Below, in pieces: positions 1-64,000 of a stretch of 64,000 nucleotides of DNA. Location of the stretch: contig NZ_WGLO01000005.1 in NCBI RefSeq assembly GCF_016125515.1, positions 62,001 through 126,000 of the forward strand, given 5' to 3'. Below the pieces are notes generated by a model. The model searched no databases, was not told where the DNA came from, and saw nothing but the letters and a program-made list of their open reading frames with translations. The DNA is from Hyphomonas sp. GTDB taxonomy: Bacteria > Pseudomonadota > Alphaproteobacteria > Caulobacterales > Hyphomonadaceae. Within the stretch, counting starts at the first letter, position 1. Every line of letters begins with the position of its first letter. Position numbers and translations under genes: made by a program.

Positions 1-1
1 G

Positions 2-853
2 GCAGCGTCCGAGGCCACCGCCGTCTCGCCCGCATGCGGCCTTGGCGCCGAAGCCATCGGCACATTCGTCTCGCTGCCATCGGGCCGCTACACCAAGGGC
101 GCGTTCGCGATCTATCCTGAAGAATCGCCCGAAATCGTCCTCCATGTCGATGGGTTCGCAATCCAGGCGCATGAAGTCACGAATGCCCAGTTCGCGCGCT
201 TCGTTGAAGAAACCGGATACGTCTCCGAGGCCGAACGCGGCGTGGCCGAGGGCCGGCCGGGCGCGGGCTCAGCGGTGTTCCGCATGCCCACCGGCGTCGC
301 CGGTGATCTGGACCGCTGGGTGCTCGTGCCGGGTGCCAGCTGGCACACGCCTGAAGGTCCGGGGTCGGACATCGAGGGCAGGGACAATTACCCTGTGGTG
401 CATGTCACGCTCGCCGACGCGCGTGCCTACGCCGCCTGGGCCGGCGGGCGTCTGCCATCGGAGGAAGAGTGGGAATATGCCGCGACGCTCGGTCTGCGAA
501 ATCCGGCAAAGCCTGCATCCGGTGCCTACACGGAGGCCGGCGCGCCGGTCGCAAATACCTGGCAAGGATTCTTTCCGTTCACGAACGAAGCCACGGACGG
601 CTTTGCCGGAGTTGCACCGGTCGGTTGTTTCCCGCCGAGCGAAGCCGGGCTCTATGATATGATCGGCAATGTCTGGGAATGGACGGACACGCCCTTCGGC
701 GAGGGAAACCAGACCCTCAAGGGAGGCTCATACCTCTGCGCCGACAATTACTGCCGCCGCTACCGCCCGGCGGCGCGCCATCCGCAGGAAAGCGATTTCT
801 CGGCCAGCCATATCGGCTTCCGCATCGTCCGCGGCCCATCGGCCGCGGACTAA
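2..853 (+). CDS. Formylglycine-generating enzyme (sulfatase-modifying factor), 5' end cut by window
   Basis: This enzyme oxidises the cysteine of a sulfatase CxPSR motif to formylglycine. The open frame runs in from the window edge, so the N-terminus is missing; about 283 residues are visible. The SUMF1-type fold is recognisable from a start resembling 'F..LPSGRYTKG', then VDGFAIQAHEVTNAQFARFV, the LPSEEEWEYAA segment and the C-terminal GGSYLCADNYCRRYRPAAR segment. The two cysteines of that last segment (nt 734-760) match the copper-binding catalytic pair of the family. It is convergent with a sulfatase whose stop lies 13 nt away, and that sulfatase has the target motif, so substrate and activator are genetic neighbours. 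A perfect 10-bp hairpin sits in its last codons. Confidence 0.9.
   Translation, partial: AASEATAVSPACGLGAEAIGTFVSLPSGRYTKGAFAIYPEESPEIVLHVDGFAIQAHEVTNAQFARFVEETGYVSEAERGVAEGRPGAGSAVFRMPTGVAGDLDRWVLVPGASWHTPEGPGSDIEGRDNYPVVHVTLADARAYAAWAGGRLPSEEEWEYAATLGLRNPAKPASGAYTEAGAPVANTWQGFFPFTNEATDGFAGVAPVGCFPPSEAGLYDMIGNVWEWTDTPFGEGNQTLKGGSYLCADNYCRRYRPAARHPQESDFSASHIGFRIVRGPSAAD
827..850. terminator. Perfect 10-bp hairpin at the 3' end of the FGE gene
   Basis: GTCCGCGGCC, loop CATC, GGCCGCGGAC, ending directly before the TAA stop at 851. It lies inside coding sequence between two convergent genes. There is no T-run, so it is not a canonical intrinsic terminator, but it could block read-through or protect the mRNA 3' end. 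Confidence 0.4.
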
Positions 854-866
854 CCCCTGCCTGCCT

Positions 867-2525
867 TCAGTTCGGCCACCAGATATATTCGTCACCGGGC
901 TCGGCCATCTCGGCGCCGGTCTTGTCGATCGCAACGGGAATGTCCGTGGTCGATGCATAGAGAGGCTTGCGCGCCCCTTCGAGGTGACGGTCGAGCAGCG
1001 CCTGCAACTCCGCCACCTTGTCCGGCCGCGCGTCGGCGAGGTTGTTCGCCTCGGTCGGATCGGTGTTGAGATCGAACAGCCATGTCTTCTTCTGCTTGCC
1101 GTCCACCTGCAGCTTCCAGCCGCCCGCCCGCACGACATGGTAATAGCCGCTCTGCCAGAAGATCGCATCGTCCGGCCGCTCCAGTCCGCCCGTGCCTTCC
1201 GCCAGCGGCAGCAGGTTGCGCCCGTCGATCTCCACGTCCGCCGGCAAGTCAGCCCCGGCTGCCGCCGCAAGCGTCGGCATCAGGTCGATATGCGCCACCG
1301 GCGTGTCGATCGTCGTGCCCGCCGGGATGTGCCCGGGCCAGCTGACAAACATCGGTACACGGATCCCGCCCTCGAACAGCGTGATCTTCCACCCGCGATA
1401 AGGATCGTTGATGCCCGGCAGGCCAATATAGCCCGCGCCGCCATTGTCGCTGGAGAACACGATCAGCGTATTGTCCGCGAGACCCTCTTCCTCCAGCTTT
1501 TCGACGATCCGGCCGACGCTGCGGTCCAGCGCATGCAACATGGCGGCATACACCCGCAGGTGATGCGGCTCGATATCACCCACCGCCTCATAGTCTTCCT
1601 TTGTCGCCTGCAGCGGCGTGTGCACACCCCAATGCGCCAGATACAAGAAGAAGGGCTGGTTCTTGTTCGCCTCGATCACCTTCAGCGACTCGTCGGTCCA
1701 GTAGTCGGCGAGGTATCCGCCCGGCCGGAACGGTTTGCTGCCATTGTAGGTCGTCTGGAAATCGCCGCGCGCCCAAAGGAACTTGTCGATTGGGTCGAAA
1801 TCAAGCTTGGCGTTCACGACATCCGGATCATCCGACGGCAGATGAAGTAGTCCGGTCATTAGCAGGCTTTCGTCAAAGCCTTGCGCATTGGGTGTGAACT
1901 CGCCCGCACTGCCGAGATGCCACTTGCCGATATGCACCGTGTGATATCCGGCTGTCTTCAACACTTCTGCGACGGTCACTTCCTCGCCGGGCAAGCCCTG
2001 GTTCTCGAAGTCGGGCGCTGCGTCCGCTGCTTTCTTGTCGAACACAACCTTCGGCAAGCCGGTGTCAGCTTCATTGGAGATCATCGACACGATCCGGCCC
2101 ATGCCATTCGGCGTTGGCGTGAATTCGAAACCCGTCCGCGTGGGATAGCGCCCGGTCATCAGCATCGCCCGCGAGGGCGCGCAGGTGCCTGTGCCTGAAT
2201 AGGCGGTCGAGAAGATGGCGCCCCGCGCCGCCAGCGCATCGATGTTCGGCGTCGGCACGCGGCCACCCGCCACACCGCCGCCGAACGTCGAGAGGTCATT
2301 GATGCCGAGATCATCGACGAGGATGAAAATGATGTTCGGCGGCCGCTCGCCGGCTGGGAGCGCCGCTTCCGCGGGTCCCTGCTGCCAGGCGATCGGATGG
2401 TTCGGTTCGACTTCCGGCCGCTCCGCGCGGCTCGCCAGAAACAGGATGATCGATGTTCTCTTGACGTAGGCGAGGGCCCCCAGACCGAGAATGACCGCAA
2501 GGCCAATCAGCAGGATCCGTTTCAT
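867..2525 (-). CDS. Arylsulfatase-type sulfatase (type I, Cys-type)
   Basis: This 552-residue protein hydrolyses sulfate esters. It opens with a signal anchor (KR then about 17 hydrophobic residues), so it should face the periplasm. Active-site marks are NIIFILVDDLG (metal aspartates, about residues 64-74), the CAPSR motif with Cys115 that must become formylglycine, HIGKWHLG and SSDNGG. The Cys-type motif needs an FGE, and one is encoded convergently next door. The start lies 19 nt after the haloalkane dehalogenase stop on the same strand, so the two are probably co-transcribed. Natural substrate is unknown; sulfated algal carbohydrates or aryl sulfates are guesses from family and habitat. 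Confidence 0.93.
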   Translation of the reverse strand: MKRILLIGLAVILGLGALAYVKRTSIILFLASRAERPEVEPNHPIAWQQGPAEAALPAGERPPNIIFILVDDLGINDLSTFGGGVAGGRVPTPNIDALAARGAIFSTAYSGTGTCAPSRAMLMTGRYPTRTGFEFTPTPNGMGRIVSMISNEADTGLPKVVFDKKAADAAPDFENQGLPGEEVTVAEVLKTAGYHTVHIGKWHLGSAGEFTPNAQGFDESLLMTGLLHLPSDDPDVVNAKLDFDPIDKFLWARGDFQTTYNGSKPFRPGGYLADYWTDESLKVIEANKNQPFFLYLAHWGVHTPLQATKEDYEAVGDIEPHHLRVYAAMLHALDRSVGRIVEKLEEEGLADNTLIVFSSDNGGAGYIGLPGINDPYRGWKITLFEGGIRVPMFVSWPGHIPAGTTIDTPVAHIDLMPTLAAAAGADLPADVEIDGRNLLPLAEGTGGLERPDDAIFWQSGYYHVVRAGGWKLQVDGKQKKTWLFDLNTDPTEANNLADARPDKVAELQALLDRHLEGARKPLYASTTDIPVAIDKTGAEMAEPGDEYIWWPN

Positions 2526-2544
2526 ATGCGCTTCCCCTTGGGTG

Positions 2545-3531
2545 TCAGTCTTTTTTCATGAAGTCGATGATCGCGTTCGAAAAGGCTTCCGGCGCATCTT
2601 CCTGCAGGAAGTGACCGGCATCCTTGATCATAACAGATTCTGCGCCCGGTATGCGGGCCTTGAAAATCGCGTCGCCGCCCTTGGTCACAGGGTCGCCGTC
2701 GCTGAACGCAATCAACGTCCGGCCCTTGAACGCTTCGAGAACGGCCCAGGCCCGGTCATTCGCCAGCCGCTCGTCCTTGTGCTTGGGCAGCAGAGGCACC
2801 AGCGCGGGGAATTTCCGCGCGCCTGCTATATAGCGGTCGTCCGGGAACGGAGCGACATATCCGTCCAGAATGCGGTCGTCCTGAATGCCTGAGAGCAGTT
2901 TGAATACATCGCGCACGGAGAAGTCCGGCGACTCGCTCGCATACTTCACCCAGTAGAGGAACGCGCCGGGCCCTCCGGACTGGAAGGCCTCGCGCACCAT
3001 GTCCGTGTTCGGCATCGGAACGGAAGCATACATCTGCTCCATGAAAGCCGACATCTCGTCGGTCAGCATCGCCGTGCCGGGCAGGCCGGTATTGCCCACG
3101 ACGATCCGCTTGAACCGGTCAATCTGGTCCGTTGCCACGCGCAGGCCGATAAGCCCGCCCCAGTCCTGGCACACCAGCGTCAGGCCGGTCAGGTCCATTT
3201 TCGTCAGCCAGTCATTCAGCCACGCGACGTGCCCGGAATAGGAATAGTCGTCCATCTCTGTCGGCTTGTCTGACTTTCCGAAACCGATCAGGTCCGGCGC
3301 CAGCACGCGGTAGCCCGCTGCGGTCAGCAACGGGATCATCTTGCGATAGAGATAGCTCCACGAAGGCTGCCCGTGCAGGCAGAGAACCGGTTCGCCGTCG
3401 CGCGGCCCTTCATCCAGGTAATGCATGCGCAGCGGCGTGCCGTCCGCGCCGGACACGGTGAGATAGTTGGGGAGGAAATCGTACTGGTAGAGGTTTTCGA
3501 ATTGCGCGTCGGGCGTTCTGAGACTCTTCAA
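2545..3531 (-). CDS. Haloalkane dehalogenase (alpha/beta-hydrolase)
   Basis: Haloalkane dehalogenases replace a carbon-bound halogen with hydroxyl through an aspartyl ester. Seen here: HGQPSWSYLYRK (about residues 53-64; oxyanion region and halide-side tryptophan), nucleophile elbow CQDWGG with Asp123 followed by Trp124, and the C-terminal base His307 in DAGHFLQED. This follows the DhlA/DhmA (HLD-I) pattern rather than a GxSxG esterase. I chose the TTG start at 3531: it gives MKSLRTPDAQFENL, the usual family start, and GAGGAG lies 9 nt upstream. A longer in-frame TTG at 3582 would run through the operator-like dyad. The sulfatase follows 19 nt downstream. The halogenated substrate cannot be deduced. 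Confidence 0.88.
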   Translation of the reverse strand: MKSLRTPDAQFENLYQYDFLPNYLTVSGADGTPLRMHYLDEGPRDGEPVLCLHGQPSWSYLYRKMIPLLTAAGYRVLAPDLIGFGKSDKPTEMDDYSYSGHVAWLNDWLTKMDLTGLTLVCQDWGGLIGLRVATDQIDRFKRIVVGNTGLPGTAMLTDEMSAFMEQMYASVPMPNTDMVREAFQSGGPGAFLYWVKYASESPDFSVRDVFKLLSGIQDDRILDGYVAPFPDDRYIAGARKFPALVPLLPKHKDERLANDRAWAVLEAFKGRTLIAFSDGDPVTKGGDAIFKARIPGAESVMIKDAGHFLQEDAPEAFSNAIIDFMKKD

Positions 3532-3564
3532 GCGGGCTGGCTCCTCGGCAACGTGTCCATGATA

Positions 3565-3581
3565 TGACACTGATAGTGCCA
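3565..3581. promoter_or_regulatory. TetR-like operator candidate upstream of the dehalogenase
   Basis: TGACACT-GAT-AGTGCCA is an inverted repeat with 6 of 7 matching arm positions and a 3-nt centre, 34 nt upstream of the chosen dehalogenase start. Arm length and spacing suit a TetR-family dimer. No regulator gene is adjacent in this window. Confidence 0.4.
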
Positions 3582-3622
3582 ATAACTTCCGCCGTCAATC
3601 TGGCCCGGCGCGAATGTGGGGG

Positions 3623-4843
3623 TCACGTCACTTTCGCGCGCGCATGGAATTGCGGCTGATCCCAGCTCTTGCTGGCCAAGATGTCCGCCAGCGCATCCAG
3701 CGCGTCCCAGACCGCCGCATATCGCAGGAACAGCGGCGAGAAGCCGAACCGCACCGTATCCGGCGCGCGGAAATCCGCCATCACGCCCCGCGCCGCCAGC
3801 GCCTGTACCACGGGATACCCCTCCGCCATCCGCACGCTCACATGCCCGCCGCGTTTCGCGTCCTCGACCGGCGACAGGACCTCAAGCCCCATCGCCTGCA
3901 CGCGGGCAATCGCCATGGCGCTCAGCGCGCGGGCCTTCGCCTGCAAGGCGCTCAGCGGCGCGCCGTCCATCGCCTCCAGGGCGCCGCTCAGCGCCGCCAG
4001 CGAAAGGATCGGCGGCGTGCCACTGGCAAAGCGCGCCGCGCCCTCACGCGGTGTGTAGCCGCCGTCGAAGGCAAACGGGGCTGCATGGCCCATCCAGCCC
4101 GGCAAAGGCGTACGTAGCAGTCCGGCGATGTCGTGCGCCGCATAAACGAAGGCCGGCGCGCCGGGGCCGCCGTTCAGGTATTTATAAGTGCAGCCTGCAG
4201 CCAGCCGCGCGCCATCAGCCTTCAGCGCCAGATCCAACACGCCGGTCGCATGGCTCAGATCCCACAGGATCAGCGCGCCATGCGCAGCCGCTTCGCGTTC
4301 ATGCGCGGCGATGTCGGCCACTTCGGCGGACCGGTAATTGACCGCGCTCTTGAGATAAACGCCGCCCGCATTGAGCGCGTCGAACGTGCCGCCGGAAGGC
4401 AGGCGGCGCACTTCGGCGCCCGATACGCCCGCGAGTCCCGCCGCGATGTATTGGTCGGTCGGAAACTCGTCCTCCTCCACGAACAGCACGTATCTGCGCG
4501 CCAACGGCAGCGCCGCTGCCGCCAGCTTGAACAGGTTCACTGATACGCTGTCAGCCACGATCACTTCGCCCGGCTCGGCGCCGATCAGCGCCGCGATCTG
4601 GCCGCCGGTGCGTTCCGAAAGGTCGATCCAGCCAGCGCTGTTCCAGCTCCGCACCAGATCGCTCTGCCAATCTTGCATCGCGGCGTTCAGGCGGGCGCCG
4701 GCCGTCGCAGGCGGCGGACCCAGCGAATGGCCCACCAGATAGGCGATCCCGTCCGGCAGGTTGAACAGGCCGTGCCGGGCGGCCAGTGGATCGGCACGGT
4801 CGCACTCGACCGCGTCAGCGCGTGAGGTCGGGATCTGGCGCAT
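3623..4843 (-). CDS. kynU: Kynureninase
   Basis: A PLP enzyme that cleaves L-kynurenine to anthranilate and alanine in tryptophan breakdown. The 406-residue frame shows YLVGHSLGPPP, SVSVNLFKLAAAALPL and VNYRSAEVADIAA segments typical of kynureninase, an LWDLSHATGV segment holding the PLP aspartate, and the Schiff-base lysine in TYKYLNGGPGAPAF (about Lys221). The ATG at 4843 is preferred over an upstream TTG because GAAGAGG lies 11 nt before it. It is divergent from a lipoprotein hydrolase of the kynurenine-formamidase type, and the two 5' ends are only 70 nt apart. No tryptophan dioxygenase gene is in the window. Confidence 0.92.
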   Translation of the reverse strand: MRQIPTSRADAVECDRADPLAARHGLFNLPDGIAYLVGHSLGPPPATAGARLNAAMQDWQSDLVRSWNSAGWIDLSERTGGQIAALIGAEPGEVIVADSVSVNLFKLAAAALPLARRYVLFVEEDEFPTDQYIAAGLAGVSGAEVRRLPSGGTFDALNAGGVYLKSAVNYRSAEVADIAAHEREAAAHGALILWDLSHATGVLDLALKADGARLAAGCTYKYLNGGPGAPAFVYAAHDIAGLLRTPLPGWMGHAAPFAFDGGYTPREGAARFASGTPPILSLAALSGALEAMDGAPLSALQAKARALSAMAIARVQAMGLEVLSPVEDAKRGGHVSVRMAEGYPVVQALAARGVMADFRAPDTVRFGFSPLFLRYAAVWDALDALADILASKSWDQPQFHARAKVT

Positions 4844-4913
4844 ACGGGCGGTTGCCTCTTCAGGTGAAGGTGCGACAGTAGCCCTCAAGGTCGTTGCGGC
4901 AAGGGAGAGTGGT

Positions 4914-5876
4914 GTGTGGAAGTTTCAGGTTGCGGCGGTTTCGCTCTTTGCGCTGGCGGCTTGTGCGCCGTCTACCGAGATGCCGCCTTCGGTCCTGCCG
5001 GCCAGAGAGGCGACTGAAGTGCCCGCTGCGCCCGCCAAGCTGATGACATGGGACCACCTTACAAGCCGTCCGCCGGTGACGGCCACGCAGCAAATCCGCT
5101 GGGGCGAGGGGTCCACCGATATTGTCGATCTCTGGCTGCCCGAGGGGGCCGGTCCGTTTCCGGTCGTCGTCGTGGTGCATGGTGGCTGCTGGCAGAAATC
5201 GATTGCCGACATGACGCTGATGAACTGGATGGCGGATGGCCTTCGCAACAAGGGCTGGGCGGTCTGGAACATCGAGTACCGGGGCGTCGATGAAGCCGGC
5301 GGCGGCTATCCCGGAACCTTCCTGGATGTCGGCGCGGCCGTCGATGTGCTGGCGCAGCGCGCCGGTGAGTACAATCTGGACCTGTCCCGCGTCACCGGCC
5401 TCGGCCATTCGGCCGGTGGACACCTGATCCTCTGGGCTGCCGCCCGCAGCCGCCTGCCGGATAACAGCCCGCTCCGCGTCACTGATCCGCTGGAGTTCCA
5501 GGGCGTCGTTGTGTCCGGCGGCCTTGCCGACCTTGAAGCCTCGCGGCCCGTCACCCAGCCGGGCTGTCTCGATGCTGTCTATGACGCGCTTGTGGGCCAG
5601 CCGAGCTCGGAACGCCCCGATCCGCTTGAGGATACGTCACCCGCGCGCCTGTTCCCGCTCGGCTTTCCGTTTGTCAGCGTGAACGGCGCAGAGGACCGCA
5701 TCGCGCCGCCCATGCTGGGGGAGGCCCTGACGGTCCGTGCGGAAGCGGAGGGCGACCAGACGGCGCTGATCGTGGTGCCCGATACGGGTCATGTCGAACT
5801 CGTCACCCCGGGTACCAAGGCCTTTGAGGTCCAGGCCGAAGCGCTCGCGAGTTTTGTATCCGGCATGAACGACTGA
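4914..5876 (+). CDS. Lipoprotein alpha/beta-hydrolase, kynurenine formamidase-like (BD-FAE type)
   Basis: A 320-residue esterase-family protein. The oxyanion motif HGGCW, nucleophile elbow GHSAGGHL and likely acid and base in NGAEDR and DTGHVEL place it with the HGGxW hydrolases that include bacterial arylformamidases. The GTG start at 4914 follows AGGGAGAG and gives a short signal peptide with lipobox LAAC, so the mature protein should be a lipidated envelope protein. The divergent kynureninase suggests N-formylkynurenine hydrolysis, but that is inference: envelope location is odd for a step that normally happens in the cytoplasm, and carbohydrate esterases share these motifs. Confidence 0.8.
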   Translation: MWKFQVAAVSLFALAACAPSTEMPPSVLPAREATEVPAAPAKLMTWDHLTSRPPVTATQQIRWGEGSTDIVDLWLPEGAGPFPVVVVVHGGCWQKSIADMTLMNWMADGLRNKGWAVWNIEYRGVDEAGGGYPGTFLDVGAAVDVLAQRAGEYNLDLSRVTGLGHSAGGHLILWAAARSRLPDNSPLRVTDPLEFQGVVVSGGLADLEASRPVTQPGCLDAVYDALVGQPSSERPDPLEDTSPARLFPLGFPFVSVNGAEDRIAPPMLGEALTVRAEAEGDQTALIVVPDTGHVELVTPGTKAFEVQAEALASFVSGMND

Positions 5877-5953
5877 ATCCGGTTCCGAACTGAGACCTTG
5901 CCTCTGCGTCTGGCGCTGCTAAGGGAGCAAAACCCAAAGCGGGGGAAGGCGAT

Positions 5954-6790
5954 ATGAACAAGGCTGCACGCAGCAAAATTCGCGACGCGCTCCTTCACGA
6001 ACTGGCCGGGCGGCGCATTCTGGTCATGGGCATTCTCAACGTCACCCCTGACAGCTTCTCGGACGGTGGCAAGTTCGACCGGCTCGAGCCCGCACTCGCG
6101 CACGCCGCCAGCATGCGTGAGGCTGGTGCCGACATCCTCGACATCGGCGGGGAATCGACGCGCCCCGACGCCATCGAAGTCGATGCCCGCGAAGAATGGC
6201 AACGCGTCGAGCCGGTGCTGGCTGCGCTCGGCCAGGAAGACGGCCTGCCGCTCTCGATCGACACCTACAAGGCGCGTGTCGCCCACAACGCGGCAGAGCT
6301 CGGCGCTGTGGTGATCAATGACGTCTGGGGGATGACCCGCGATCCCGACATGCCCAAAACCGTTGCCGAAACCGGCTCGCTCGTCGTCGCCACCTACAAC
6401 CGCGGCGCCGCCAACCCCTCGTTGGACCTGCGCGCCGACATGGCTGCCTTCGTGTCCGAAACCTATGCGCGCGCCACACAATACGGAATCCCGCAAGAAC
6501 ACCTGATTTTCGACCCCGGCGTCGGCTTCTCGAAAACCTACGAACAGAACCTTCAAGCCCTCGCCAACCTCGACGTCCTCGTCGACTCCGGCCGCCCCGT
6601 TCTCGTCGGTGTTTCGCGCAAATCGTTCATTGGGCGGATGACCGGGCGGCCGGTGGAGGAGCGGTTGTCGGGGACGTTGGCGGTGGGATTGAAGGTGGTG
6701 CAGATGGGGGCCAAGGTGTTGCGGGTGCATGATGTTGCGCATCATCGCGATGCGTTGGACATGTACAGCGAGATGACCAATTACCGATGA
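5954..6790 (+). CDS. folP: Dihydropteroate synthase
   Basis: Joins p-aminobenzoate to the pterin pyrophosphate in folate synthesis. The 278-residue TIM barrel has the two family signatures: GILNVTPDSFSDGG near residue 24 and LDIGGESTRPDA near residue 60. It also has VINDVWG, the DPGVGFSKT phosphate loop and the C-terminal VSRKSFIG. GGGGGAAGG lies just upstream of the ATG. Its stop overlaps the folB start by 4 nt (ATGA), and folK follows, so the three genes form one operon for the pterin branch of folate. Confidence 0.97.
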   Translation: MNKAARSKIRDALLHELAGRRILVMGILNVTPDSFSDGGKFDRLEPALAHAASMREAGADILDIGGESTRPDAIEVDAREEWQRVEPVLAALGQEDGLPLSIDTYKARVAHNAAELGAVVINDVWGMTRDPDMPKTVAETGSLVVATYNRGAANPSLDLRADMAAFVSETYARATQYGIPQEHLIFDPGVGFSKTYEQNLQALANLDVLVDSGRPVLVGVSRKSFIGRMTGRPVEERLSGTLAVGLKVVQMGAKVLRVHDVAHHRDALDMYSEMTNYR

Positions 6791-7152
6791 GCGACCGCGT
6801 TTTCGTTTCGAACCTCTGCCTTCACGGCTTCCACGGCGTTCACAATGCCGAGAAGAATCTCGGGCAGAAATTCTACCTCGACATGGATTGCGAACTGGCG
6901 GGCCCGGCGACAACGACGGACCTGATGCGCGATACGGTCGATTACGGCGCGCTGTGCGACCTCGCCGCCAAGCTGTCGGAAGAGACCGTGTTCAACCTGA
7001 TCGAAACCTTTGCTGAACGCATCGCGCAGGCGGTGCTCGACACTCAGCCGCTGGTGAAGCGCGTGACGGTCACCGTGCGCAAGCCTTCCGCGCCGATCCG
7101 GCATTTCGTCGATCATGTCGGCGTGGCTGTCACTCGGAGCCGGAATGCCTGA
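6787..7152 (+). CDS. folB: Dihydroneopterin aldolase
   Basis: Converts 7,8-dihydroneopterin to 6-hydroxymethyl-dihydropterin. The 121-residue length and the start VFVSNLCLHGFHGVHNAEKNLGQ fit the FolB family, in which HGFHGV.. is followed by a basic Gln/Lys pair. TDLMRDTVDYGAL and FNLIETFAERIAQ are typical core segments with the catalytic-pocket residues. It overlaps folP by 4 nt, and its end overlaps the folK start by 8 nt, which suggests translational coupling. Confidence 0.95.
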   Translation: MSDRVFVSNLCLHGFHGVHNAEKNLGQKFYLDMDCELAGPATTTDLMRDTVDYGALCDLAAKLSEETVFNLIETFAERIAQAVLDTQPLVKRVTVTVRKPSAPIRHFVDHVGVAVTRSRNA

Positions 7153-7684
7153 AGCCTGCCTCGGCCTCGGCGCCAATCTGGGCGACCGGGAGGCGAGCCT
7201 GTGCAACGCCCTTGCGGCGCTGAACGCAACACCCGGCATCCGTATCCTCGCGGTTTCCCGCGTGTTTCGCACCGCGCCCTGGGGCGGCGTTACGCAACCT
7301 GATTTCCTCAACCTCTGTGTGCGGATCGAGACACCGCTTGCGCCGCTGGACCTGCTGGCCGCCTGCAAGGCGGTCGAGCAACAAATCGGCCGGCAGCCGC
7401 GCGAGCGCTGGGGACCACGGGAGATGGATGTCGACATCCTGATGATGCAAGGCGCCGAGATGACGACGCCAGAGCTGATCTTGCCGCATCCGCGCCTGAC
7501 CGAGCGCCGGTTCGTGCTGGAACCTCTGGCCGACGTCGCCCCCGACTGGTTGGTCGGGGGGCAGACGGTTTCGGCGCACGCGGAGGCCTTGCGCAACACC
7601 GATCCGGTGCAGGCGTGTGTTGCACAAGAGATCGCGTTCGAGGGCCTGAAACAGGCGTCTCGCCCGACCACAAACCGTCCTTAG
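7145..7684 (+). CDS. folK: 2-amino-4-hydroxy-6-hydroxymethyldihydropteridine pyrophosphokinase (HPPK)
   Basis: Pyrophosphorylates 6-hydroxymethyl-dihydropterin to make the FolP substrate. Starting at ATG 7145 gives MPEACLGLGANLGDREA, the usual HPPK N-terminus. Further marks are FRTAPWGG, RWGPREMDVDILMM (metal-binding aspartates) and LPHPRLTERRFVLEPL. It is 179 residues long. It is the last gene of folP-folB-folK and ends convergently with pntB. The start codon lies inside the folB 3' end. Confidence 0.96.
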   Translation: MPEACLGLGANLGDREASLCNALAALNATPGIRILAVSRVFRTAPWGGVTQPDFLNLCVRIETPLAPLDLLAACKAVEQQIGRQPRERWGPREMDVDILMMQGAEMTTPELILPHPRLTERRFVLEPLADVAPDWLVGGQTVSAHAEALRNTDPVQACVAQEIAFEGLKQASRPTTNRP

Positions 7685-7709
7685 ACGGCCCACAAGTCGG
7701 GTCTGACTT
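7675..7709. terminator. Two short hairpins between folK and pntB
   Basis: CCGTC-CTTA-GACGG spans the folK stop codon, and AAGTC-GGGTCT-GACTT follows 5 nt later. They sit between convergent operons. Neither has a clear T-run, so terminator function is tentative. Confidence 0.3.
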
Positions 7710-7741
7710 ATGGACACTTTCGCGTGTGAGGAGAGGCGGGA

Positions 7742-9163
7742 TCAGAGCGCCTTGACGATGTCCTCGACCATCTTCTTGGCGTCGGCGAGCAGCATCATCG
7801 TGTTGTCGTTGAAGAACAGCTCGTTCTCGATGCCGGCATAGCCCGAACCCATTGAGCGCTTGATGAACAGCACCGTGCGGGCGTTCTCGACGTCGAGGAT
7901 CGGCATGCCGTAGATCGGCGAGGACTTGTCGGTCTTCGCGGCCGGGTTCGTCACGTCGTTGGCGCCGATGACGAAGGCGACGTCGGAGGAATTGAACTCG
8001 GAGTTGATGTCTTCGAGTTCAAAGACTTCATCGTAGGGCACCTGGGCCTCGGCAAGCAGCACGTTCATGTGACCCGGCATCCGGCCTGCAACGGGGTGGA
8101 TGGCGTATTTCACTTCCACGCCTTCTTCCTTCAGCTTCTCAGCCATTTCCTTCAGCGCATGCTGGGCCTGGGCGACGGCCATGCCGTAGCCGGGAACGAT
8201 GATGACCTTGGAGGCGTTCTTCATGATGAAGGCGGCGTCGTCTGCCGAGCCGCGCTTGTACGGCCGGTCGACCTTTGCGCCGCCGGCAGCCGCGGCTGCA
8301 TCCTCGCCGCCGAAGCCGCCGAGGATGACCGAGATGAAAGATCGGTTCATGCCTTTGCACATGATGTACGAAAGGATGGCGCCGGACGAGCCGACGAGCG
8401 CGCCGGTGATGATCAGGGCGAAGTTGCCGAGCGTGAAGCCGAGGGCGGCGGCGGCCCAGCCGGAATAGGAGTTCAGCATCGATACGACGACCGGCATGTC
8501 GGCGCCGCCGATGGGGATGATCAGCGTGATGCCGAGCACGAGCGCCAGAATGGTGAGGCCCCAGAACGCCCAATGGGCGGTGCCGTGCGACTGGATCAGG
8601 ATCGCGAGCAAGGCGACGATGCCGGCGCCGATGGCGAGGTTCAGCACATGGCGGCCGGGCAGCAGGATCGGCGCGCCGCTCATGTTGCCGTTGAGCTTGG
8701 CGAAGGCGATGACCGAACCGGTAAAGGTGAGCGCACCGATGGCGGCGCCGAGGCCGAGTTCGATCAGCGAGGCCGCCTTGATGCCGGTGATGCCGAGAAT
8801 GCCGAAACTGTCGGGCGCATAGAGCGCAGCCGACGCCACGAGCACGGCGGCGAGACCGACGAGCGAGTGGAAGGCGGCGACGAGCTGCGGCATGTCCGTC
8901 ATCGGGATGCGGCGGGCGATGATGGCACCGATGGTGCCGCCGATGGCGACCGCGCCGATGATCAGGCCCCAGGTGACCGGATCAAGCTTGTCCCAGAGCA
9001 GCACCAGCGTGGTGGCGACGGCGATGGTCATGCCGATCATGCCGTTGCGGTTGCCCTTCTGGCTGGTGGCGGGGCTGGACAGCCCGCGCAGCGCGAGGAT
9101 GAAGAGCACGCCCGAGACGAGATAGAGCAGCGGCGCCCAGGTAGAGTGGAATGAATCGATCAA
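7742..9163 (-). CDS. pntB: NAD(P) transhydrogenase subunit beta
   Basis: Membrane and NADP(H)-binding subunit of the proton-translocating transhydrogenase, which makes NADPH from NADH using the proton gradient. Several hydrophobic helices fill the first two thirds. The C-terminal domain III has VIIVPGYGMAVAQAQ, IHPVAGRMPGHMNVLLAEA and VIGANDVTNPAA, all diagnostic for NADP binding. I chose TTG at 9163 over an upstream in-frame start: AGGAG lies 7 nt before it, it gives 473 residues as expected, and TTG overlaps the stop of the preceding NTF2-like gene as TTGA. Last gene of pntAA-pntAB-NTF2-pntB. Confidence 0.96.
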   Translation of the reverse strand: MIDSFHSTWAPLLYLVSGVLFILALRGLSSPATSQKGNRNGMIGMTIAVATTLVLLWDKLDPVTWGLIIGAVAIGGTIGAIIARRIPMTDMPQLVAAFHSLVGLAAVLVASAALYAPDSFGILGITGIKAASLIELGLGAAIGALTFTGSVIAFAKLNGNMSGAPILLPGRHVLNLAIGAGIVALLAILIQSHGTAHWAFWGLTILALVLGITLIIPIGGADMPVVVSMLNSYSGWAAAALGFTLGNFALIITGALVGSSGAILSYIMCKGMNRSFISVILGGFGGEDAAAAAGGAKVDRPYKRGSADDAAFIMKNASKVIIVPGYGMAVAQAQHALKEMAEKLKEEGVEVKYAIHPVAGRMPGHMNVLLAEAQVPYDEVFELEDINSEFNSSDVAFVIGANDVTNPAAKTDKSSPIYGMPILDVENARTVLFIKRSMGSGYAGIENELFFNDNTMMLLADAKKMVEDIVKAL

Positions 9164-9588
9164 TTTTTTGCTCCTAGCGGCGTGCCGCGTTCGGCCCATG
9201 CTGCGACTTCACCATCGGCGATGGCAAAGCAGGCTTTCCAGGCGCCATCTTCGCCGCGCCGCAGGACATAGTCCGTGGGCCAGGCGATGATGGTTTGGCC
9301 GTGTGCGTCGGCGAGACGATAGTCGACGCGAACTTGCGCGACCCCGTCAAAATCGGTTGTTGCGGTCTGAACCCGGGCATCGGCATGCGCCACGCCCTGT
9401 GCATCGTAGAAGCCGCTCAGACGGTCGAGGTTGCGGCGGAAGGCCTCCGCGTCACGGAAGCCGGCCCCGCCATTCTGGTCAGAGATGAAACACGGGAAAC
9501 GCCACATGGCCGCAATCGCGCCCATGTCGCGGCGCGAGAACGCGTCGGCATAGGCATCGAAGTGCGATTGGGCCTGGGTCAGCGTCAC
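9160..9588 (-). CDS. NTF2/SnoaL-like protein inside the pnt operon
   Basis: 142 residues with the NTF2-like pattern: helical start (QSHFDAYADAFSRRDMGAIAAMW), then strands with VQTATTDFDGVAQVRVDYRLAD and a C-terminal AWKACFAIADGEVAAW strand pair. There is no signal peptide or membrane segment. GTG is the start codon, 3 nt after pntAB, and its stop overlaps the pntB start as TTGA, so it is translated within the operon. It is not a known transhydrogenase subunit. Function is unknown; a small-molecule pocket, an accessory factor or a passenger gene are all possible. Confidence 0.75.
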   Translation of the reverse strand: MTLTQAQSHFDAYADAFSRRDMGAIAAMWRFPCFISDQNGGAGFRDAEAFRRNLDRLSGFYDAQGVAHADARVQTATTDFDGVAQVRVDYRLADAHGQTIIAWPTDYVLRRGEDGAWKACFAIADGEVAAWAERGTPLGAKN

Positions 9589-9591
9589 GTG

Positions 9592-9957
9592 TTACTGGCC
9601 CTTCTTCTTGTACATGGCCAGCATGCGCTGGGTGACGAGGAAGCCGCCGAAGATGTTGACGCTGGCGAGCATCACGGCGACCGCGCCGAGGATCTTGGCG
9701 ACCCAGCCTTCCTGCGACAGGCCATGTGCGGCGGCGGCAACCAGCGCACCGACCACGATGACCGACGAGATGGCGTTGGTGACGGCCATCAGCGGTGTGT
9801 GCAGGGCGGGCGTCACCGACCAGACGACATAATAGCCGACGAAGCAGGCCAGCGCGAAGATGGCCGCGAGGAAGACGGTCGACTCGATGCCGCCGGCATC
9901 GGCATGCGCCGGCAGGGCGAGCGCCGCAGCGGCGATGATGGAAAGGGCGCGCTTCAT
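9592..9957 (-). CDS. pntAB: NAD(P) transhydrogenase subunit alpha, membrane part
   Basis: 121 residues corresponding to the C-terminal membrane part of PntA in enteric bacteria, encoded separately as in most alphaproteobacteria. A predicted signal-like first helix is followed by three hydrophobic helices. [21 protein letters not shown] is the conserved segment of this domain, and [21 protein letters not shown] is the usual C-terminus. The ATG overlaps the pntAA stop by 4 nt. Confidence 0.95.
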
Positions 9958-11081
9958 GACTTGAGCCTTTCGCTGACAGTGGCGCCATTCCGCGTGAGCA
10001 GCATGGCTTTGACGATCTCATCGTCCGTATCGAGATTGATCGCGCCGCCTTCGGCGGTGATCAACGGAATGAAGGCCAGCAGGTTCTTTGCGAACAGCGA
10101 GGACGAATCAGCGGGCAGGCGGGCCGGCAGGTTCGAGAACCCGGCAACCTTGACGCCGTTCACGTCCACGATTTCGTCGGCCTTGGAGAGCGGGCAGTTG
10201 CCGCCTTGGGTGACGGCCATGTCCACGATGACCGCGCCGGGCTTCATCGACTTCACCATCTCCTCGGTGATCAGCACGGGTGCGGGACGGCCCGGGATCA
10301 GCGCGGTGGTGATGACGATATCCTGCTTGGCAATGTGGCTGGCGGTCAGCGCAGCCTGTTTCGCCTGGTATTCCGGCGACATTTCCTTGGCGTAGCCGCC
10401 TGCGGTTTCGGCCGCCTTGAACTCGTCATCCTCGACCGCAATGAACTTCGCGCCGAGCGAGGCAACCTGTTCCTTGGCGGCGGGGCGCACGTCCGTGGCG
10501 GTGACGACCGCGCCGAGACGGCGGGCGGTGGCGATGGCCTGGAGGCCGGCGACGCCGACGCCCATGACGAACACTTTCGCCGGGGCAATCGTGCCCGCCG
10601 CTGTCATCATCATCGGCATGGCGCGGCCATAGATCTGGGCGCCTTCGATGACGGCGCGGTAGCCGGCAAGGTTGGACTGGGACGACAGCGCGTCCATCGA
10701 CTGGGCGCGGGTGATGCGCGGGGTGAATTCCATCGACAGCGCTGCGATCTTTTTCGCGTTCAGCGCCGCGATTTCGCTGGCCGGGAAGGCGAAGGGCTCC
10801 ATCAGGGCGATCAGGGCGGCGCCTTCGGGAAGCGCCGCGACCTCATCCGGCAGGGGCCGGCGTACTTTAAAGACAATGTCGGCGCCCGCCGCTGCGGCTG
10901 GTCCGTCGACGACGGTGGCGCCGGCTTCCGCAAAGGAAGGGTCCGGAAAGCCCGCGACCGTGCCGGCGCCGGATTCGACCGTGACCGTGTGGCCGAGGCC
11001 CACGAGCTTCTTGACTGTCTCCGGAGTTGCCGCCACGCGGGTTTCGCCGGGTTGCCGTTCTTTGAGCACTGATATCTTCAT
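9954..11081 (-). CDS. pntAA: NAD(P) transhydrogenase subunit alpha, NAD-binding part
   Basis: Soluble NAD(H)-binding domain I of the proton-translocating transhydrogenase, related to alanine dehydrogenase. ATG at 11081 gives [26 protein letters not shown], the family start, with AAGG upstream. Rossmann motif [27 protein letters not shown] and the mobile loop region [13 protein letters not shown] are present. 375 residues. First gene of the operon, divergent from the SDR gene with 59 nt between starts; a promoter for both must lie in that AT-richer gap. Confidence 0.96.
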
Positions 11082-11140
11082 GGAGCCTTGGATTAGGTTA
11101 AACCTTGCGCGGTGCAACAGTTTTTTTGGAGGTTAGGGGC

Positions 11141-11908
11141 ATGAGTTTGTTTAGTCTGGCTAACAGGACGGCTTTGGTGACCGGGGCTTCGAGCGGGCTT
11201 GGCGAGCATTTTGCCCATGTGCTGGCCGGTGCCGGCGCCTCTGTCGTGATTGCGGCGCGCCGCATGGACCGGCTGGAACGGGTGGCGGCCGAGATTTCAG
11301 CCAAAGGCGGCAGGGCGCTGCCGGTCGAGATGGATGTGACGCACGAGGATTCGGTGACGGGCGCGTTTGCCGAGATCCAGGACGCGCTGGGCCGGCCCTG
11401 CGATATCATCATCAACAATTCGGGTATGTCCCGCGAGGGCTGGTACAGGGAACAGAGCGAAGAAGACTGGAATGCGGTCATCGACACCAACCTGACAGGG
11501 GTGTGGCGCGTCGGCAAGGCCGCGACCAATGCGATGATCGCGGCGGGGGTAAAGGGTTCGATCGTGAATATCGCCTCAATCACGGCGCACCGGACGCAGA
11601 TGATGACGACGGCCTATTGCGTGTCGAAGGCCGGGGTCGATCACCTGACGCGGCACATGGCGCTGGAAAGCGCGCGCTACGGGATCCGGGTGAATGCGAT
11701 CTCGCCGGGTTATTACAAGACAGCGATCAATGACGAGTATCTCGACTCCGAGGCAGGGGACGCGATGCGCAAGCGGATCGCGATGCGCCGGTTCGGGGAA
11801 TACAAGGAGCTGGACGGGGCACTGCTGCTGCTGGCCTCCGACGCGGGCAGCTACATGACGGGGTCAACCCTGGTGGTGGATGGCGGGCACCTGCTCAGCC
11901 CGCTGTAA
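11141..11908 (+). CDS. SDR-family oxidoreductase
   Basis: 255-residue classical short-chain dehydrogenase/reductase. The cofactor motif TGASSGLGEHFA lies near residue 15, followed by NNSG in place of the common NNAG, catalytic Ser in VNIASITAHR, YCVSK with Tyr and Lys, and the SPGYYKT loop. ATG 11141 is chosen because GGAGG precedes it. AARR after the second strand suggests NADPH preference. The substrate is unknown. It is divergent from pntAA, whose product makes NADPH; a functional link is only suggestive. Confidence 0.9.
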   Translation: MSLFSLANRTALVTGASSGLGEHFAHVLAGAGASVVIAARRMDRLERVAAEISAKGGRALPVEMDVTHEDSVTGAFAEIQDALGRPCDIIINNSGMSREGWYREQSEEDWNAVIDTNLTGVWRVGKAATNAMIAAGVKGSIVNIASITAHRTQMMTTAYCVSKAGVDHLTRHMALESARYGIRVNAISPGYYKTAINDEYLDSEAGDAMRKRIAMRRFGEYKELDGALLLLASDAGSYMTGSTLVVDGGHLLSPL

Positions 11909-11958
11909 CCGGCCCGCTTGCGGCGCTGCAAAATAGTCATTACACGATCCTCACGCGA

Positions 11959-12117
11959 AAGGTGCCCGGGTCAACAGCCCGGGTGAAAAGGGAAGCCGGT
12001 GGGAATCCGGCGCTATGCCCGTAACTGTCAGCGGGGAGTCTGTTGAGCCACACGCCACTGGGAAACCGGGAAGGCAGCTCGATGAGGCCCTGATCCGCTT
12101 AGCCAGGAGACCTGCCT
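11959..12117 (+). ncRNA. Cobalamin riboswitch (AdoCbl-type aptamer)
   Basis: The gap of 335 nt between the SDR gene and btuB holds a B12 aptamer. Consensus pieces are visible: the GGGAAGCCGGTG..AATCCGGCGC stem-loop at about 11991-12013, a GCCCGTAACTGTC segment at 12017-12029, the GCCACTGGGAAACCGGGAAGG arm near 12054-12074, and the B12 box AGCCAGGAGACCTGCC at 12101-12116. In known examples cobalamin binding turns off the downstream transport genes. Here it lies about 127 nt before the btuB start. Confidence 0.95.
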
Positions 12118-12160
12118 TTTGCCGTCGTGAGCTCGCCGCCCGGGACCAGGCGTTGGGCTG

Positions 12161-12220
12161 CGGAAGGCACTCCTTCCGTTCATGCGACATGTCATGAACC
12201 CGCCGCGGAGCGCGCGCTCC
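12161..12220 (+). promoter_or_regulatory. Probable expression platform of the cobalamin riboswitch
   Basis: Two strong stems follow the aptamer: CGGAAGG-CACT-CCTTCCG (12161-12178) and the self-complementary GGAGCGCGCGCTCC (12207-12220). The btuB Shine-Dalgarno AAGGAG lies 10 nt after the second stem. Neither stem has a T-run, so control at translation initiation is more likely than termination. The exact switch is not resolved by eye. Confidence 0.45.
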
Positions 12221-12243
12221 CGGCATCTGAAGGAGCTGTGGAC

Positions 12244-14094
12244 ATGATCCTCAGACTGACTTTGCTTGGCGCCTTGGCGCTGGCGCTCAATATATCCCCC
12301 GCTTTTGCAGACGACGCGCGCGTGCTCGACACGGTGGAGGTCACCGGCCTGCGCCCGGTTGAGGCGGACCGCACGACGGTGTCGGTGTCCGTACTGTCGG
12401 AAGAAGACCTGGCGGTGCGCCTGTCGCCGAACCCCGCCGACCAGCTGCGTGCTGTGCCGGGCGTGGCGGTGTCGCGCGCGGGCAGTCTCGGCGGCCTGAC
12501 GCAGGTGCGCCTGCGCGGCGCGGAAGCCAACCACACGCTGGTGTTGTTCGAGGGCATCGAGGTGTCGGACCCGGTGAACGGCGATACGGATTTCGGATTG
12601 CTGACCGCTTTGCCGGCTGGGCGGATTGAAGTGTTGCGAGGCGCAGCCTCGTCGATCTATGGATCGGATGCGATCGGCGGCGTGCTGCTGCTGGAGGCAG
12701 CGCGCGGGGCCGGGCTGACGGGCATTGCCGAAGGCGGCAGCTTCGGCACGGCGCAGGGCACGCTCGGCTGGACAAATGACCGGTTCGGGCTGGCCGCGAC
12801 CGGTTTTGCGACCGACGGCGAAGACTCGTCGGGCACGGGCGGCGGCAAGGACGGTTCGGACGCGCTGACGGGGCTCGCGACCGCGAAGTTCGATCTGGGT
12901 GCGGATTGGGCGCTGTCGCTGGTGGGCCTTGCCCGCGCGGCAAGTTCCGACTTCGATTCTGATACGGATTTCGATGGCCTGCTGAATGACGAGGACCGCC
13001 GCACCGAAGCGGAACAGAGACTAATCGGCGCTGCGCTGACGGGCCAAACGGGCCTGGTGGACCATGTGCTGCGTGCGAGCTTCAATGAAGTAGACCGCGA
13101 CAATTTCGCGGACGGTGCGCTCAGCGACACGGCGAAGGGCAAGCGCACGAAGCTGAGCTGGTCGCCCGGCTATACGCAAGGTGTCCACCGGTTGACCGGG
13201 CTGATCGACTATGAGCGCGAGACGTATGACCGTAGCGATGTCCAGTATTTCGGCGCGACGGATGCGTCCGAGGCGTTTGAATCGCTCGGCATCGCCGGTG
13301 AGTACCGGTTGAGTTCTGGCGCGCTGGACCTTTCGGCCTCCGCGCGCCTCGACGATAACCGGCGCCGGTTCAAGGACGCCGTCACCTGGCGTGTCGGCGC
13401 GGGCTATGCGTTCGAGTCCCTCGGCGGGCGTGTCCGGGCCTCGGCTGGAACGGGCATCAAGAACCCAACGTTCACGGAGCTATTCGGGTTTTTCCCCGGC
13501 AGCTTCACCGGTAATCCGGACCTGAAACCGGAGCAGTCGACAAGTTGGGAAATCGGCTGGGACCAGACGGCCGGGCCGGCGGACTTCAGCCTCACCTATT
13601 TCGAGGCCGATCTCGAAAACGAGATCTACACGGCATTCAATCCCGACTTCACGTCGACCGCGCGCAACCGGGCGGGCAAGAGCGAGCGCAGCGGCGTTGA
13701 ACTGTCGGGCCGGTGGCAGCTGGCCTCGAACGTATCGCTGTCGGGTCAGGCGACGTTCTTTGACTCGCAGGATGATGCCGGCGCAGATGAAATCCGAGTG
13801 CCGGACATGACGGCCTCGCTTTCGGCCGACTTGCAGGTGCGTGAGGACGGGCTTCGTCTGGGGCTTGCACTCGACCATGTGGGCGAGCAGGGCGACTTCG
13901 ATTTCGGTCCATTCCCGTCGCGCCTTGTCTCGCTCGATGCCTACACCCTGGCCGCGCTCACCGCAGAATATCCGCTGACGGAACGTCTGGCATTGACGCT
14001 TCGCGGTGAGAACCTGCTGGACGAGACGGCCACCGACGTGTTCGGCTATAACGGACCGGGCGCCGGCGTTTATGTGGGGCTGAAACTGCGTTGA
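12244..14094 (+). CDS. btuB: TonB-dependent vitamin B12 receptor
   Basis: Outer-membrane gated barrel of 616 residues that imports cobalamin using TonB energy. A signal peptide ending at AFADD is followed by a TonB-box-like DTVEVTG, then the plug domain (PADQLRAVPGVAV, QVRLRGAEANHTLVLFEGIEV, GRIEVLRGAASSIYGSDAIGGV). The barrel closes with LRGENLLDETATDVFGYNGPG and a terminal aromatic-rich strand. ATG 12244 has AAGGAG 9 nt upstream and lies behind the cobalamin riboswitch. Its stop overlaps the btuF start (TTGA). Cobalamin specificity rests on the riboswitch and operon partners. Confidence 0.92.
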   Translation: MILRLTLLGALALALNISPAFADDARVLDTVEVTGLRPVEADRTTVSVSVLSEEDLAVRLSPNPADQLRAVPGVAVSRAGSLGGLTQVRLRGAEANHTLVLFEGIEVSDPVNGDTDFGLLTALPAGRIEVLRGAASSIYGSDAIGGVLLLEAARGAGLTGIAEGGSFGTAQGTLGWTNDRFGLAATGFATDGEDSSGTGGGKDGSDALTGLATAKFDLGADWALSLVGLARAASSDFDSDTDFDGLLNDEDRRTEAEQRLIGAALTGQTGLVDHVLRASFNEVDRDNFADGALSDTAKGKRTKLSWSPGYTQGVHRLTGLIDYERETYDRSDVQYFGATDASEAFESLGIAGEYRLSSGALDLSASARLDDNRRRFKDAVTWRVGAGYAFESLGGRVRASAGTGIKNPTFTELFGFFPGSFTGNPDLKPEQSTSWEIGWDQTAGPADFSLTYFEADLENEIYTAFNPDFTSTARNRAGKSERSGVELSGRWQLASNVSLSGQATFFDSQDDAGADEIRVPDMTASLSADLQVREDGLRLGLALDHVGEQGDFDFGPFPSRLVSLDAYTLAALTAEYPLTERLALTLRGENLLDETATDVFGYNGPGAGVYVGLKLR

Positions 14095-14888
14095 AACGGG
14101 CCATTGTTGCCTTCTGCCTGATCGGGCTGGCCGGCCTTGCCTCAGCAGGGCCGGCCAAACCGACGGTTGTGTCGCTCGACTACTGCGCGGACCAGTTCGT
14201 TCTCGCGCTGGCTGACCGCGACCAGATTCTTGCCGTCTCCAAGGATGCCGAACGCAAATTCAGCCATCTTCGGGCCAGCGCGGCAGGAATCCCCAAAGTG
14301 CGCGCGGCGGCGGAAGACGTCATCGCACTCCATCCTAATCTTGTCGTGCGCAGCTGGGGCGGCGATGCGCGCGCCTTGTCCCTGTACGAACGGTTTGGAA
14401 TCCGGACCGTCCAGATCGGTTATGGAGAAGACATCGACAGCGCCATAGGCGTGACGCGCGCCGTGGCGGCCGAGATCGGCCAATCGGCACGGGTCGACGC
14501 CTTGATCGCTGCCTCGCCGCCGCCGCGCCCCGCGAACGGCCTGTCCGCGCTCTACGTGACGCCGGGCGGCGTGAGCGCCGGACAGGGCACGATGATCGAC
14601 GCCATCATGCGCCATGCCGGGCTTTCGAATGCCAACACGGGAACCGGTTGGACCGGCCTGCCACTCGAACGGTTGGTGCAAGCACCGCCCGCGCTGATGC
14701 TGACAGCCTTCTTCGGATTTGACGATGATGCAACGGATCGTTGGTCTGTGTCGCGTCATCCGGTGATGCAGCGCCTCATGCGCGATGCGCGTGTCGTGGC
14801 GATGGATGAGTCCCGCGTTTCCTGTCCAGCCTGGCTGGTCGCGGACGAAGCGGACTCAATTGCGCGCGCGCTGGAGGCCGCTCCATGA
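14091..14888 (+). CDS. btuF: Periplasmic cobalamin-binding protein
   Basis: 265-residue class III substrate-binding protein that hands B12 to BtuCD. A signal peptide (KRAIVAFCLIGLAGLASAG) is followed by VVSLDYCADQFVLALADRDQILAVS and HPNLVVRSWGGDARALSLYERFGI, typical for this fold. The TTG start overlaps the btuB stop as TTGA, and the end overlaps btuC as ATGA, so all four genes are translationally coupled. Specificity is inferred from the upstream riboswitch and receptor. Confidence 0.88.
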   Translation: MKRAIVAFCLIGLAGLASAGPAKPTVVSLDYCADQFVLALADRDQILAVSKDAERKFSHLRASAAGIPKVRAAAEDVIALHPNLVVRSWGGDARALSLYERFGIRTVQIGYGEDIDSAIGVTRAVAAEIGQSARVDALIAASPPPRPANGLSALYVTPGGVSAGQGTMIDAIMRHAGLSNANTGTGWTGLPLERLVQAPPALMLTAFFGFDDDATDRWSVSRHPVMQRLMRDARVVAMDESRVSCPAWLVADEADSIARALEAAP

Positions 14889-15868
14889 GCCGGCTCGTTG
14901 TTTTTCTGACGTTGGTTTCGCTGTGCCTCTTTGCATTGTCCGGTCTCGTCGGCACGGCGCCTCTTTCGCTTGAGGCCAGTCTGGGGGCTCTGGTGGGGCA
15001 GGGCGACGCGGCCGCCCGGACCATCCTGTGGGAAATCCGCTTGCCGCGCGCTGCCGCGGCCTTTGGAGTCGGCGCGACGCTCGGACTGGCAGGCGCGGCC
15101 TTGCAAGGCCTGTTGCAGAACCCGCTGGCCGAACCCGGCGTTCTCGGCGTCTCGGCCTTTGCGGCGCTCGGTGCCGTGGTTGCGATCTTTTTCGGACTGG
15201 CCGGTATCAGCGGGTTGATCGTTCCGCTGGCCGCCATTCTCGGCGCGGGGCTTGCGACACTCGTGCTGGTCGTTGCCACGCTGCGCGGCGCAAACAGCGT
15301 GACGCTCTTGCTGATCGGGATCGGCCTCTCCAGTTTTGCGGGCGCGCTCATATCGCTCGCGATGAACCTTGCGCCGAACCCGTACAGCCTGTCCGATCTG
15401 GTCAACTGGATGATGGGGTCGGTCGCGAACCGTTCGTGGGCGGACATAGCCCTTGCCGCGCCAGCCTGGGCCGTCGGGACCGCGCTGGTGATGATGGCCG
15501 CGCCGGGCTTGCGCGCGCTTAGCTTGGGCGAAGAGACGGCGGCAAGCCTTGGCGCGGACATCCGGCGCACCCGGATACTGGTGATCGGCGGCACGTCGAT
15601 CCTGGCCGGGGCAAGCGTGGCGACGGCCGGCGCGATCGGATTTGTCGGCATTGTCGCGCCGCATATCGTGCGGCCTTTCGTGCGCCACGATCCGCAGAAA
15701 TTGCTGGTGCCCTCGGCCTTGCTGGCGGGCGTGATCCTGCTCGCGGCGGATGTTCTTGTCCGCATCCTGCCTGTGCAGCAGGAGCTCAAACTGGGCGTTG
15801 CGGCCGCGCTGCTTGGCGGCCCGGTCTTCATCTGGATTGCCGCGCGGCTCGGGAGGGCGTCTGCATGA
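14885..15868 (+). CDS. btuC: Cobalamin ABC transporter permease
   Basis: 327-residue FecCD-family inner-membrane permease with about ten hydrophobic segments. Family marks are LPRAAAAFGVGATLGLAGAALQGLLQNPLAEP, the conserved LGISGFAAL-like stretch (LGVSAFAALG), the NWMMGS segment, and GAIGFVGIVAPHIVRPFVRHDP near the end. It overlaps btuF and btuD by 4 nt each. Confidence 0.93.
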   Translation: MSRLVVFLTLVSLCLFALSGLVGTAPLSLEASLGALVGQGDAAARTILWEIRLPRAAAAFGVGATLGLAGAALQGLLQNPLAEPGVLGVSAFAALGAVVAIFFGLAGISGLIVPLAAILGAGLATLVLVVATLRGANSVTLLLIGIGLSSFAGALISLAMNLAPNPYSLSDLVNWMMGSVANRSWADIALAAPAWAVGTALVMMAAPGLRALSLGEETAASLGADIRRTRILVIGGTSILAGASVATAGAIGFVGIVAPHIVRPFVRHDPQKLLVPSALLAGVILLAADVLVRILPVQQELKLGVAAALLGGPVFIWIAARLGRASA

Positions 15869-16614
15869 TCTCCGCCAACGGACTGTCGATCTTCCTGAGT
15901 GGCCAGCGCGTCGTCACGGACCTTTCCATCGAACTGGGCGAGGGCGAGATGGTCGCGCTCGTCGGGCCGAATGGTGCGGGCAAGAGTTCGGCTCTGAAAG
16001 CGCTGGCCGGTGTGACGCCCCTCGCGGCGGGTGAGATCCGGATCGACGGCGTGGACGCCCGGCGCCTGAGTTTGCGGGCGCGGGCCCGTTGTATCGCCTG
16101 GCTGCCGCAGGCCCGGCCGGTTGCCTGGAACCTGGCGGCCCGGGATGTCGTGTCGCTCGGCCGGTTTGCGGAATCCCCCGCAGCCTACGATCATCTTGGT
16201 GGGGCCGACCGGCAGGCGGTCGATGCGGCGCTCGAGAAAGCCGATGCCGCGCGCCTTGCGCCGCGCGCTTTTCACACGCTGTCAGGCGGAGAACAGGCAC
16301 GGGTGCATCTTGCGCGGCTGCTGGCCAGCCCGGCGCCCAGCCTGCTGCTCGACGAGCCCTGCGCCGCGCTCGACATCGTGCATCAATTGTCGCTGATGGA
16401 GACCCTGGTGGCGGAGGCAGCTTCCGGCCGGGCGATTCTCGTCGTCCTGCACGATCTGGAACTCGCGGCGCGCTATTGCCAGCGGATCATGGTGATGGAG
16501 GCCGGACACAAGGTGGCCGATGACGGCGCACAGGATGCGCTCAATCCGCATGTCCTTGAACACGTGTTCGGCGTGCGCCGCGACGCGGCGGGCGCGTTAG
16601 TACGCGCCGGTTGA
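15865..16614 (+). CDS. btuD: Cobalamin ABC transporter ATP-binding protein
   Basis: 249-residue ATPase with Walker A GPNGAGKSS (about residues 33-41), Q-loop LPQARPVAWN, signature LSGGEQARVHLAR, Walker B LLLDEPCAALD and the switch histidine in VVLHDLELA. It drives BtuC and is the last gene of the riboswitch-controlled operon. Its 3' end overlaps the opposing sugar-transferase gene by 18 nt, leaving no room for a terminator between them. Confidence 0.94.
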   Translation: MISANGLSIFLSGQRVVTDLSIELGEGEMVALVGPNGAGKSSALKALAGVTPLAAGEIRIDGVDARRLSLRARARCIAWLPQARPVAWNLAARDVVSLGRFAESPAAYDHLGGADRQAVDAALEKADAARLAPRAFHTLSGGEQARVHLARLLASPAPSLLLDEPCAALDIVHQLSLMETLVAEAASGRAILVVLHDLELAARYCQRIMVMEAGHKVADDGAQDALNPHVLEHVFGVRRDAAGALVRAG

Positions 16615-17301
16615 CGAAAGCAGGGCCGGCACGGTGAGCAGCAGGATCCAGAGATCACGGCCCAGCGTCCAGCGGCTCACATAGTCCGTGCCCAGAGCAG
16701 CGCGCTGCTCGAAACTGAGGCGGTTGCGGCCCTTCACCTGCCACAGACCGGTGATGCCGGGGCGGGCCAATTCGTAGCCGTCGATATGACGGCCGTAGGC
16801 CGCACGCTGGTGGGCGAGGATGGGGCGCTGGCCGACGATCGACATATTGCCTTTCAGCACATTGAACAGTTGCGGCAGCTCATCGATCGACGAGGCACGC
16901 AGGAACCGGCCGATACGGGTGACACGCGGGTCATTGCGCAGCTTCTGGAAACGGTTCCATTCGGCGCGGGCGTCGTCGTCCGTTTCCAGCAGACGCTGCA
17001 GCACGGCCTCGGCATTCGTGTGCATTGTGCGGAATTTATACATGCGGAACAGCTTTCCGCCCCGACCGACACGCGACTGGACGTAGAACGCGCCGCCACC
17101 ATCGCATTTGATGGCCACGAAGACGAGCAGCATCAACGGCGCCAGGAAGACGAGCGCGAGGAGCGACATCAGGACATCCACCGCGCGCTTGGCGCCGCCA
17201 TTGATCCCCCAAAATCCGTCCTCGATGGCGATCCCGTCTGAAACTTCGGACAAATCGTCTTCGAGGCTGGGCTCATCGAGCCCGACCTTTTGGTGGTACA
17301 T
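16597..17301 (-). CDS. Polyprenyl-phosphate sugar-1-phosphate transferase (bacterial sugar transferase)
   Basis: 234-residue initiating glycosyltransferase that loads the first sugar phosphate onto undecaprenyl phosphate for polysaccharide synthesis. One long hydrophobic helix (about residues 40-66) follows KRAVDVLMS. The catalytic domain shows QSRVGRGGKLFRMYKFRTM, DPRVTRIGRFLRASSIDELPQLFNVLKGNMSIVGQRP and RPGITGLWQVKGR, the hallmark of the PglC/WbaP C-terminal domain. It belongs to the short form without the N-terminal helices of WbaP. galU nearby supplies UDP-glucose. No other polysaccharide genes are in the window. Confidence 0.93.
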   Translation of the reverse strand: MYHQKVGLDEPSLEDDLSEVSDGIAIEDGFWGINGGAKRAVDVLMSLLALVFLAPLMLLVFVAIKCDGGGAFYVQSRVGRGGKLFRMYKFRTMHTNAEAVLQRLLETDDDARAEWNRFQKLRNDPRVTRIGRFLRASSIDELPQLFNVLKGNMSIVGQRPILAHQRAAYGRHIDGYELARPGITGLWQVKGRNRLSFEQRAALGTDYVSRWTLGRDLWILLLTVPALLSSTGAY

Positions 17302-17471
17302 GCCGGAAAGTCCCCTTGCGGCCGTGTTCTTCGCAGGTGCACATAACCGCTGAGTCGGCGTTGGTGAAGTATTAACCTTCAGTTTCGGGTCGCTTTTTTT
17401 GATCGGCCTGCGTTAGCCAAGACTTAGGACTGGGGCGCTAGGCTGGCAGCATCCAGAAAAAGGTCTGCGTC

Positions 17472-17732
17472 ATGTTGGCTGGCAAAAAACAAGAATCCGA
17501 GGCTTTCGAAGCGCCCGTACAGGCGCCCGGAACGCCGCCTGCTGATGTGGCAAAAGCAGTCGGCGCGGAAGGTGGCGGCCCGCACGCATCGCCGGCCCGC
17601 GCGCTGCAGCAGCGTCTCATCCGGGAAATCGTCCAGCCGGCCCGGTCCTGGCTCTGGCATTCGGCCGGGTTGGTGCTTGTCGCAATCCTGTCGCTTTCGG
17701 TTGCCGGATTGATGTTGGGTTCCGGGCTTTGA
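17472..17732 (+). CDS. Small single-pass membrane protein, hypothetical
   Basis: 86 residues: a polar, Pro/Ala-rich N-terminal half, then SWLWHSAGLVLVAILSLSVAGLMLG as one C-terminal membrane helix. A weak AAGG lies before the ATG. I do not recognise the family. It sits between the divergent sugar transferase and galU, with 77 nt to galU, and could be in the galU operon. Tail-anchored topology is the only thing the sequence supports. Confidence 0.5.
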   Translation: MLAGKKQESEAFEAPVQAPGTPPADVAKAVGAEGGGPHASPARALQQRLIREIVQPARSWLWHSAGLVLVAILSLSVAGLMLGSGL

Positions 17733-17809
17733 CGCCTGCGAATCTGGCAGCCGACTTGCTAGACAGGGTTAAAGGGCGCCTGTAGGGCAGCCCCATCAGG
17801 AGATCTTTG

Positions 17810-18679
17810 ATGCGTATCAGGAAAGCGGTTCTGCCGGTGGCCGGCCTTGGCACACGGGTATTGCCGGCGACGAAGGCCATTCCGAAGGAGCTGCTGCCGG
17901 TCGTGGACCGCCCTGTGATCCAGTATGTCGTAGACGAGGCCCGGGAAGCCGGGATCGAGCATATCGTGTTCGTCACCGGACGCGGCAAAGGCGCCATCGA
18001 GGACTATTTCGACCATGCCTATGAGCTGGAAACCCAGCTGAACGCCAAGAACAAGACCGACATCCTGGCAGCTGTCGAGGCCTCGCGCCTGCCGGCAGGG
18101 GCGTCCAGCTTCGTGCGCCAGCAGGCGCCGCTGGGGCTCGGCCATGCGGTCTGGTGCGCGCGCGACGTGATCGGCCACGAGCCGTTCGCCGTGCTACTGC
18201 CGGATGTGATTGTGAAGGGCAAACCGTCGAGCCTGAAGCAGATGGCCGATGCGTTCGAGAAGGTGGGCGGGAACATCATCGCGGTTGATCCTGTGCCGGA
18301 AGACCGGGTGTCGTCCTATGGCGTGATCGCGCCGAAATCGCGCGACGGCCGGCTGATCAGCATGTCGGGCATGGTGGAGAAGCCGCCGCGGGAAACCGCG
18401 CCGTCGAACCTGGCGATCACCGGCCGCTACATCCTGCAGCCCGAGATCTTCGGCCTGCTGGAAAAGCAGGGCGCCGGTGCGGGCGGCGAGATCCAGCTGA
18501 CGGATGCCATGGCGAAGTTGATGGAAAGGCAGCCCTTCTATGCCTACGAGTTTGAAGGCACCGTCCACGATTGCGGAAACAAGACCGGCTATTTCGAAGC
18601 CGTGCTGACGCATGCCCTCGACAATCCCGACACGGCGGACTTCGCACGTGCGCTGGTCAAGGCCGCCGCAGCCCGCTGA
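17810..18679 (+). CDS. galU: UTP-glucose-1-phosphate uridylyltransferase
   Basis: Makes UDP-glucose from UTP and glucose-1-phosphate. 289 residues from ATG 17810, preceded by AGGAGA; a TTG codon directly before it is a less likely start. Marks: RKAVLPVAGLGTRVLPATKAIPKELLPVVDRP (nucleotide-binding loop), LGLGHAVWCAR, LLPDVIV, VEKPPRETAPSNLAITGRYIL and GGEIQLTDAM. UDP-glucose feeds the envelope polysaccharides that the adjacent sugar transferase would start. Confidence 0.96.
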   Translation: MRIRKAVLPVAGLGTRVLPATKAIPKELLPVVDRPVIQYVVDEAREAGIEHIVFVTGRGKGAIEDYFDHAYELETQLNAKNKTDILAAVEASRLPAGASSFVRQQAPLGLGHAVWCARDVIGHEPFAVLLPDVIVKGKPSSLKQMADAFEKVGGNIIAVDPVPEDRVSSYGVIAPKSRDGRLISMSGMVEKPPRETAPSNLAITGRYILQPEIFGLLEKQGAGAGGEIQLTDAMAKLMERQPFYAYEFEGTVHDCGNKTGYFEAVLTHALDNPDTADFARALVKAAAAR

Positions 18680-18699
18680 ACCGCGTGGTTTCAGGCATG

Positions 18700-18835
18700 T
18701 GATTTGCATTCGCAAATTGCAAGCGACCGGGCCCTCATCAGGACATTGACCGGACGCACCGCATGGCGGCCTGTTGGGGACATAGGGCCGCCGGAGTGGG
18801 GGGAGGCCCGCCGATCATTCGGCGGGCTTTTTCAA
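18700..18835 (+). ncRNA. Possible small RNA (stem-loop followed by terminator)
   Basis: The 192-nt gap after galU is not coding by any convincing frame. It holds a stem GGCGGCC..GGCCGCC around a TTGGGGA loop (about 18767-18794), a G-rich single strand, then a canonical terminator at 18806. This could be the galU 3' UTR or an independent small RNA. I do not match it to a known RNA family. Confidence 0.3.
18806..18833 (+). terminator. Intrinsic terminator
   Basis: GCCCGCCGA-TCAT-TCGGCGGGC followed by TTTTT: a 9-bp GC-rich stem with a T-run. It ends transcription from galU or from the putative small RNA, just before the dehydratase gene. Confidence 0.85.
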
Positions 18836-18871
18836 TTGTCTTGGCCGTGCGGGCCGCTAAACACTCGCGCC

Positions 18872-19867
18872 ATGACAGACGCTGCGAACCTGCCGACCTT
18901 CGACGATGTCCTGGCTGCCGCCCAGCGCCAGCGCGGACTTGTGCGCATCACACCGGTTCTGAGCCACGCAGAAATCGACGCCGAAGCGGGCGCGCGGATC
19001 TTCGTGAAGGCCGAATGCCTCCAGGTGACCGGCAGCTTCAAGATGCGCGGCGCAACCAACCGGCTGGCCCAGATTTCCGACCAGCAACGCGCAGCGGGCG
19101 TCGTTGCGTTTTCATCCGGCAACCACGCGCAGGGTGTGGCGCGGGCGGCGCGGCTGTTCGGCATGCCCGCCGTGATCGTGATGCCGTCGGACGCGCCGCA
19201 GGTGAAGATCGACGGCGTCAAAGCCGATGGCGGCGAAGTCGTGCTCTACGATCGCAACGCCGAGAGCCGCGAAGAGATCAGCAACCGGCTCGCGGCTAAG
19301 CGCGGCGCCATCGTCGTGCCGAGCTATGACGACAAGGACATCATCGCGGGGCAGGGCACGGCCGGACTGGAATTTGCCCGTCAGATGCAGGACGCCGGCG
19401 AGACGCTGGACGGGCTGATCTGCTGCACGGGCGGTGGCGGCCTGATCACCGGAATCGCCCTGGCCTTCGAGCGACTGTCGCCGGAAACGCGGATCTGGAC
19501 GGCTGAACCGGAAGCGCACGACGACTGGGCGCGGTCGCTGGAGGCCGGCGAGATCGTCGCCAACGCGCCGGGTACGCGCTCGATCTGCGACGCGATCCTG
19601 ACGCCGGAACCCGGAAAGCTGACCTTCGCCATCGGCAAGCGCCTGCTGGCGGGCGGCCTGCGGATCAGTGACGGCGATGCGCGCCATGCCATGCGTATGG
19701 CGGCGCGGCATTTGAAGATCGTGTCCGAACCCGGCGGCGCAGCGGCGCTGGCGGCGGCTCTGCGCAGTCTGCCGGCGGAGCTCAAAGGCAAGCGGGTCGG
19801 CGTGCTGGTGACCGGAGGCAATGTCGACATGGCCGACTTCCAGAAAGTGCTGTCGTCCACGGACTAG
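18872..19867 (+). CDS. Threonine/serine dehydratase (PLP fold type II)
   Basis: 331-residue PLP enzyme that deaminates threonine or serine to an oxo acid; serine racemases share the fold. The Schiff-base lysine is in TGSFKMRGA, with SSGNHAQGVA and the phosphate-binding glycine loop CTGGGGLITG. The catabolic or single-domain form is likely, since no C-terminal ACT regulatory domain is present. ATG 18872 is chosen because the domain starts right after it; a longer frame would run through the terminator. Substrate choice between Thr, Ser and racemisation cannot be settled from sequence. Confidence 0.88.
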   Translation: MTDAANLPTFDDVLAAAQRQRGLVRITPVLSHAEIDAEAGARIFVKAECLQVTGSFKMRGATNRLAQISDQQRAAGVVAFSSGNHAQGVARAARLFGMPAVIVMPSDAPQVKIDGVKADGGEVVLYDRNAESREEISNRLAAKRGAIVVPSYDDKDIIAGQGTAGLEFARQMQDAGETLDGLICCTGGGGLITGIALAFERLSPETRIWTAEPEAHDDWARSLEAGEIVANAPGTRSICDAILTPEPGKLTFAIGKRLLAGGLRISDGDARHAMRMAARHLKIVSEPGGAAALAAALRSLPAELKGKRVGVLVTGGNVDMADFQKVLSSTD

Positions 19868-19911
19868 GCCATTGTCCAAGAATTGCCGTGTTCGGAGCGT
19901 AAAGGCACGCA

Positions 19912-20616
19912 ATGACTCAACCGATCCATTGTGCCATCGGCGACATCCACGGCGAGCTTGATCGGCTGAAGGCACTTCACCAGCAGGTGCTGGCCTTTGC
20001 GCAGACGCAATTTCCGAAAGCACCGTTGCACTTCGTCCATCTCGGCGACCTGATCGATCGCGGCCCGGATTCCTGCGGCGTTATCGACTATCTCATGGAC
20101 TTCGAGCGCACGCGATTGCCGCGCCCGGTGACGCTGCGCGGAAACCATGAGCAGATGATGATCGACGCGTTTGAAAGCTCGGAATCCAGCGCCGTCAGTG
20201 TGCGGCATTGGTCAACCAATGGCGGCGCCGAGACTTTCGAAAGTTATTCCGGCAAGCCGGCCGGTTTGATGCAAAGACACCTGGGGTGGCTGAAGACGCT
20301 GCCGACGCACCATGCCGTCGAGTCAGCGGGGCTGGTCTTTGTCCACGCAGGGGTCGATCCGGACAGATATCCTGCTTGCGGCGAGCAGGTTCACATGTGG
20401 ACAAGGCGGCGGGAATTCCGCGATCCTTCCTGCTGGACGGCGCCGGCCTTGAAAGGCAAGCGTGTTATCCATGGTCATACGCCGACGGAAGATTCGCTTC
20501 CGGAATCGGGGGGCGGCGGACGACGCCTGAACATCGACACCGGAGCGGTTTACGGAGGCCGTCTGACGGCTGTGATCCTGCGTGCGGGCGAGCCGGACCT
20601 GTTCTTTCACAGCTGA
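19912..20616 (+). CDS. PPP-family metallophosphatase (Ser/Thr phosphatase-like)
   Basis: 234 residues with the three metal motifs of PPP phosphatases: GDIHGELDRL (residue 10), GDLIDRGPDS and RGNHEQMM, plus later HAGVDP and HGHTP histidine motifs. It resembles the bacterial PrpA/ApaH-like group and lacks a regulatory domain or signal peptide. Substrate may be a phosphoprotein or a dinucleotide. It is a single gene between the dehydratase and the Tad operon. Confidence 0.88.
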   Translation: MTQPIHCAIGDIHGELDRLKALHQQVLAFAQTQFPKAPLHFVHLGDLIDRGPDSCGVIDYLMDFERTRLPRPVTLRGNHEQMMIDAFESSESSAVSVRHWSTNGGAETFESYSGKPAGLMQRHLGWLKTLPTHHAVESAGLVFVHAGVDPDRYPACGEQVHMWTRRREFRDPSCWTAPALKGKRVIHGHTPTEDSLPESGGGGRRLNIDTGAVYGGRLTAVILRAGEPDLFFHS

Positions 20617-20671
20617 CGTCTGCGCCTCTGTTGGCGCTGCAGCAAGTTTGGTCCTTACAGCAAGACCTTGC

Positions 20672-20706
20672 TAACCATTCGCGCCGGCCGCCTTTCTGCA
20701 TGGTTA
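20672..20706. promoter_or_regulatory. Inverted TAACCAT / ATGGTTA pair upstream of cpaB
   Basis: TAACCAT (20672) and ATGGTTA (20700) face each other with 21 nt between them in the 208-nt gap before cpaB. TTAACCAT-like half sites are used by the cell-cycle regulator CtrA in Caulobacterales, which also controls pilus genes there. The spacing is not the classical TTAA-N7-TTAA, so this is only a candidate. The rest of the gap shows no other feature. Confidence 0.3.
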
Positions 20707-20824
20707 ATCGCATCTTCCGCCTGCGGACCAGATTCTCCCTTTGACCTTCAACGGGCTTTATCACCCCGTCATTAAGGATGCAGGCTGATGGTAGCAGAAT
20801 GCTGCCTGGACGAGGGCATCCAGA

Positions 20825-21700
20825 ATGAAAGCCACACCGCTTATCAGCCTTGGCGTTTCCGTCGCACTCGGCGCCGGCGCCATCTTCTTTGGCCGCGGCC
20901 TGATTTCCGACAAGGCGCCCGACGCGCAGGCCAGCCCTGTGCCGGCTGTCGCGATGACCACCGTGCTGGTGATGACATCCACGGTCGAGCCCGGCGCGCT
21001 GATTGATCCGAAATTTGTGAAGGAAGTGGAGTGGCCGGAGCGGGCTGTGCCGGAAGGCGCGCTGCGCAATGTGTCTGAGCTGGGCCCGAAAGCCTATTCG
21101 CGCGGTCTGATGGTGCCGGGGGACCCGCTTTTGCTGCCGAAAATCGACAATACCGGCGCGGTTCTGACCCTCGCCGCCAGCATCACGCCAGGCATGCGGG
21201 CTGTCTCCATCGTCGTGCGCAATGACACCGGCGTTTCCGGCTTTGTGTTACCGGGAGACCGGGTCGACGTTAACGAATTCATGGAACTCGAAGACGCCAA
21301 CGGGCGGTCTGAAGGCGCGCGCATCTCGGCCAACATCCTCGCGCGCCCCGTGCTGCGCCATGTGAAGGTGCTGGCTGTGGACCAGTCCTTTGAACAGAAC
21401 TTGGAAGGCGCCAAGCCCTCCCAGACTGTGACCCTTGAAGTGACGCCCGACGATGCGCTGGTGCTCGGCGCAGCCAGCCAGCGCGCCGCGCTGGGCCTCG
21501 CCCTGATCAGCCGGGAAGAAGAAGCCATGGTCGTGGCGCAGGAGCCGGAAAAGCCTGTGAAGGTGAAACCGGTTGTGCAGCCGCGGACAGGCCGCAGCGC
21601 GCCTGTGACAACGACCGTGCGCGTCATCAATGGCGAAAGTGACGTGAAGATCACCGCGCCGATTGCGCGCGCTGAACCCAAAACGGAGGAAAAACGCTGA
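20825..21700 (+). CDS. cpaB: Tad pilus assembly protein CpaB (RcpC)
   Basis: 291-residue periplasmic factor that works with the secretin of type IVc (Flp) pili. An N-terminal membrane helix (LISLGVSVALGAGAIFFGRGL) is followed by the SAF-domain-like VEPGALIDPKFVKEVEWPERAVPEGALRNVSEL and then VSIVVRNDTGVSGFVLPGDRVDV, typical of CpaB. The tail is rich in Lys, Pro and Val. It starts the operon cpaB-C-D-E-F-tadB-tadC; its stop overlaps the cpaC start region by one base. No prepilin gene or cpaA lies next to it. Confidence 0.92.
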   Translation: MKATPLISLGVSVALGAGAIFFGRGLISDKAPDAQASPVPAVAMTTVLVMTSTVEPGALIDPKFVKEVEWPERAVPEGALRNVSELGPKAYSRGLMVPGDPLLLPKIDNTGAVLTLAASITPGMRAVSIVVRNDTGVSGFVLPGDRVDVNEFMELEDANGRSEGARISANILARPVLRHVKVLAVDQSFEQNLEGAKPSQTVTLEVTPDDALVLGAASQRAALGLALISREEEAMVVAQEPEKPVKVKPVVQPRTGRSAPVTTTVRVINGESDVKITAPIARAEPKTEEKR

Positions 21701-22998
21701 TGCGCCCTGTACGGATCATATCAGCCGCAATCCTTGCGTGCCTGTGCCTCGCGCCGGCCGCAGCCGCCTGGACGCAGCGGATGGCGGTCGCCGGTGCCGA
21801 ACGGCTTGAAGTGCGGCGCGGGCAATCCGCCGTCGTCGAAGCCGACGCCGCGTTTGCCACCATCGTGGTCGCCGATCCCGAGATCGCCGAAGCCATGGCG
21901 ACATCGAACCGGTCATTCTTCCTGCGCGGCAAGACGCCGGGCACCACTACGGTGCTGCTCTATAATTCGGCTGGCGCAATTGCCGAACTGATCGAGATCG
22001 ACGTCAAACTCGGCCTCGAAGAGCTGCGCGATGACCTGAAGCGCCTGTTGCCGGGTGAACCGATCGAAGTCTATCCGGTGCATGACGGCGTGTTTCTCGA
22101 TGGCCGCGTGACGACCGCCGGCGCTGCCGAAATGGCGCTGCAAGTCGCCGAACGCTATGTGCCGGGCGGTGTCGCCAATGGGCTGACCGTTGGCCAGAGC
22201 CAGCAGGTGCTGCTCGAGGTGCGTTTCCTGGAAGCCAGCCGCAGCGCGGTGCGCGAGATCGGCTTCGGCAACACGATCGACGCCAATGATTTTCAGTCCA
22301 CGACCGAAAGCAGCACGGTCTCCGGCCTCGCGGAAAAGACGGTTGCGCTGTTCACGAACCTCGGCGGCGAGAATATCGATGTTCGCATTCGGGCGCTGGA
22401 GGAGAAGGGCGTGATCCGTACACTGGCCGAGCCGAACCTCGTGGCGCTGTCGGGTGACACGGCCAGCTTCCTGGCGGGCGGTGAGTTTCCGATTCCGGTG
22501 TCCAACAAGGACAATCAGATCACGGTCGAGTTCAAGAAATTCGGGGTCAGCCTCGACTTCACGCCGACCGTTCTGGGCGAGGGACTCGTGAACCTGCGCG
22601 TGCGCCCGGAAGTTTCGGCGCTCGACAAGGCAAACGGCATCCGTGCATCCAACATCGAAATTCCGGGCATCTCGGTGCGCCGCGCGGACACGACGGTGGA
22701 GCTGCATGACGGGCAGGCCTTTGCGGTCGCAGGCCTCCTGCAGAACAACTATTCGAACGACATCCGCCAGACGCCGTGGCTGGGCAGTGTGCCGATCCTC
22801 GGCGCGCTGTTCTCGTCCAAGCGCTATCAGCGCAATGAGAGCGAGCTGGTGATCATCGTCACGCCGCGGCTTGTCCAGCCCGCGCCGCATCCGGACCAGC
22901 TCGCGTCGCCGCTCGACAGTTTCGCAGAGCCGACGGAAGCCGAGCTGCTGTTGTTCGGGCGGACGACCGGCGAGCCTATGCAGATTTCAGGGAACTGA
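21700..22998 (+). CDS. cpaC: Tad pilus secretin CpaC (RcpA)
   Basis: 432-residue outer-membrane secretin through which the Flp pilus passes. A signal peptide is followed by the N-terminal pilus/BON-like region (VRRGQSAVVEADAAFATIVVADPEIAEAMATS), QVLLEVRFLEASRSAVREIGF at the start of the secretin domain, and LAGGEFPIPV with LVIIVTPRLVQP at its end. It lies directly after cpaB in the pilus operon. Confidence 0.94.
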   Translation: MRPVRIISAAILACLCLAPAAAAWTQRMAVAGAERLEVRRGQSAVVEADAAFATIVVADPEIAEAMATSNRSFFLRGKTPGTTTVLLYNSAGAIAELIEIDVKLGLEELRDDLKRLLPGEPIEVYPVHDGVFLDGRVTTAGAAEMALQVAERYVPGGVANGLTVGQSQQVLLEVRFLEASRSAVREIGFGNTIDANDFQSTTESSTVSGLAEKTVALFTNLGGENIDVRIRALEEKGVIRTLAEPNLVALSGDTASFLAGGEFPIPVSNKDNQITVEFKKFGVSLDFTPTVLGEGLVNLRVRPEVSALDKANGIRASNIEIPGISVRRADTTVELHDGQAFAVAGLLQNNYSNDIRQTPWLGSVPILGALFSSKRYQRNESELVIIVTPRLVQPAPHPDQLASPLDSFAEPTEAELLLFGRTTGEPMQISGN

Positions 22999-23003
22999 TC
23001 ATC

Positions 23004-23264
23004 ATGAAAGCCACAAAATCGATCTCACTTGTCTTCGTGCTAGGGCTTCTTGGCGGGTGTGCGTCATTCGATGCGCAGGATCGCTACGTGCTGGGCGGCG
23101 CCACGCGCGCCAATATTGCAGCGCAGTCGGACCGTGACGTGGACCTGCCCAATTCGCGCAAGGTGGAGTCGACGTCCGGCGTGCGCGCGGTCAATGCGGT
23201 CAAGGCGTTGAACGAAGGCCAGACCAAGGAACTGGCGTCGACCGGCACCGGGGGCGCCGAGTAA
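23004..23264 (+). CDS. cpaD: Short CpaD-like pilus lipoprotein
   Basis: 86-residue lipoprotein: signal KSISLVFVLGLLGGC with lipobox LGGC. The mature part has GGATRANIAAQSDRDVDLPNSRKV, which resembles the C-terminal GCATRANLAAQVADPRDL region of CpaD. Typical CpaD proteins are over 200 residues, so most of the N-terminal domain is absent. It lies between cpaC and cpaE where cpaD belongs, with a TAATG overlap to cpaE. The cpaD assignment rests on position and this short similarity. Confidence 0.65.
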   Translation: MKATKSISLVFVLGLLGGCASFDAQDRYVLGGATRANIAAQSDRDVDLPNSRKVESTSGVRAVNAVKALNEGQTKELASTGTGGAE

Positions 23265-24475
23265 TGCACGCATCCGCCCAACTCCAGAGCCGGCCGGCGC
23301 CTGAAGCCGGCGCGCGAAAGGTGAACATGATCGCGGCGCTCGCGACGCCCGAGCGCATTACTGCGCTGAAGGACGTATGCCCGGATGTGCGCGACCTCTC
23401 GGCGCTGGCGCCGCCCGAGATTGCCCAGCGCCATGGCGGCGGATTGCTGCTGATCGAGCAGGGTGTGCCCGGCTGGGACCAGCTTCTGCTGATGCTCGCA
23501 GTCGACCATCCCTCGACGGCGGTTGTCATCGTGTCCGATCAACTGCCGGCACATATGGTCCGGGCGCTGATGAAGCTTGAGGCCTGGGACGTACTGTCGG
23601 TTTCCGCCAACGCCGGCGACATTGCTGACACAGCAACGCGTCTGTCCGATGCCCAGACCCAATCCAAGAGCACCTCAGCGGACTCGGTTTGCTGGGCGTT
23701 TCGCGGCGCCGTTGGCGGCGCGGGCGTCTCGACGCTGGCCATCGAAAGCGCCTTCGCGCTTGCCCGCCTCGTGGGGCACGGCAAGGTTTGCCTCGTGGAT
23801 CTGAACGTTGCCGATGGCATGACCGCATCCTTCCTCGAAGCGATCCCCAAGCTCGATCTTCAGGCTCTGTCGGCGGCGCCGGAGCGTCTCGATGCCCGCT
23901 TGCTGGCCGCCTGGTGCTGGCAGCACGAAGATGGTGTCTCGATCATCGCATCGCCGCGCAATCCGGATGCGGATGAGCTGGCGAGCGAGGCGGCTGTGCT
24001 GCGCCTGCTGGATGTCACCTGCGCCGCGTTCCCCTTCGTGATCCTCGACATGCCACGCCACATGATGCCGTGGACAAAATCCGTCCTCGCCGCTGTGGAT
24101 CAGGCCGTGGTGATCAGTGAGCTGACCGTGCCCAGCCTGCATGCGGCCGCCGACATGTGCCGGGATATCGATGTGCTGCGCGGCGAGAACAATCGCGCCC
24201 GTCTGGTGTTGAACCGGATGTTCAAGAAGAAGCAATTCCGCACAGGTTTCCCGGTCGACACGGCCGAGAAGGCCATCGAGCGCAAGATCGATGTCACGGT
24301 GACGTCCGACTGGGACGCGGCGCGCACGGCCGTCAATCTCGGCAAGCCGATTGCCGACGTGAAGCCAAAGAGCCCACTCGTGAAGGATGTCGATGATATG
24401 GTCCGCCTGCTCGCGCCCGAGGGCATGATCGAGAACGCACAGCCCGGTAAGTCAGCCAAGAAGGCGAAAGCATGA
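23264..24475 (+). CDS. cpaE: Tad pilus ATPase-like localisation protein CpaE (TadZ)
   Basis: 403 residues: an N-terminal receiver-like domain (about 20-130) and a C-terminal MinD/ParA-type domain. The P-loop reads GAVGGAGVSTLAIE, a deviant form of KGGxGKT without the usual lysines, as often found in TadZ proteins. LVDLNVADGMTASFL and FVILDMPRHMMPWTKSVL follow at the switch and Walker B positions. CpaE/TadZ places the pilus machinery at the pole. The end overlaps the cpaF start by 4 nt. Confidence 0.9.
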   Translation: MHASAQLQSRPAPEAGARKVNMIAALATPERITALKDVCPDVRDLSALAPPEIAQRHGGGLLLIEQGVPGWDQLLLMLAVDHPSTAVVIVSDQLPAHMVRALMKLEAWDVLSVSANAGDIADTATRLSDAQTQSKSTSADSVCWAFRGAVGGAGVSTLAIESAFALARLVGHGKVCLVDLNVADGMTASFLEAIPKLDLQALSAAPERLDARLLAAWCWQHEDGVSIIASPRNPDADELASEAAVLRLLDVTCAAFPFVILDMPRHMMPWTKSVLAAVDQAVVISELTVPSLHAAADMCRDIDVLRGENNRARLVLNRMFKKKQFRTGFPVDTAEKAIERKIDVTVTSDWDAARTAVNLGKPIADVKPKSPLVKDVDDMVRLLAPEGMIENAQPGKSAKKAKA

Positions 24476-25848
24476 GCCGTTTTGGATTTACACCTGCCGT
24501 CAAGCCGGTGCCCGCCGCAGCACCTGCGCCGCAGCCCGTCGCCGCGCCGGCGCCGCGCACCAAGGCCGAGACGGCCGCCTTCGACCTGCTCGATGCCAAG
24601 CTCCGTGTACATGCGAAGCTGATCGACGAACTCGATCTGTCGGCGCTCGACAAGTTGGATGACGAAACGATGCGCCGCCGGGTGCGCGCGATCATCGGCG
24701 AGATCATCCGCAAGGACGAAATGGCGCTTTCCTCTGCCGAGGAGGCGTCCTTCGCCGATGCGGTGATGGACGAAATGACCGGGCTGGGACCGATCGAGCC
24801 GCTTCTGAAAGACGATTCCATTGCGGATATCCTGATCAACGGATGCAATCAGGTCTATGTCGAACGCCACGGCAAGCTGCAGCTTGCGCCCGTGCGTTTT
24901 GCGGACAATGACCACCTCCTTCGCATCGTCCAGCGTATTGTCGCCGCCGTGGGCCGCCGTGTGGATGAAAGCCAGCCGCTGGTCGATGCCCGCTTGCTGG
25001 ATGGCAGCCGTGTGAACGCGGCCGTGTTGCCGATCGCCATCGACGGCCCGCTGGTCTCGATCCGCAAATTCTCCAAGTCGCCGCTGACCATGGACAAGCT
25101 GGTGGAGTTCGGCGCCATTCCGCGTCCGGTGGCGGATTTCATTCTCGGCGCCGTCAAGTGCCGGGCCTCCACGGTGATTTCCGGCGGTACCGGTTCGGGC
25201 AAGACGACGCTGCTCAACGCGCTCTCCTCCGCCATCAGCCCGGATGAGCGCCTCATCACCATCGAAGATGCCGCCGAACTCCAGCTTCAGCAGCCCCACG
25301 TGGCCCGCATGGAAACGCGCCCGCCCAACATCGAAGGCAAGGGCGAGATCCGGCAACGCGAACTCGTCAAGAACGCGCTTCGCATGCGTCCGGACCGGGT
25401 GATCCTCGGTGAGGTGCGTTCCGAAGAAGCGTTCGACATGCTGCAAGCCATGAACACAGGCCACGAAGGCTCGATGGCGACAATCCACGCCAACAACCCG
25501 CGCGATGCGCTGACGCGTCTCGAGCAGATGGTGATGATGGGCGGCATGAAAATCTCGGAAGAGGCCATCCGTGGACAGATCGCCTCGGCCGTGAACTTCA
25601 TCGTCCAGGCCACGCGCCTGTCGGATGGCTCGCGCAAGGTCGTGTCGATTGCTGAAATCACCGGCATGGAAGGCTCGGTGGTCCAGCTGCAGGAAATCTT
25701 CAAGTTCGAACGGACCGGTACGGCCGATAATGGCAAGGTGCAGGGCCATTTCGTGGCGTCCGGCCTGCGTCCGAAATTCCTGGATGAAATGGAGCGCCGG
25801 GGCGTGTTCATGCCGGCTGGCCTGTTCGATCCGTCCAACCGTTTCTGA
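24472..25848 (+). CDS. cpaF: Tad pilus assembly ATPase CpaF (TadA)
   Basis: 458-residue secretion ATPase that powers Flp pilus extension and retraction. After a Pro/Ala-rich linker come [29 protein letters not shown], the Walker [38 protein letters not shown] (Asp box), [36 protein letters not shown] (Walker B and His box). Full length and intact motifs indicate an active motor. Confidence 0.96.
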
Positions 25849-25861
25849 CCGGAGACAGCGC

Positions 25862-26845
25862 GTGTTCGGCCTGCCTGATCTCATGAGTTTCGACACCATG
25901 CTCATCATCCCGTCGGTGATGGCGATCGGTGCGATATTCATGGCGATCCAGTCTGTGCTCGGGCTGATCACCGAAGCGCAAACGCAGCGCATCGTGAACC
26001 GCCGCCTCCAGTTCAAGGACCGCTACGCCACGCACAACGAAGCGATGATCGAGCTGCGCAAGAGCCGCGGCCTCGACAAGGATGGCAATCTGGCGATGTC
26101 GCTGCGCTGGCTGAACCAGCTGATCGTGCGGTCGGGCCTGAAGTTCGAACCGGTCAAATGGGCCGCCATGTCGGCCGCAGGCTCGCTCATCCCGGCCGGG
26201 CTCTGCTGGTACTATGCGGGCGGGCTGTGGGTCGCGATCCCGGTTTATGTCCTGTCGTTTGTTTTCGGGCCGATCGGAGTGATCAAGCATCTGGCCGGCG
26301 CCCGTGCCAAGAAACTTGCCTCGCAGCTTCCGGATGCCCTGCAGATCGTTTGCCGCAGCCTTGAAGCGGGCCACCCAGTGGCTACAGCCGTCGGTCTCGT
26401 CGCCCGAGAGATGCCGGATCCCATCGGCACGGAATTCGGCATGACCGCCGACGAAGTCTCCTACGGCATGTCGTTGACCAACGCTGTGCAGCGCATGGCG
26501 GAACGCTGCGGTGACCCCGATGTGGAGCTGTTTGCAGCCACCGTGCGCCTTCAGGAAAAGACGGGCGGCAATCTGACCGAACTTCTCAAGGCGAATACCA
26601 ATACCATCCGTGAACGGCAGACCATGCGTCTCAAGGTGCGGGCCGCTTCCTCGGAAGGGCGCACGTCCGCGATGATCCTCACGTCTGCGCCGTTCCTGGT
26701 GATGGGCGCGATCCACATGATGCGGCCGGAATTCTACGGCAACGTGATTCACGAACCGATGATCCAGTACAGCTTCTCCGGGCTGCTCGTCTGGATGATC
26801 ATCGGCAACATCGTGATGAACAAGATGATCAACTTCAAGATGTGA
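25862..26845 (+). CDS. tadB: Tad pilus inner-membrane platform protein TadB
   Basis: 327-residue T2SSF-domain membrane protein. GTG at 25862 is chosen because GGAG lies 7 nt upstream and 13 nt separate it from cpaF. A first helix ([19 protein letters not shown]) is followed by two central helices, the cytoplasmic GspF domain with [33 protein letters not shown] and [21 protein letters not shown], and a last hydrophobic helix. Pairs with TadC. Confidence 0.92.
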
Positions 26846-26858
26846 TCCGGAGACGCGC

Positions 26859-27788
26859 ATGACGATCTTTTCCGGCTCCATGATTCCCGCCGCAATGTTC
26901 TTTCTGGCCGTGCTCGCCGCTATCCCGGCGATCGTGACCTTCATCCGTAACCGGCAGGCCGATGAGGACGTGAACCGCCGTCTGATCCGCCGCAGCAAGG
27001 AGTCGCCGGCCGAGCCGCGCAAGAATGAAAGCCGCATCGGCCGCGCCGTGATGGGCTTCGCTGACAATGCCGGCCCGACCGAGGGCGCCGAAGTCAGCGC
27101 CATCCGCGCCAAGCTGAACCTTGCCGGCTATCCGCAACAGAATGCTGTGTCGCGCTACTTTGCAGCGCGTTTCGTCTGTGTGGTCATTCCGCAGGTCGCA
27201 CTGCTGTTTGCGCTGCCTTACTTTGCGGGCCTGCCGAAATATGCGCCTGTCGGGGTATCGATCCTTCTGGTGCTGCTCGGACTGGCCGCGCCCGGCATGT
27301 ACCTCGACTCCAAGATCAAGCAGCGCAAGCAGGCCGGCTCGCTCGGCTTTCCGGACATGATGGACCTGATGGTCGCCTGCGTCGAAGCCGGGCTCAGCCT
27401 GGACGCATCGGTGCAGCGCGTTGGCGAGGAACTGGAATTGCGCCACCCCGTGATCGCAACGCATCTGCGCACGCTGTCACTGGAACTGCGGGCCGGCCGG
27501 GCGCGCAAGACCGCCTGGCGCGCCTTTGCGGACAGGATGGGAATCGAGGAGGCCGGATCGCTGGCCACCATGCTCCGCCAGGCGGAAGAAATGGGCACCA
27601 GCCTCGGCCAGACCCTCAGGGTTTTCTCCGCGGACATGCGCCAGCGCCGGATCCTCTATGCCGAAGAGAAGGCCATGGCCTTGCCGGCCAAGCTGACTTT
27701 GCCATTGATTTTCTTTGTGTTTCCGGTCCTTCTGGGGGTATTGATCCTTCCGGCGGTCGTGATGCTCGGAAAAGTGCTTCCGTCATAA
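26859..27788 (+). CDS. tadC: Tad pilus inner-membrane platform protein TadC
   Basis: 309-residue partner of TadB, also T2SSF type. An N-terminal helix, two central helices (about residues 105-150), then FPDMMDLMVACVEAGLSLDASVQRVGEEL, and EAGSLATMLRQAEEMGTSLGQTLRVFSADMRQRRILYAEEKAMALPAKLTLPLIFFVFPVLLGVLILPAV, the standard C-terminus. It ends the operon here; tadD, tadG and pilin genes must lie elsewhere. It starts 13 nt after tadB with a GGAG upstream. Confidence 0.93.
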   Translation: MTIFSGSMIPAAMFFLAVLAAIPAIVTFIRNRQADEDVNRRLIRRSKESPAEPRKNESRIGRAVMGFADNAGPTEGAEVSAIRAKLNLAGYPQQNAVSRYFAARFVCVVIPQVALLFALPYFAGLPKYAPVGVSILLVLLGLAAPGMYLDSKIKQRKQAGSLGFPDMMDLMVACVEAGLSLDASVQRVGEELELRHPVIATHLRTLSLELRAGRARKTAWRAFADRMGIEEAGSLATMLRQAEEMGTSLGQTLRVFSADMRQRRILYAEEKAMALPAKLTLPLIFFVFPVLLGVLILPAVVMLGKVLPS

Positions 27789-27829
27789 CCCGGCTAGGCG
27801 AACCGCTGGCAGATTGCTAGGAACCGCTC

Positions 27830-28786
27830 ATGGCTACCTATCTTGAATTCGAAAAGCCGATCGCCGAACTCGATTCGAAGATTGCCGAGCTGGAAGCCCT
27901 TGCCGCGCGCAAGGACGGCCCCTCGATCACCGACGAACTCGCAAAGCTGAAGACCAAGTCGGCCAAGCAGCTGAAGCAGATCTATTCCGATCTCGACGCC
28001 TGGCGCATCACGCAGGTGGCGCGCCATCCGGACCGGCCGCACTTTTCCGACTTCATCGCCAACATCTTCGAGGATTTCGAAGAGCTCGCCGGCGACCGTC
28101 ACTTCGGCAATGACGAAGCGATCATCGGCGGCCTGGCGCGGTTCCGCGGGCGTTCGGTCGTCATCATGGGCCACGAGAAGGGCCGCACCACCGAAAAGCG
28201 CCTCAAGCACAATTTCGGCATGGCGCACCCTGAAGGCTACCGCAAGGCGGTCCGCCTGATGGACCTGGCCGAGAAGTTCAACATGCCGGTCCTCAGCTTC
28301 CCCGATACGGCGGGCGCTTACCCCGGCAAGGGCGGTGAAGAGCGCGGCCAGGCGGAAGCCATCGCGCGCGGCACCCAGCGCGGATTGTCGCTCGGCGTTC
28401 CGTTCGTCACGCTGATCATCGGGGAAGGCATGTCGGGCGGCGCCATCGGCATCGCGGCGGCCAACCGCGTTCTGATGATGGAATATGCCATCTATTCGGT
28501 GATCTCGCCGGAAGGCTGTGCCTCGATCCTCTATCGCGACTCGTCGAAGGCCAAGGATGCCGCGGAAGCGATGGGCATCACCGCGCCGGACCTGCTGCGC
28601 ACGCGTATCGTCGACGGCATCGTCAAGGAGCCGGTTGGCGGCGCTCACCGCGATCCCCAGCGCGCCATGGCCTCTGCTGCCAAGGCGCTCGACGCGGCCC
28701 TGCGCGATCTTGAGGGCATGACCCCGGCAGAACTCCGCCGCCAGCGCCGCGACCGCTTCTACGCGATCGGCCGTGAGGGGCTCTGA
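27830..28786 (+). CDS. accA: Acetyl-CoA carboxylase carboxyltransferase subunit alpha
   Basis: Transfers carboxyl from biotin to acetyl-CoA to make malonyl-CoA with AccD. The 318-residue protein matches AccA over full length: YLEFEKPIAELDSKIAELEAL, DRHFGNDEAIIGGLARFRGRSVVIMGHEKGRTTEKRLKHNFGMAHPEGYRKAVRLM, FPDTAGAYPGKGGEERGQAEAIA, GEGMSGGAIGI and SPEGCASILYRDSSKA. A hairpin covers its stop codon. It sits alone between the Tad operon and thiL. Confidence 0.97.
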   Translation: MATYLEFEKPIAELDSKIAELEALAARKDGPSITDELAKLKTKSAKQLKQIYSDLDAWRITQVARHPDRPHFSDFIANIFEDFEELAGDRHFGNDEAIIGGLARFRGRSVVIMGHEKGRTTEKRLKHNFGMAHPEGYRKAVRLMDLAEKFNMPVLSFPDTAGAYPGKGGEERGQAEAIARGTQRGLSLGVPFVTLIIGEGMSGGAIGIAAANRVLMMEYAIYSVISPEGCASILYRDSSKAKDAAEAMGITAPDLLRTRIVDGIVKEPVGGAHRDPQRAMASAAKALDAALRDLEGMTPAELRRQRRDRFYAIGREGL

Positions 28787-28792
28787 AGCCCC
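28777..28792 (+). terminator. Hairpin over the accA stop codon
   Basis: GGGGCT-CTGA-AGCCCC is a 6-bp GC stem with the TGA stop in its loop, 21 nt before thiL. There is no T-run. Possible attenuation or mRNA end; weak evidence. Confidence 0.2.
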
Positions 28793-28812
28793 CCGCTTAC
28801 CGGTGCGCCGGC

Positions 28813-29772
28813 ATGGCTGAACGCGACTGGATCAAGCGCTACCTCGCGCCCCTTGTGTCCGCGCCCGGCGCGGCTGGGCTCACGGATGACACGGCACTGA
28901 TGGCCACGCCGGCCGGGCCGGTGGTCATCACCACAGATGCCATGGTCGAAGGCGTCCACTTCCTGCCGGCAGATCCCATCGCCAGCGTCGCGCAGAAGCT
29001 CGTGCGGGTGAACGTGTCCGACATCCTCTCCAGCGGCGCGGAGCCGTGTGAAGCCTTGCTGACACTCGGGTGGCCGGCGGACCGTTCTGAACCCGAGCTG
29101 GCCCGGTTTGCGGCGGCCCTTGCCACCGAACTGGCCGCCTGGGGGGCGACCCTGATCGGCGGTGACACCGTTGTGAACCCCGCCGGGCTGTTCCTCTCGT
29201 TGACACTGACCGGCACCTGCCTTGGCCCGGCACCGGTCCGCCGGGGAGGGGCCAGCGCGGGCGACGACCTCTGGGTTACCGGCGAAATCGGCGCAGCGCG
29301 GCGCGGCTTCCTGGACCGCGACGCAGGCCAATCGAGTTCGTTCGTCGCCAGGCTCCAAGCCCCGGAGCTTCCGCCAAAAGCGGCCGCTGGGCTCGTCGCC
29401 AGGCTCGCGACCGCTGCAATGGACGTCTCCGACGGCCTGCTGGGCGATGCCCTGTCGCTGGCCGAGGCGTCGGGCGGCGGTGTGGAAATCAACCTGGACC
29501 AAGTGCCGTTCGCCGGGGGGGCGGCCGGGCAGGCCGAGGCGCTGGATCTCGCGACCTGGGGCGACGATTACCAGCTGCTGATCGCGGCGGCGCCCACAAG
29601 CCGGGACCGGGTCGTTCAAGAGGCGGAGGCGTTGGGTCTACCTATATCGCGTATCGGGCGAATCCGGGCAGAAGCGGGGTTGGTCCTGCTCGATCAGGGC
29701 GGCCGCGTTAACCTCCCGGAAACCGTGGCCTTCGAGCATGGAAGAATCGGATTGTCTGCCACTCGCCCGTAA
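28813..29772 (+). CDS. thiL: Thiamine-monophosphate kinase
   Basis: Phosphorylates thiamine monophosphate to thiamine pyrophosphate. 319 residues of the PurM-like ATPase fold: DDTALMATPAGPVVITTDAMVEGVHF (metal aspartates), VRVNVSDILSSGAEPCEALLTLGWP, GGDTV and AAMDVSDGLLGDALSLAEASGGGVEIN. No thiamine riboswitch precedes it. It is 26 nt behind accA and is not next to nusB, its frequent partner. Confidence 0.95.
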   Translation: MAERDWIKRYLAPLVSAPGAAGLTDDTALMATPAGPVVITTDAMVEGVHFLPADPIASVAQKLVRVNVSDILSSGAEPCEALLTLGWPADRSEPELARFAAALATELAAWGATLIGGDTVVNPAGLFLSLTLTGTCLGPAPVRRGGASAGDDLWVTGEIGAARRGFLDRDAGQSSSFVARLQAPELPPKAAAGLVARLATAAMDVSDGLLGDALSLAEASGGGVEINLDQVPFAGGAAGQAEALDLATWGDDYQLLIAAAPTSRDRVVQEAEALGLPISRIGRIRAEAGLVLLDQGGRVNLPETVAFEHGRIGLSATRP

Positions 29773-29888
29773 AGCGAGGCGGGTTGCACCTCAGGGGGCC
29801 GGCTGGCAGGCAGAACCGTCGCTAAAAGACGCCACAGCCCAGTATTTGCAGGGTTGGAGGCCAATCAGGGGTTAAGGAAGGAACGCGA

Positions 29889-32066
29889 ATGACATGGTAT
29901 TTACTCGCACTCGGTGCGGGCTTCTTGTCGGTTGCCTATGGCTACTGGCAGATCACCTCGATCATGAAAGCGCCGGCAGGTACGCCGCGCATGATCGAAA
30001 TCGCTCAGGCCATCCAGGAAGGCGCTAACGCCTATCTCAGCCGTCAGTACCGCACCATCGGTATCGTCGGTGTCGGTGTCGCCATCGTGCTCGCCGTTGC
30101 GCTCAGCTGGCAAGCGGCACTCGGCTTCGTGATCGGCGCCGTGCTCTCGGGCGCAGCCGGTTTCATCGGCATGCTCGTTTCGGTCCGCGCCAACGTCCGC
30201 ACTACCGAAGCCTCCCGCAAGGGCCTCAATGAGGGCCTGCAGATGGCCTTCAAATCGGGCGCTGTCACTGGCATGCTCGTGGTTGGCCTCGCACTGCTCG
30301 GCATCGTTGGCTATTACGGCATCCTGACGGGCCCGATGGGTCTGTCGCTGACGGATGAAGGCCAGAAGCGCGAAATCATCGACTCCCTCGTGGCGCTCGG
30401 CTTCGGCGCCTCGCTCATCTCGATCTTCGCCCGCCTCGGCGGCGGTATCTTCACCAAGGGTGCGGATGTCGGCGGCGACATGGTCGGCAAGGTCGAAGCC
30501 GGTATCCCGGAAGATGATCCGCGCAACGCCGCTACCATCGCAGACAACGTCGGCGACAACGTCGGTGACTGTGCCGGCATGGCGGCCGACCTGTTCGAAA
30601 CCTATGCGGTGACCCTCGTCGCCACCATGGTGCTTGGCGGTATCTACTTCGCCTCCACGCCGTACATCGGCGAGATCATGATGCTGCCGCTCGCCATCGG
30701 CGCCGTCTGCATCGTCACCTCGATCATCGGCACCTTCTTCGCCACGCTGGCGAAAGGCTCCACCGATGTCATGGGCGCACTCTACAAGGCACTGATCGTC
30801 ACGGGCGTTCTGTCCATCGGCGGCCTCGCGATTGCCATCCAAACCGTCCTGCCGGGCGGCCTTGCCGGCACGCTTGTCGGCGCAGGCGACCTGCTCGGCC
30901 TCGTCGATCCGGTCACGGGCCAGGCGGCCGACATCACCGGCTGGAAGCTCTTTGCTTGCGGCGTGGCGGGCCTGTTCGTCACCCTGCTGATTGTTGTGGT
31001 CACGGCCTACTACACGGAAACCAAGTACCGCCCGGTGCGCTCGATCGCGAAAGCTTCCGAGTCCGGTCACGGCACGAACGTCATCCAGGGCCTCGCCGTG
31101 TCGCTCGAAGCTACCGCGCTTCCGGCACTGACGATCATCGGCGGCATCCTGCTGACCTTCAACCTGGCCGGCCTGTATGGCATCGCCATCGCAACGACCA
31201 CCATGCTTGCCCTCGCCGGTATGATCGTTGCGCTCGACGCCTTTGGTCCGGTTACGGACAATGCCGGTGGTATTGCCGAAATGGCCGAACTGCCTTCGGA
31301 AGTCCGCAAGACAACCGACGCGCTCGACGCTGTGGGCAACACGACTAAAGCCGTCACCAAGGGCTACGCCATCGGTTCGGCCGGTCTCGGCGCCCTGGTG
31401 CTGTTCGCGGCCTATTCGGAAGACCTGAAATACTTCTCGGCACGCGCCGTGGAAGGTTCGTTCTTCCATAACGTCACGGTCGATTTCTCGATCGCCAACC
31501 CCTACGTTGTGGTCGGCCTCCTGTTCGGCGGCCTTCTTCCGTTCCTCTTCGGCGGCATGTCGATGATGGCGGTAGGCCGCGCGGCGCAGGCGGTGGTCGA
31601 AGAAGTCCGCCGCCAGTTCCGCGAAATGCCGGGCATCATGAAGGGCGAAGTGAAGCCCGACTATGGCCGCGCCGTGGACATCCTCACGCAGGCCGCGATC
31701 AAGGAAATGGTCGTGCCGTCGCTGCTTCCGGTGCTCTCGCCGATCGTGCTCTTTATCGCGATCTTCCTGATCGCCGGTGCGGGCGCGGCCCTGTCGTCGG
31801 TCGGTGCCATGCTTCTCGGTGTGATCGTGACCGGCCTGTTCGTGGCCATCTCGATGACCTCGGGCGGCGGCGCATGGGACAACGCCAAGAAGTACATCGA
31901 AGACGGCCACCATGGCGGCAAAGGCTCTGAAGCCCACAAAGCTGCCGTGACCGGTGATACCGTCGGTGACCCCTACAAGGACACCGCAGGCCCGGCCGTG
32001 AACCCGATGATCAAGATCACCAACATCGTCGCGCTTCTGATGCTCGCGGTGCTGGCGTCCCACTGA
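29889..32066 (+). CDS. hppA: Membrane-bound proton-translocating pyrophosphatase, K+-independent type
   Basis: 725-residue polytopic pump that couples pyrophosphate hydrolysis to proton export. Catalytic segments are [50 protein letters not shown] (residues about 195-240) and [20 protein letters not shown]. The selectivity position reads [10 protein letters not shown] with Lys487; in this family lysine there marks the K+-independent class, alanine the K+-dependent class. About 15-16 hydrophobic helices. GGAAGGAACGCG precedes the ATG. Single gene with a strong terminator after it. Confidence 0.97.
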
Positions 32067-32090
32067 GGGCCAGATCCTGAACTGAAAAGG

Positions 32091-32121
32091 AAAGCCCCGG
32101 AACTTCGGTTCCGGGGCTTTT
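32091..32121. terminator. Bidirectional intrinsic terminator between hppA and bamE
   Basis: AAAGCCCCGGAAC-TTCG-GTTCCGGGGCTTT: a 13-bp stem with a stable TTCG loop, A-tract on one side and T-tract on the other, between convergent genes. It can serve both strands. Confidence 0.93.
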
Positions 32122-32152
32122 CATTTTAGCTGCCTTTGCAGAAAGGCTGGAC

Positions 32153-32632
32153 TTACTGGCGCCGTCCGGTCGGGTTGTCTGGTGTGGCTTCGTCGGTGTT
32201 CGGCAGGCGCACGTTGCCGACCGTACCGAAGATCTGCTCCCACAGGCCCAGTTCGCGGCCGCGCGTCGGCGTCTCACGGGCGGCATAGCTGATCACCTGG
32301 CCATCCTTCGCCGTGTATCGGAGCACTTCATCGACCTTGTCGTCATCGCCGAACCGGATGGCCGTAATGCTGCGATCTGCCACTTTCGGCTTGTAGAACG
32401 CAAAGCGTTCCTGGACGTCCGAAATGTAGAACCAGGTGTTGGTGTCAAACAGGCCTTCGGTCGACGGTGAACCCAGCTGGGCCGAAACCGACGAACGTGT
32501 GTCCTCGCCCGGTTTGATGTCATAGGGCTGGACTTCATCAGGAATGTACCCGTGGAAGTCGCGTGCCGGCGACAGGCAGGCCGTCAACGGCAGAACAAGC
32601 AGGGTTGCCGCCAAGAAGGCAGATTTACGCAT
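32153..32632 (-). CDS. bamE: Outer membrane protein assembly factor BamE (SmpA/OmlA lipoprotein)
   Basis: 159-residue lipoprotein of the BAM complex. ATG at 32632 with GGGAG upstream gives the signal MRKSAFLAATLLVLPLTAC with lipobox LTAC. The SmpA/OmlA fold is seen in SSVSAQLGSPSTEGLFDTNTWFYISDVQERFAFYKPKVADRSITAIRFG. It has a longer C-terminal tail (about 40 residues after the domain) than enteric BamE. It is divergent from the cytochrome bc1 chaperone gene, an arrangement common in alphaproteobacteria. Confidence 0.93.
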   Translation of the reverse strand: MRKSAFLAATLLVLPLTACLSPARDFHGYIPDEVQPYDIKPGEDTRSSVSAQLGSPSTEGLFDTNTWFYISDVQERFAFYKPKVADRSITAIRFGDDDKVDEVLRYTAKDGQVISYAARETPTRGRELGLWEQIFGTVGNVRLPNTDEATPDNPTGRRQ

Positions 32633-32707
32633 GGAGTCGCTCCCGATGGGCTTTGACCAACGACCTAGCTGGAGGTAACCGGGCTTGGCAAGCATGGGAG
32701 TGCATTC

Positions 32708-33268
32708 GTGACGGCATTTTCGGGCAACTGGTTCCAGCGGCGCGCTGCCCGCCGGAAAGCGGCGGCGGAGGCCTATGCCCGTCTGCTCAGCCATGCCCTG
32801 GCGCCGGTCCACTATGTGGCCAGCGGCGTACCGGACACGTTCGGCGGACGGGCCGGAATGGTCACAATCCTGACCAGCCTCGCCTGCGACCGTATCAGCC
32901 GCATCCCGGGCCCGGACGCTGCGCGCATCATCGAACGGTTGGATGCGCTGGTGCTCGACGGGTTCGACGCCGCTTACAGGGAAAAAGGCGTGGGCGACGC
33001 CTCGATCGCCCGCAAAGTGCGTAAACTGGCCCAAAATCATGCCGGCCTCGGCAAGGCCCTGTTCGCCGCGCTCCAGGATGCCGAATCGCCCGGGCAGGCG
33101 GCCCGGATTGCCGATGTCCTGCGCCGCAACGGGGTCGTTGCGGCAACGCGCGCGGTCAGCATGGCTACCATCCTGCTCGGCATGCAGGCACGACTGGCCC
33201 GCCAATCCGACGCCGAAATCCTGCACGGACAGCTGGAATGGACCAGCAATGCACCTGCGCAGGGCTGA
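32708..33268 (+). CDS. Ubiquinol-cytochrome c chaperone family protein
   Basis: 186 residues of the CBP3/UQCC1 type, which in mitochondria and alphaproteobacteria assists cytochrome b/bc1 assembly. Seen: AEAYARLLSHALAPVHYVASGVPDTFGGRAGMVTI, LVLDGFDAAYREKGVGDASIARKVRKLAQNHAGLGKAL. GTG is the start codon. No signal peptide. It lies between bamE and plsX; in many relatives a DUF177 gene separates it from plsX, but only 97 nt without a gene is found here. Confidence 0.85.
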   Translation: MTAFSGNWFQRRAARRKAAAEAYARLLSHALAPVHYVASGVPDTFGGRAGMVTILTSLACDRISRIPGPDAARIIERLDALVLDGFDAAYREKGVGDASIARKVRKLAQNHAGLGKALFAALQDAESPGQAARIADVLRRNGVVAATRAVSMATILLGMQARLARQSDAEILHGQLEWTSNAPAQG

Positions 33269-33365
33269 CATCAGGCGCATGAGAGCCGTTGCCTTGCCCT
33301 GCGGCGCCCCTTAAACCACGCGAAATTACGTATATCTGGCCACTCATTGTCAGGCACAGGACCGG

Positions 33366-34397
33366 ATGCAGTCTTCAAACACCCTTTCGATCGACGCCAT
33401 GGGCGGAGACAATGCCCCAGGCATCGTCGTCGAAGGGGTCGCGCAATTCCTCGAAAGCCGCACGGGCATGCGCGTTCAGCTGCATGGCGATGAAGCGCTG
33501 CTGGAGCCGCTGGTGGCGGGCCGTCCGGGGCTGGAAGCGCGTGCGACGATCATCCATGCGGCTGAAAAGATCACCAGCGACATGAAGCCCAGCCAGGCGC
33601 TCCGGCGCGGCAAGGGCAGCTCCATGTGGAACGCGGTGCAAGCGGTCAAGGACGGCACGGCCGGGGCCTCGGTATCGGCCGGCAATACTGGCGCGCTGAT
33701 GGCCATTTCGATGCTGATCCTTCGCAAGATGGAGGGCGTGCACCGCCCCGCCATGACAGCCGTCTGGCCCACCCTGCGCGGCCGGACGGTCGTGCTCGAT
33801 GTCGGCGCCAACGTGGAAGCCGATGCCCAGCAGCTCGTTACCTTCGCGATCATGGGCGAGGCCTTTGCCCGGGCCACATTGGGCCTCGAAAAGCCTTCGG
33901 TCGGGCTCCTGAACATCGGCTCTGAAGAAATGAAGGGCCATGAAGAGGTCCGCGAAGCCCATGAATGGCTGCGCGCGGCCGGGCTCGATATGGACTATCG
34001 CGGCTTCGTCGAGGGCGACGACATTTCCACAGGCGCGGTCGATGTGGTTGTGACGGACGGCTTCACCGGCAACGTCGCGCTGAAGACGGGCGAGGGGGTC
34101 GCGCGGATGCTGGCCAGCCACATGCGCACGGCCTTCACCGAAAGCCTGATGTCCAAGGCCGGCGCGGTGCTCGCGATGAGCGGCCTCAAGCGGCTGAAGT
34201 CGCTGATGGACCCGAGCAACGTCAATGGCGGGGTCCTGCTGGGGCTCGGCGGCATCTCCGTGAAAAGCCATGGCGGCGCCGATGGGCGCGGCTTTGCCCG
34301 CGCCTGCGAGATGGCTGCAGATCTCGCTGGCAGCGATTTCCAGGGTGAGATCGCCACCAACCTCGCAAAGATTGGAACCGGCGGCGTCGCAGCCTGA
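33366..34397 (+). CDS. plsX: Phosphate acyltransferase PlsX
   Basis: Makes acyl-phosphate from acyl-ACP for phospholipid synthesis. 343 residues: [24 protein letters not shown] at the start, [72 protein letters not shown], and [18 protein letters not shown]. fabH follows 35 nt downstream, the classical plsX-fabH pair. Confidence 0.97.
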
Positions 34398-34432
34398 CGG
34401 CAGCGCACCGGCGATCAAAAGGACGAACCAGC

Positions 34433-35404
34433 ATGGCGCGGCGCAGTTTCATTCTCGGCACCGGAAGCTACCTTCCCGAGCGCATTCTCACGAATGCCGA
34501 ACTCGCGGGCATGGTGGATACCTCTGACGAATGGATCCGCGAACGCACCGGCATCCGCCAGCGCCACATCGCAGCCGATGGCGAACTGACCTCCGATATT
34601 GCGACCGCTGCGGCGCGCCGTGCGCTGGCCGCTGCCGGTATTGACGCGTCCGCGATCGATCTCATCGTGCTCGGCACCACGACGCCCGACCAGACCTTTC
34701 CCGCCACCGCAACCGCCGTGCAGGCGAAGCTCGGCATCACGCAGGGCGCGGCATTCGACGTACAGGCCGTCTGTTCCGGTTTCCTGTTCTCGCTTGCCAC
34801 CGCCGACTCCCTCTTGAAGCAGGGCCTGTTCAAGCGCGCGCTGGTGATCGGCGCGGAGACCTTCACCCGCATCATCGACTGGTCGGATCGCGGCACCTGC
34901 GTGCTGTTCGGCGATGGCGGCGGCGCGGTCGTGATCGAAGCGCGCGACGGCGAATTTGCGCCCGACGAAGGCATCATCACCCATCATATCCGCACCGATG
35001 GCTCGAAGGCAGACCTGCTCTATGTCGACGGCGGCGTCAGCTCCACGGGCACGATCGGCCATGTCCGGATGGAGGGGAACCGCGTATTCAAGCACGCCGT
35101 CACGAATATCTCCTCCGCCATCGAAACCGTATTGGCGGAAACAGGCCTGACCTCGGCCGACATCGATTGGTTCGTACCCCATCAGGCCAACAAGCGCATT
35201 CTCGACGGCGTGGCGAAGAAACTCGACATTCCGGAAGAGAAGGTGGTGATCACCGTCGACCAGCACGCGAACACGTCGGCGGCCTCGATTCCGCTCGCGC
35301 TGGACCATGCCGTACGCACCGGCCGCGCCAAACCGGGCGATCTGATCCTGTCCGAAGCGATGGGTGGCGGCTTCTCCTGGGGCGCCAGTCTTTTCCGGAT
35401 TTAA
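34433..35404 (+). CDS. fabH: 3-oxoacyl-[ACP] synthase III
   Basis: Starts fatty acid synthesis by condensing acetyl-CoA with malonyl-ACP. 323 residues with the Cys-His-Asn triad: [26 protein letters not shown] and [13 protein letters not shown]. Also [17 protein letters not shown] near the start and [13 protein letters not shown] at the end. It follows plsX and precedes ihfA. Confidence 0.97.
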
Positions 35405-35420
35405 GGTCCGCGCCCATCAG

Positions 35421-35476
35421 ATTTCGCTAACGGCCTCGCTAGGATTTCGTTAAGATACCGGGCTTAGGCTTTAACG
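35421..35476. promoter_or_regulatory. Direct and inverted repeats in the ihfA leader
   Basis: ATTTCGCTAA (35421) and ATTTCGTTAA (35444) are direct repeats 23 nt apart, about two helical turns. CGTTAA (35448) and TTAACG (35471) form an inverted pair. All lie in the 80-nt gap before ihfA. They could bind a regulator, or IHF itself as autoregulation; neither is proven. Confidence 0.3.
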
Positions 35477-35484
35477 AGAGGCGA

Positions 35485-35787
35485 ATGGGCAAGATGAGCA
35501 ACGCGACTGTTACCCGTGCCGAAGTCACCGACGCGATCGTTCGCGAAGTCGGCGTTACACGGCAAGAATCGTCAGACCTGCTGGACCGCACGCTCGACCT
35601 GATCGGCGCGGCGCTCGAGCATGAAGAAGAAGTCAAACTCGCCCGCTTCGGCAATTTCGTTGTCCGCTCGAAATCGGCCCGCGAAGGCCGCAATCCCAAG
35701 ACCGGTGAAGAGGCGCCCATCGCCGCCCGCCGTGTCGTCACGTTCCGTCCTTCGCCGATGCTGAAGTCACGCGTCGGACGCGACTGA
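35485..35787 (+). CDS. ihfA: Integration host factor subunit alpha
   Basis: 100-residue DNA-bending protein of the HU/IHF family. Seen: TVTRAEVTDAIVREVGVTRQESSDLLDRTLDLI (helices 1 and 2), VKLARFGNFVVRSKSAREGRNPKTGEEAPIAARRVVTFRPSPMLKSRV with the arm that inserts into the minor groove (GRNPKTGE). A second ATG three codons in could also be the start. Located before the MerR gene, as in other alphaproteobacteria. Confidence 0.95.
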   Translation: MGKMSNATVTRAEVTDAIVREVGVTRQESSDLLDRTLDLIGAALEHEEEVKLARFGNFVVRSKSAREGRNPKTGEEAPIAARRVVTFRPSPMLKSRVGRD

Positions 35788-35806
35788 ACCCTTTCAGGAT
35801 ACAAGC

Positions 35807-36292
35807 ATGACCGCACTCAAGTCCCGGATCGAGAAATCTTCGTCAGCCTTCCGGTCGATTGGTGAAGCGGCAAACGAGCTGGGCCTTGAAACCCACGTGC
35901 TGCGCTATTGGGAAACCCGTTTCCCGAAGGATGTGCGCCCGATCAAGCGCGAGGATGGCCGCCGCATGTTCCGCCCTCAGGACATGGACGCCCTGCGCGC
36001 CATCCGCGTGCTGGTGCATGAGCGTGGCATGACGCTGAAAGGCGCCAAGTTGATCCTGGCCGAGCAGGGGATCGACGCCGTTCTGGCCGGCACCGTTACG
36101 CTTGCGGCTGGCGCATTTGAAGCGGTGCCCAGCCCTGCGCGTGAATTGCAAGAAAGCGTTGCGCGCGCCTTCGCGGCGCACGCTGACCTCGGCACCGACC
36201 CGGACCGCAAGGCCCGCCTTGAAGGCGCCCTGCAGGAACTGACGGACATCAAGAGCCGCATCGACGCCGCGCTCGCACGCCGGGCCGCCTGA
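35807..36292 (+). CDS. MerR-family transcriptional regulator
   Basis: 161 residues. The N-terminal winged helix-turn-helix shows FRSIGEAANELGLETHVLRYWETRFPKDVRPIKREDGRRMFRPQDMDALRAIRVLV. A coiled segment follows (LQESVARAFAAHADLGTD..LQELTDIKSRIDAALARR). No metal-binding cysteines are present, so it does not sense copper or mercury in the usual way. It is the standard partner downstream of ihfA; the signal it senses is unknown. Confidence 0.92.
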   Translation: MTALKSRIEKSSSAFRSIGEAANELGLETHVLRYWETRFPKDVRPIKREDGRRMFRPQDMDALRAIRVLVHERGMTLKGAKLILAEQGIDAVLAGTVTLAAGAFEAVPSPARELQESVARAFAAHADLGTDPDRKARLEGALQELTDIKSRIDAALARRAA

Positions 36293-36312
36293 CTGCCTGA
36301 TTTTCGGGAATT

Positions 36313-36390
36313 TGGTCGGAGCGAGAGGATTCGAACCTCCGACCCCTAGTCCCCCAGACTAGTGCGCTAACCGGGCTGCGCCACGCTCCG
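36313..36390 (-). tRNA. tRNA-Pro (anticodon GGG)
   Basis: Complement strand, 78 nt with CCA encoded. The acceptor CGGAGCG pairs with CGCTCCG, discriminator A. Anticodon arm CTAGT-CTGGGGG-ACTAG gives anticodon GGG, reading CCC and CCU. The T arm GGAGG-TTCGAAT-CCTCT is intact except for one wobble-level mismatch. It is convergent with the MerR gene. Confidence 0.96.
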
Positions 36391-36461
36391 ACCGAACGCG
36401 CTGTATAGGCAAAGGCCCCCGAGGCTGCAACCGGCATCTTCCCGTGTTTCTGCGGGCCGCG

Positions 36462-36920
36462 TCAGCGGGGCGCGGCGGTGGTTACAACATGGCGCAGGGC
36501 CCGCGCGTCCCACAATGCATTGTGCTGCACGGCGTCCACCATGTCGGTCGGAAAGGCCGAGACATGCATCAGGCGCATCGACAGGTCGGGAATACGCACC
36601 GTGTGCCCCGGCGCGATGATCAGGCATTGCATCAGGTGCATCAGGTCTTCCGGCCAGTCGGCCACCAGCGCGGGCGAGGGATCGGCCGCGAGGAAGTCCT
36701 GAATGGCGCGCCCGAACCCCTCCAGCGGCACGATCCGGGGCCGCGCCGAGGGAATGGACACAACCGGCAGCACGTTTTCCTCGACCCAGGGGTGAGGCGC
36801 CAGGGCGTCGAGTTCCGCCTCCGGCCGGGCCAGGTAAAGCTCGCTCACCTCGCCCGACAGGGCGAGGCTGATCAGCTCCCCTCCAAACCCGTTGAATTCG
36901 CAGTCGAGGAAGTACAGCAC
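36462..36920 (-). CDS. DEDD-type 3'-5' exonuclease-like protein (Rv2179c-like)
   Basis: 152 residues. MLYFLDCEFNG carries the first Asp-Glu pair of DEDD exonucleases, VADWPEDLMHLM a second aspartate, and HNALWDARALRHV the final His and Asp of a DEDDh site. It resembles the Rv2179c/RNase T-like group but is shorter than RNase T. GTG is the start codon, 5 nt after the S9 peptidase stop, so the genes are probably co-transcribed. RNA is the likely substrate; this is inference. Confidence 0.7.
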   Translation of the reverse strand: MLYFLDCEFNGFGGELISLALSGEVSELYLARPEAELDALAPHPWVEENVLPVVSIPSARPRIVPLEGFGRAIQDFLAADPSPALVADWPEDLMHLMQCLIIAPGHTVRIPDLSMRLMHVSAFPTDMVDAVQHNALWDARALRHVVTTAAPR

Positions 36921-36925
36921 CCGCT

Positions 36926-39076
36926 CTATTCCGGCTTCGACAGGTCCACGGTGTCGATCTGGCCCGCAGCGGCCAGCGCGAAAGCGTATTCGATCGCCGT
37001 TTCCTTCAGGCCTTCAAACCGGCCCGAGGCACCGAAATGACCCGAGTCGAGATTGATGCGCAGGAAATAGGGGCCCGCCTTGGGCGCTTCCGCGCGCAGC
37101 TTTGCGGCCCATTTCGAGGGCTCCCAATAAGTCACCCGCGGATCGGCCACGCCGCCCGTAATCAGCATGGGCGGATAGTCCAGCGCCGTCACGTTGTCAT
37201 AAGGGCTGTAGGCGAGGATCGTCTGGTAGGCATTTTCATCCGTTAGCGGATTACCCCATTCCGGCCATTCCGGCGGGGTCAGCGGCAGGCTCTCGTCCGA
37301 CATCGTGCTTAGCACGTCCACGAAGGGCACGGCGGCGATGATGCCGCCGAACAGGCCCGGATCCATGTTCACAGCAGCGCCCATCAGCAGGCCGCCCGCC
37401 GAGCCACCCTGCGCGATCAGGTGTCCGCGCTTCGTGTAGCCCTTCTCGACCAGATAATTTCCGGCCGCGATGAAGTCCTTGAACGTGTTGGTCTTCTTGT
37501 CGAGCTTGCCATCGAGATACCATTGGTAGCCCTTGGCCATTTCGCCGCGAGGGTTGACGACGGCGTAGATGAAGCCGCGATCCACAAGGCTGAGCCGGCC
37601 AGTGCGGAAATCTGCCGGGATGGTGATGCCGTAAGAGCCATACCCGTAGAGCAGCACCGGCGCAGTGCCGTCCACCCGCGTATTCTTGTGGCGCAGCAGG
37701 GTCACCGGCACTTCCGCCCCATCCCAGGACGGCGCAAGGATCCGCTCGACAACATAATCCGCTGGATTGTGGCCGGAAGGAATTTCGCGCGTCTTGCGCA
37801 GGATGCGTTCGTGCGTATCGAGATTGTAATCGACTACCTGGTCCGGCGTTGTCGGCGAGGCATACTCGAAGCGCAGCACCGGCACGTCGTATTCATAGCC
37901 GCCATCCAGATCGAGATCGAAAGCGGCTTCGTCGAAGCTGATCGCGTGGCTTTCTTCCATTCCGCGCTTGTGGATCACGATGCGGGGCAGGCCGCCTTCG
38001 CGCTCCATCACGGCGAGGTAATCCTTCTGCGCGTGCACGCCCAGCAACAGCGTGCCGGGGCGGTGCGGGATCACATCTTCCCAGGCCTCGCGGGTTGTCG
38101 AATCCATCGGCGCGCGGACGAGTTTGAAGTCCACCGCGCCGTCCGTGTTGGTGATGATGTAGAACTGGCCGTCCCAATGGGTGACCGAATATTCGTTGTC
38201 CGTCTGGCGCGGCGCGATCAGGCGCAGCTTCGGGTTCAGCTTATTTGCCGGAAACCAGTAGGCTTCCGAAGTCGTATGCCCGCCCGCCGAAATGAAGATC
38301 ACTTCCTCGCTTTCGCTCGTGCCGAGGCCGACGAAGAAGCCGGGGTCCTTCTCTTCATAGATCAGCGTATCCTCTCCTGAGGCGAGGTCGCGTTGGTAGA
38401 CGGCGCTCGGTCGGCCATTGGGATCGCGGAATACCCAGAAGATCGCCTTGCCGGTGGCGCTCCATTCGAATGAGCCGTAAGCGCTTTCGATCAAGACGCC
38501 GGTGTCTTCACCGGTTTCGATGTTCTTGACACGGATCTCGTAATATTCGCTGCCCTTGGTGTCGGTGCCATAAGCCAGGAACTTGTGATCCGGGGAGGCT
38601 TCAAGGTCTCCGAAGGCAAAATAGTCCTCGTCCTTGCCCATCGCGTCGCCGTCCAGCAGGATCGTCTCTTCGCTCTCTGGATTGAACGCATCGGCCGCAG
38701 GCCGGCGAGCATAGATCGCATACTCGCCGCCCTCACGAAAGCGCGTGTAGTACGCCCAGCCCCCATGGATCGACGGCACGGAGCTGTCATCTTCCTTGAT
38801 GCGGCCGCGCATCTCGTTGAACAGTTCTTCCCGCAGCGCGCTGGTCGGCTCTTCGAGGCGGGCCTTGGTGAAGGCGTTTTCCGCTTCGAGGTATCCTCGG
38901 ATATCCGGCTTCAGCAGTGCCGGGTCGCGCATCACCTCCTGCCAGTTCTCGTCCTTCAGCCAGGCATAGGGATCGTTGCGCGTATGTCCCAGCTGGGTGA
39001 TCTCGTGATCGACCCGCGCGGCCACGGGCGCGGAGGGCAGGGTCGGCGCCACCGTTTCAGCAAGGTTCTTGGTCAT
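36926..39076 (-). CDS. S9-family oligopeptidase (oligopeptidase B-like)
   Basis: Prolyl-oligopeptidase family serine peptidase, 716 residues from ATG 39076. It has a beta-propeller N-terminal region opening with DPYAWLKDENWQEVMRDP and a C-terminal hydrolase with YGYGSYGI, GGSAGGLLMGAA (nucleophile Ser), a likely acid in ITGGVADPRV and the base in DSGHFGASGR. Upstream in-frame codons, if read from TTG 39166, spell a signal ending LFSGC, a good lipobox, so the protein may be a lipoprotein with an earlier start. It follows msrB on the same strand. Confidence 0.88.
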   Translation of the reverse strand: MTKNLAETVAPTLPSAPVAARVDHEITQLGHTRNDPYAWLKDENWQEVMRDPALLKPDIRGYLEAENAFTKARLEEPTSALREELFNEMRGRIKEDDSSVPSIHGGWAYYTRFREGGEYAIYARRPAADAFNPESEETILLDGDAMGKDEDYFAFGDLEASPDHKFLAYGTDTKGSEYYEIRVKNIETGEDTGVLIESAYGSFEWSATGKAIFWVFRDPNGRPSAVYQRDLASGEDTLIYEEKDPGFFVGLGTSESEEVIFISAGGHTTSEAYWFPANKLNPKLRLIAPRQTDNEYSVTHWDGQFYIITNTDGAVDFKLVRAPMDSTTREAWEDVIPHRPGTLLLGVHAQKDYLAVMEREGGLPRIVIHKRGMEESHAISFDEAAFDLDLDGGYEYDVPVLRFEYASPTTPDQVVDYNLDTHERILRKTREIPSGHNPADYVVERILAPSWDGAEVPVTLLRHKNTRVDGTAPVLLYGYGSYGITIPADFRTGRLSLVDRGFIYAVVNPRGEMAKGYQWYLDGKLDKKTNTFKDFIAAGNYLVEKGYTKRGHLIAQGGSAGGLLMGAAVNMDPGLFGGIIAAVPFVDVLSTMSDESLPLTPPEWPEWGNPLTDENAYQTILAYSPYDNVTALDYPPMLITGGVADPRVTYWEPSKWAAKLRAEAPKAGPYFLRINLDSGHFGASGRFEGLKETAIEYAFALAAAGQIDTVDLSKPE

Positions 39077-39200
39077 GGTGCATCCGGAAAAGAGGGACGT
39101 GGCGGCCGCAAGGCCGGCGAGATGAGCGGCAAGGCGTGTGGGAGGCTCCGCTCTGAGGGCCGCCAAAGAGTGGAGCAGCCCGGCGGGACCTGTCCAGCTC

Positions 39201-39605
39201 TTATTCGGCCGGCCGGAAGTCCAGTACAATCCCGTTGATGCACCAGCGCTCACCGGTCGGCGGCGGGCCGTCCTTGAACACATGTCCCTGATGCAGGCCG
39301 CAGCTGGCGCAGTGGCATTCGGTGCGGGGGTAAATCATCTTGAAATCGGTCTTGGTCGCCACGGCGTCCGGCGTCACAGGCTGCCAATAGCTCGGCCAGC
39401 CGGTGCCCGAATCGAACTTGTGCTCGGACGACCAGAGCGCCGTGCCACAGCCCTTGCAGTGGTAGAGGCCCGCACGCTTCTCGTCATTGAAATTGCCGGG
39501 GGTGAAGGCCCGTTCGGTGCCTTCCTTCACGCCGACGCGGAACTCTTCCTCAGTGAGGATTTCGCGCCATTCGCGGTCGGTGCGTTGAATCTTGGTCTTG
39601 GTCAT
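39201..39605 (-). CDS. msrB: Peptide-methionine (R)-S-oxide reductase
   Basis: Repairs methionine-R-sulfoxide in proteins. 134 residues. Zinc cysteines in CKGCG and CASCG, substrate segment FDSGTGWPSYWQP and the catalytic RWCINGIVLDF are all present. There is no signal peptide, so it is cytoplasmic. It lies 44 nt downstream of the MaoC gene and upstream of the S9 peptidase, all on the same strand. Confidence 0.96.
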   Translation of the reverse strand: MTKTKIQRTDREWREILTEEEFRVGVKEGTERAFTPGNFNDEKRAGLYHCKGCGTALWSSEHKFDSGTGWPSYWQPVTPDAVATKTDFKMIYPRTECHCASCGLHQGHVFKDGPPPTGERWCINGIVLDFRPAE

Positions 39606-39649
39606 TGGGGGCGCTCCCTATCTGGCTCGCCCCCAATATAGGGTGTGCT

Positions 39650-40105
39650 TCAGCCGTAGAGAACCGTGATTGACTCTGCGACCAGCGCCGGGCGGTCCTT
39701 GCCTTCGATTTCGACGGTCGCTTCCATCTTCATCTGCTTGCCGCCGGCCTTGGGCTCAACCGACAGGCATTTCTGGCGCAGACGCACCTTCGAGCCGACC
39801 GGAACCATGTTGGTGAAGCGCACCTTGTCCGATCCATAATTGATTCCGCGCGTGGTGCCTTCGACGCGGAGGACTTCCGCGCCCAGCATCGGCAACAACG
39901 ACAGGGTCAGGAATCCGTGGGCGATCGGGCCACCGATTTCCTTGGTGGCGCGGGCCACGTCGACGTGGATCCACTGGTGGTCGCCGGTCGCGTCGGCAAA
40001 CTTGTTCACGCGGTCCTGGTCGATGACATGCCAGTCGGACACGCCGACTTCCTGTCCGGCCAGCGATTCCAGGTCGGCGTATGAGACTTTGCGTGGGTTT
40101 GCCAT
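39650..40105 (-). CDS. MaoC-family (R)-specific enoyl-CoA hydratase-like protein
   Basis: 151-residue hotdog protein. The hydratase motif is seen in FADATGDHQWIHVDVARATKEIGGPIAHGFLTLSLLP, with the Asp and His dyad. ATG 40105 with AAGGAGG upstream is the start. Substrate chain length is unknown; roles in beta-oxidation or polyhydroxyalkanoate supply are typical of the family. It is divergent from a small membrane protein gene. Confidence 0.9.
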   Translation of the reverse strand: MANPRKVSYADLESLAGQEVGVSDWHVIDQDRVNKFADATGDHQWIHVDVARATKEIGGPIAHGFLTLSLLPMLGAEVLRVEGTTRGINYGSDKVRFTNMVPVGSKVRLRQKCLSVEPKAGGKQMKMEATVEIEGKDRPALVAESITVLYG

Positions 40106-40236
40106 CGGATCCTCCTTGAATGGTTTTGCCTGTTTTGGCGTGGCCCCGGCGCTTCCGCAAGGGTAACGGCGCGTCAATCGACCCCCGCTTGACTGCAGGC
40201 GCCGCGGCCTCATTCTGGACAGCAGGATCGTTGACC

Positions 40237-40602
40237 ATGGCCGCTATGAAGTTAACCACGCTCTTTTCCCTGCAAAAGGGTACACCCGGCTACGCGCGGC
40301 TGGTCTATGCTGGTCTGCTGGCCGGCCTTCTGGTCCCGGGGCTGAACATTGCCGCCGCCCTCCTGGCCTGGCTCGGCCGGGATGCCGGCGACGCCATGCT
40401 GCAGCGTCACGCCCTCAACCAGCTCCACATCTTCGGGAAGAGCGTCATCTATGTCCTGATCGGCCTCGTGCTGACCTATTTCCTGTTCGGCGTCCTGATC
40501 ATAATGGCGACCATCGTCTGGTACATCTTGCGCCTCAACAAAGGCCTGCAGGCGCTCAGCGCCGGCGCCCCGCCGGAGAATCCCGAGAGCTGGCTGTTCT
40601 GA
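40237..40602 (+). CDS. Small multi-pass membrane protein, DUF4870-like
   Basis: 121 residues with three hydrophobic stretches (about 20-45, 67-95 and a short third part). The pattern of a helix, then LQRHALNQLHIFGKSVIYVLIGLVLTYFLFGVLIIMATIVWYILRLNKGLQALSAG, resembles DUF4870/Tic20-like proteins, in which a HalxNaLNfqi-like segment is conserved. ATG 40237 chosen because earlier in-frame codons encode nothing membrane-like. No function known. Confidence 0.75.
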   Translation: MAAMKLTTLFSLQKGTPGYARLVYAGLLAGLLVPGLNIAAALLAWLGRDAGDAMLQRHALNQLHIFGKSVIYVLIGLVLTYFLFGVLIIMATIVWYILRLNKGLQALSAGAPPENPESWLF

Positions 40603-40606
40603 CGGC

Positions 40607-41749
40607 TCAGCCGAGATGGCGCTTCAACGCCGCCAGGAAGCGCGCCACATCCGCGTCCGACGTGAACAGGTGCGGTGTGATCCGCAACCGGTTGCCCCGT
40701 TTCGACACGAAGATTTTCTCTGCCGTCAGCCGCGTAGTTAGATCTGCGGGCGCCGTGTCGGGCAGCAACGCGCCGAGATAGTGCGGCCCGCGTTCGGCCT
40801 CCGCCATCGCCGGCAAGCCCAGCGCTTCAAGTTCGCCCGCCAGCGCCCGGTTGCGATGCGCCAGCGTGGCCTCGATCCGGTCTACGCCCCAATCGAGGAT
40901 CTGCTGCACGGCGGCGTGGAAGGCGGGCAGCAGCACGAAGTTCGATCGCTCACCCATGTCATATCGCTCCGCCCCCGGAGCAAACTGGTCGCGATAGTCG
41001 ATCAGGCGGGAGAAGTCCTCCGCGCCTTCGCGGTTGATCCAGTTCTGCTCCAGCGGTGTGCCGTCGCGCCGGTGCGGCGCAGCATAGAGGAATCCCATCG
41101 CATAGGGTCCGAGCAGCCACTTGTAGCCTGCCACCACGACAAAATCCGGCTGCACGGCGCGCACGTCGAACACCATCGCTCCGCAGCTTTGTGTCAGGTC
41201 CAGCACCAACGCCGCGCCCACCTCCCGGCAACGCGCGCCAATTGCCGTCAGGTCGATGCGCGCCCCGTCCGTCCAGCGCACATTGGCGCAGGCCACCAAT
41301 CCCGTCTCCGGCGTAATCGCCTGCAGGAGTGCGTCCGACAGGGACGCATTGCCCGCCGCCCGAACCGTCTCGATCTGCGCGCCGGTCGCTCGCGCCATCT
41401 CCCGCCATGTGTAGACGTTGGAGGGAAACTGGTCCTCCAGCAGCAGGATCTTCTGACCTTTCGCCAGCGTTATGTTGCGCGCGGCCACCGCCAGCCCGTA
41501 GCTGGCCGATGGCACGAAGGCGATGCCCGCTTCATCCGCCCCGATCAGCTGCGCCAGCAGCGGACGCAGGCGGCGCGTATCCTCGAAGAAGTCCGCATCC
41601 GGAATGGTCCAGGGTTGCAGCTTGCGCGCGAGACCGCGCTGACCGGCCTCGGCAGCCGCCACCGGCAGCGGCCCCATCGTGGCAACGTTCAGGTAGGCGA
41701 CATCGTCCGGAATATCGAACAGATGCCGTTGGTTCGGGATCAGCGTCAT
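40607..41749 (-). CDS. Aminotransferase class V-fold PLP enzyme
   Basis: 380 residues. IAFVPSASYGLAVAARNI is the phosphate-binding region, LVLDLTQSCGAM carries the PLP aspartate, and VVVAGYKWLLGPYAMGFLY the Schiff-base lysine. It belongs to the isopenicillin N epimerase/cysteine desulfurase-like branch rather than classical IscS, since no catalytic cysteine loop is obvious. The ATG overlaps the beta-glucosidase stop by 4 nt (ATGA), so the two are co-translated. Substrate unknown. Confidence 0.85.
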   Translation of the reverse strand: MTLIPNQRHLFDIPDDVAYLNVATMGPLPVAAAEAGQRGLARKLQPWTIPDADFFEDTRRLRPLLAQLIGADEAGIAFVPSASYGLAVAARNITLAKGQKILLLEDQFPSNVYTWREMARATGAQIETVRAAGNASLSDALLQAITPETGLVACANVRWTDGARIDLTAIGARCREVGAALVLDLTQSCGAMVFDVRAVQPDFVVVAGYKWLLGPYAMGFLYAAPHRRDGTPLEQNWINREGAEDFSRLIDYRDQFAPGAERYDMGERSNFVLLPAFHAAVQQILDWGVDRIEATLAHRNRALAGELEALGLPAMAEAERGPHYLGALLPDTAPADLTTRLTAEKIFVSKRGNRLRITPHLFTSDADVARFLAALKRHLG

Positions 41750-43080
41750 GTCGCGTGATTCGCTCCAGCCAGGCTGGCCAGCAGGCGGTACGATGCCTTG
41801 GGGGTCCGCTTCAAGGTCTTGTAGTCGACATGCACGATGCCGAACCGCGGCCCGTAGCCCATCGCCCATTCGAAATTGTCCAGCATCGACCAGACGAGGT
41901 ATCCGCGCACGTCCGCCCCCGCCGCGCGCGCTTCCAGCACGGCGCCCAGATACCGTTCGAGGTAAGCCACCCGTGCGGCATCATTCACCCGGCCGTGCGC
42001 GTCCGGTTCCACATCGTCGGCCATGCCGTTCTCGGTCACATAGACAGGCAAACCATAGCGCTTGGACGTCTCGACCAGGATGTCGCGGAACGCGCCCGGC
42101 TGCACATGCCAGCCCATAAGCGTCGTCTCCGCGCCGTCCGGCGGATCAACGTTGCGGAAGCCGAAAGCGTTGGCCCGCGCCGAGGCATAAGTCGGCGAAT
42201 AGTGGTTTAGTCCCAGCCAGTCGAGCGGCGCGTGGATGTCAGCCTCGTCATCGGACTTCACGCGGTCGCCCAGCCAGCCGCGCATGATCGGATCATACTT
42301 GCCCAGGAAGACCGGATCGGCCGTGCCCCGGTTCATGGCCGAATCCATTATCGCCGCCGCCGCACGGTCTTCGTCCGTGTCGGTCGCGGGCAGGGCGGGT
42401 TGCAGGTTCGGCACCGATCCGATCTGTGCGCTGGCCGGCAGCTCCGCTCTCAGCCGGCGCACCGCCGCGCCGTGCGACAGGTTGACGTTGTGCACCGCGT
42501 CCAGCCAGGCTTCCCGGTCGCGAATGCCCGGCGCATGCACACCCGCGCCATAGCCAAGCATTGTGAACATGTTCGGCTCGTTGAACGTCGCCCAATGGAC
42601 GATCCGGTCACCCAACCGACGCGCCATCAGCCCGGCATAGTCGGCAAACAGCGGCACGATCTCCCGGTTCGTCCAGCCGAGCCCCGCTTCATGCAAAGCC
42701 AGCGGCAGGTCCCAGTGGTAGAGGCAGAGCCACGGCGCGACGCCCTGGCGCAGCAATTCGTCTGTCAGCCGGTCATAGAAATCGAGCCCGTCCTCGTTCG
42801 GCTGTCCCCGGCCTTCCGGGAGCACCCGGCTCCACGAGGTCGAGAACCGGTAGGCGCCGAAATGGGCCGCTTTCATCAGCGCCACATCTTCCTTGTACCG
42901 ATGGTAATGGTCGCAAGCGACATTGCCCGTGTCGCCATTCTTCACACGGCCCGGCTCGGCGCTGAATGCATCCCAGATGCTCAGGCCCCGCCCGTCATCC
43001 TTGAAGGCGCCCTCGATCTGGTACGACGCCGTCGACGCGCCCCAGACGAAGCTCTCCGGAAAATCGCTGCGCTGGACCAT
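41746..43080 (-). CDS. GH1 family beta-glucosidase
   Basis: 444-residue glycoside hydrolase. The N-terminal FVWGASTASYQIEGAFKDDGRG motif, acid/base glutamate in TFNEPN and nucleophile glutamate in VYVTENG are present, as is the C-terminal VWSMLDNFEWAMGYGPRFGIVHVDY. There is no signal peptide, so it hydrolyses imported disaccharides or aryl glycosides in the cytoplasm. It is coupled to the class V aminotransferase downstream. Confidence 0.95.
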   Translation of the reverse strand: MVQRSDFPESFVWGASTASYQIEGAFKDDGRGLSIWDAFSAEPGRVKNGDTGNVACDHYHRYKEDVALMKAAHFGAYRFSTSWSRVLPEGRGQPNEDGLDFYDRLTDELLRQGVAPWLCLYHWDLPLALHEAGLGWTNREIVPLFADYAGLMARRLGDRIVHWATFNEPNMFTMLGYGAGVHAPGIRDREAWLDAVHNVNLSHGAAVRRLRAELPASAQIGSVPNLQPALPATDTDEDRAAAAIMDSAMNRGTADPVFLGKYDPIMRGWLGDRVKSDDEADIHAPLDWLGLNHYSPTYASARANAFGFRNVDPPDGAETTLMGWHVQPGAFRDILVETSKRYGLPVYVTENGMADDVEPDAHGRVNDAARVAYLERYLGAVLEARAAGADVRGYLVWSMLDNFEWAMGYGPRFGIVHVDYKTLKRTPKASYRLLASLAGANHAT

Positions 43081-43143
43081 GCTTTCCTCCCGGGATTTTC
43101 CGGCAGGATGCGCCGGGCGGGCCTGGGCGGCAAGGGGCCGGCC

Positions 43144-44691
43144 CTAAACGATCCGGCTGGTCTTGTTGCCCCAGTAGCGGTCGCGGATCAGCCGCTTGTA
43201 CAGCTTGCCGGTCGGGTGGCGCGGCAGTTCTGGATCGAAGTCGATGCTCTTCGGGCATTTGATCTTTGACAGGTTGGCCTGGCAGAAGGCCATCAGCTCA
43301 GCCGCCAGTTCTTCCGAATGCGCAATGCCTGGCATCGGTTGCACCACAGCCTTCACCGCTTCGCCGAACTCCTCGTCCGGCACACCGATCACGGCGCAAT
43401 CGGCCACTTTCGGGTGGGTGATCAGGATGTTCTCGCATTCCTGCGGATAGATGTTCACGCCGCCGGATATGATCATGAAGGCCTTGCGGTCCGTGAGGTA
43501 GAGGAAACCGTCCTCGTCCACCTTGCCGACATCGCCCAGTGACGACCAGTCGGGGTGTTTCGGGTTCAGCGCGGCTTTGTTCTTCTCGGGGTCGTTATGA
43601 TAGTTCGGTGGCGTGGTGCCTCCGAAATACACCTGGCCCTCTTCGCCCACCGGCACTTCGTCGCCATTCTCGTCGCAGATGTGCAGCTCGCCCATAATCG
43701 CGCGGCCGACCGTGCCCTTGTGGGTCATCCAGTCCGGGCTTTTCACCCAGGTCATGCCGTTGCCTTCAGAGCCGGCATAATACTCGTCGATCACCGGGCC
43801 CCACCAGGCGATCATCTGTTCCTTCACCGGCACAGGGCAGGGCGCCGCAGCATGGATCGCAAACTTCAGGCTGGAGACGTCGTACGATTTGCGCACGTTT
43901 TCGGGTAACTTCAGCATCTTCACAAACATCGTCGGCACGAGCTGCGAGTGAGTGACCTTGTACTTCTGGACAAGGCTCAGGTAGGCCTCGGGCTCGAACT
44001 TCTCCATGATCACCAGCGTCGCGCCGATCCGCGTGAACGTCATGCACCAGCGTAGCGGCGCCGCGTGATACAGCGGGGCGGGGGAGAGGTAGATCGAGTC
44101 AGCATTCGCACCGGACATCACCTTCGCAATCTGGATCAGCGCATTGTCCGCATCGATAGGCAGGTCCGGCTGCAGCGGCGGGCGAATGCCTTTCGGACGG
44201 CCGGTCGTGCCGGAGGAATAGAGCATGTCGGTGCCGGCCATCTCGTTGGCAATTGGCGTTGTCGGATAGGTCGCCGTCAGCGTCTCGAGCGACTTGAACC
44301 CCTCGATCGTGCCGTCGATCGACCAGCAATCGGTCAGCCCTGTCGCGGCTTTCACTTCCTTCGCCACGCTGGCCTTGCTCGCACCGGCGATCAGCAGTTT
44401 CGCGCCCGAATCCTCGATGATGTAGCCCACTTCCGGTGTCGTCAGGCGCGAGGAGACGGCCACGTAGTAAAGCCCCGCCCGCTGCGCCGCCCAGCAGACT
44501 TCGAAATACCGGGGCGAGTTCTCGGCGAAGATCGCGATCGTGTCGCCGGGATTGCAGCCTGCGGCCCGCAGTGCGTGCGCGATCCGGTTGGAGCGCTCGT
44601 CCAGCTGCTTGAAGGTGATGGTTTCACCGGTCGCGGCCATGATGATGGCGGGCTTGTCAGGATGGGTTTTCGCGTGGTGGAACGGGTGCAT
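43144..44691 (-). CDS. Acyl-CoA synthetase (AMP-binding enzyme)
   Basis: 515-residue ANL-superfamily ligase that activates a carboxylic acid with ATP and CoA. The P-loop-like motif is YSSGTTGRPKGI, followed by YAGSEGNGMTWVK (A5-like), LYLTDRKAFMIISGGVNIYPQECEN (hinge) and PTGKLYKRLIRD with the catalytic lysine. ATG 44691 is preceded by GAGGAG. The fatty acid hydroxylase, crotonase and MaoC genes nearby suggest lipid or steroid-type acid metabolism, but the substrate is not determined. Confidence 0.93.
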   Translation of the reverse strand: MHPFHHAKTHPDKPAIIMAATGETITFKQLDERSNRIAHALRAAGCNPGDTIAIFAENSPRYFEVCWAAQRAGLYYVAVSSRLTTPEVGYIIEDSGAKLLIAGASKASVAKEVKAATGLTDCWSIDGTIEGFKSLETLTATYPTTPIANEMAGTDMLYSSGTTGRPKGIRPPLQPDLPIDADNALIQIAKVMSGANADSIYLSPAPLYHAAPLRWCMTFTRIGATLVIMEKFEPEAYLSLVQKYKVTHSQLVPTMFVKMLKLPENVRKSYDVSSLKFAIHAAAPCPVPVKEQMIAWWGPVIDEYYAGSEGNGMTWVKSPDWMTHKGTVGRAIMGELHICDENGDEVPVGEEGQVYFGGTTPPNYHNDPEKNKAALNPKHPDWSSLGDVGKVDEDGFLYLTDRKAFMIISGGVNIYPQECENILITHPKVADCAVIGVPDEEFGEAVKAVVQPMPGIAHSEELAAELMAFCQANLSKIKCPKSIDFDPELPRHPTGKLYKRLIRDRYWGNKTSRIV

Positions 44692-44790
44692 GGCGGTCTC
44701 CTCGGGGGCCACCTTGTCCCGGTGGCATTTCGCGGCGAACTCTAGCGTCGCCCCCCGAACTGTCCACGATTGACCTCGCGGGAGGGGGCG

Positions 44791-45375
44791 TCAGAACGAC
44801 CGCATCCAGTAGCCCATGGCGTGCGTCTCGCTGGGCCCGCCCGGGGTCGTGGGCCAGTCGAATGTGGTCAGCAGGCCGTCCAGCTTGCGATAGCCCCGCT
44901 TGGTCCAGAACGCGTCCAGCGGCGAATGGTCCGCCGGCCTCAGCGGATGGTCCTTCGCCCGCTCGACCGCGCAGAAACAGGTGCGCTCGTATCCCCGCGC
45001 TCGTGCATGGGCTTCGCGCGCATCGAAGAAAGCATGGCCCAGCCCATGGCCCCGATAGTCCGCCAGCAGCACCGACTCGCCGAAATAGAATGTCGAGGCG
45101 AGGTCATACCCCGCTGCCGCCAGCGGCGCCGCGAACGCGTCGTGATGCCCCGTGATCGCCGAACCGGTCGCGCAGCCGACGATCCGCCCGGCCTCTGTCT
45201 CGGCGGCGACCACGAAACTGTCCTTCGCCGCCGCAAAGTCGCGCAGGTAGCGCTGCTCGTAGTCTTCTGTCCCGGCATAGAGATAAGGAAAGGCGCGAAA
45301 CACCTCGATGCGCAGCGCCGCCAGCGCAGGCAGGGCCGCCTCCAGGTCTGCGCCGGTCAGCGTTCGCGTCTTCAC
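44791..45375 (-). CDS. GNAT-family acetyltransferase
   Basis: 194 residues. The acetyl-CoA loop reads LADYRGHGLGHAFFDAREAHARA (motif A, RGxGLG), preceded by FYFGESVLL. A C-terminal FWTKRGYRKLDGL strand follows. I take GTG at 45375 because it overlaps the stop of the upstream NTF2-like gene (GTGA), in line with the coupled organisation; an ATG six codons earlier is possible. The acceptor is unknown. Confidence 0.8.
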   Translation of the reverse strand: MKTRTLTGADLEAALPALAALRIEVFRAFPYLYAGTEDYEQRYLRDFAAAKDSFVVAAETEAGRIVGCATGSAITGHHDAFAAPLAAAGYDLASTFYFGESVLLADYRGHGLGHAFFDAREAHARARGYERTCFCAVERAKDHPLRPADHSPLDAFWTKRGYRKLDGLLTTFDWPTTPGGPSETHAMGYWMRSF

Positions 45376-45770
45376 GAGACCTGCCGGATCCATTCCTTGA
45401 GATTGTAGTACGTCGTCACCCGCGTAATCGCGCCGTCCTTCACGTCGAAGAATGCGCCAGCTGGCAGGCGGTAGGTCTGTCCGTGCGCCTCGGGCAGTCC
45501 GGAATCGGTCTTCTTGTAGATGCCGTGGACGATGAACTCGGCCGCCGCGCGTGATCCGTCTGCGGACGGCATCACGACGATGTCCGTGAGCGTCTCGTTA
45601 TAGCAATCGTCCATGTGCGCAATGAACTCTGCAAACGCCTTGCGCCCGCCGCGCTTGTCGCCCTCGTTGACGAAATGGTTGATATCCTCCGCCACGCAGC
45701 CGGCCATCTTCGTCCAGTCCTTGGCGTTGAACGCGGCGTAATAGGCTTTGATCAAGTCTTGAGTCGTCAT
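45372..45770 (-). CDS. SnoaL-like/ketosteroid isomerase-related NTF2-fold protein
   Basis: 132 residues: DLIKAYYAAFNAKDWTKMAGCVAEDINHFVNEGDKRGGRKAFAEFIAHMDDCYNETLTDIVVM is a clear SnoaL-like start, and RLPAGAFFDVKDGAITRVTTYYNLKEWIRQV the end. Its ATG overlaps the stop of the fatty acid hydroxylase (ATGA), and its own stop overlaps the acetyltransferase start. An isomerase or cyclase role on a hydroxylated lipid is conceivable but unproven. Confidence 0.82.
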   Translation of the reverse strand: MTTQDLIKAYYAAFNAKDWTKMAGCVAEDINHFVNEGDKRGGRKAFAEFIAHMDDCYNETLTDIVVMPSADGSRAAAEFIVHGIYKKTDSGLPEAHGQTYRLPAGAFFDVKDGAITRVTTYYNLKEWIRQVS

Positions 45771-46696
45771 TTCGGCAGTCCTGCTTGTCCGGCCTCTTCC
45801 GGATGATCCTTGACATAGGCGCGCTTCAGCTCTGTCGACCGGGCGTGCGCCCCGTCGGGGCTCCAGCCGGGCGCATTCACCGCCCGCCCGAGCCAGCGCC
45901 ACGGGCGCAACCCGTCGCGGGCGCAGTCGCGCACCAGTCCGGCAAGCTCATGGAAGGCCAGCACGACCGGATTGTACGAGCCGACGGGTTTCACAATTCC
46001 GTATACGGGCTTTTCCCGGTCCAGTTCCGGTACGAAGCTGCCGAACATCTTGTCCCAGATGATGAACACGCCGGCATAGTTCGCATCCAGGTACCGGGGA
46101 TTGGTCGCATGGTGCACGCGGTGATGGCTCGGCGTATTGAACACCGCTTCGAACCAGCCGGGCATCCGCCCGATCGCCTCGGTATGGATCCAGAACTGGT
46201 AGAGCAGGTTCAGGCCGCCTACGAACGCAATGATATAAGGATGGAAGCCCAGCCACACCATCGGCACGCCGAGCAGGATCAGCCCCGTGAACGGCCCGAA
46301 CCAGGGCTGGCGCAGCGCGGTCGTCAGATTGTAGTGCTCGGAGGAATGGTGCGTCACATGCTCCATCCAGAACCAGCGCATCTGGTGCGCAAACCGGTGC
46401 TTCCAGTAATACACGAAGTCATACAGCAGGAAGGCCAGCGCCACCGTCCACCAGGTCATCGGCAGCGTTGCAATCCTGTACGGCCAGGCCAGTGCCATCA
46501 GCCAGGCAAACACCGCAGCGGTCAGCGTATTGACCACCAGGTTGCCCACCCCCATCGCCATCGAGGCGAAGGCATCCTTCGTCTCGTAGCGGCCTTTGGC
46601 CCGGCCGGTCTTGACCGCCCACCATTCGAGCGCCACCGACAGCACGAAGAACGGCGCGGCCAGGGTGGTCACTTCGGGCAGGGGCACAAAATCCAT
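45767..46696 (-). CDS. Sterol desaturase/fatty acid hydroxylase family protein
   Basis: 309-residue di-iron membrane hydroxylase. Histidine boxes: HRFAH, HHSSEHYN and HHRVHHATN, with a further HTEA. About four to five hydrophobic helices precede and separate them. ATG at 46696 is taken because earlier in-frame codons belong to the leader of the divergent crotonase. First gene of a coupled trio with the NTF2-like and GNAT genes. Substrate may be a sterol-like, carotenoid or fatty molecule. Confidence 0.9.
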   Translation of the reverse strand: MDFVPLPEVTTLAAPFFVLSVALEWWAVKTGRAKGRYETKDAFASMAMGVGNLVVNTLTAAVFAWLMALAWPYRIATLPMTWWTVALAFLLYDFVYYWKHRFAHQMRWFWMEHVTHHSSEHYNLTTALRQPWFGPFTGLILLGVPMVWLGFHPYIIAFVGGLNLLYQFWIHTEAIGRMPGWFEAVFNTPSHHRVHHATNPRYLDANYAGVFIIWDKMFGSFVPELDREKPVYGIVKPVGSYNPVVLAFHELAGLVRDCARDGLRPWRWLGRAVNAPGWSPDGAHARSTELKRAYVKDHPEEAGQAGLPK

Positions 46697-46822
46697 GGCC
46701 GGATCGCTAGCGAAAAATGACGGCCCCGTCACTCCCCATCCGCGCGCCTCGTCCTGCGCTTGACGGACGCAAGGGAAGGGGCCCCTTGTCGGGGCCAGCT
46801 TAACCAGACCGGAGGAATCAGC

Positions 46823-47731
46823 ATGGCCCGTCCCAAGGAATTCAAGGAAATCATTCTCGACATCGAGGACGGCATCGCCACGCTGACCCTCCATCGCCCG
46901 GACAACATGAACGCCTTCACCGGCACCATGATGTACGAAATGATCGAGGCCTTCGACATCACCGACGCCGACGACAATGTGAAGGTCGTCATCGTCACCG
47001 GGCACGGCGAGCGCGCCTTCTGCGCCGGCGCAGACCTGTCAGCCGGCGCCAAGACCTTCGACTATGACGCCCGCGCCGGCGACGGCGAGAAGGGCCGCAC
47101 CGAGTCGGTCGACATCCAGCGCGATGGCGGCGGCCGCGTCACCCTGCGCATCTTCAACAGCCTCAAGCCGGTCATCGGCGCCATCAACGGCGCCGCCGTC
47201 GGCATCGGTGTCACCATGCAGCTGCCGATGGACATCCGCATCGCCTCGGAGAATGCCCGCTTCGGCTTCGTGTTCAACCGCCGGGGCATCAACCCCGAAG
47301 CTGCCTCCAGCTGGTTCCTGCCGCGCCTGGTCGGCATCCAGCAGGCATTGGAGTGGTGCTATACAGGCCGCGTCTTCCCCGCGTCCGAAGCCCTCTCCGG
47401 CGGCCTCGTTAGCCGCGTCGTGCCGCTGGCAGACCTGATGACCACCGCGCGCGCCCTGGCCCGCGAGATAGCGGACAATACCGCGCCGGTTTCCAACGCC
47501 CTGACGCGCCAGATGATGTGGCGCATGCTCGGCGCCTCCCACCCGATGGAAGCCCATATCGTCGACTCCGCGGCCATCTACACGCGCGGCAAGACGCCGG
47601 ATGCCAAGGAAGGTGTCATGAGCTTCCTCGAGAAGCGCCAGCCGACCTATCCGGTGAAGGTGTCGGATGGCATGCCGGGCTTCTTCCCCTGGTGGGATGA
47701 GCCGGAATTCGAATGGATCGGCAACAAGTAG
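46823..47731 (+). CDS. Enoyl-CoA hydratase/isomerase family protein (crotonase)
   Basis: 302 residues. GERAFCAGADLS carries the CoA-binding loop, INGAAVGIGVTMQLPMDIRIASENARFGFVFNRRGINPEAASSWFLPRLVG the oxyanion hole and the catalytic region. GGAGGAATCAGC precedes the ATG. The GINPEAASSWFLPRLVG form is common in members of the family acting on branched or aromatic acyl-CoAs. It is divergent from the hydroxylase trio; a shared 126-nt gap holds both promoters. Confidence 0.92.
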   Translation: MARPKEFKEIILDIEDGIATLTLHRPDNMNAFTGTMMYEMIEAFDITDADDNVKVVIVTGHGERAFCAGADLSAGAKTFDYDARAGDGEKGRTESVDIQRDGGGRVTLRIFNSLKPVIGAINGAAVGIGVTMQLPMDIRIASENARFGFVFNRRGINPEAASSWFLPRLVGIQQALEWCYTGRVFPASEALSGGLVSRVVPLADLMTTARALAREIADNTAPVSNALTRQMMWRMLGASHPMEAHIVDSAAIYTRGKTPDAKEGVMSFLEKRQPTYPVKVSDGMPGFFPWWDEPEFEWIGNK

Positions 47732-47735
47732 GGCC

Positions 47736-48221
47736 ATGCAATCTCTCCTGCCTCTTGCTGAGGACATCGGCGCGCGCCTCAAGGCGCGCGGCGAGACCGT
47801 GGCGGTTTCGGAATCTTCCGCAGGCGGATTGATCTCCGCTGCCCTGTTGGCCGCGCCGGGCGCGTCTGCCTGGTATCGCGGCGGCGGGGTCATCTACACG
47901 CCGCAGGCCTTCCGCGGCTTGCTAGGGCTGCGCCGTGAGGATCTCGGCGGCATGCGCTCCTCGACCGAACCTTACGCCCGGCTCCTCGCGCGCACCATCG
48001 CCGGTAAGCTCGATGCCCATTGGGGCCTTTGCGAAACCGGCGCCTCGGGCCCCACGGGCAACGGCTATGGTGACGCCGCTGGCCACACCTGCGTGGCGCT
48101 CGCCGGTCCTGGAAAGTTCGAAGTCTCCCGCACGCTCGAAACCGGCCTCACCGACCGCCCCGAAAACATGCGCCGCTTTGCCGAGGAAGCGCTGACCCTC
48201 CTTAAGGCCGCCCTGACATGA
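47736..48221 (+). CDS. CinA-family nicotinamide-nucleotide amidase (PncC-like)
   Basis: 161 residues matching the CinA C-terminal domain alone, which deamidates nicotinamide mononucleotide. VAVSESSAGGLISAALLAAPGASAWYRGGGVIYT carries the catalytic serine region; GLCETGASGPTGNGYGDAAGHTCVAL is the second conserved part. It starts 4 nt after the crotonase stop and is probably co-transcribed. Confidence 0.88.
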   Translation: MQSLLPLAEDIGARLKARGETVAVSESSAGGLISAALLAAPGASAWYRGGGVIYTPQAFRGLLGLRREDLGGMRSSTEPYARLLARTIAGKLDAHWGLCETGASGPTGNGYGDAAGHTCVALAGPGKFEVSRTLETGLTDRPENMRRFAEEALTLLKAALT

Positions 48222-48239
48222 CCCCAACCCCTATCATCC

Positions 48240-48267
48240 TGTCATCCCGGCGAAAGCCGGAATCCAG
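48240..48267. repeat. Small palindromic intergenic repeat
   Basis: TCATCCCGGCGAAAGCCGGAATCCAG contains CCGGC-GAAA-GCCGG. This unit (GTCATCCCGGCGAAAGCCGG..TCCAG) is a widespread intergenic repeat in proteobacteria. Only one arm of the usual head-to-head pair is seen here, and I noticed no other copy in the window. Confidence 0.6.
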
Positions 48268-48327
48268 CGCGGCGCACGCCGCCCTGCATAAGCGAGTCTG
48301 AAAAACCCAAGCCCCCCAAAACCGGCC

Positions 48328-48356
48328 AGCCCGAAAGCTGCGTCCGGACGCGGGCT
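48328..48356 (-). terminator. Possible terminator of the MDR reductase gene
   Basis: On the complement, AGCCCG ... CGGGCT encloses the 12-nt palindrome GCGTCCGGACGC and is followed by GGCCGGTTTT. It lies just past the reductase stop. The T-run is short, so this is tentative. Confidence 0.35.
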
Positions 48357-48358
48357 GC

Positions 48359-49384
48359 CTAGTCCTCGCCGACCTTCACGACGCGCCGGCCGGTATTCTC
48401 GCCGCGGAACAGGCCGCAGAAGGCTTCGGGCATGGCGGTGATTCCTTCGAATTGTTCTTCCTGCGTCTTCAGGGATCCGTCCGCGATCATCCGCGCCATG
48501 GTGGAGAGCGCTTCGGGGAAGCGGCGCGCAAAGTCGAACACGACGAGGCCCTGCATGTTCACGCGGTGCGTGATAAACGGCTTGGTGTTGACGATGCCCG
48601 GGGTTTGCTCCGGGGTCAGATTATAGTCGGCCACCTGACCGGAAATGCAGATCCGCCCGTTCATTGCCATCAAGGGCAGCACGCGGTTGACCATCGCATT
48701 GCCGACATTGTCGAACAGGATATCGACGCCTGCCGGAAATTCCGCCGCGATGGCTCCGGTGAGGTCCGCCGCCGACTTGTAATTGATCGCGGCGTCAAAG
48801 CCCGCCTCTTTCACCAGCCAGTCGCACTTCGCATCCGAGCCTGCCACGCCGACCACTTTCGAGGCACCCCAGGCTTTCGCCAGTTGGCCGGCGGTCGCGC
48901 CGACCGGGCCCGCCGCAGACGTCACCAGCACCGTGTCGCCTTCCTTGAAACGTGCGACGTCCTTCATACCGAACCAGGCCGTCAGTCCGGGCACGCCCAG
49001 CACGCCGATCCAGGCCGAGAGCGGCACGCCCGGCACATCGATCACCTTGCCGATGAAGCCTTTGCCGGATTGCAGCGAATGGGTTTTCCAGCCGCCCGCG
49101 CAGAACACGTTGGTGCCGACCGGCCAGTCCGGATTGTTCGACGCGTCGATGACGCCGGCGCTGAACCCGTCCACCGGCTTGCCGAGGGGCAGGGCGGCCG
49201 CGTAGCTGTCGCCGCCGGACAGCCGCGAGCGCGTGCCGGGATCTACCGAGCACCAGACATGCCGTACACGGAATTGTCCGTCTTTCGGTTCAGGTAGAGG
49301 CAGGGTGACAAGCTCGAAATCCGAAGGCTTCGGCGGGCCGTCGCAATATTGCTTCAAGACGATCTGCTGCATGGAGGTGTCCAT
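48359..49384 (-). CDS. NADP-dependent oxidoreductase of the MDR family (LTB4DH/CurA-like)
   Basis: 341 residues. LPLPEPKDGQFRVRHVWCSVDPGTRSRLSG is typical for the leukotriene B4 dehydrogenase/prostaglandin reductase group that reduces conjugated double bonds. The cofactor motif is TSAAGPVGATAGQLAKAWG, and no zinc ligands are present. LFDNVGNAMVNRVLPLMAMNGRICISGQVADYN matches the group as well. Single gene, 30 nt downstream of the small GNAT on the same strand. Confidence 0.92.
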   Translation of the reverse strand: MDTSMQQIVLKQYCDGPPKPSDFELVTLPLPEPKDGQFRVRHVWCSVDPGTRSRLSGGDSYAAALPLGKPVDGFSAGVIDASNNPDWPVGTNVFCAGGWKTHSLQSGKGFIGKVIDVPGVPLSAWIGVLGVPGLTAWFGMKDVARFKEGDTVLVTSAAGPVGATAGQLAKAWGASKVVGVAGSDAKCDWLVKEAGFDAAINYKSAADLTGAIAAEFPAGVDILFDNVGNAMVNRVLPLMAMNGRICISGQVADYNLTPEQTPGIVNTKPFITHRVNMQGLVVFDFARRFPEALSTMARMIADGSLKTQEEQFEGITAMPEAFCGLFRGENTGRRVVKVGED

Positions 49385-49414
49385 CTTTCGGGGGTGTCGG
49401 GGCGGGCGGCGCGG

Positions 49415-49729
49415 TCAGGGGATCTCGCCCGGCCCGATAGTGAAAAGGTTCGCCCATTCGGGATGCTTGGCATATTGGCCGCGCACATAAGGGCAGACGG
49501 GGATGATCTTGAAACCGTTGGTGCGGGCATCCTCGAGCATGAAATCGAGCAGCGCCCGCGCGACGCCTTGTCCGCCCATCGCCTCGGGCACGCCGGTATG
49601 GTTGGCGCTGATCACACCGGCGCGGGGATGCGTGTAGGTGATCTCGCCCTCGGCATCGATGCCATCGATACGCGCGACGTAGCGGCCTTTGCGGGGTCCG
49701 TCTTCCTTGGTGATGACGATGTCGGTCAT
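49415..49729 (-). CDS. Small GNAT acetyltransferase (YjdJ/NATD1-like)
   Basis: 104 residues containing the compact acetyltransferase domain: GEITYTHPRAGVISANHTGVPEAMGGQGVARALLDFMLEDARTNGFKIIPVCPYVRGQYAKHPEWANL. GGQGVA is the CoA loop and PVCPYVRGQYAKHPEW the family-specific end. Acceptor unknown. It may be co-transcribed with the MDR reductase gene. Confidence 0.88.
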   Translation of the reverse strand: MTDIVITKEDGPRKGRYVARIDGIDAEGEITYTHPRAGVISANHTGVPEAMGGQGVARALLDFMLEDARTNGFKIIPVCPYVRGQYAKHPEWANLFTIGPGEIP

Positions 49730-49811
49730 GCGCTTGCCTTCTTCCCCTGCCGGGCTTCAGGGAACCTGCCCGACATCGCGGCGGCAATCCAGTGCTTCGG
49801 TCGCGGCACGG

Positions 49812-50399
49812 CTAGCGCGCGGCGATCACGGCGCACGCCTTGGCGAGCGCTTCGGGGTAGAGCTTGTGCTCGGCGGGAAGTGTCCGCGCGGCCAGCGTCT
49901 CTGCCGTGTCGCCCGGCAAGATGGGCACGCGGGCCTGCGCGATGATCTCGCCTTCATCGACTCCGGCGCTGACCCAGTGGACGGTGCAGCCAGCTTCGGT
50001 ATCGCCGGCATCAAGGGCGCGCTGGTGGGTGTCGAGCCCCTTGTACTTCGGCAACAGGGACGGGTGGATGTTGATCATCCGGCCTTCCCAGCGTTTGACG
50101 AACCAGGGCGTCAGCACCCGCATGAACCCGGCGAGCGCGATGACCTCGACGCCGGCGCCGCGCAAGGTTGAGTCGACATGGAACTCGAAGGCTTCCCGGT
50201 CCTTGCCGTAGGTCTTGTGGTCGATAGCCAGCGCGGCGACGCCCGCCGCTTCGGCGAATTGCAATCCGGCGGCGTCCGGGCGGTTGGACAACACGAGCAC
50301 TGGCTCGGCCGGGTAGGCCGGGTCCCTGGCGGCGCGCAGCAGAGCTTCCATGTTGGAGCCGCGGCCCGAGATGAGGATCGCGAGCCTCAGCCGCGTCAT
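49812..50399 (-). CDS. purN: Phosphoribosylglycinamide formyltransferase
   Basis: Third step of purine synthesis, formyl transfer from 10-formyl-THF to GAR. 195 residues: LAILISGRGSNMEALLRAA, VLSNRPDAAGLQFAEAAGV, ALAGFMRVLTPWFVKRWEGRMINIHPSLLPKYKGLDTHQRALDAGDTEAGCTVHWVSAGVDEGEIIAQ carry the catalytic Asn, His and Asp. The start overlaps the purM stop by 4 nt. Confidence 0.97.
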   Translation of the reverse strand: MTRLRLAILISGRGSNMEALLRAARDPAYPAEPVLVLSNRPDAAGLQFAEAAGVAALAIDHKTYGKDREAFEFHVDSTLRGAGVEVIALAGFMRVLTPWFVKRWEGRMINIHPSLLPKYKGLDTHQRALDAGDTEAGCTVHWVSAGVDEGEIIAQARVPILPGDTAETLAARTLPAEHKLYPEALAKACAVIAAR

Positions 50400-51421
50400 G
50401 CCGGCTTGAGCCCGCCGATCACGCGCGGCACTTCGCCTGCGGCGACCAGGTCGCCCAGAACGCTGTCGACGTCCGCACGGGCAACGGCCAGCACCAGGCC
50501 GATGCCCATGTTGAAGGTGCGGTGCATCTCGTCATCGGTGACGCCGCCGGCCTCCTGCAGCCATCTGAACACCGGCAGGGGCTCCCAGCTGGCGCGGTCG
50601 ATGTGGGGCACAAGGCTGTCCGGACACATGCGCGGGGTGTTCTCGGTCAGGCCGCCGCCGGTGATGTGGGCGAGGCCCTTGATGCGGCCGGACCGGATCA
50701 GCGGTATCACCAGCGGGGCGTAGAGCCGCGTTGGCGTCAGCAGCGCTTCGCCCAGCGTCTGGTTCGAGAAGGGCGAGTGGCCACCATAGAACAGGCCCTC
50801 GCGGGCCACGATCCGGCGGATCAGCGAATAGCCGTTGGAATGGGGGCCGGAGGAGGGGATGCCGATCAGCACGTCGCCGTCATTCATGTCGCCGTGGCGG
50901 GGCAGCACCTTGTCTCGGTCCACCGCGCCGACCACGAACCCGGCCAGATCGTAATGGCCCGGCGGGTACATGCCCGGCATCTCGGCGGTCTCGCCGCCGA
51001 CGAGAGCGCAGCCGGACTGGCGGCAGCCTTCGGCGATGCCGGCGATCACTGCTTCCGCGATCCCGCCCTCCAGTTTGCCGGTGGCGAAATAGTCTAGGAA
51101 AAACAGGGGCTCGGCGCCCTGCGCCAGAACATCGTTGGCGCACATGGCCACGAGGTCGATGCCCACCGTGTTGTGGATGCCCGTTTCGAAGGCCAGCATC
51201 AGCTTGGTGCCGACGCCGTCCGTGCCCGAGACGAGGATGGGGTCAGTGTAACCGGCCGCCTTCAGGTCGAACAGGGCGCCGAAGCCGCCGAGGCCGCCCA
51301 TCACGCCGGCGCGGGCCGTCGCCTTCGCCATCGGCGAAATGGCATCTACCAGCCGCTCGCCTGCCTCAATATCGACACCGGCATCGCGGTACGAAAGGGG
51401 CGGTTTGGAGGTCGCGTTCAT
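50396..51421 (-). CDS. purM: Phosphoribosylformylglycinamidine cyclo-ligase
   Basis: AIR synthetase, fifth step of purine synthesis. 341 residues from ATG 51421: SYRDAGVDIEAGERLVDAI, VSGTDGVGTKLMLAFETGIHNTVGIDLVAMCANDVLAQGAEPLFFLDYFATGKL, ALVGGETAEMPGMY and AHITGGGLTENTPRM are all diagnostic. Operon purM-purN. It is divergent from a DUF2066 gene, an order common in alphaproteobacteria. Confidence 0.97.
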   Translation of the reverse strand: MNATSKPPLSYRDAGVDIEAGERLVDAISPMAKATARAGVMGGLGGFGALFDLKAAGYTDPILVSGTDGVGTKLMLAFETGIHNTVGIDLVAMCANDVLAQGAEPLFFLDYFATGKLEGGIAEAVIAGIAEGCRQSGCALVGGETAEMPGMYPPGHYDLAGFVVGAVDRDKVLPRHGDMNDGDVLIGIPSSGPHSNGYSLIRRIVAREGLFYGGHSPFSNQTLGEALLTPTRLYAPLVIPLIRSGRIKGLAHITGGGLTENTPRMCPDSLVPHIDRASWEPLPVFRWLQEAGGVTDDEMHRTFNMGIGLVLAVARADVDSVLGDLVAAGEVPRVIGGLKPA

Positions 51422-51564
51422 CTGATCTGGCCCCAGTGCTTGCCCGAACCGGCGCGTTAGCATGAGGCGGACCAGAGTTCCAGTGAAGGTTCGGAAGTGA
51501 AGCTCGCGGTTTCCGGTTCAGATTGTGCCTGTTAGAAGAAGCCCAGCTAAGGAGTTCGCGTTCC

Positions 51565-52578
51565 ATGATTCGACTGCTACTGGCCGCCCTGTTCCTGTCC
51601 CTGGCCGGCGCGGGTGCCGTGCATGCCGACACGCGCGACGTCTACACCATCCGGGGCATCGCCGTGGATGAGACCGCTGCGACGGTAATCGAGGCGCGTG
51701 AACGGGCGATGACCTCGGCCCGGCTGACGGCGGCGCGCACCCTGATCAACAAGATTACATTGGCGTCGGACCGCGCTGCGGCGGGTGGCGTGCCGATCGA
51801 TGCGGCCCTGGCTGCGCGGTTTGCGGCGGCGGTGGACGTGGAAGAAGAGGCACAGGGCGCCGGACGCTACCGAGGCAAGCTGGCCGTGGTGCTGAACCCG
51901 TCCGTGGTGCGGGCCCACCTTGATTCGCTGAAAGTACCCTATCTCGACGCTCAGGCCCCGCTGGCCCTGATGGCGCCGGTCTCGACCGTCGGCCAGCAGG
52001 CTGCCTGGGTCACCGCCTTCGGCGAGCGCAACAAAGGCACGCTGGTGCCGTTTGTCACAGCGACCGGCATCTACACGCCCTACAGCACCTGGACGGAGCT
52101 GAACCCGGAAGCGACGCCGCTGAATGCCCGCCGCGGCATCCTGGCCGAGCTGCAGGGCCGCGATGGCGCCTGGCGGGTCGTGGTCTCAACCGTGACGGCC
52201 AACGGCAATGAGGCCATCGGCGCCACGCCGCCGATGCCGACACTTGAAGCTGCGGCTGAAGCGGTGTCCACGATGCTGGACGAATCCTGGAAGCAGGCCT
52301 CGATCGTGCGCGACGGCTCGCGCACCGATGTGTCCGCCTCCGTGCGTTACACCTCGCTGGCCGAATGGAACACGCTGCGCGGCGCGCTCGCCCGTTCGCC
52401 GCTGGTGTCGGACTTCCGCACCAAGGCGGTCGCCCGTGAAGGCGCCATCGTGACCTTCTCCTATGCCGGCGACGAGAACCGCCTGCGCAACGACCTCGTA
52501 CAGCGCGGTGTCACCCTCTCGCGCGAAGAGGGCGACCTGACCCTGCGCTCGGCTGTGTCGACCTCGATCCAGCAGTGA
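51565..52578 (+). CDS. DUF2066 domain protein, exported
   Basis: 337 residues with a signal peptide (IRLLLAALFLSLAGAGAVHAD). The opening VYTIRGIAVDETAATVIEARERAMTSARLTAARTLI and the following barrel-like strands match DUF2066 proteins, which are found next to purM in many proteobacteria. No enzyme motif is visible. ATG 51565 is chosen for the signal peptide. hdaA overlaps its stop by 4 nt (GTGA). Confidence 0.8.
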   Translation: MIRLLLAALFLSLAGAGAVHADTRDVYTIRGIAVDETAATVIEARERAMTSARLTAARTLINKITLASDRAAAGGVPIDAALAARFAAAVDVEEEAQGAGRYRGKLAVVLNPSVVRAHLDSLKVPYLDAQAPLALMAPVSTVGQQAAWVTAFGERNKGTLVPFVTATGIYTPYSTWTELNPEATPLNARRGILAELQGRDGAWRVVVSTVTANGNEAIGATPPMPTLEAAAEAVSTMLDESWKQASIVRDGSRTDVSASVRYTSLAEWNTLRGALARSPLVSDFRTKAVAREGAIVTFSYAGDENRLRNDLVQRGVTLSREEGDLTLRSAVSTSIQQ

Positions 52579-53306
52579 ACGCCGGAGAACCGGACCCGGA
52601 CAAGCGACCGACGCAGCCCCTGTTCGGTTTCCCCCCGCCGCCCGCCAGCTGGGACGGCCTGGTGCAGGGACCACACAATGCGGCGGCGTTGAGAATCTCA
52701 TCCAAGCCGGACGACTGGGCGACACCGGTGCTGTGCATCACGGGCCCGGCAAAGTGCGGCCTGACCTATCTTGCCGAGGCCTGGGCCGATCAGTTCGGCG
52801 GGGAGTATCTCAGCGCCGCGCAGCTCTCCCGCGCCGGCCTGCGCGGGCTGGATGCACTGGCCGGGCGGCATGTGGTGGTCGATGACGCCGACCTCGTGGC
52901 CGGCAAGAGCGATGAGGCCCTGTTGTCGCTGATCAACCTGGTGACCTCCGGCGGCGGCCGCCTGTTGCTGACGGCCCACCGCCCACCGTCACAGTGGCGG
53001 GCCGGATCGCCGGACCTCAAGTCGCGGCTCAATTCCCTGCCGGTCGGCGAAATCGGCGCACCGGATGACGATGTGCTGCGGGCCCGGCTGCAGGCGGCGG
53101 CGGCGCAGCGCTACCTGCGACTCTCGACCGAGGTACTCAACTATCTGGTGCCTCGGCTTGAACTTGCCTATGAGGCCGTTGAGAACTTCATGGACCGACT
53201 CAGCGACGCGGTGAGTGAGCACGACCGGGCGCCCAGCCTTCCGCTGGCCCGGCGGGTGCTCGACGCGATGAGCGGGGCCGGGGACGATGACGAGGCGGAG
53301 GAATGA
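52575..53306 (+). CDS. hdaA: DnaA-related regulatory inactivator HdaA
   Basis: 243-residue AAA+ protein that with the beta clamp promotes hydrolysis of DnaA-ATP and so limits replication initiation. An N-terminal QPLFGF may be the clamp-binding motif. The Walker A position reads GPAKCGLT (residues 57-64), without the usual lysine before Thr; Walker B is VVVDDADL. SPDLKSRLNSLPVGEIGAPDDDVLRARL matches the DnaA box VII region. GTG start overlaps the previous stop. ppk1 follows 6 nt downstream. Confidence 0.88.
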   Translation: MNAGEPDPDKRPTQPLFGFPPPPASWDGLVQGPHNAAALRISSKPDDWATPVLCITGPAKCGLTYLAEAWADQFGGEYLSAAQLSRAGLRGLDALAGRHVVVDDADLVAGKSDEALLSLINLVTSGGGRLLLTAHRPPSQWRAGSPDLKSRLNSLPVGEIGAPDDDVLRARLQAAAAQRYLRLSTEVLNYLVPRLELAYEAVENFMDRLSDAVSEHDRAPSLPLARRVLDAMSGAGDDDEAEE

Positions 53307-53312
53307 GCCGAC

Positions 53313-55484
53313 ATGGCGGATGGCCAGAGCCGAGTGAACAAGCAGCTGATGGGGTCGCCGCAGCGGTTCCTGAACCGCGAGCTGTCCTGGCTTGAGTTCA
53401 ACCAGCGTGTGCTGGAAGAGGCCGACAATCGCGCCCATCCGCTTCTCGAGCGGCTGCGCTTCCTGTCGATCTCGGCCAGCAACCTCGATGAGTTCGACAT
53501 GGTGCGCTATGCCGGCCTGCGTGAGCAGGTGCGCGCCGGTGTCACGCGGCCGAGCCAGGACGGGCTGACGCCCGCCCAGCAGGTATCTGCAATCGAGGAA
53601 GCCGCGTTCAACCTGATCGCCGACCAGCAGAAACAGTGGAAAGCCCTGAAGGCCGCGATGGAGGACGAGGGCATCTTCGTGCTCGCGGCCGAAGACCTGA
53701 CCAAGCGCGAGCGCGCCGATATCGAGGCCTACTTCCACTCCAACATCTTCCCGATCCTGACGCCGCTGGCGATTGACCCGGCACACCCGTTTCCATTCAT
53801 CCCGAACCTCGGCTTCACGATTGCATTCGACCTGCAGCCGGTGAATGGCGGCGAGGCGCAGGTGGGCATCGTGCCGATGCCGTCCTTCGTGCGCCGGTTC
53901 ATCCGCCTGCCGAAGGGCGCCAAGCCGGGCATCCGCTTCATTGCGCTGGAGGACGTGATCGGCCTGTTCCTGCCGGCCCTGTTTCCGGGCTTCAAGGAGG
54001 CCGGACGCTGCCTGTTCCGCATCGTGCGCGACAGCGATATCGAGATCGAGGAAGAGTCCGAAGACCTGATTCGCGAATTCGAGGTGTTGCTGAAGCAGCG
54101 CCGCCGAGGCCGGATCGTCCGCCTGCGGATGCAATCGAGCGCGCCGGAGCGGCTGCGCAACTTCATCATGCGCGAGATCGGCGCGGATTCCTCGGATGTC
54201 GTGCAGTATGACGGCATTCTCGGCATGGCGCGCCTGTCCGAACTGATCGTCGATGACCGGCCAGACTTGCAATTCCCCCCCTATGAGCCGCGCTATCCCG
54301 AACGCATCCGCGAGATGGGCGGCGACATCCTTTCCGCCATCCGCGCCAAGGATATCCTTGTCCATCATCCATTCGAGAGCTTCGATGTGGTGGTCGAGTT
54401 CGTGCGCCAGGCGGCGGCGGATCCGCAGGTCGTGGCGATCAAGCAGACGCTGTACCGCACTACGGTGAACTCGCCGATCGTCGGTGCGTTGATCGAGGCG
54501 GCGGAGTCCGGCAAGTCGGTCACGGCGCTGGTCGAGATCAAGGCGCGCTTTGACGAGGAAGCGAACCTGCGTCTCGCCCGCGACCTCGAACGCGCGGGCG
54601 TGCAGGTCGTGTACGGATTCATCGAATACAAGACGCACGCGAAAGTCTCGCTGGTGGTGCGCCGCGAGGGCAATGAGCTGCGCACTTACACCCATTACGG
54701 CACTGGCAACTATCACCCGATCAACGCGCGTATCTATACGGACCTTTCGCTGTTCACTGCCGATCCGGCCCTGGGGCGCGACGCCAACCGACTGTTCAAC
54801 TTTGTCACGGCCAACCGGGAACCGCCTGAAATTCCTCCGACATTCGAGTCGATCTGCATGGCGCCGGTGAACCTCAAAGAGCAGCTGCTCGAGATGATCG
54901 AGTCCGAGGCGGCGGCGGCGAAGAAGAAAAAGCCGAGCGGGATCTGGGCGAAGATGAACTCGCTGGTCGACGGCGATGTGATCGATGCGCTCTACCGGGC
55001 GAGCCAGGCCGGCGTGCCGATCCAGTTGATCGTGCGCGGCATCTGTTGCCTGAGGCCGGGCATTCCGGGCCTCTCGGAAAACATCACGGTGAAGAGTATC
55101 GTCGGGCGGTTCCTCGAACACGCGCGCATGCTGTGCGTGGCCAATGGCGAGCCGCTGCCATCACCGCAAGCGAAGGTGTTCATGTCTTCGGCGGACTGGA
55201 TGCCGCGCAACCTGCAGCGCCGCGTGGAAGTGCTGGTGCCGATCCAGAACCCGACCGTGCACCGCCAGGTGATGAACCAGATCATGGTGGCCAATCTCAA
55301 TGATGTGCAGCAATCCTGGCTGATGCATCCCGATGGCCGCTACGAGCGCTTTGAAAGCGAAGCGTCCGACGGCGCGTTCTCCGCCCACGGCTATTTCATG
55401 CTGAACCCGAGCCTGTCCGGCCGTGGCAGCGCGCTGGAAGTGACCCTGCCGCCGCGCCTGTCGCTGCCTGAAGGACCGAAATGA
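53313..55484 (+). CDS. ppk1: Polyphosphate kinase 1
   Basis: Makes inorganic polyphosphate from ATP. 723 residues: FLNRELSWLEFNQRVLEEA, LDEFDMVRYAGLREQV, the phospho-histidine segment YKTHAKVSLVVRREG, TYTHYGTGNYHPINARIYTDLSLFTADP and IQLIVRGICCLRPGIPGLSENITVKSIVGRFLEHAR are all present. ppx overlaps its stop (ATGA), so synthesis and breakdown are made from one mRNA. Confidence 0.97.
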   Translation: MADGQSRVNKQLMGSPQRFLNRELSWLEFNQRVLEEADNRAHPLLERLRFLSISASNLDEFDMVRYAGLREQVRAGVTRPSQDGLTPAQQVSAIEEAAFNLIADQQKQWKALKAAMEDEGIFVLAAEDLTKRERADIEAYFHSNIFPILTPLAIDPAHPFPFIPNLGFTIAFDLQPVNGGEAQVGIVPMPSFVRRFIRLPKGAKPGIRFIALEDVIGLFLPALFPGFKEAGRCLFRIVRDSDIEIEEESEDLIREFEVLLKQRRRGRIVRLRMQSSAPERLRNFIMREIGADSSDVVQYDGILGMARLSELIVDDRPDLQFPPYEPRYPERIREMGGDILSAIRAKDILVHHPFESFDVVVEFVRQAAADPQVVAIKQTLYRTTVNSPIVGALIEAAESGKSVTALVEIKARFDEEANLRLARDLERAGVQVVYGFIEYKTHAKVSLVVRREGNELRTYTHYGTGNYHPINARIYTDLSLFTADPALGRDANRLFNFVTANREPPEIPPTFESICMAPVNLKEQLLEMIESEAAAAKKKKPSGIWAKMNSLVDGDVIDALYRASQAGVPIQLIVRGICCLRPGIPGLSENITVKSIVGRFLEHARMLCVANGEPLPSPQAKVFMSSADWMPRNLQRRVEVLVPIQNPTVHRQVMNQIMVANLNDVQQSWLMHPDGRYERFESEASDGAFSAHGYFMLNPSLSGRGSALEVTLPPRLSLPEGPK

Positions 55485-56968
55485 GTATTGCCCAACCCCG
55501 TCAGGCCGGCATCATCGACATCGGATCGAACTCGGTCCGTCTCGTGATCTGCGATGTGCTGGGCGCCTCGATCCTGCAGAGCTTCAACGAGAAGGTCATG
55601 GCGGGGCTCGGCGAGGGACTGACGAAGACCGGGCATCTGTCGCCGCAGGGCGTGCAGGCGGCGTTGCAGGCACTCAGCCGCTACCGCGCCATCCTCCGGG
55701 CGCTGAATGTCGACACCTATCAGGCGGTTGCGACAGCGGCCGTGCGGATGGCCAGCGACGGCGAGAGTTTCCTCAAGACGGCGGGCAAGGTGCTTGGCCG
55801 TCCGGTCCGCCTGCTGAGCGGCGAAGATGAAGCGCGCCTGTCGGCGCGCGGTGTGGATCTCAGCATCCACGATCCGTTGGGCGTGATCGGGGATCTTGGC
55901 GGGTCGAGCCTTGAGCTGAAACGCATTGGCGCGCCCGGCGGCCGGGAGGAGGGCGAAAGCCTGATGCTGGGCCCGCTCGCACTCGGCGATATTGTCAGTG
56001 AACCGAAGGAATTGCGCAAACGAATCCGCGACGCCCTGAAGACCAGTGAGGTGCTGACCGGCGCGCGTGGGCGTTTTTACGCTGTGGGCGGCGCGTGGCG
56101 CGCCTTCGGGCGGCTGGTGATGGAGCTGGAACGATATCCGCTGCACGTGCTGCAGGGCTACCAGATTAATGAAGGCCAGGTGGCCCGGGCGGCGAAACTG
56201 TGTGTCGACTCGCTGTCGAACGCCGCCGCACGCCAACAGATCGAGGCACTGGACAAGCGGCGGGCGAAATATTTCCCCATGGCCGCGATCCTGATCGAGG
56301 AAGTGCTGGCCCATAGCGCGCTGGAAGGCGTCACGATCTCCGCGACCGGCGTGCGCGAAGGCGTGCTGCACGACCTGCTGGAGATGAAGCTCGAAGATCC
56401 GTTGACGGACGGGATCGTCGCCTATGCGCGGCTCGACAACAACCAGATCGCGTTCGGGCGTGCCTTGCACACGTTCATTGCGCCGGCATTGGTGCCGCAG
56501 CCGGACCTGTTCGGCTCGCCGGCGGCCGACATCCGGATCGAGAAAGCCGCCTGCATGATGGCCGACAGCGCGGGACGGTATCACCCCGATCACCGCGCCG
56601 AGATGGCTTACGACCAGGCGCTGCGCGCGCCCTATCTGGGTGTGACCCATCCCGAGCGCGCGATGATCGCCTATGCCATCGGCTGCCGGTACGAGAAGGA
56701 CTTCAAGCGCCCCGCCGAGCATATCGGCTTGACTACGGATCCGCAGGCTGACCGGGCGCGCCAGATCGGCTTGCTGATGCGGCTGGGCGCGGTCTTCTCC
56801 GGCCGGTCGGGGCCGATCCTCAAGCGGGTGTCTCTGAGCCGCGAGGGCGATACGCTGGAGCTGCAGGTCGGCAAGCGGGACGCGAACCTGATCTCGGAAA
56901 CGGTGGAGCGCCGCCTGTCACAGGCAGCCAACCAGCTGAAGCTGAAATCGCGCACCAGCGTGCGCTGA
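55481..56968 (+). CDS. ppx: Exopolyphosphatase (Ppx/GppA family)
   Basis: 495 residues of the ASKHA fold that removes terminal phosphates from polyphosphate or converts pppGpp. GIIDIGSNSVRLVICD is phosphate loop 1, VATAAVRMASDGESFL the next, GVIGDLGGSSLEL loop 2, and ISATGVREGVLHDLL lies near the domain boundary. It has the long C-terminal extension of alphaproteobacterial Ppx. Convergent with rnd, 5 nt apart. Confidence 0.95.
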   Translation: MSIAQPRQAGIIDIGSNSVRLVICDVLGASILQSFNEKVMAGLGEGLTKTGHLSPQGVQAALQALSRYRAILRALNVDTYQAVATAAVRMASDGESFLKTAGKVLGRPVRLLSGEDEARLSARGVDLSIHDPLGVIGDLGGSSLELKRIGAPGGREEGESLMLGPLALGDIVSEPKELRKRIRDALKTSEVLTGARGRFYAVGGAWRAFGRLVMELERYPLHVLQGYQINEGQVARAAKLCVDSLSNAAARQQIEALDKRRAKYFPMAAILIEEVLAHSALEGVTISATGVREGVLHDLLEMKLEDPLTDGIVAYARLDNNQIAFGRALHTFIAPALVPQPDLFGSPAADIRIEKAACMMADSAGRYHPDHRAEMAYDQALRAPYLGVTHPERAMIAYAIGCRYEKDFKRPAEHIGLTTDPQADRARQIGLLMRLGAVFSGRSGPILKRVSLSREGDTLELQVGKRDANLISETVERRLSQAANQLKLKSRTSVR

Positions 56969-56973
56969 AGCGC

Positions 56974-58140
56974 TCAGACGTCGAACAGGCGGACCTGACC
57001 GCCTTCGAACGATACGGCGAGCTTTCCGGAAAGCAAGGCGCGCGCCTTCTTGCCGAACATCTCGTAGCGCCAGCCGGTCATCGCCGCGATGTCCTGGCTC
57101 GTTTCGCCGCGGGCGATCCGGTCGATATCGGCAGAGTTGGCGATCAGGCGCGGCACGACATTGTTCTCGTCGCTGACATGCTTGAGCAGCACTTTCAGCA
57201 GCTCCGGCGCGCCGGCCGGGATCTGGGCATTCTGGACCGGGCGCGAGAGTTCCGGCGCGAAAGCATCCGGCGTGTCGATGGCGGCGCGGACGGCTTCCAT
57301 CAGGCCCTGGCCATGCTTGGAGCGGATGAAGCCGTTCGGCACGGAGCGCAGCTGGGCGAAGTCTTCTTCCGAGCGCGGCTTCTGCGCGGCAATCTCCTGG
57401 ATCGCGTCGTCCTTCAGGATGCGGCGGCGCGGCTTGTCGAGTTCCTGCGCCACGCGCTCGCGCCAGGCGGCGACGGAGACGACCACGGCGGCATAGTCCT
57501 TCTTCGGCATGCGCAGTTTCAGGCGCTGCCAGGCGTTCATCGGTTCGGTGTCATAGGTGGCCGGGTCTTCGAGGTCGGCCATTTCCTCGCGCACCCAGGT
57601 CATCCGGTCGGTGCGTTCCAGCTCGTCGCGCATGATCTGGTATGCGTCGCGCAAGTGGGTGACGTCGCCGAGGGCGTAGACCAATTGTTTCTGGCTCAGC
57701 GGACGGCGCATCCAGTCGGTGAACTGGCTGGACTTGTCGATCTGCTTCTTGAGGACGCGCTGGACGAGGTTGTCGTAGGAAATCGAATCACCGAAGCCGA
57801 GCGCCATGGCGGCGACCTGGGTGTCGAAGATCGGGCCAGGCGGGTGGCCGATCAGGCGGTTGAAGATCTCGATGTCCTGGCGGGCCGCGTGGAACACCTT
57901 GGTCTGCCGGTCGGAGGCGATCAGGTCCAGGAAGGGCTTGATGTCGAGGTCTTCGGCGCGAGGGTCGATGAGGCCCTCCACGCCGGGCGCAGAGGCCTGC
58001 ACGAGGCACAGTTCCGGCCAGTAAGTGGTTTCCCGGTGGAACTCGGTGTCCACGCACACGAATTCCGCTTCGGCCAGACGTCCACACAGATCTTCCAGCG
58101 CGGACTGCTCAGTGATGGGCGTCAGGGTGTTGTCAGTCAT
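56974..58140 (-). CDS. rnd: Ribonuclease D
   Basis: 388-residue 3'-5' exoribonuclease for tRNA maturation. The DEDDy sites are FVCVDTEFHRETTYWP, KVFHAARQDIEIF and VYALGDVTHLRDAY; HRDC domains follow (RRILKDDAIQEIAAQKPRSEEDFAQLRSV and a second copy). The ATG at 58140 is divergent from aspS with 97 nt between starts. Confidence 0.96.
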   Translation of the reverse strand: MTDNTLTPITEQSALEDLCGRLAEAEFVCVDTEFHRETTYWPELCLVQASAPGVEGLIDPRAEDLDIKPFLDLIASDRQTKVFHAARQDIEIFNRLIGHPPGPIFDTQVAAMALGFGDSISYDNLVQRVLKKQIDKSSQFTDWMRRPLSQKQLVYALGDVTHLRDAYQIMRDELERTDRMTWVREEMADLEDPATYDTEPMNAWQRLKLRMPKKDYAAVVVSVAAWRERVAQELDKPRRRILKDDAIQEIAAQKPRSEEDFAQLRSVPNGFIRSKHGQGLMEAVRAAIDTPDAFAPELSRPVQNAQIPAGAPELLKVLLKHVSDENNVVPRLIANSADIDRIARGETSQDIAAMTGWRYEMFGKKARALLSGKLAVSFEGGQVRLFDV

Positions 58141-58237
58141 TGCTGGGTCGCTTATCGCACCAGCTTGACAAAGGCGAGGGGGTCTGTGCCCTACGCCGCT
58201 TCTTTCTGTTTGGCCGAGATACCGGAGTTTTCGCCCA

Positions 58238-60061
58238 ATGCACGCCTATCGCACCCACACCTGCGGGGAATTGCGCAAGTCCCATGTCGGCGAAACCGTC
58301 AAGCTGTCAGGCTGGCTGCACCGCCGCCGGGACCATGGAGGGGTGATGTTCATCGACCTGCGCGACCATTACGGCCTGACGCAGATCGTGTTCAATCCGG
58401 GCTCTGCGGGCTTTGCGACGGTCGAGCGCCTGCGCGCCGAGAGCGTGATCACGGTGGAAGGCAAGGTTGTGGCCCGGGACGGGGACCTCGTGAACCCGAA
58501 CCTTGCGACCGGCGAAATTGAGGTCGTGGGCGGGGCTGTTTCGGTCCAGTCCGAGGCCGCCGAGCTGCCGATGCCGGTGTTCGGCGACCATTCCTATCCG
58601 GAAGACATCCGCCTCAAGCACCGCTACCTGGACCTGCGCCGGGAGCAGCTGCACAAGAACATGGTGCTGCGCTCCAACGTGATTGCGAGCCTGCGCCGCC
58701 GGATGGTGGCCGGGGGCTTCACCGAATACCAGACGCCCATCCTGACCGCTTCGAGCCCGGAGGGCGCGCGCGACTTCCTCGTGCCGAGCCGGATGCATCC
58801 CGGCGAGTTCTACGCCCTTCCGCAGGCGCCGCAGCAGTTCAAACAGCTCCTGATGGTGTCTGGCTTCGACCGCTACTTCCAGATTGCGCCGTGCTTCCGC
58901 GACGAGGACGCCCGCGCCGACCGCTCGCCCGGCGAGTTCTACCAGCTCGATATCGAGATGAGCTTTGTCACCCAGGAAGACGTGTTCAACGCAGTTGAGC
59001 CAGTCATGCGCGGCGTGTTCGAGGAGTTCGCCCAGTGGGACGGCAAGCAGCGCACCGTTGTGCCGGGCCCGTTTGAACATGTGCCATATGCCGAAGCGAT
59101 GCTCAAATACGGCTCCGACAAGCCGGACCTGCGCAACCCGTTGATCATCTGTGATGTCTCCGACATTGCGACCCGCGAGGACGTGACGCTGGGCGTGTTC
59201 AAGAAGATCGTCGATGGCGGCGGTATCGTGCGCGCCATTCCGGCGCCCACCACGGCAGAACAGCCCCGCAGCTTCTTCGACAAGATGGACGCCTGGGCGA
59301 AGAAGGAAATGCAGGCTCCGGGCCTGGGCTACATCCGCTTCGTGGAAGAAGACGGCAAGCTGGCCGGCACCGGACCGATCGCCAAGTTCTTTGCGCCGGA
59401 GGCGCTTGCCGCACTGGCCGCGAAGGCCGGCGTCAAAGCCGGCGACGCCCTGTTCTTCTCGGCGGGCGACAAGACCGCCGCCGTGAAGCTGGCGGGCGCC
59501 GCACGCACCCGTATCGGTGAGGAACTCGGCCTGATCGACAAGAGCATCTTCAAGCTCTGCTGGATCGTCGACTTCCCGATGTTCGAATGGGACGAAGACA
59601 ACAAGTGCGTGGACTTCAGCCACAACCCGTTCTCGATGCCGCAGGGCGGGATGGAAGCGCTGCTGGCGGCCGACACGGTCGAGAAACAGCTGGCCATCAA
59701 GGCCTACCAGTATGACATCGTCTGCAACGGCATCGAGCTGTCCTCGGGTGCCATCCGGAACCACCGTCCGGAAATCATGCTCAAGGCCTTCGAGATTGCG
59801 GGCAAAGGCCCACACGTCGTGGAAGAGAAGTTCGGCGGCATGCTGAACGCCTTCCGCTATGGCGCCCCGCCGCACGGCGGGATTGCGCCCGGCGTGGACC
59901 GGATCGTGATGCTGCTGGCCGAGGTCGACAACCTGCGCGACGTCATCCTGTTCCCGATGAACCAGCAGGCCCGCGACCTGCTGATGGGCGCCCCGAGCCC
60001 AGTCGAGGACCGTCAGCTGAAAGAGCTGAACATCCGCCTCGCGCCAGCGATCAAGAGCTGA
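58238..60061 (+). CDS. aspS: Aspartyl-tRNA synthetase
   Basis: 607-residue class IIb synthetase of the bacterial type with the large insertion domain. N-terminal anticodon-binding OB fold ([32 protein letters not shown]), motif 2 [26 protein letters not shown], and motif 3 [16 protein letters not shown]. Whether it is discriminating for tRNA-Asp or also charges tRNA-Asn cannot be told here. Confidence 0.97.
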
Positions 60062-60084
60062 GGCGCCTTTCGCTGAATTTATCC

Positions 60085-60111
60085 GGCGCCGCGCAGAATC
60101 TTCGCGGCGCC
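60085..60111 (+). terminator. 9-bp hairpin after aspS
   Basis: GGCGCCGCG-CAGAATCTT-CGCGGCGCC begins 24 nt after the aspS stop. The stem is perfect and GC-only, but the next bases are GCAAAGAG rather than T, so it may stall polymerase or stabilise the 3' end instead of being an intrinsic terminator. Confidence 0.45.
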
Positions 60112-60151
60112 GCAAAGAGTTAGCGGGTTCTTAATCAAGTCTTGCGAATTT

Positions 60152-60322
60152 CACGCACAGCAAGAAGCGTGCGGAAACGGTTGGTCTGGCGGTGAACGCT
60201 TGGCCGGTTCTCTCCGGCCATGCCGCTTCCTGCGAGTGTTGCCGTCAGCCCGCTGACGGGGCTTCGCTCCATCCGGCGAAGTCCGCAGACCGGGTCTGAC
60301 ATCCTGCGAACAATCTATGGAG
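60152..60322 (+). promoter_or_regulatory. Highly structured leader before the small acidic protein
   Basis: Five consecutive simple hairpins: CACGC..GCGTG (60152-60171), TGGCCGG-TTCTCT-CCGGCCA (60201-60220), CCGTCAG-CCCG-CTGACGG (60242-60259), CTTCGC..GCGAAG (60262-60281) and CAGAC-CGG-GTCTG (60286-60298). The Shine-Dalgarno GGAG follows at 60319. The octamer TCCTGCGA occurs twice, at about 60229 and 60302. I match it to no known riboswitch. Confidence 0.5.
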
Positions 60323-60329
60323 AAAGACT

Positions 60330-60665
60330 ATGTCGCAAACGTCCTACCTTCTTTCGTGTGAAGTCCTCTGCGGTGAGGGCAGCGATGGCGCCCTCGAGGG
60401 CAAAGATCGCGCCTTCCTGATCGTCGCCGTCAGCGCCGCAAGCGAAGATGATGCGATTGCCAAAGTCGAAGCCGACTTCGACGAAGAAGGCTACGCGATT
60501 GTCGAGATCGAGTGGATTGCGACGGCTGCCGACATGCAGTGGGAAGATGCGGACGGCGAAGCCGAAGCCAAGGACATCCTCGCCCGCCTCGCCGAGCTGC
60601 CGGACGAAGTCATCTACGGTATGCTGTACGATATCTCCGACGACGACATGAGCGAAGCCGCCTGA
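60330..60665 (+). CDS. Small acidic protein, hypothetical
   Basis: 111 residues, strongly acidic: many Asp and Glu (EDDAIAKVEADFDEEGYAIVEIEWIATAADM, then DADGEAEAKDILARL, DISDDDMSEAA). The periodicity suggests alternating strands and helices of a ferredoxin-like fold, but no family is recognised. GGAGA lies 8 nt before the ATG. It has its own structured leader and its own terminator, so it is a separate, probably abundant and regulated transcript. Confidence 0.8.
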   Translation: MSQTSYLLSCEVLCGEGSDGALEGKDRAFLIVAVSAASEDDAIAKVEADFDEEGYAIVEIEWIATAADMQWEDADGEAEAKDILARLAELPDEVIYGMLYDISDDDMSEAA

Positions 60666-60704
60666 GCGCCCGAATAGCGCTGCTTTTCCGTTTTGCAAAT
60701 GACC

Positions 60705-60736
60705 TGCGGCCGCCTGAACAGCGGCCGCATTTTTTT
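60705..60736 (+). terminator. Intrinsic terminator
   Basis: TGCGGCCGC-CTGAACA-GCGGCCGCA followed by seven T. A strong terminator closing the acidic-protein transcript. Confidence 0.93.
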
Positions 60737-60778
60737 GTTCCGGTGTGAGGGGACCGAAGGCGCGCGGGCGCTCCGGTA

Positions 60779-61531
60779 TCAGTTGGGCGCGCCGGCGAGG
60801 TTTGTCGCGAGCTGCGAGAAGGTGCACATTGGCAGGCGTTGGTTGGCGGGCAGGCGGGTCGTGAGCGAGCCGCAGGCGCCTTCGAAGTCGGCTTCGTCGA
60901 AGCCCTTCACCGATTGCAGGTTTGCGCCGGGAAAGCGGGCATCGCGGAAGGACGCGCCGGTCACGTCTGCGCCGGCCATCCGGGCGTCGGTGAAGATCGC
61001 GCCGTTGAAGATCGCGCCGCGCAGGTTGGCGCGGTCGAATACGGCGCCCGTAAAGTTGGCGGTCGACAAGTCAGCGTTTTCGAGCCGGGCGATGATCAGC
61101 TCGGCCTGTTCGAAGTTGGCGCCGACCATGACGGCGTCCTGCAGGCTGGCGCCGTGCATCAGGGCGCGGCGGAAATCGGCGCCCGAGGCTTTGATGCCCT
61201 GCAGGCGCGTGCCGGCGAACACGCCGTCCGCGAGCTTGGCATTGGTGAGGACGGCGCCGCGCATGTCAGCGCCGGTCAGATCTGCGCGCTCGAAGTTCAC
61301 GCCGACGGCCTGCACGCCGCGCATGACCGAATAGTCGAGCTTGGCTTCGGAATAGTTGGCGCCGGAGAGCGTCCAGCCGGTCAGGTTGCGGCCTGAAAGG
61401 TCGCAGGTGGCACAGGTGCCGACATAGCTGGGAGACCAGGCAACCGGCTGGCCCTGTGCGAAGGCGCCCGGTGCGGTGAAGGCGGCGAATGCACCCGCCA
61501 GTGAAAGGAGACGCAGATTCAGATTGTCCAT
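60779..61531 (-). CDS. Exported pentapeptide-repeat protein
   Basis: 250 residues. ATG 61531 gives the signal peptide LRLLSLAGAFAAFTAPGAFAQG. CATCDLSGRNLTGW opens a run of about 25 pentapeptide repeats of the A(D/N)LxX type (GANYSEAKLDYS, RADLTGADMRGAVLTNAKL, ADLSTANFTGAVFDRANLRGAIFNGAIF). These form a right-handed quadrilateral beta-helix. Two cysteine pairs, CATC near the start and C..C near the end, may form disulfides. Periplasmic role unknown; not a gyrase-protecting cytoplasmic Qnr type, because it is exported. Confidence 0.9.
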   Translation of the reverse strand: MDNLNLRLLSLAGAFAAFTAPGAFAQGQPVAWSPSYVGTCATCDLSGRNLTGWTLSGANYSEAKLDYSVMRGVQAVGVNFERADLTGADMRGAVLTNAKLADGVFAGTRLQGIKASGADFRRALMHGASLQDAVMVGANFEQAELIIARLENADLSTANFTGAVFDRANLRGAIFNGAIFTDARMAGADVTGASFRDARFPGANLQSVKGFDEADFEGACGSLTTRLPANQRLPMCTFSQLATNLAGAPN

Positions 61532-61565
61532 GAGACTCGGAATAGACCTTTCCCGATATTCCCTA

Positions 61566-61588
61566 AACTGAACAAACTGTAAGAACTG
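61566..61588. repeat. Three AACTG units every 9 bp upstream of the pentapeptide-repeat gene
   Basis: AACTG begins at 61566, 61575 and 61584, a strict 9-nt period, 35-57 nt upstream of the start codon (which is on the complement strand). The array is in promoter position. A tandem-binding regulator is possible, but three short units could be chance. Confidence 0.4.
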
Positions 61589-61644
61589 TAAATGCGACAC
61601 GACTGTTGCCAGAAAGCAATAAGACTGGACGGAACGTCATGAAT

Positions 61645-61661
61645 TTCGCGTGAGACGCGAA
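61645..61661. promoter_or_regulatory. 7-bp dyad between the NrdJ-like and pentapeptide-repeat genes
   Basis: TTCGCGT-GAG-ACGCGAA is a perfect inverted repeat with a 3-nt centre, 29 nt past the NrdJ-like stop and 114 nt before the pentapeptide-repeat start. It could be a weak terminator or an operator. No T-run follows on the complement strand. Confidence 0.35.
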
Positions 61662-61690
61662 CACCATGCCATGCTCGTTCGCGCAACAGG

Positions 61691-63934
61691 CTATTGGCTC
61701 GCCCGGCTTTCCTCTCCGCACGTGTCGCAGGCCATGTGGCCGTCGGGGCCGGCTTCGAACAGGGTGAAGCTGCCGCAGGACGGGCAGGCCTGGGACAGGT
61801 AAGTCGGTGAAAGATCTCGGGTTTCTCCGGCGGCGGGCTCCTCGGCGGCCTTTTCGGCCCGGCGGGTGCCGAGGATGACGATGTTGTCCGGCAGCTGGCC
61901 GCGCGAGAAGCCGCGCGAGATGAACTGCGCCGCTTCGCTGGTGAAGGCCGCGGTCTCGCCGCGCGTGGCGTCGCCGGCGCCGCGGCCGAGACCGTCATGT
62001 GTGACGTCAGCTTCGGCGAGGTCGTCGCGGCCCAGATAGGAAACGGCGAGTTCCCGGAAGATGTAGTCGAGGATCGAGGTGGCATTGGTGATCCGGTCGT
62101 TGCCGGTCACCGCGCCTGCCGGCTCGAACCGGGTGAACACGAAGGCGTCGGCATATTCCTCTAGCGGCACGCCGTATTGCAGGCCCAGGGAAACCGAGAT
62201 GGCGAAATTGTTCATCAGGCTGCGGAAAGCGGCGCCTTCCTTGTGCATGTCGATGAAAATCTCGCCGAGGCTGCCATCGTCGAATTCGCCGGTGTGCAGG
62301 TAGACCTTGTGGCCGCCGACCGTGGCTTTCTGGATGTAGCCCTTGCGGCGGTCCGGCAGGCGGGTGCGGCGCACGCGGGGGGCTTCCTCCGACAGGGCGG
62401 GCAGGTCGGGCAGGGCTTCGGCATCCTCGACGATCTCTTCGGCCAGCGAGACGATCTGCTCCATCCGCAGCCGCAGGTCTTCAGAAGGCGGCGCGCGGTG
62501 GCCGGTCATCAGCGCAGACAGGCCCGCCGCCATCGCGGCTTCGGCGAGTTCGAGCCCGTCGGCGGACGGCGCGCGCAGCATGCCCATGCCGCCGAGTGCT
62601 TTGGAGGTGGCGGCGGTGAAGCGGATCTCGGCATCGGCGCTGACATTCAGCGAAAGGCCAGCGGCAGCGAGGCCCTTGCCGGCGATCTCGTCGATGGCGC
62701 CGTCGATGGCGAGTTCGGCTGCCGCGATGTCTTTCTTGGAGAAGCCGACCGCAGACAGCAGCGCCTTGCCGTCGGAGTCGAAACGCTCGGGCGAGAGCTT
62801 GAGGTCGTTGATGATGATCTCGTCGCCGAGCACCCAGCGGGAGAAGGCGGCGCTCAGCGGCAGGCCGTCGCCAATGGCGCGCGTCACGCGCTCGATGGCT
62901 TCGTCGGTGAAGCCCCGGTCGCGCAGGCGGGTGCGGCCGAGGGCGGAGTCGAGGTCGTGCTCACCGGCCTGGGAGAGGCGGTCGAGCAGGGCGGGCAGGT
63001 GCTCGGGCGCGCGGCGGGCGAGGCCGAGGCGGGCGGCGCGGCTGAGGCTGGGCGCATCTTCCCCGTAGGCCAGCACGGTGCGCACCGGCGCGGCGCCTTC
63101 GCTTTCGCATTCGGGCAGCACGGCGGCCATGTCGCGCAGCGGCAGCAAGGCGAGCTGGCAGGCGCGGCGGCCGCTGGCCTTCATCGCCTCCAGGCCCAGC
63201 AGGCGGCCCTGGGCGGCGGGGAAGGCGGCGCCGGTAGCGGATGACTTGATCAGGGCAGCGAGTGCGGCGCCGACCGCGACACCGGCCTCCGAGGCATAGT
63301 CGAGCCCCAGTGACAGGACCGCAGCGCCAAGCCCGGCAACGACCAGCATGCCTTCGCCCAGATCGCGCGCGGCGGCGTCGACGGCTGCGACCAGGTAATC
63401 GGCTTCGAGCCCGCCGGGACCGATGGCCTGGGCTACATCCAGCACGCGGCAGCGGGTGCCGGCTTCGGGCAGGGCGCCGCGCATCAGGTGGATTTCGGCG
63501 CCCTCTTCCAGTGCCGCGAGCAGCGCGTCAGACAGAGCCGCGTCGATGTGGCCCGCATCGAACACGCCGGGGCGCGGCGAGGGGGTGCTGACGGCAGCGG
63601 CGCGCAGGGACGCGGCGGTCTTCAGGATGCCGCCCGGCTGGCGCAGGGCCTCTTCCAGCACGTCCTGCGGCAGGCCGGCGGCGAGGGCTTCGGCCAGTTC
63701 GGCGTTCTTTGGCGCGTCGCCCAGGCGTTCCAGCATTTCTGCGGTGGCGAGCTGGGAAACACCCAGAAGGTTCGCCGCGGACCAGGCGGCCCGGACATCG
63801 CGCAGGGCCGCGGCCGTCAGCGGCTGGGGCAGGCGCCCGGCAGAGCGCAGCACGTCCCTCAGCCGGATTTCCGGAGACAGCAAGCCGTCCGATTCGGCCG
63901 CTTCGAGTAGGTCATTCTGGGATTTCGCTGCCAT
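61691..63934 (-). CDS. NrdJ-derived TSCPD-domain protein without a recognisable RNR catalytic barrel
   Basis: 747 residues. The C-terminal third matches the end of B12-dependent ribonucleotide reductase: [79 protein letters not shown], and a zinc-type tail with CPSCGS and CDTCG. The middle part ([38 protein letters not shown]) also resembles NrdJ. The N-terminal half is Ala-rich and shows no NxCxE radical motif, so it is probably not a reductase. It is far shorter than NrdJ (about 1200 residues). An accessory or regulatory role is inference. Confidence 0.75.
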
Positions 63935-64000
63935 GATGGGGTTCCGCGCCGAATCAGTTCAGCAGAGGGTGCCTTGGGCCCGCCCGTGCCGCAACCCTGT

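Follow-up and report, generated by a model that had tools for sequence, protein, structure and literature searches.

A narrowly distributed structured mRNA leader, with a CtrA-type promoter box, of an orphan gene in Hyphomonas

The DNA between aspS and a small orphan gene of Hyphomonas sp. was analysed and is best explained as the structured 5' UTR of that gene, which would be transcribed from its own CtrA-box promoter and whose 5' hairpin would protect the mRNA and keep the ribosome-binding site free. A probability of roughly 0.4 is attached to this reading. By comparison of homologs, the leader itself is a structured 5' mRNA leader that is new, narrowly distributed and without an Rfam entry. 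Coordinates refer to the window, the whole 64,000-nt stretch of DNA that was analysed.

60119-60134, +, CtrA-type box GTTAGC-N6-TTAA (minus strand TTAA-N7-CTAAC), half-sites invariant in 17 copies
60146-60151, +, probable -10 element GAATTT, with a GAATTT-like element at a fixed distance from the box in homologs
60157-60237, +, structured 5' domain kept in homologs as a single long imperfect hairpin (covariance model R1)
60160-60169, +, P1 5' arm GCAAGAAGCG, pairs with 60224-60233
60182-60206, +, P2 hairpin, 60182-60191 pairing with 60197-60206, two pairs with compensatory changes
60224-60233, +, P1 3' arm CGCTTCCTGC, pairs with 60160-60169
60238-60303, +, variable insert holding three of the hairpins first described, of comparable length only in L003 and L004
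60306-60337, +, ribosome-binding context with conserved motifs: GCGAAC 60306-60311, GGAG 60319-60322, ATG 60330, TCGCA 60333-60337
60330-60665, +, gene for the 111-aa acidic orphan protein, homologs all in Hyphomonas
60705-60736, +, intrinsic terminator, similar in homologs

Locus, gene and terminator

The gap between aspS (58238-60061) and the orphan ORF is 268 nt. The product of the ORF is the small acidic protein of 111 residues described in the initial annotation, with a pI of about 4.05 (30 D+E versus 5 K+R) and with Cys10 and Cys14 invariant. No relative was detected in Pfam, NCBIfam or PDB. A structure model of the protein has the order beta-beta-alpha-beta-alpha (mean pLDDT 79), and fold comparison gave no significant match, so that no function was obtained from the fold. 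Nothing was found in support of the suggestion that the protein senses stress or metals. The terminator that had been ascribed to the gene was confirmed as a 9-pair stem (60705-60729) followed by TTTTTTT, and a comparable stem and T run was found 3' of the gene in homologs. A search for tRNA and tmRNA genes returned none at the leader. Downstream, a pentapeptide-repeat protein (60779-61531, minus strand) adjoins a protein of 747 aa that has TSCPD as its C-terminal domain (61691-63934, minus strand). A cobalamin riboswitch is present elsewhere in the window (11943-12133, plus strand; 111.5 bits, E 4e-27).

Promoter

The CtrA consensus of H. neptunium, TTAA-N7-TTAAC, was derived from CtrA ChIP-seq (PMC7200025). 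The box in the window, TTAAGAACCCGCTAAC, is one mismatch from this consensus and qualifies by sequence as a CtrA-like site. It is the only one-mismatch match in the window, in which about 0.8 such sites are expected by chance, and it is the invariance and position of the box, not its score, that point to a CtrA site. The box lies 154-211 nt 5' of the start codon in the 16 complete copies; in the copy on G016:C1 the start codon is at 1188994 and the box at about 1188838. GAATTT at 60146-60151 is likely the -10 element; because the GAATTT-like element keeps a fixed spacing, the box would lie at about -30 to -35 and the RNA would start near 60157-60159. Activating CtrA sites are located around the -35 position (PMC6180460), which the box fits if GAATTT is the -10 element, the start being positioned from the spacing. 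The gene is probably under CtrA control. Activation by CtrA from the -35 position would tie expression of the gene to a given stage of the cell cycle.

Fold and conservation of the 5' domain

The leader had first been described by five consecutive inverted repeats. Four packed repeats were detected by the tool used here (60198-60207/60214-60223, 60242-60249/60252-60259, 60259-60267/60276-60284 and 60286-60291/60293-60298), the last ending 21 nt 5' of the GGAG at 60319, and the fifth, a CACGC...GCGTG hairpin at 60152-60173, folds too. Missing from that description was a long-range stem of 10 nt with 90% complementarity (60160-60169/60224-60233), which is the one that relatives conserve. The five hairpins as a specific functional unit were not upheld, since three of them, at about 60240-60300, fall in the insert that is short or missing in most homologs. 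The loop of one lineage-specific hairpin (CTCCAT, 60267-60272) is a perfect complement of the Shine-Dalgarno sequence ATGGAG (60317-60322). Anti-Shine-Dalgarno pairing between the two was set aside, being available in the window and not in L003.

The window leader had a folding energy of -78.3 kcal/mol versus -66.4 +/- 4.3 kcal/mol for 200 dinucleotide shuffles (z -2.8; 2/200 as low). At full length, most homologous leaders had a stability within the usual range for their composition (z about -3.3 to +0.6), and stability alone is for this reason weak evidence. Covariance model R1, built from seven sequences with the window excluded, matched the window at 60157-60237 (57.4 bits, E 4e-14); it also recovered L003, L011, L012, L014 and L027 and, in a genome-wide search, the unseen L093. 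Between 12 and 18 of the 18 pairs were standard in the seven out-of-training sequences. Weaker matches (E > 0.05) were inspected as possible copies of the leader elsewhere and were rejected, being without the box and the gene. When 16 homologous 5' domains were folded one by one, the P1 stem recurred in 13, in the form ANCA-N-GAAGC with GCTTC-N-TGNN and with variants in L003 and L027. The model did not match L005, L006 or L008, whose 5' domain is closed by pairs other than P1.

Over 14 sequences, 92.5% of cells were paired, versus 31-42% when the partners were slid and 88.5% when the letters were shuffled. Under a conservative tree null, in which the same substitutions were placed anew along the tree across the same columns, the value was 80.7 +/- 2.8%, and none of 2000 replicates reached that observed. 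For P1 alone the corresponding count was 8/2000; P2 alone was not significant against this null. Paired columns carried 0.86 substitutions each, versus 2.1 for unpaired columns. Three pairs were changed on both sides, a count no higher than under the tree null, and the covariation is accordingly called modest; the structure of the 5' domain, as judged from these alignments, is conserved. In the comparison of homologous leaders that had been proposed with the initial annotation, pairing was thus found to be maintained with some compensatory change, in place of the lack of covariation that was to count against it. One P2 pair is G-U in 12 of the 14 sequences, which identifies the plus strand as the RNA strand.

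The predicted probability of P1 in the window was 0.07 in the full-length leader, where other pairings are preferred, versus 0.99 in the isolated domain, and P2 in the window competes with a local GGCCGG/CCGGCC hairpin (60198-60223). Co-transcriptional folding would favour the 5' domain.

Distribution and inheritance

Homologs of the protein (60-78% identity) were found in 16 of 42 Hyphomonas species, that of the window included; among 299 genomes taken as a sample of the order, no genus but Hyphomonas had one. A GTDB-wide scan for the protein returned 13 loci, several titled Hyphomonas or Hyphomonadaceae and others under unrelated MAG titles. Four of the public MAG records (L045, L048, L049 and L050) are titled Acidobacteria or Candidatus Sulfopaludibacter; these titles look wrong, because the records carry this Hyphomonas gene. 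A mobile origin was considered and rejected, the protein having not been found in the plasmid, phage and viral collections searched.

In a tree of aspS, 16 of the 17 members of one clade carry the gene, and it is missing from G012/G015/G033, the sister group, and from the rest of the tree; the exception within the clade, G029, is a 520-contig assembly. A 17th leader (L093) was found by the covariance model, without use of the protein, in G026, an incomplete MAG placed on the tree from a short aspS fragment; there the first codons of the gene lie at a contig end. All 17 copies have the CtrA-type box, the GAATTT-like -10, the structured 5' domain and an invariant GCGAAC...GTCGCA around the ribosome-binding site. 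The neighbouring genes vary between lineages, and since promoter box, leader, gene and terminator remain together while the neighbours differ, they are regarded as an autonomous transcription unit. The gene adjoins aspS in the window and in L003, and has other neighbourhoods elsewhere, with promoter, leader and terminator travelling along. In G014, the nearest to the window on the aspS tree, it lies at a location other than beside aspS.

Among representatives, mean alignment identity rose from 42% upstream of the box to 79% in the promoter; it was 61% for the 5' domain, 73% for the ribosome-binding region and 36% for a shuffled control. The comparison of homologs shows joint inheritance, within a single Hyphomonas clade, of the promoter box, the 5' domain, the ribosome-binding context, the protein and the terminator as a unit. 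The earlier view of the leader as a structured 5' region linked to the gene for the 111-aa protein is borne out across homologs, in which the region is conserved.

Ribosome-binding region

All 17 copies share an unchanged GCGAAC 5' of the GGAG and an unchanged TGTCGCA at the start codon. Codons 2-8 show little synonymous variation, with TCG and CAA invariant in 16 copies; in three neighbouring genes CAG is used 55 times versus 3 for CAA. L093 keeps TCGCA although its codon 3 is changed from Gln to His. A GCGA/TCGC stem of 4-6 bp could form here, and is invariant and without covariation; as a structure over the ribosome-binding site it was rejected, as it was not stably predicted in many homologs once more coding sequence was included. 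The constraint on codons 2-8 may possibly reflect selection against structure in the start region, an overlapping frame, or binding by an RNA or a protein.

An out-of-frame ORF beginning at an ATG/TTG that overlaps the Shine-Dalgarno sequence (60317-60360 in the window) runs for 14 codons or more without a stop in each of the 16 homologs and overlaps the stretch of low synonymous variation. Its stop positions are not conserved, and it was for this reason rejected as a leader peptide. A conserved upstream ORF or leader peptide was likewise rejected, start codons and lengths not being shared across homologs.

Proposed function and alternatives

In the proposed mechanism the leader would be a 5' UTR of about 170 nt on a monocistronic mRNA for the orphan acidic protein, transcribed from a promoter at 60119-60151. 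The 5' hairpin would start only a few nucleotides from the transcript 5' end, where it may shield the mRNA from 5'-end-dependent decay, and it would keep the folded leader clear of the conserved ribosome-binding site. We infer that the leader influences the stability of the mRNA, its translation, or both. Stabilisation of mRNA by 5'-terminal stem-loops is known, for example from the E. coli ompA 5' UTR (PMC2777011). The conserved stem that belongs to such an arrangement was found in the leader as P1, which begins about 1-3 nt 3' of the start site predicted from promoter spacing.

Among the alternatives, the leading one, tentative and distinctly less probable than the mechanism above, is that a small RNA or RNA-binding protein acting in trans recognises the 5' domain and/or GCGAAC...GGAG...TGTCGCA and switches translation on or off. 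It would account for the invariance of GCGAAC and TGTCGCA, for the retention of TCGCA in L093 despite its Gln to His change, and for the nearly frozen codons 2-8 with a CAA that is rare in neighbouring genes; selection against structure at the gene start could, however, yield the same codon pattern. The GCGA/TCGC stem, without covariation and not stably predicted, also speaks against it, as does the search of genomes for candidate CsrA, which was negative: no csrA (PF02599) match was obtained in the four genomes tested (G000, G016, G014 and G021), in which search positive controls were detected, and CsrA control of the leader was dropped. The leader might instead be a functionally unimportant transcribed GC-rich 5' UTR, whose similarity reflects recent common ancestry and whose hairpins reflect base composition. 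The narrow distribution, the full-length leaders of most homologs being no more stable than shuffles, and the position of three of the hairpins first described in the variable insert all agree with this; the upstream flank, however, is 42% identical versus 61% for the 5' domain and 73% for the ribosome-binding region, and pairing exceeds the tree null, so that an inert leader is considered unlikely.

A riboswitch that senses a ligand or ion and controls the gene is improbable. A discrete folded domain does lie 5' of one gene and is conserved in 13-14 copies, but it occurs with that one orphan gene only, has no Rfam match and no terminator, and across homologs no sequestering or alternative pairing over the ribosome-binding site was consistently predicted. 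In agreement with the initial annotation, which had recognised no known riboswitch or T-box, the leader had no Rfam match at the gathering threshold, and permissive settings gave only sub-threshold chance matches in the window and at the homologous loci. A more elaborate proposal, that a clade-specific RNA switch couples the CtrA programme to translation of the orphan, with the P1 5' arm alternating between its 3' arm and codons 8-10 and the frozen first codons forming part of the element, is given little credence; the alternative pairing with codons 8-10 had a notable predicted probability in only a few homologs. Least probable of all is that the leader yields a stand-alone small RNA by processing, as had also been suggested at the outset, or is itself such an RNA: a discrete folded domain at the predicted 5' end would suit this, but the leader lacks a terminator, and a search of 42 genomes gave no convincing copy separate from the gene. 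The initial designation as a cis-regulatory RNA holds in so far as a conserved structured leader is tied to the gene; its regulatory role is putative.

The RNA motif, the hypothesised promoter and the gene family are co-inherited in one branch of a genus of budding bacteria. CtrA ChIP-seq and RNA-seq data exist for the model H. neptunium, which is close to this branch, and the hypothesis is readily testable. The question posed is whether a young lineage-specific gene has come under cell-cycle control and acquired a structured leader. Should the RNA switch be real, one compact cassette would set both the timing of transcription and the translation of a Hyphomonas-specific protein. Should the leader be inert, it would be a warning that strong hairpins of GC-rich leaders may amount to lineage noise, as the three of five in the variable insert would illustrate.

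Comparison with known systems

Cis-regulatory leaders and riboswitches of Rfam likewise have a conserved RNA fold 5' of one gene; here no family threshold was reached, and no conserved switch or terminator is present. With the CtrA-activated promoters of Caulobacterales and Hyphomonas (PMC7200025, PMC6180460) the locus shares a full-length box, with one mismatch, which would lie near the expected -35 position if GAATTT is the -10 element; the predicted site, known here from sequence, has CTAAC where the consensus has TTAAC. The ompA-type stabilisers of E. coli (PMC2777011) differ in that the Hyphomonas leader is confined to one clade. The likeness, drawn from the predicted start site, is one of arrangement: in both, a hairpin near the 5' end (inferred here) of a monocistronic mRNA is followed by a single-stranded ribosome-binding region.
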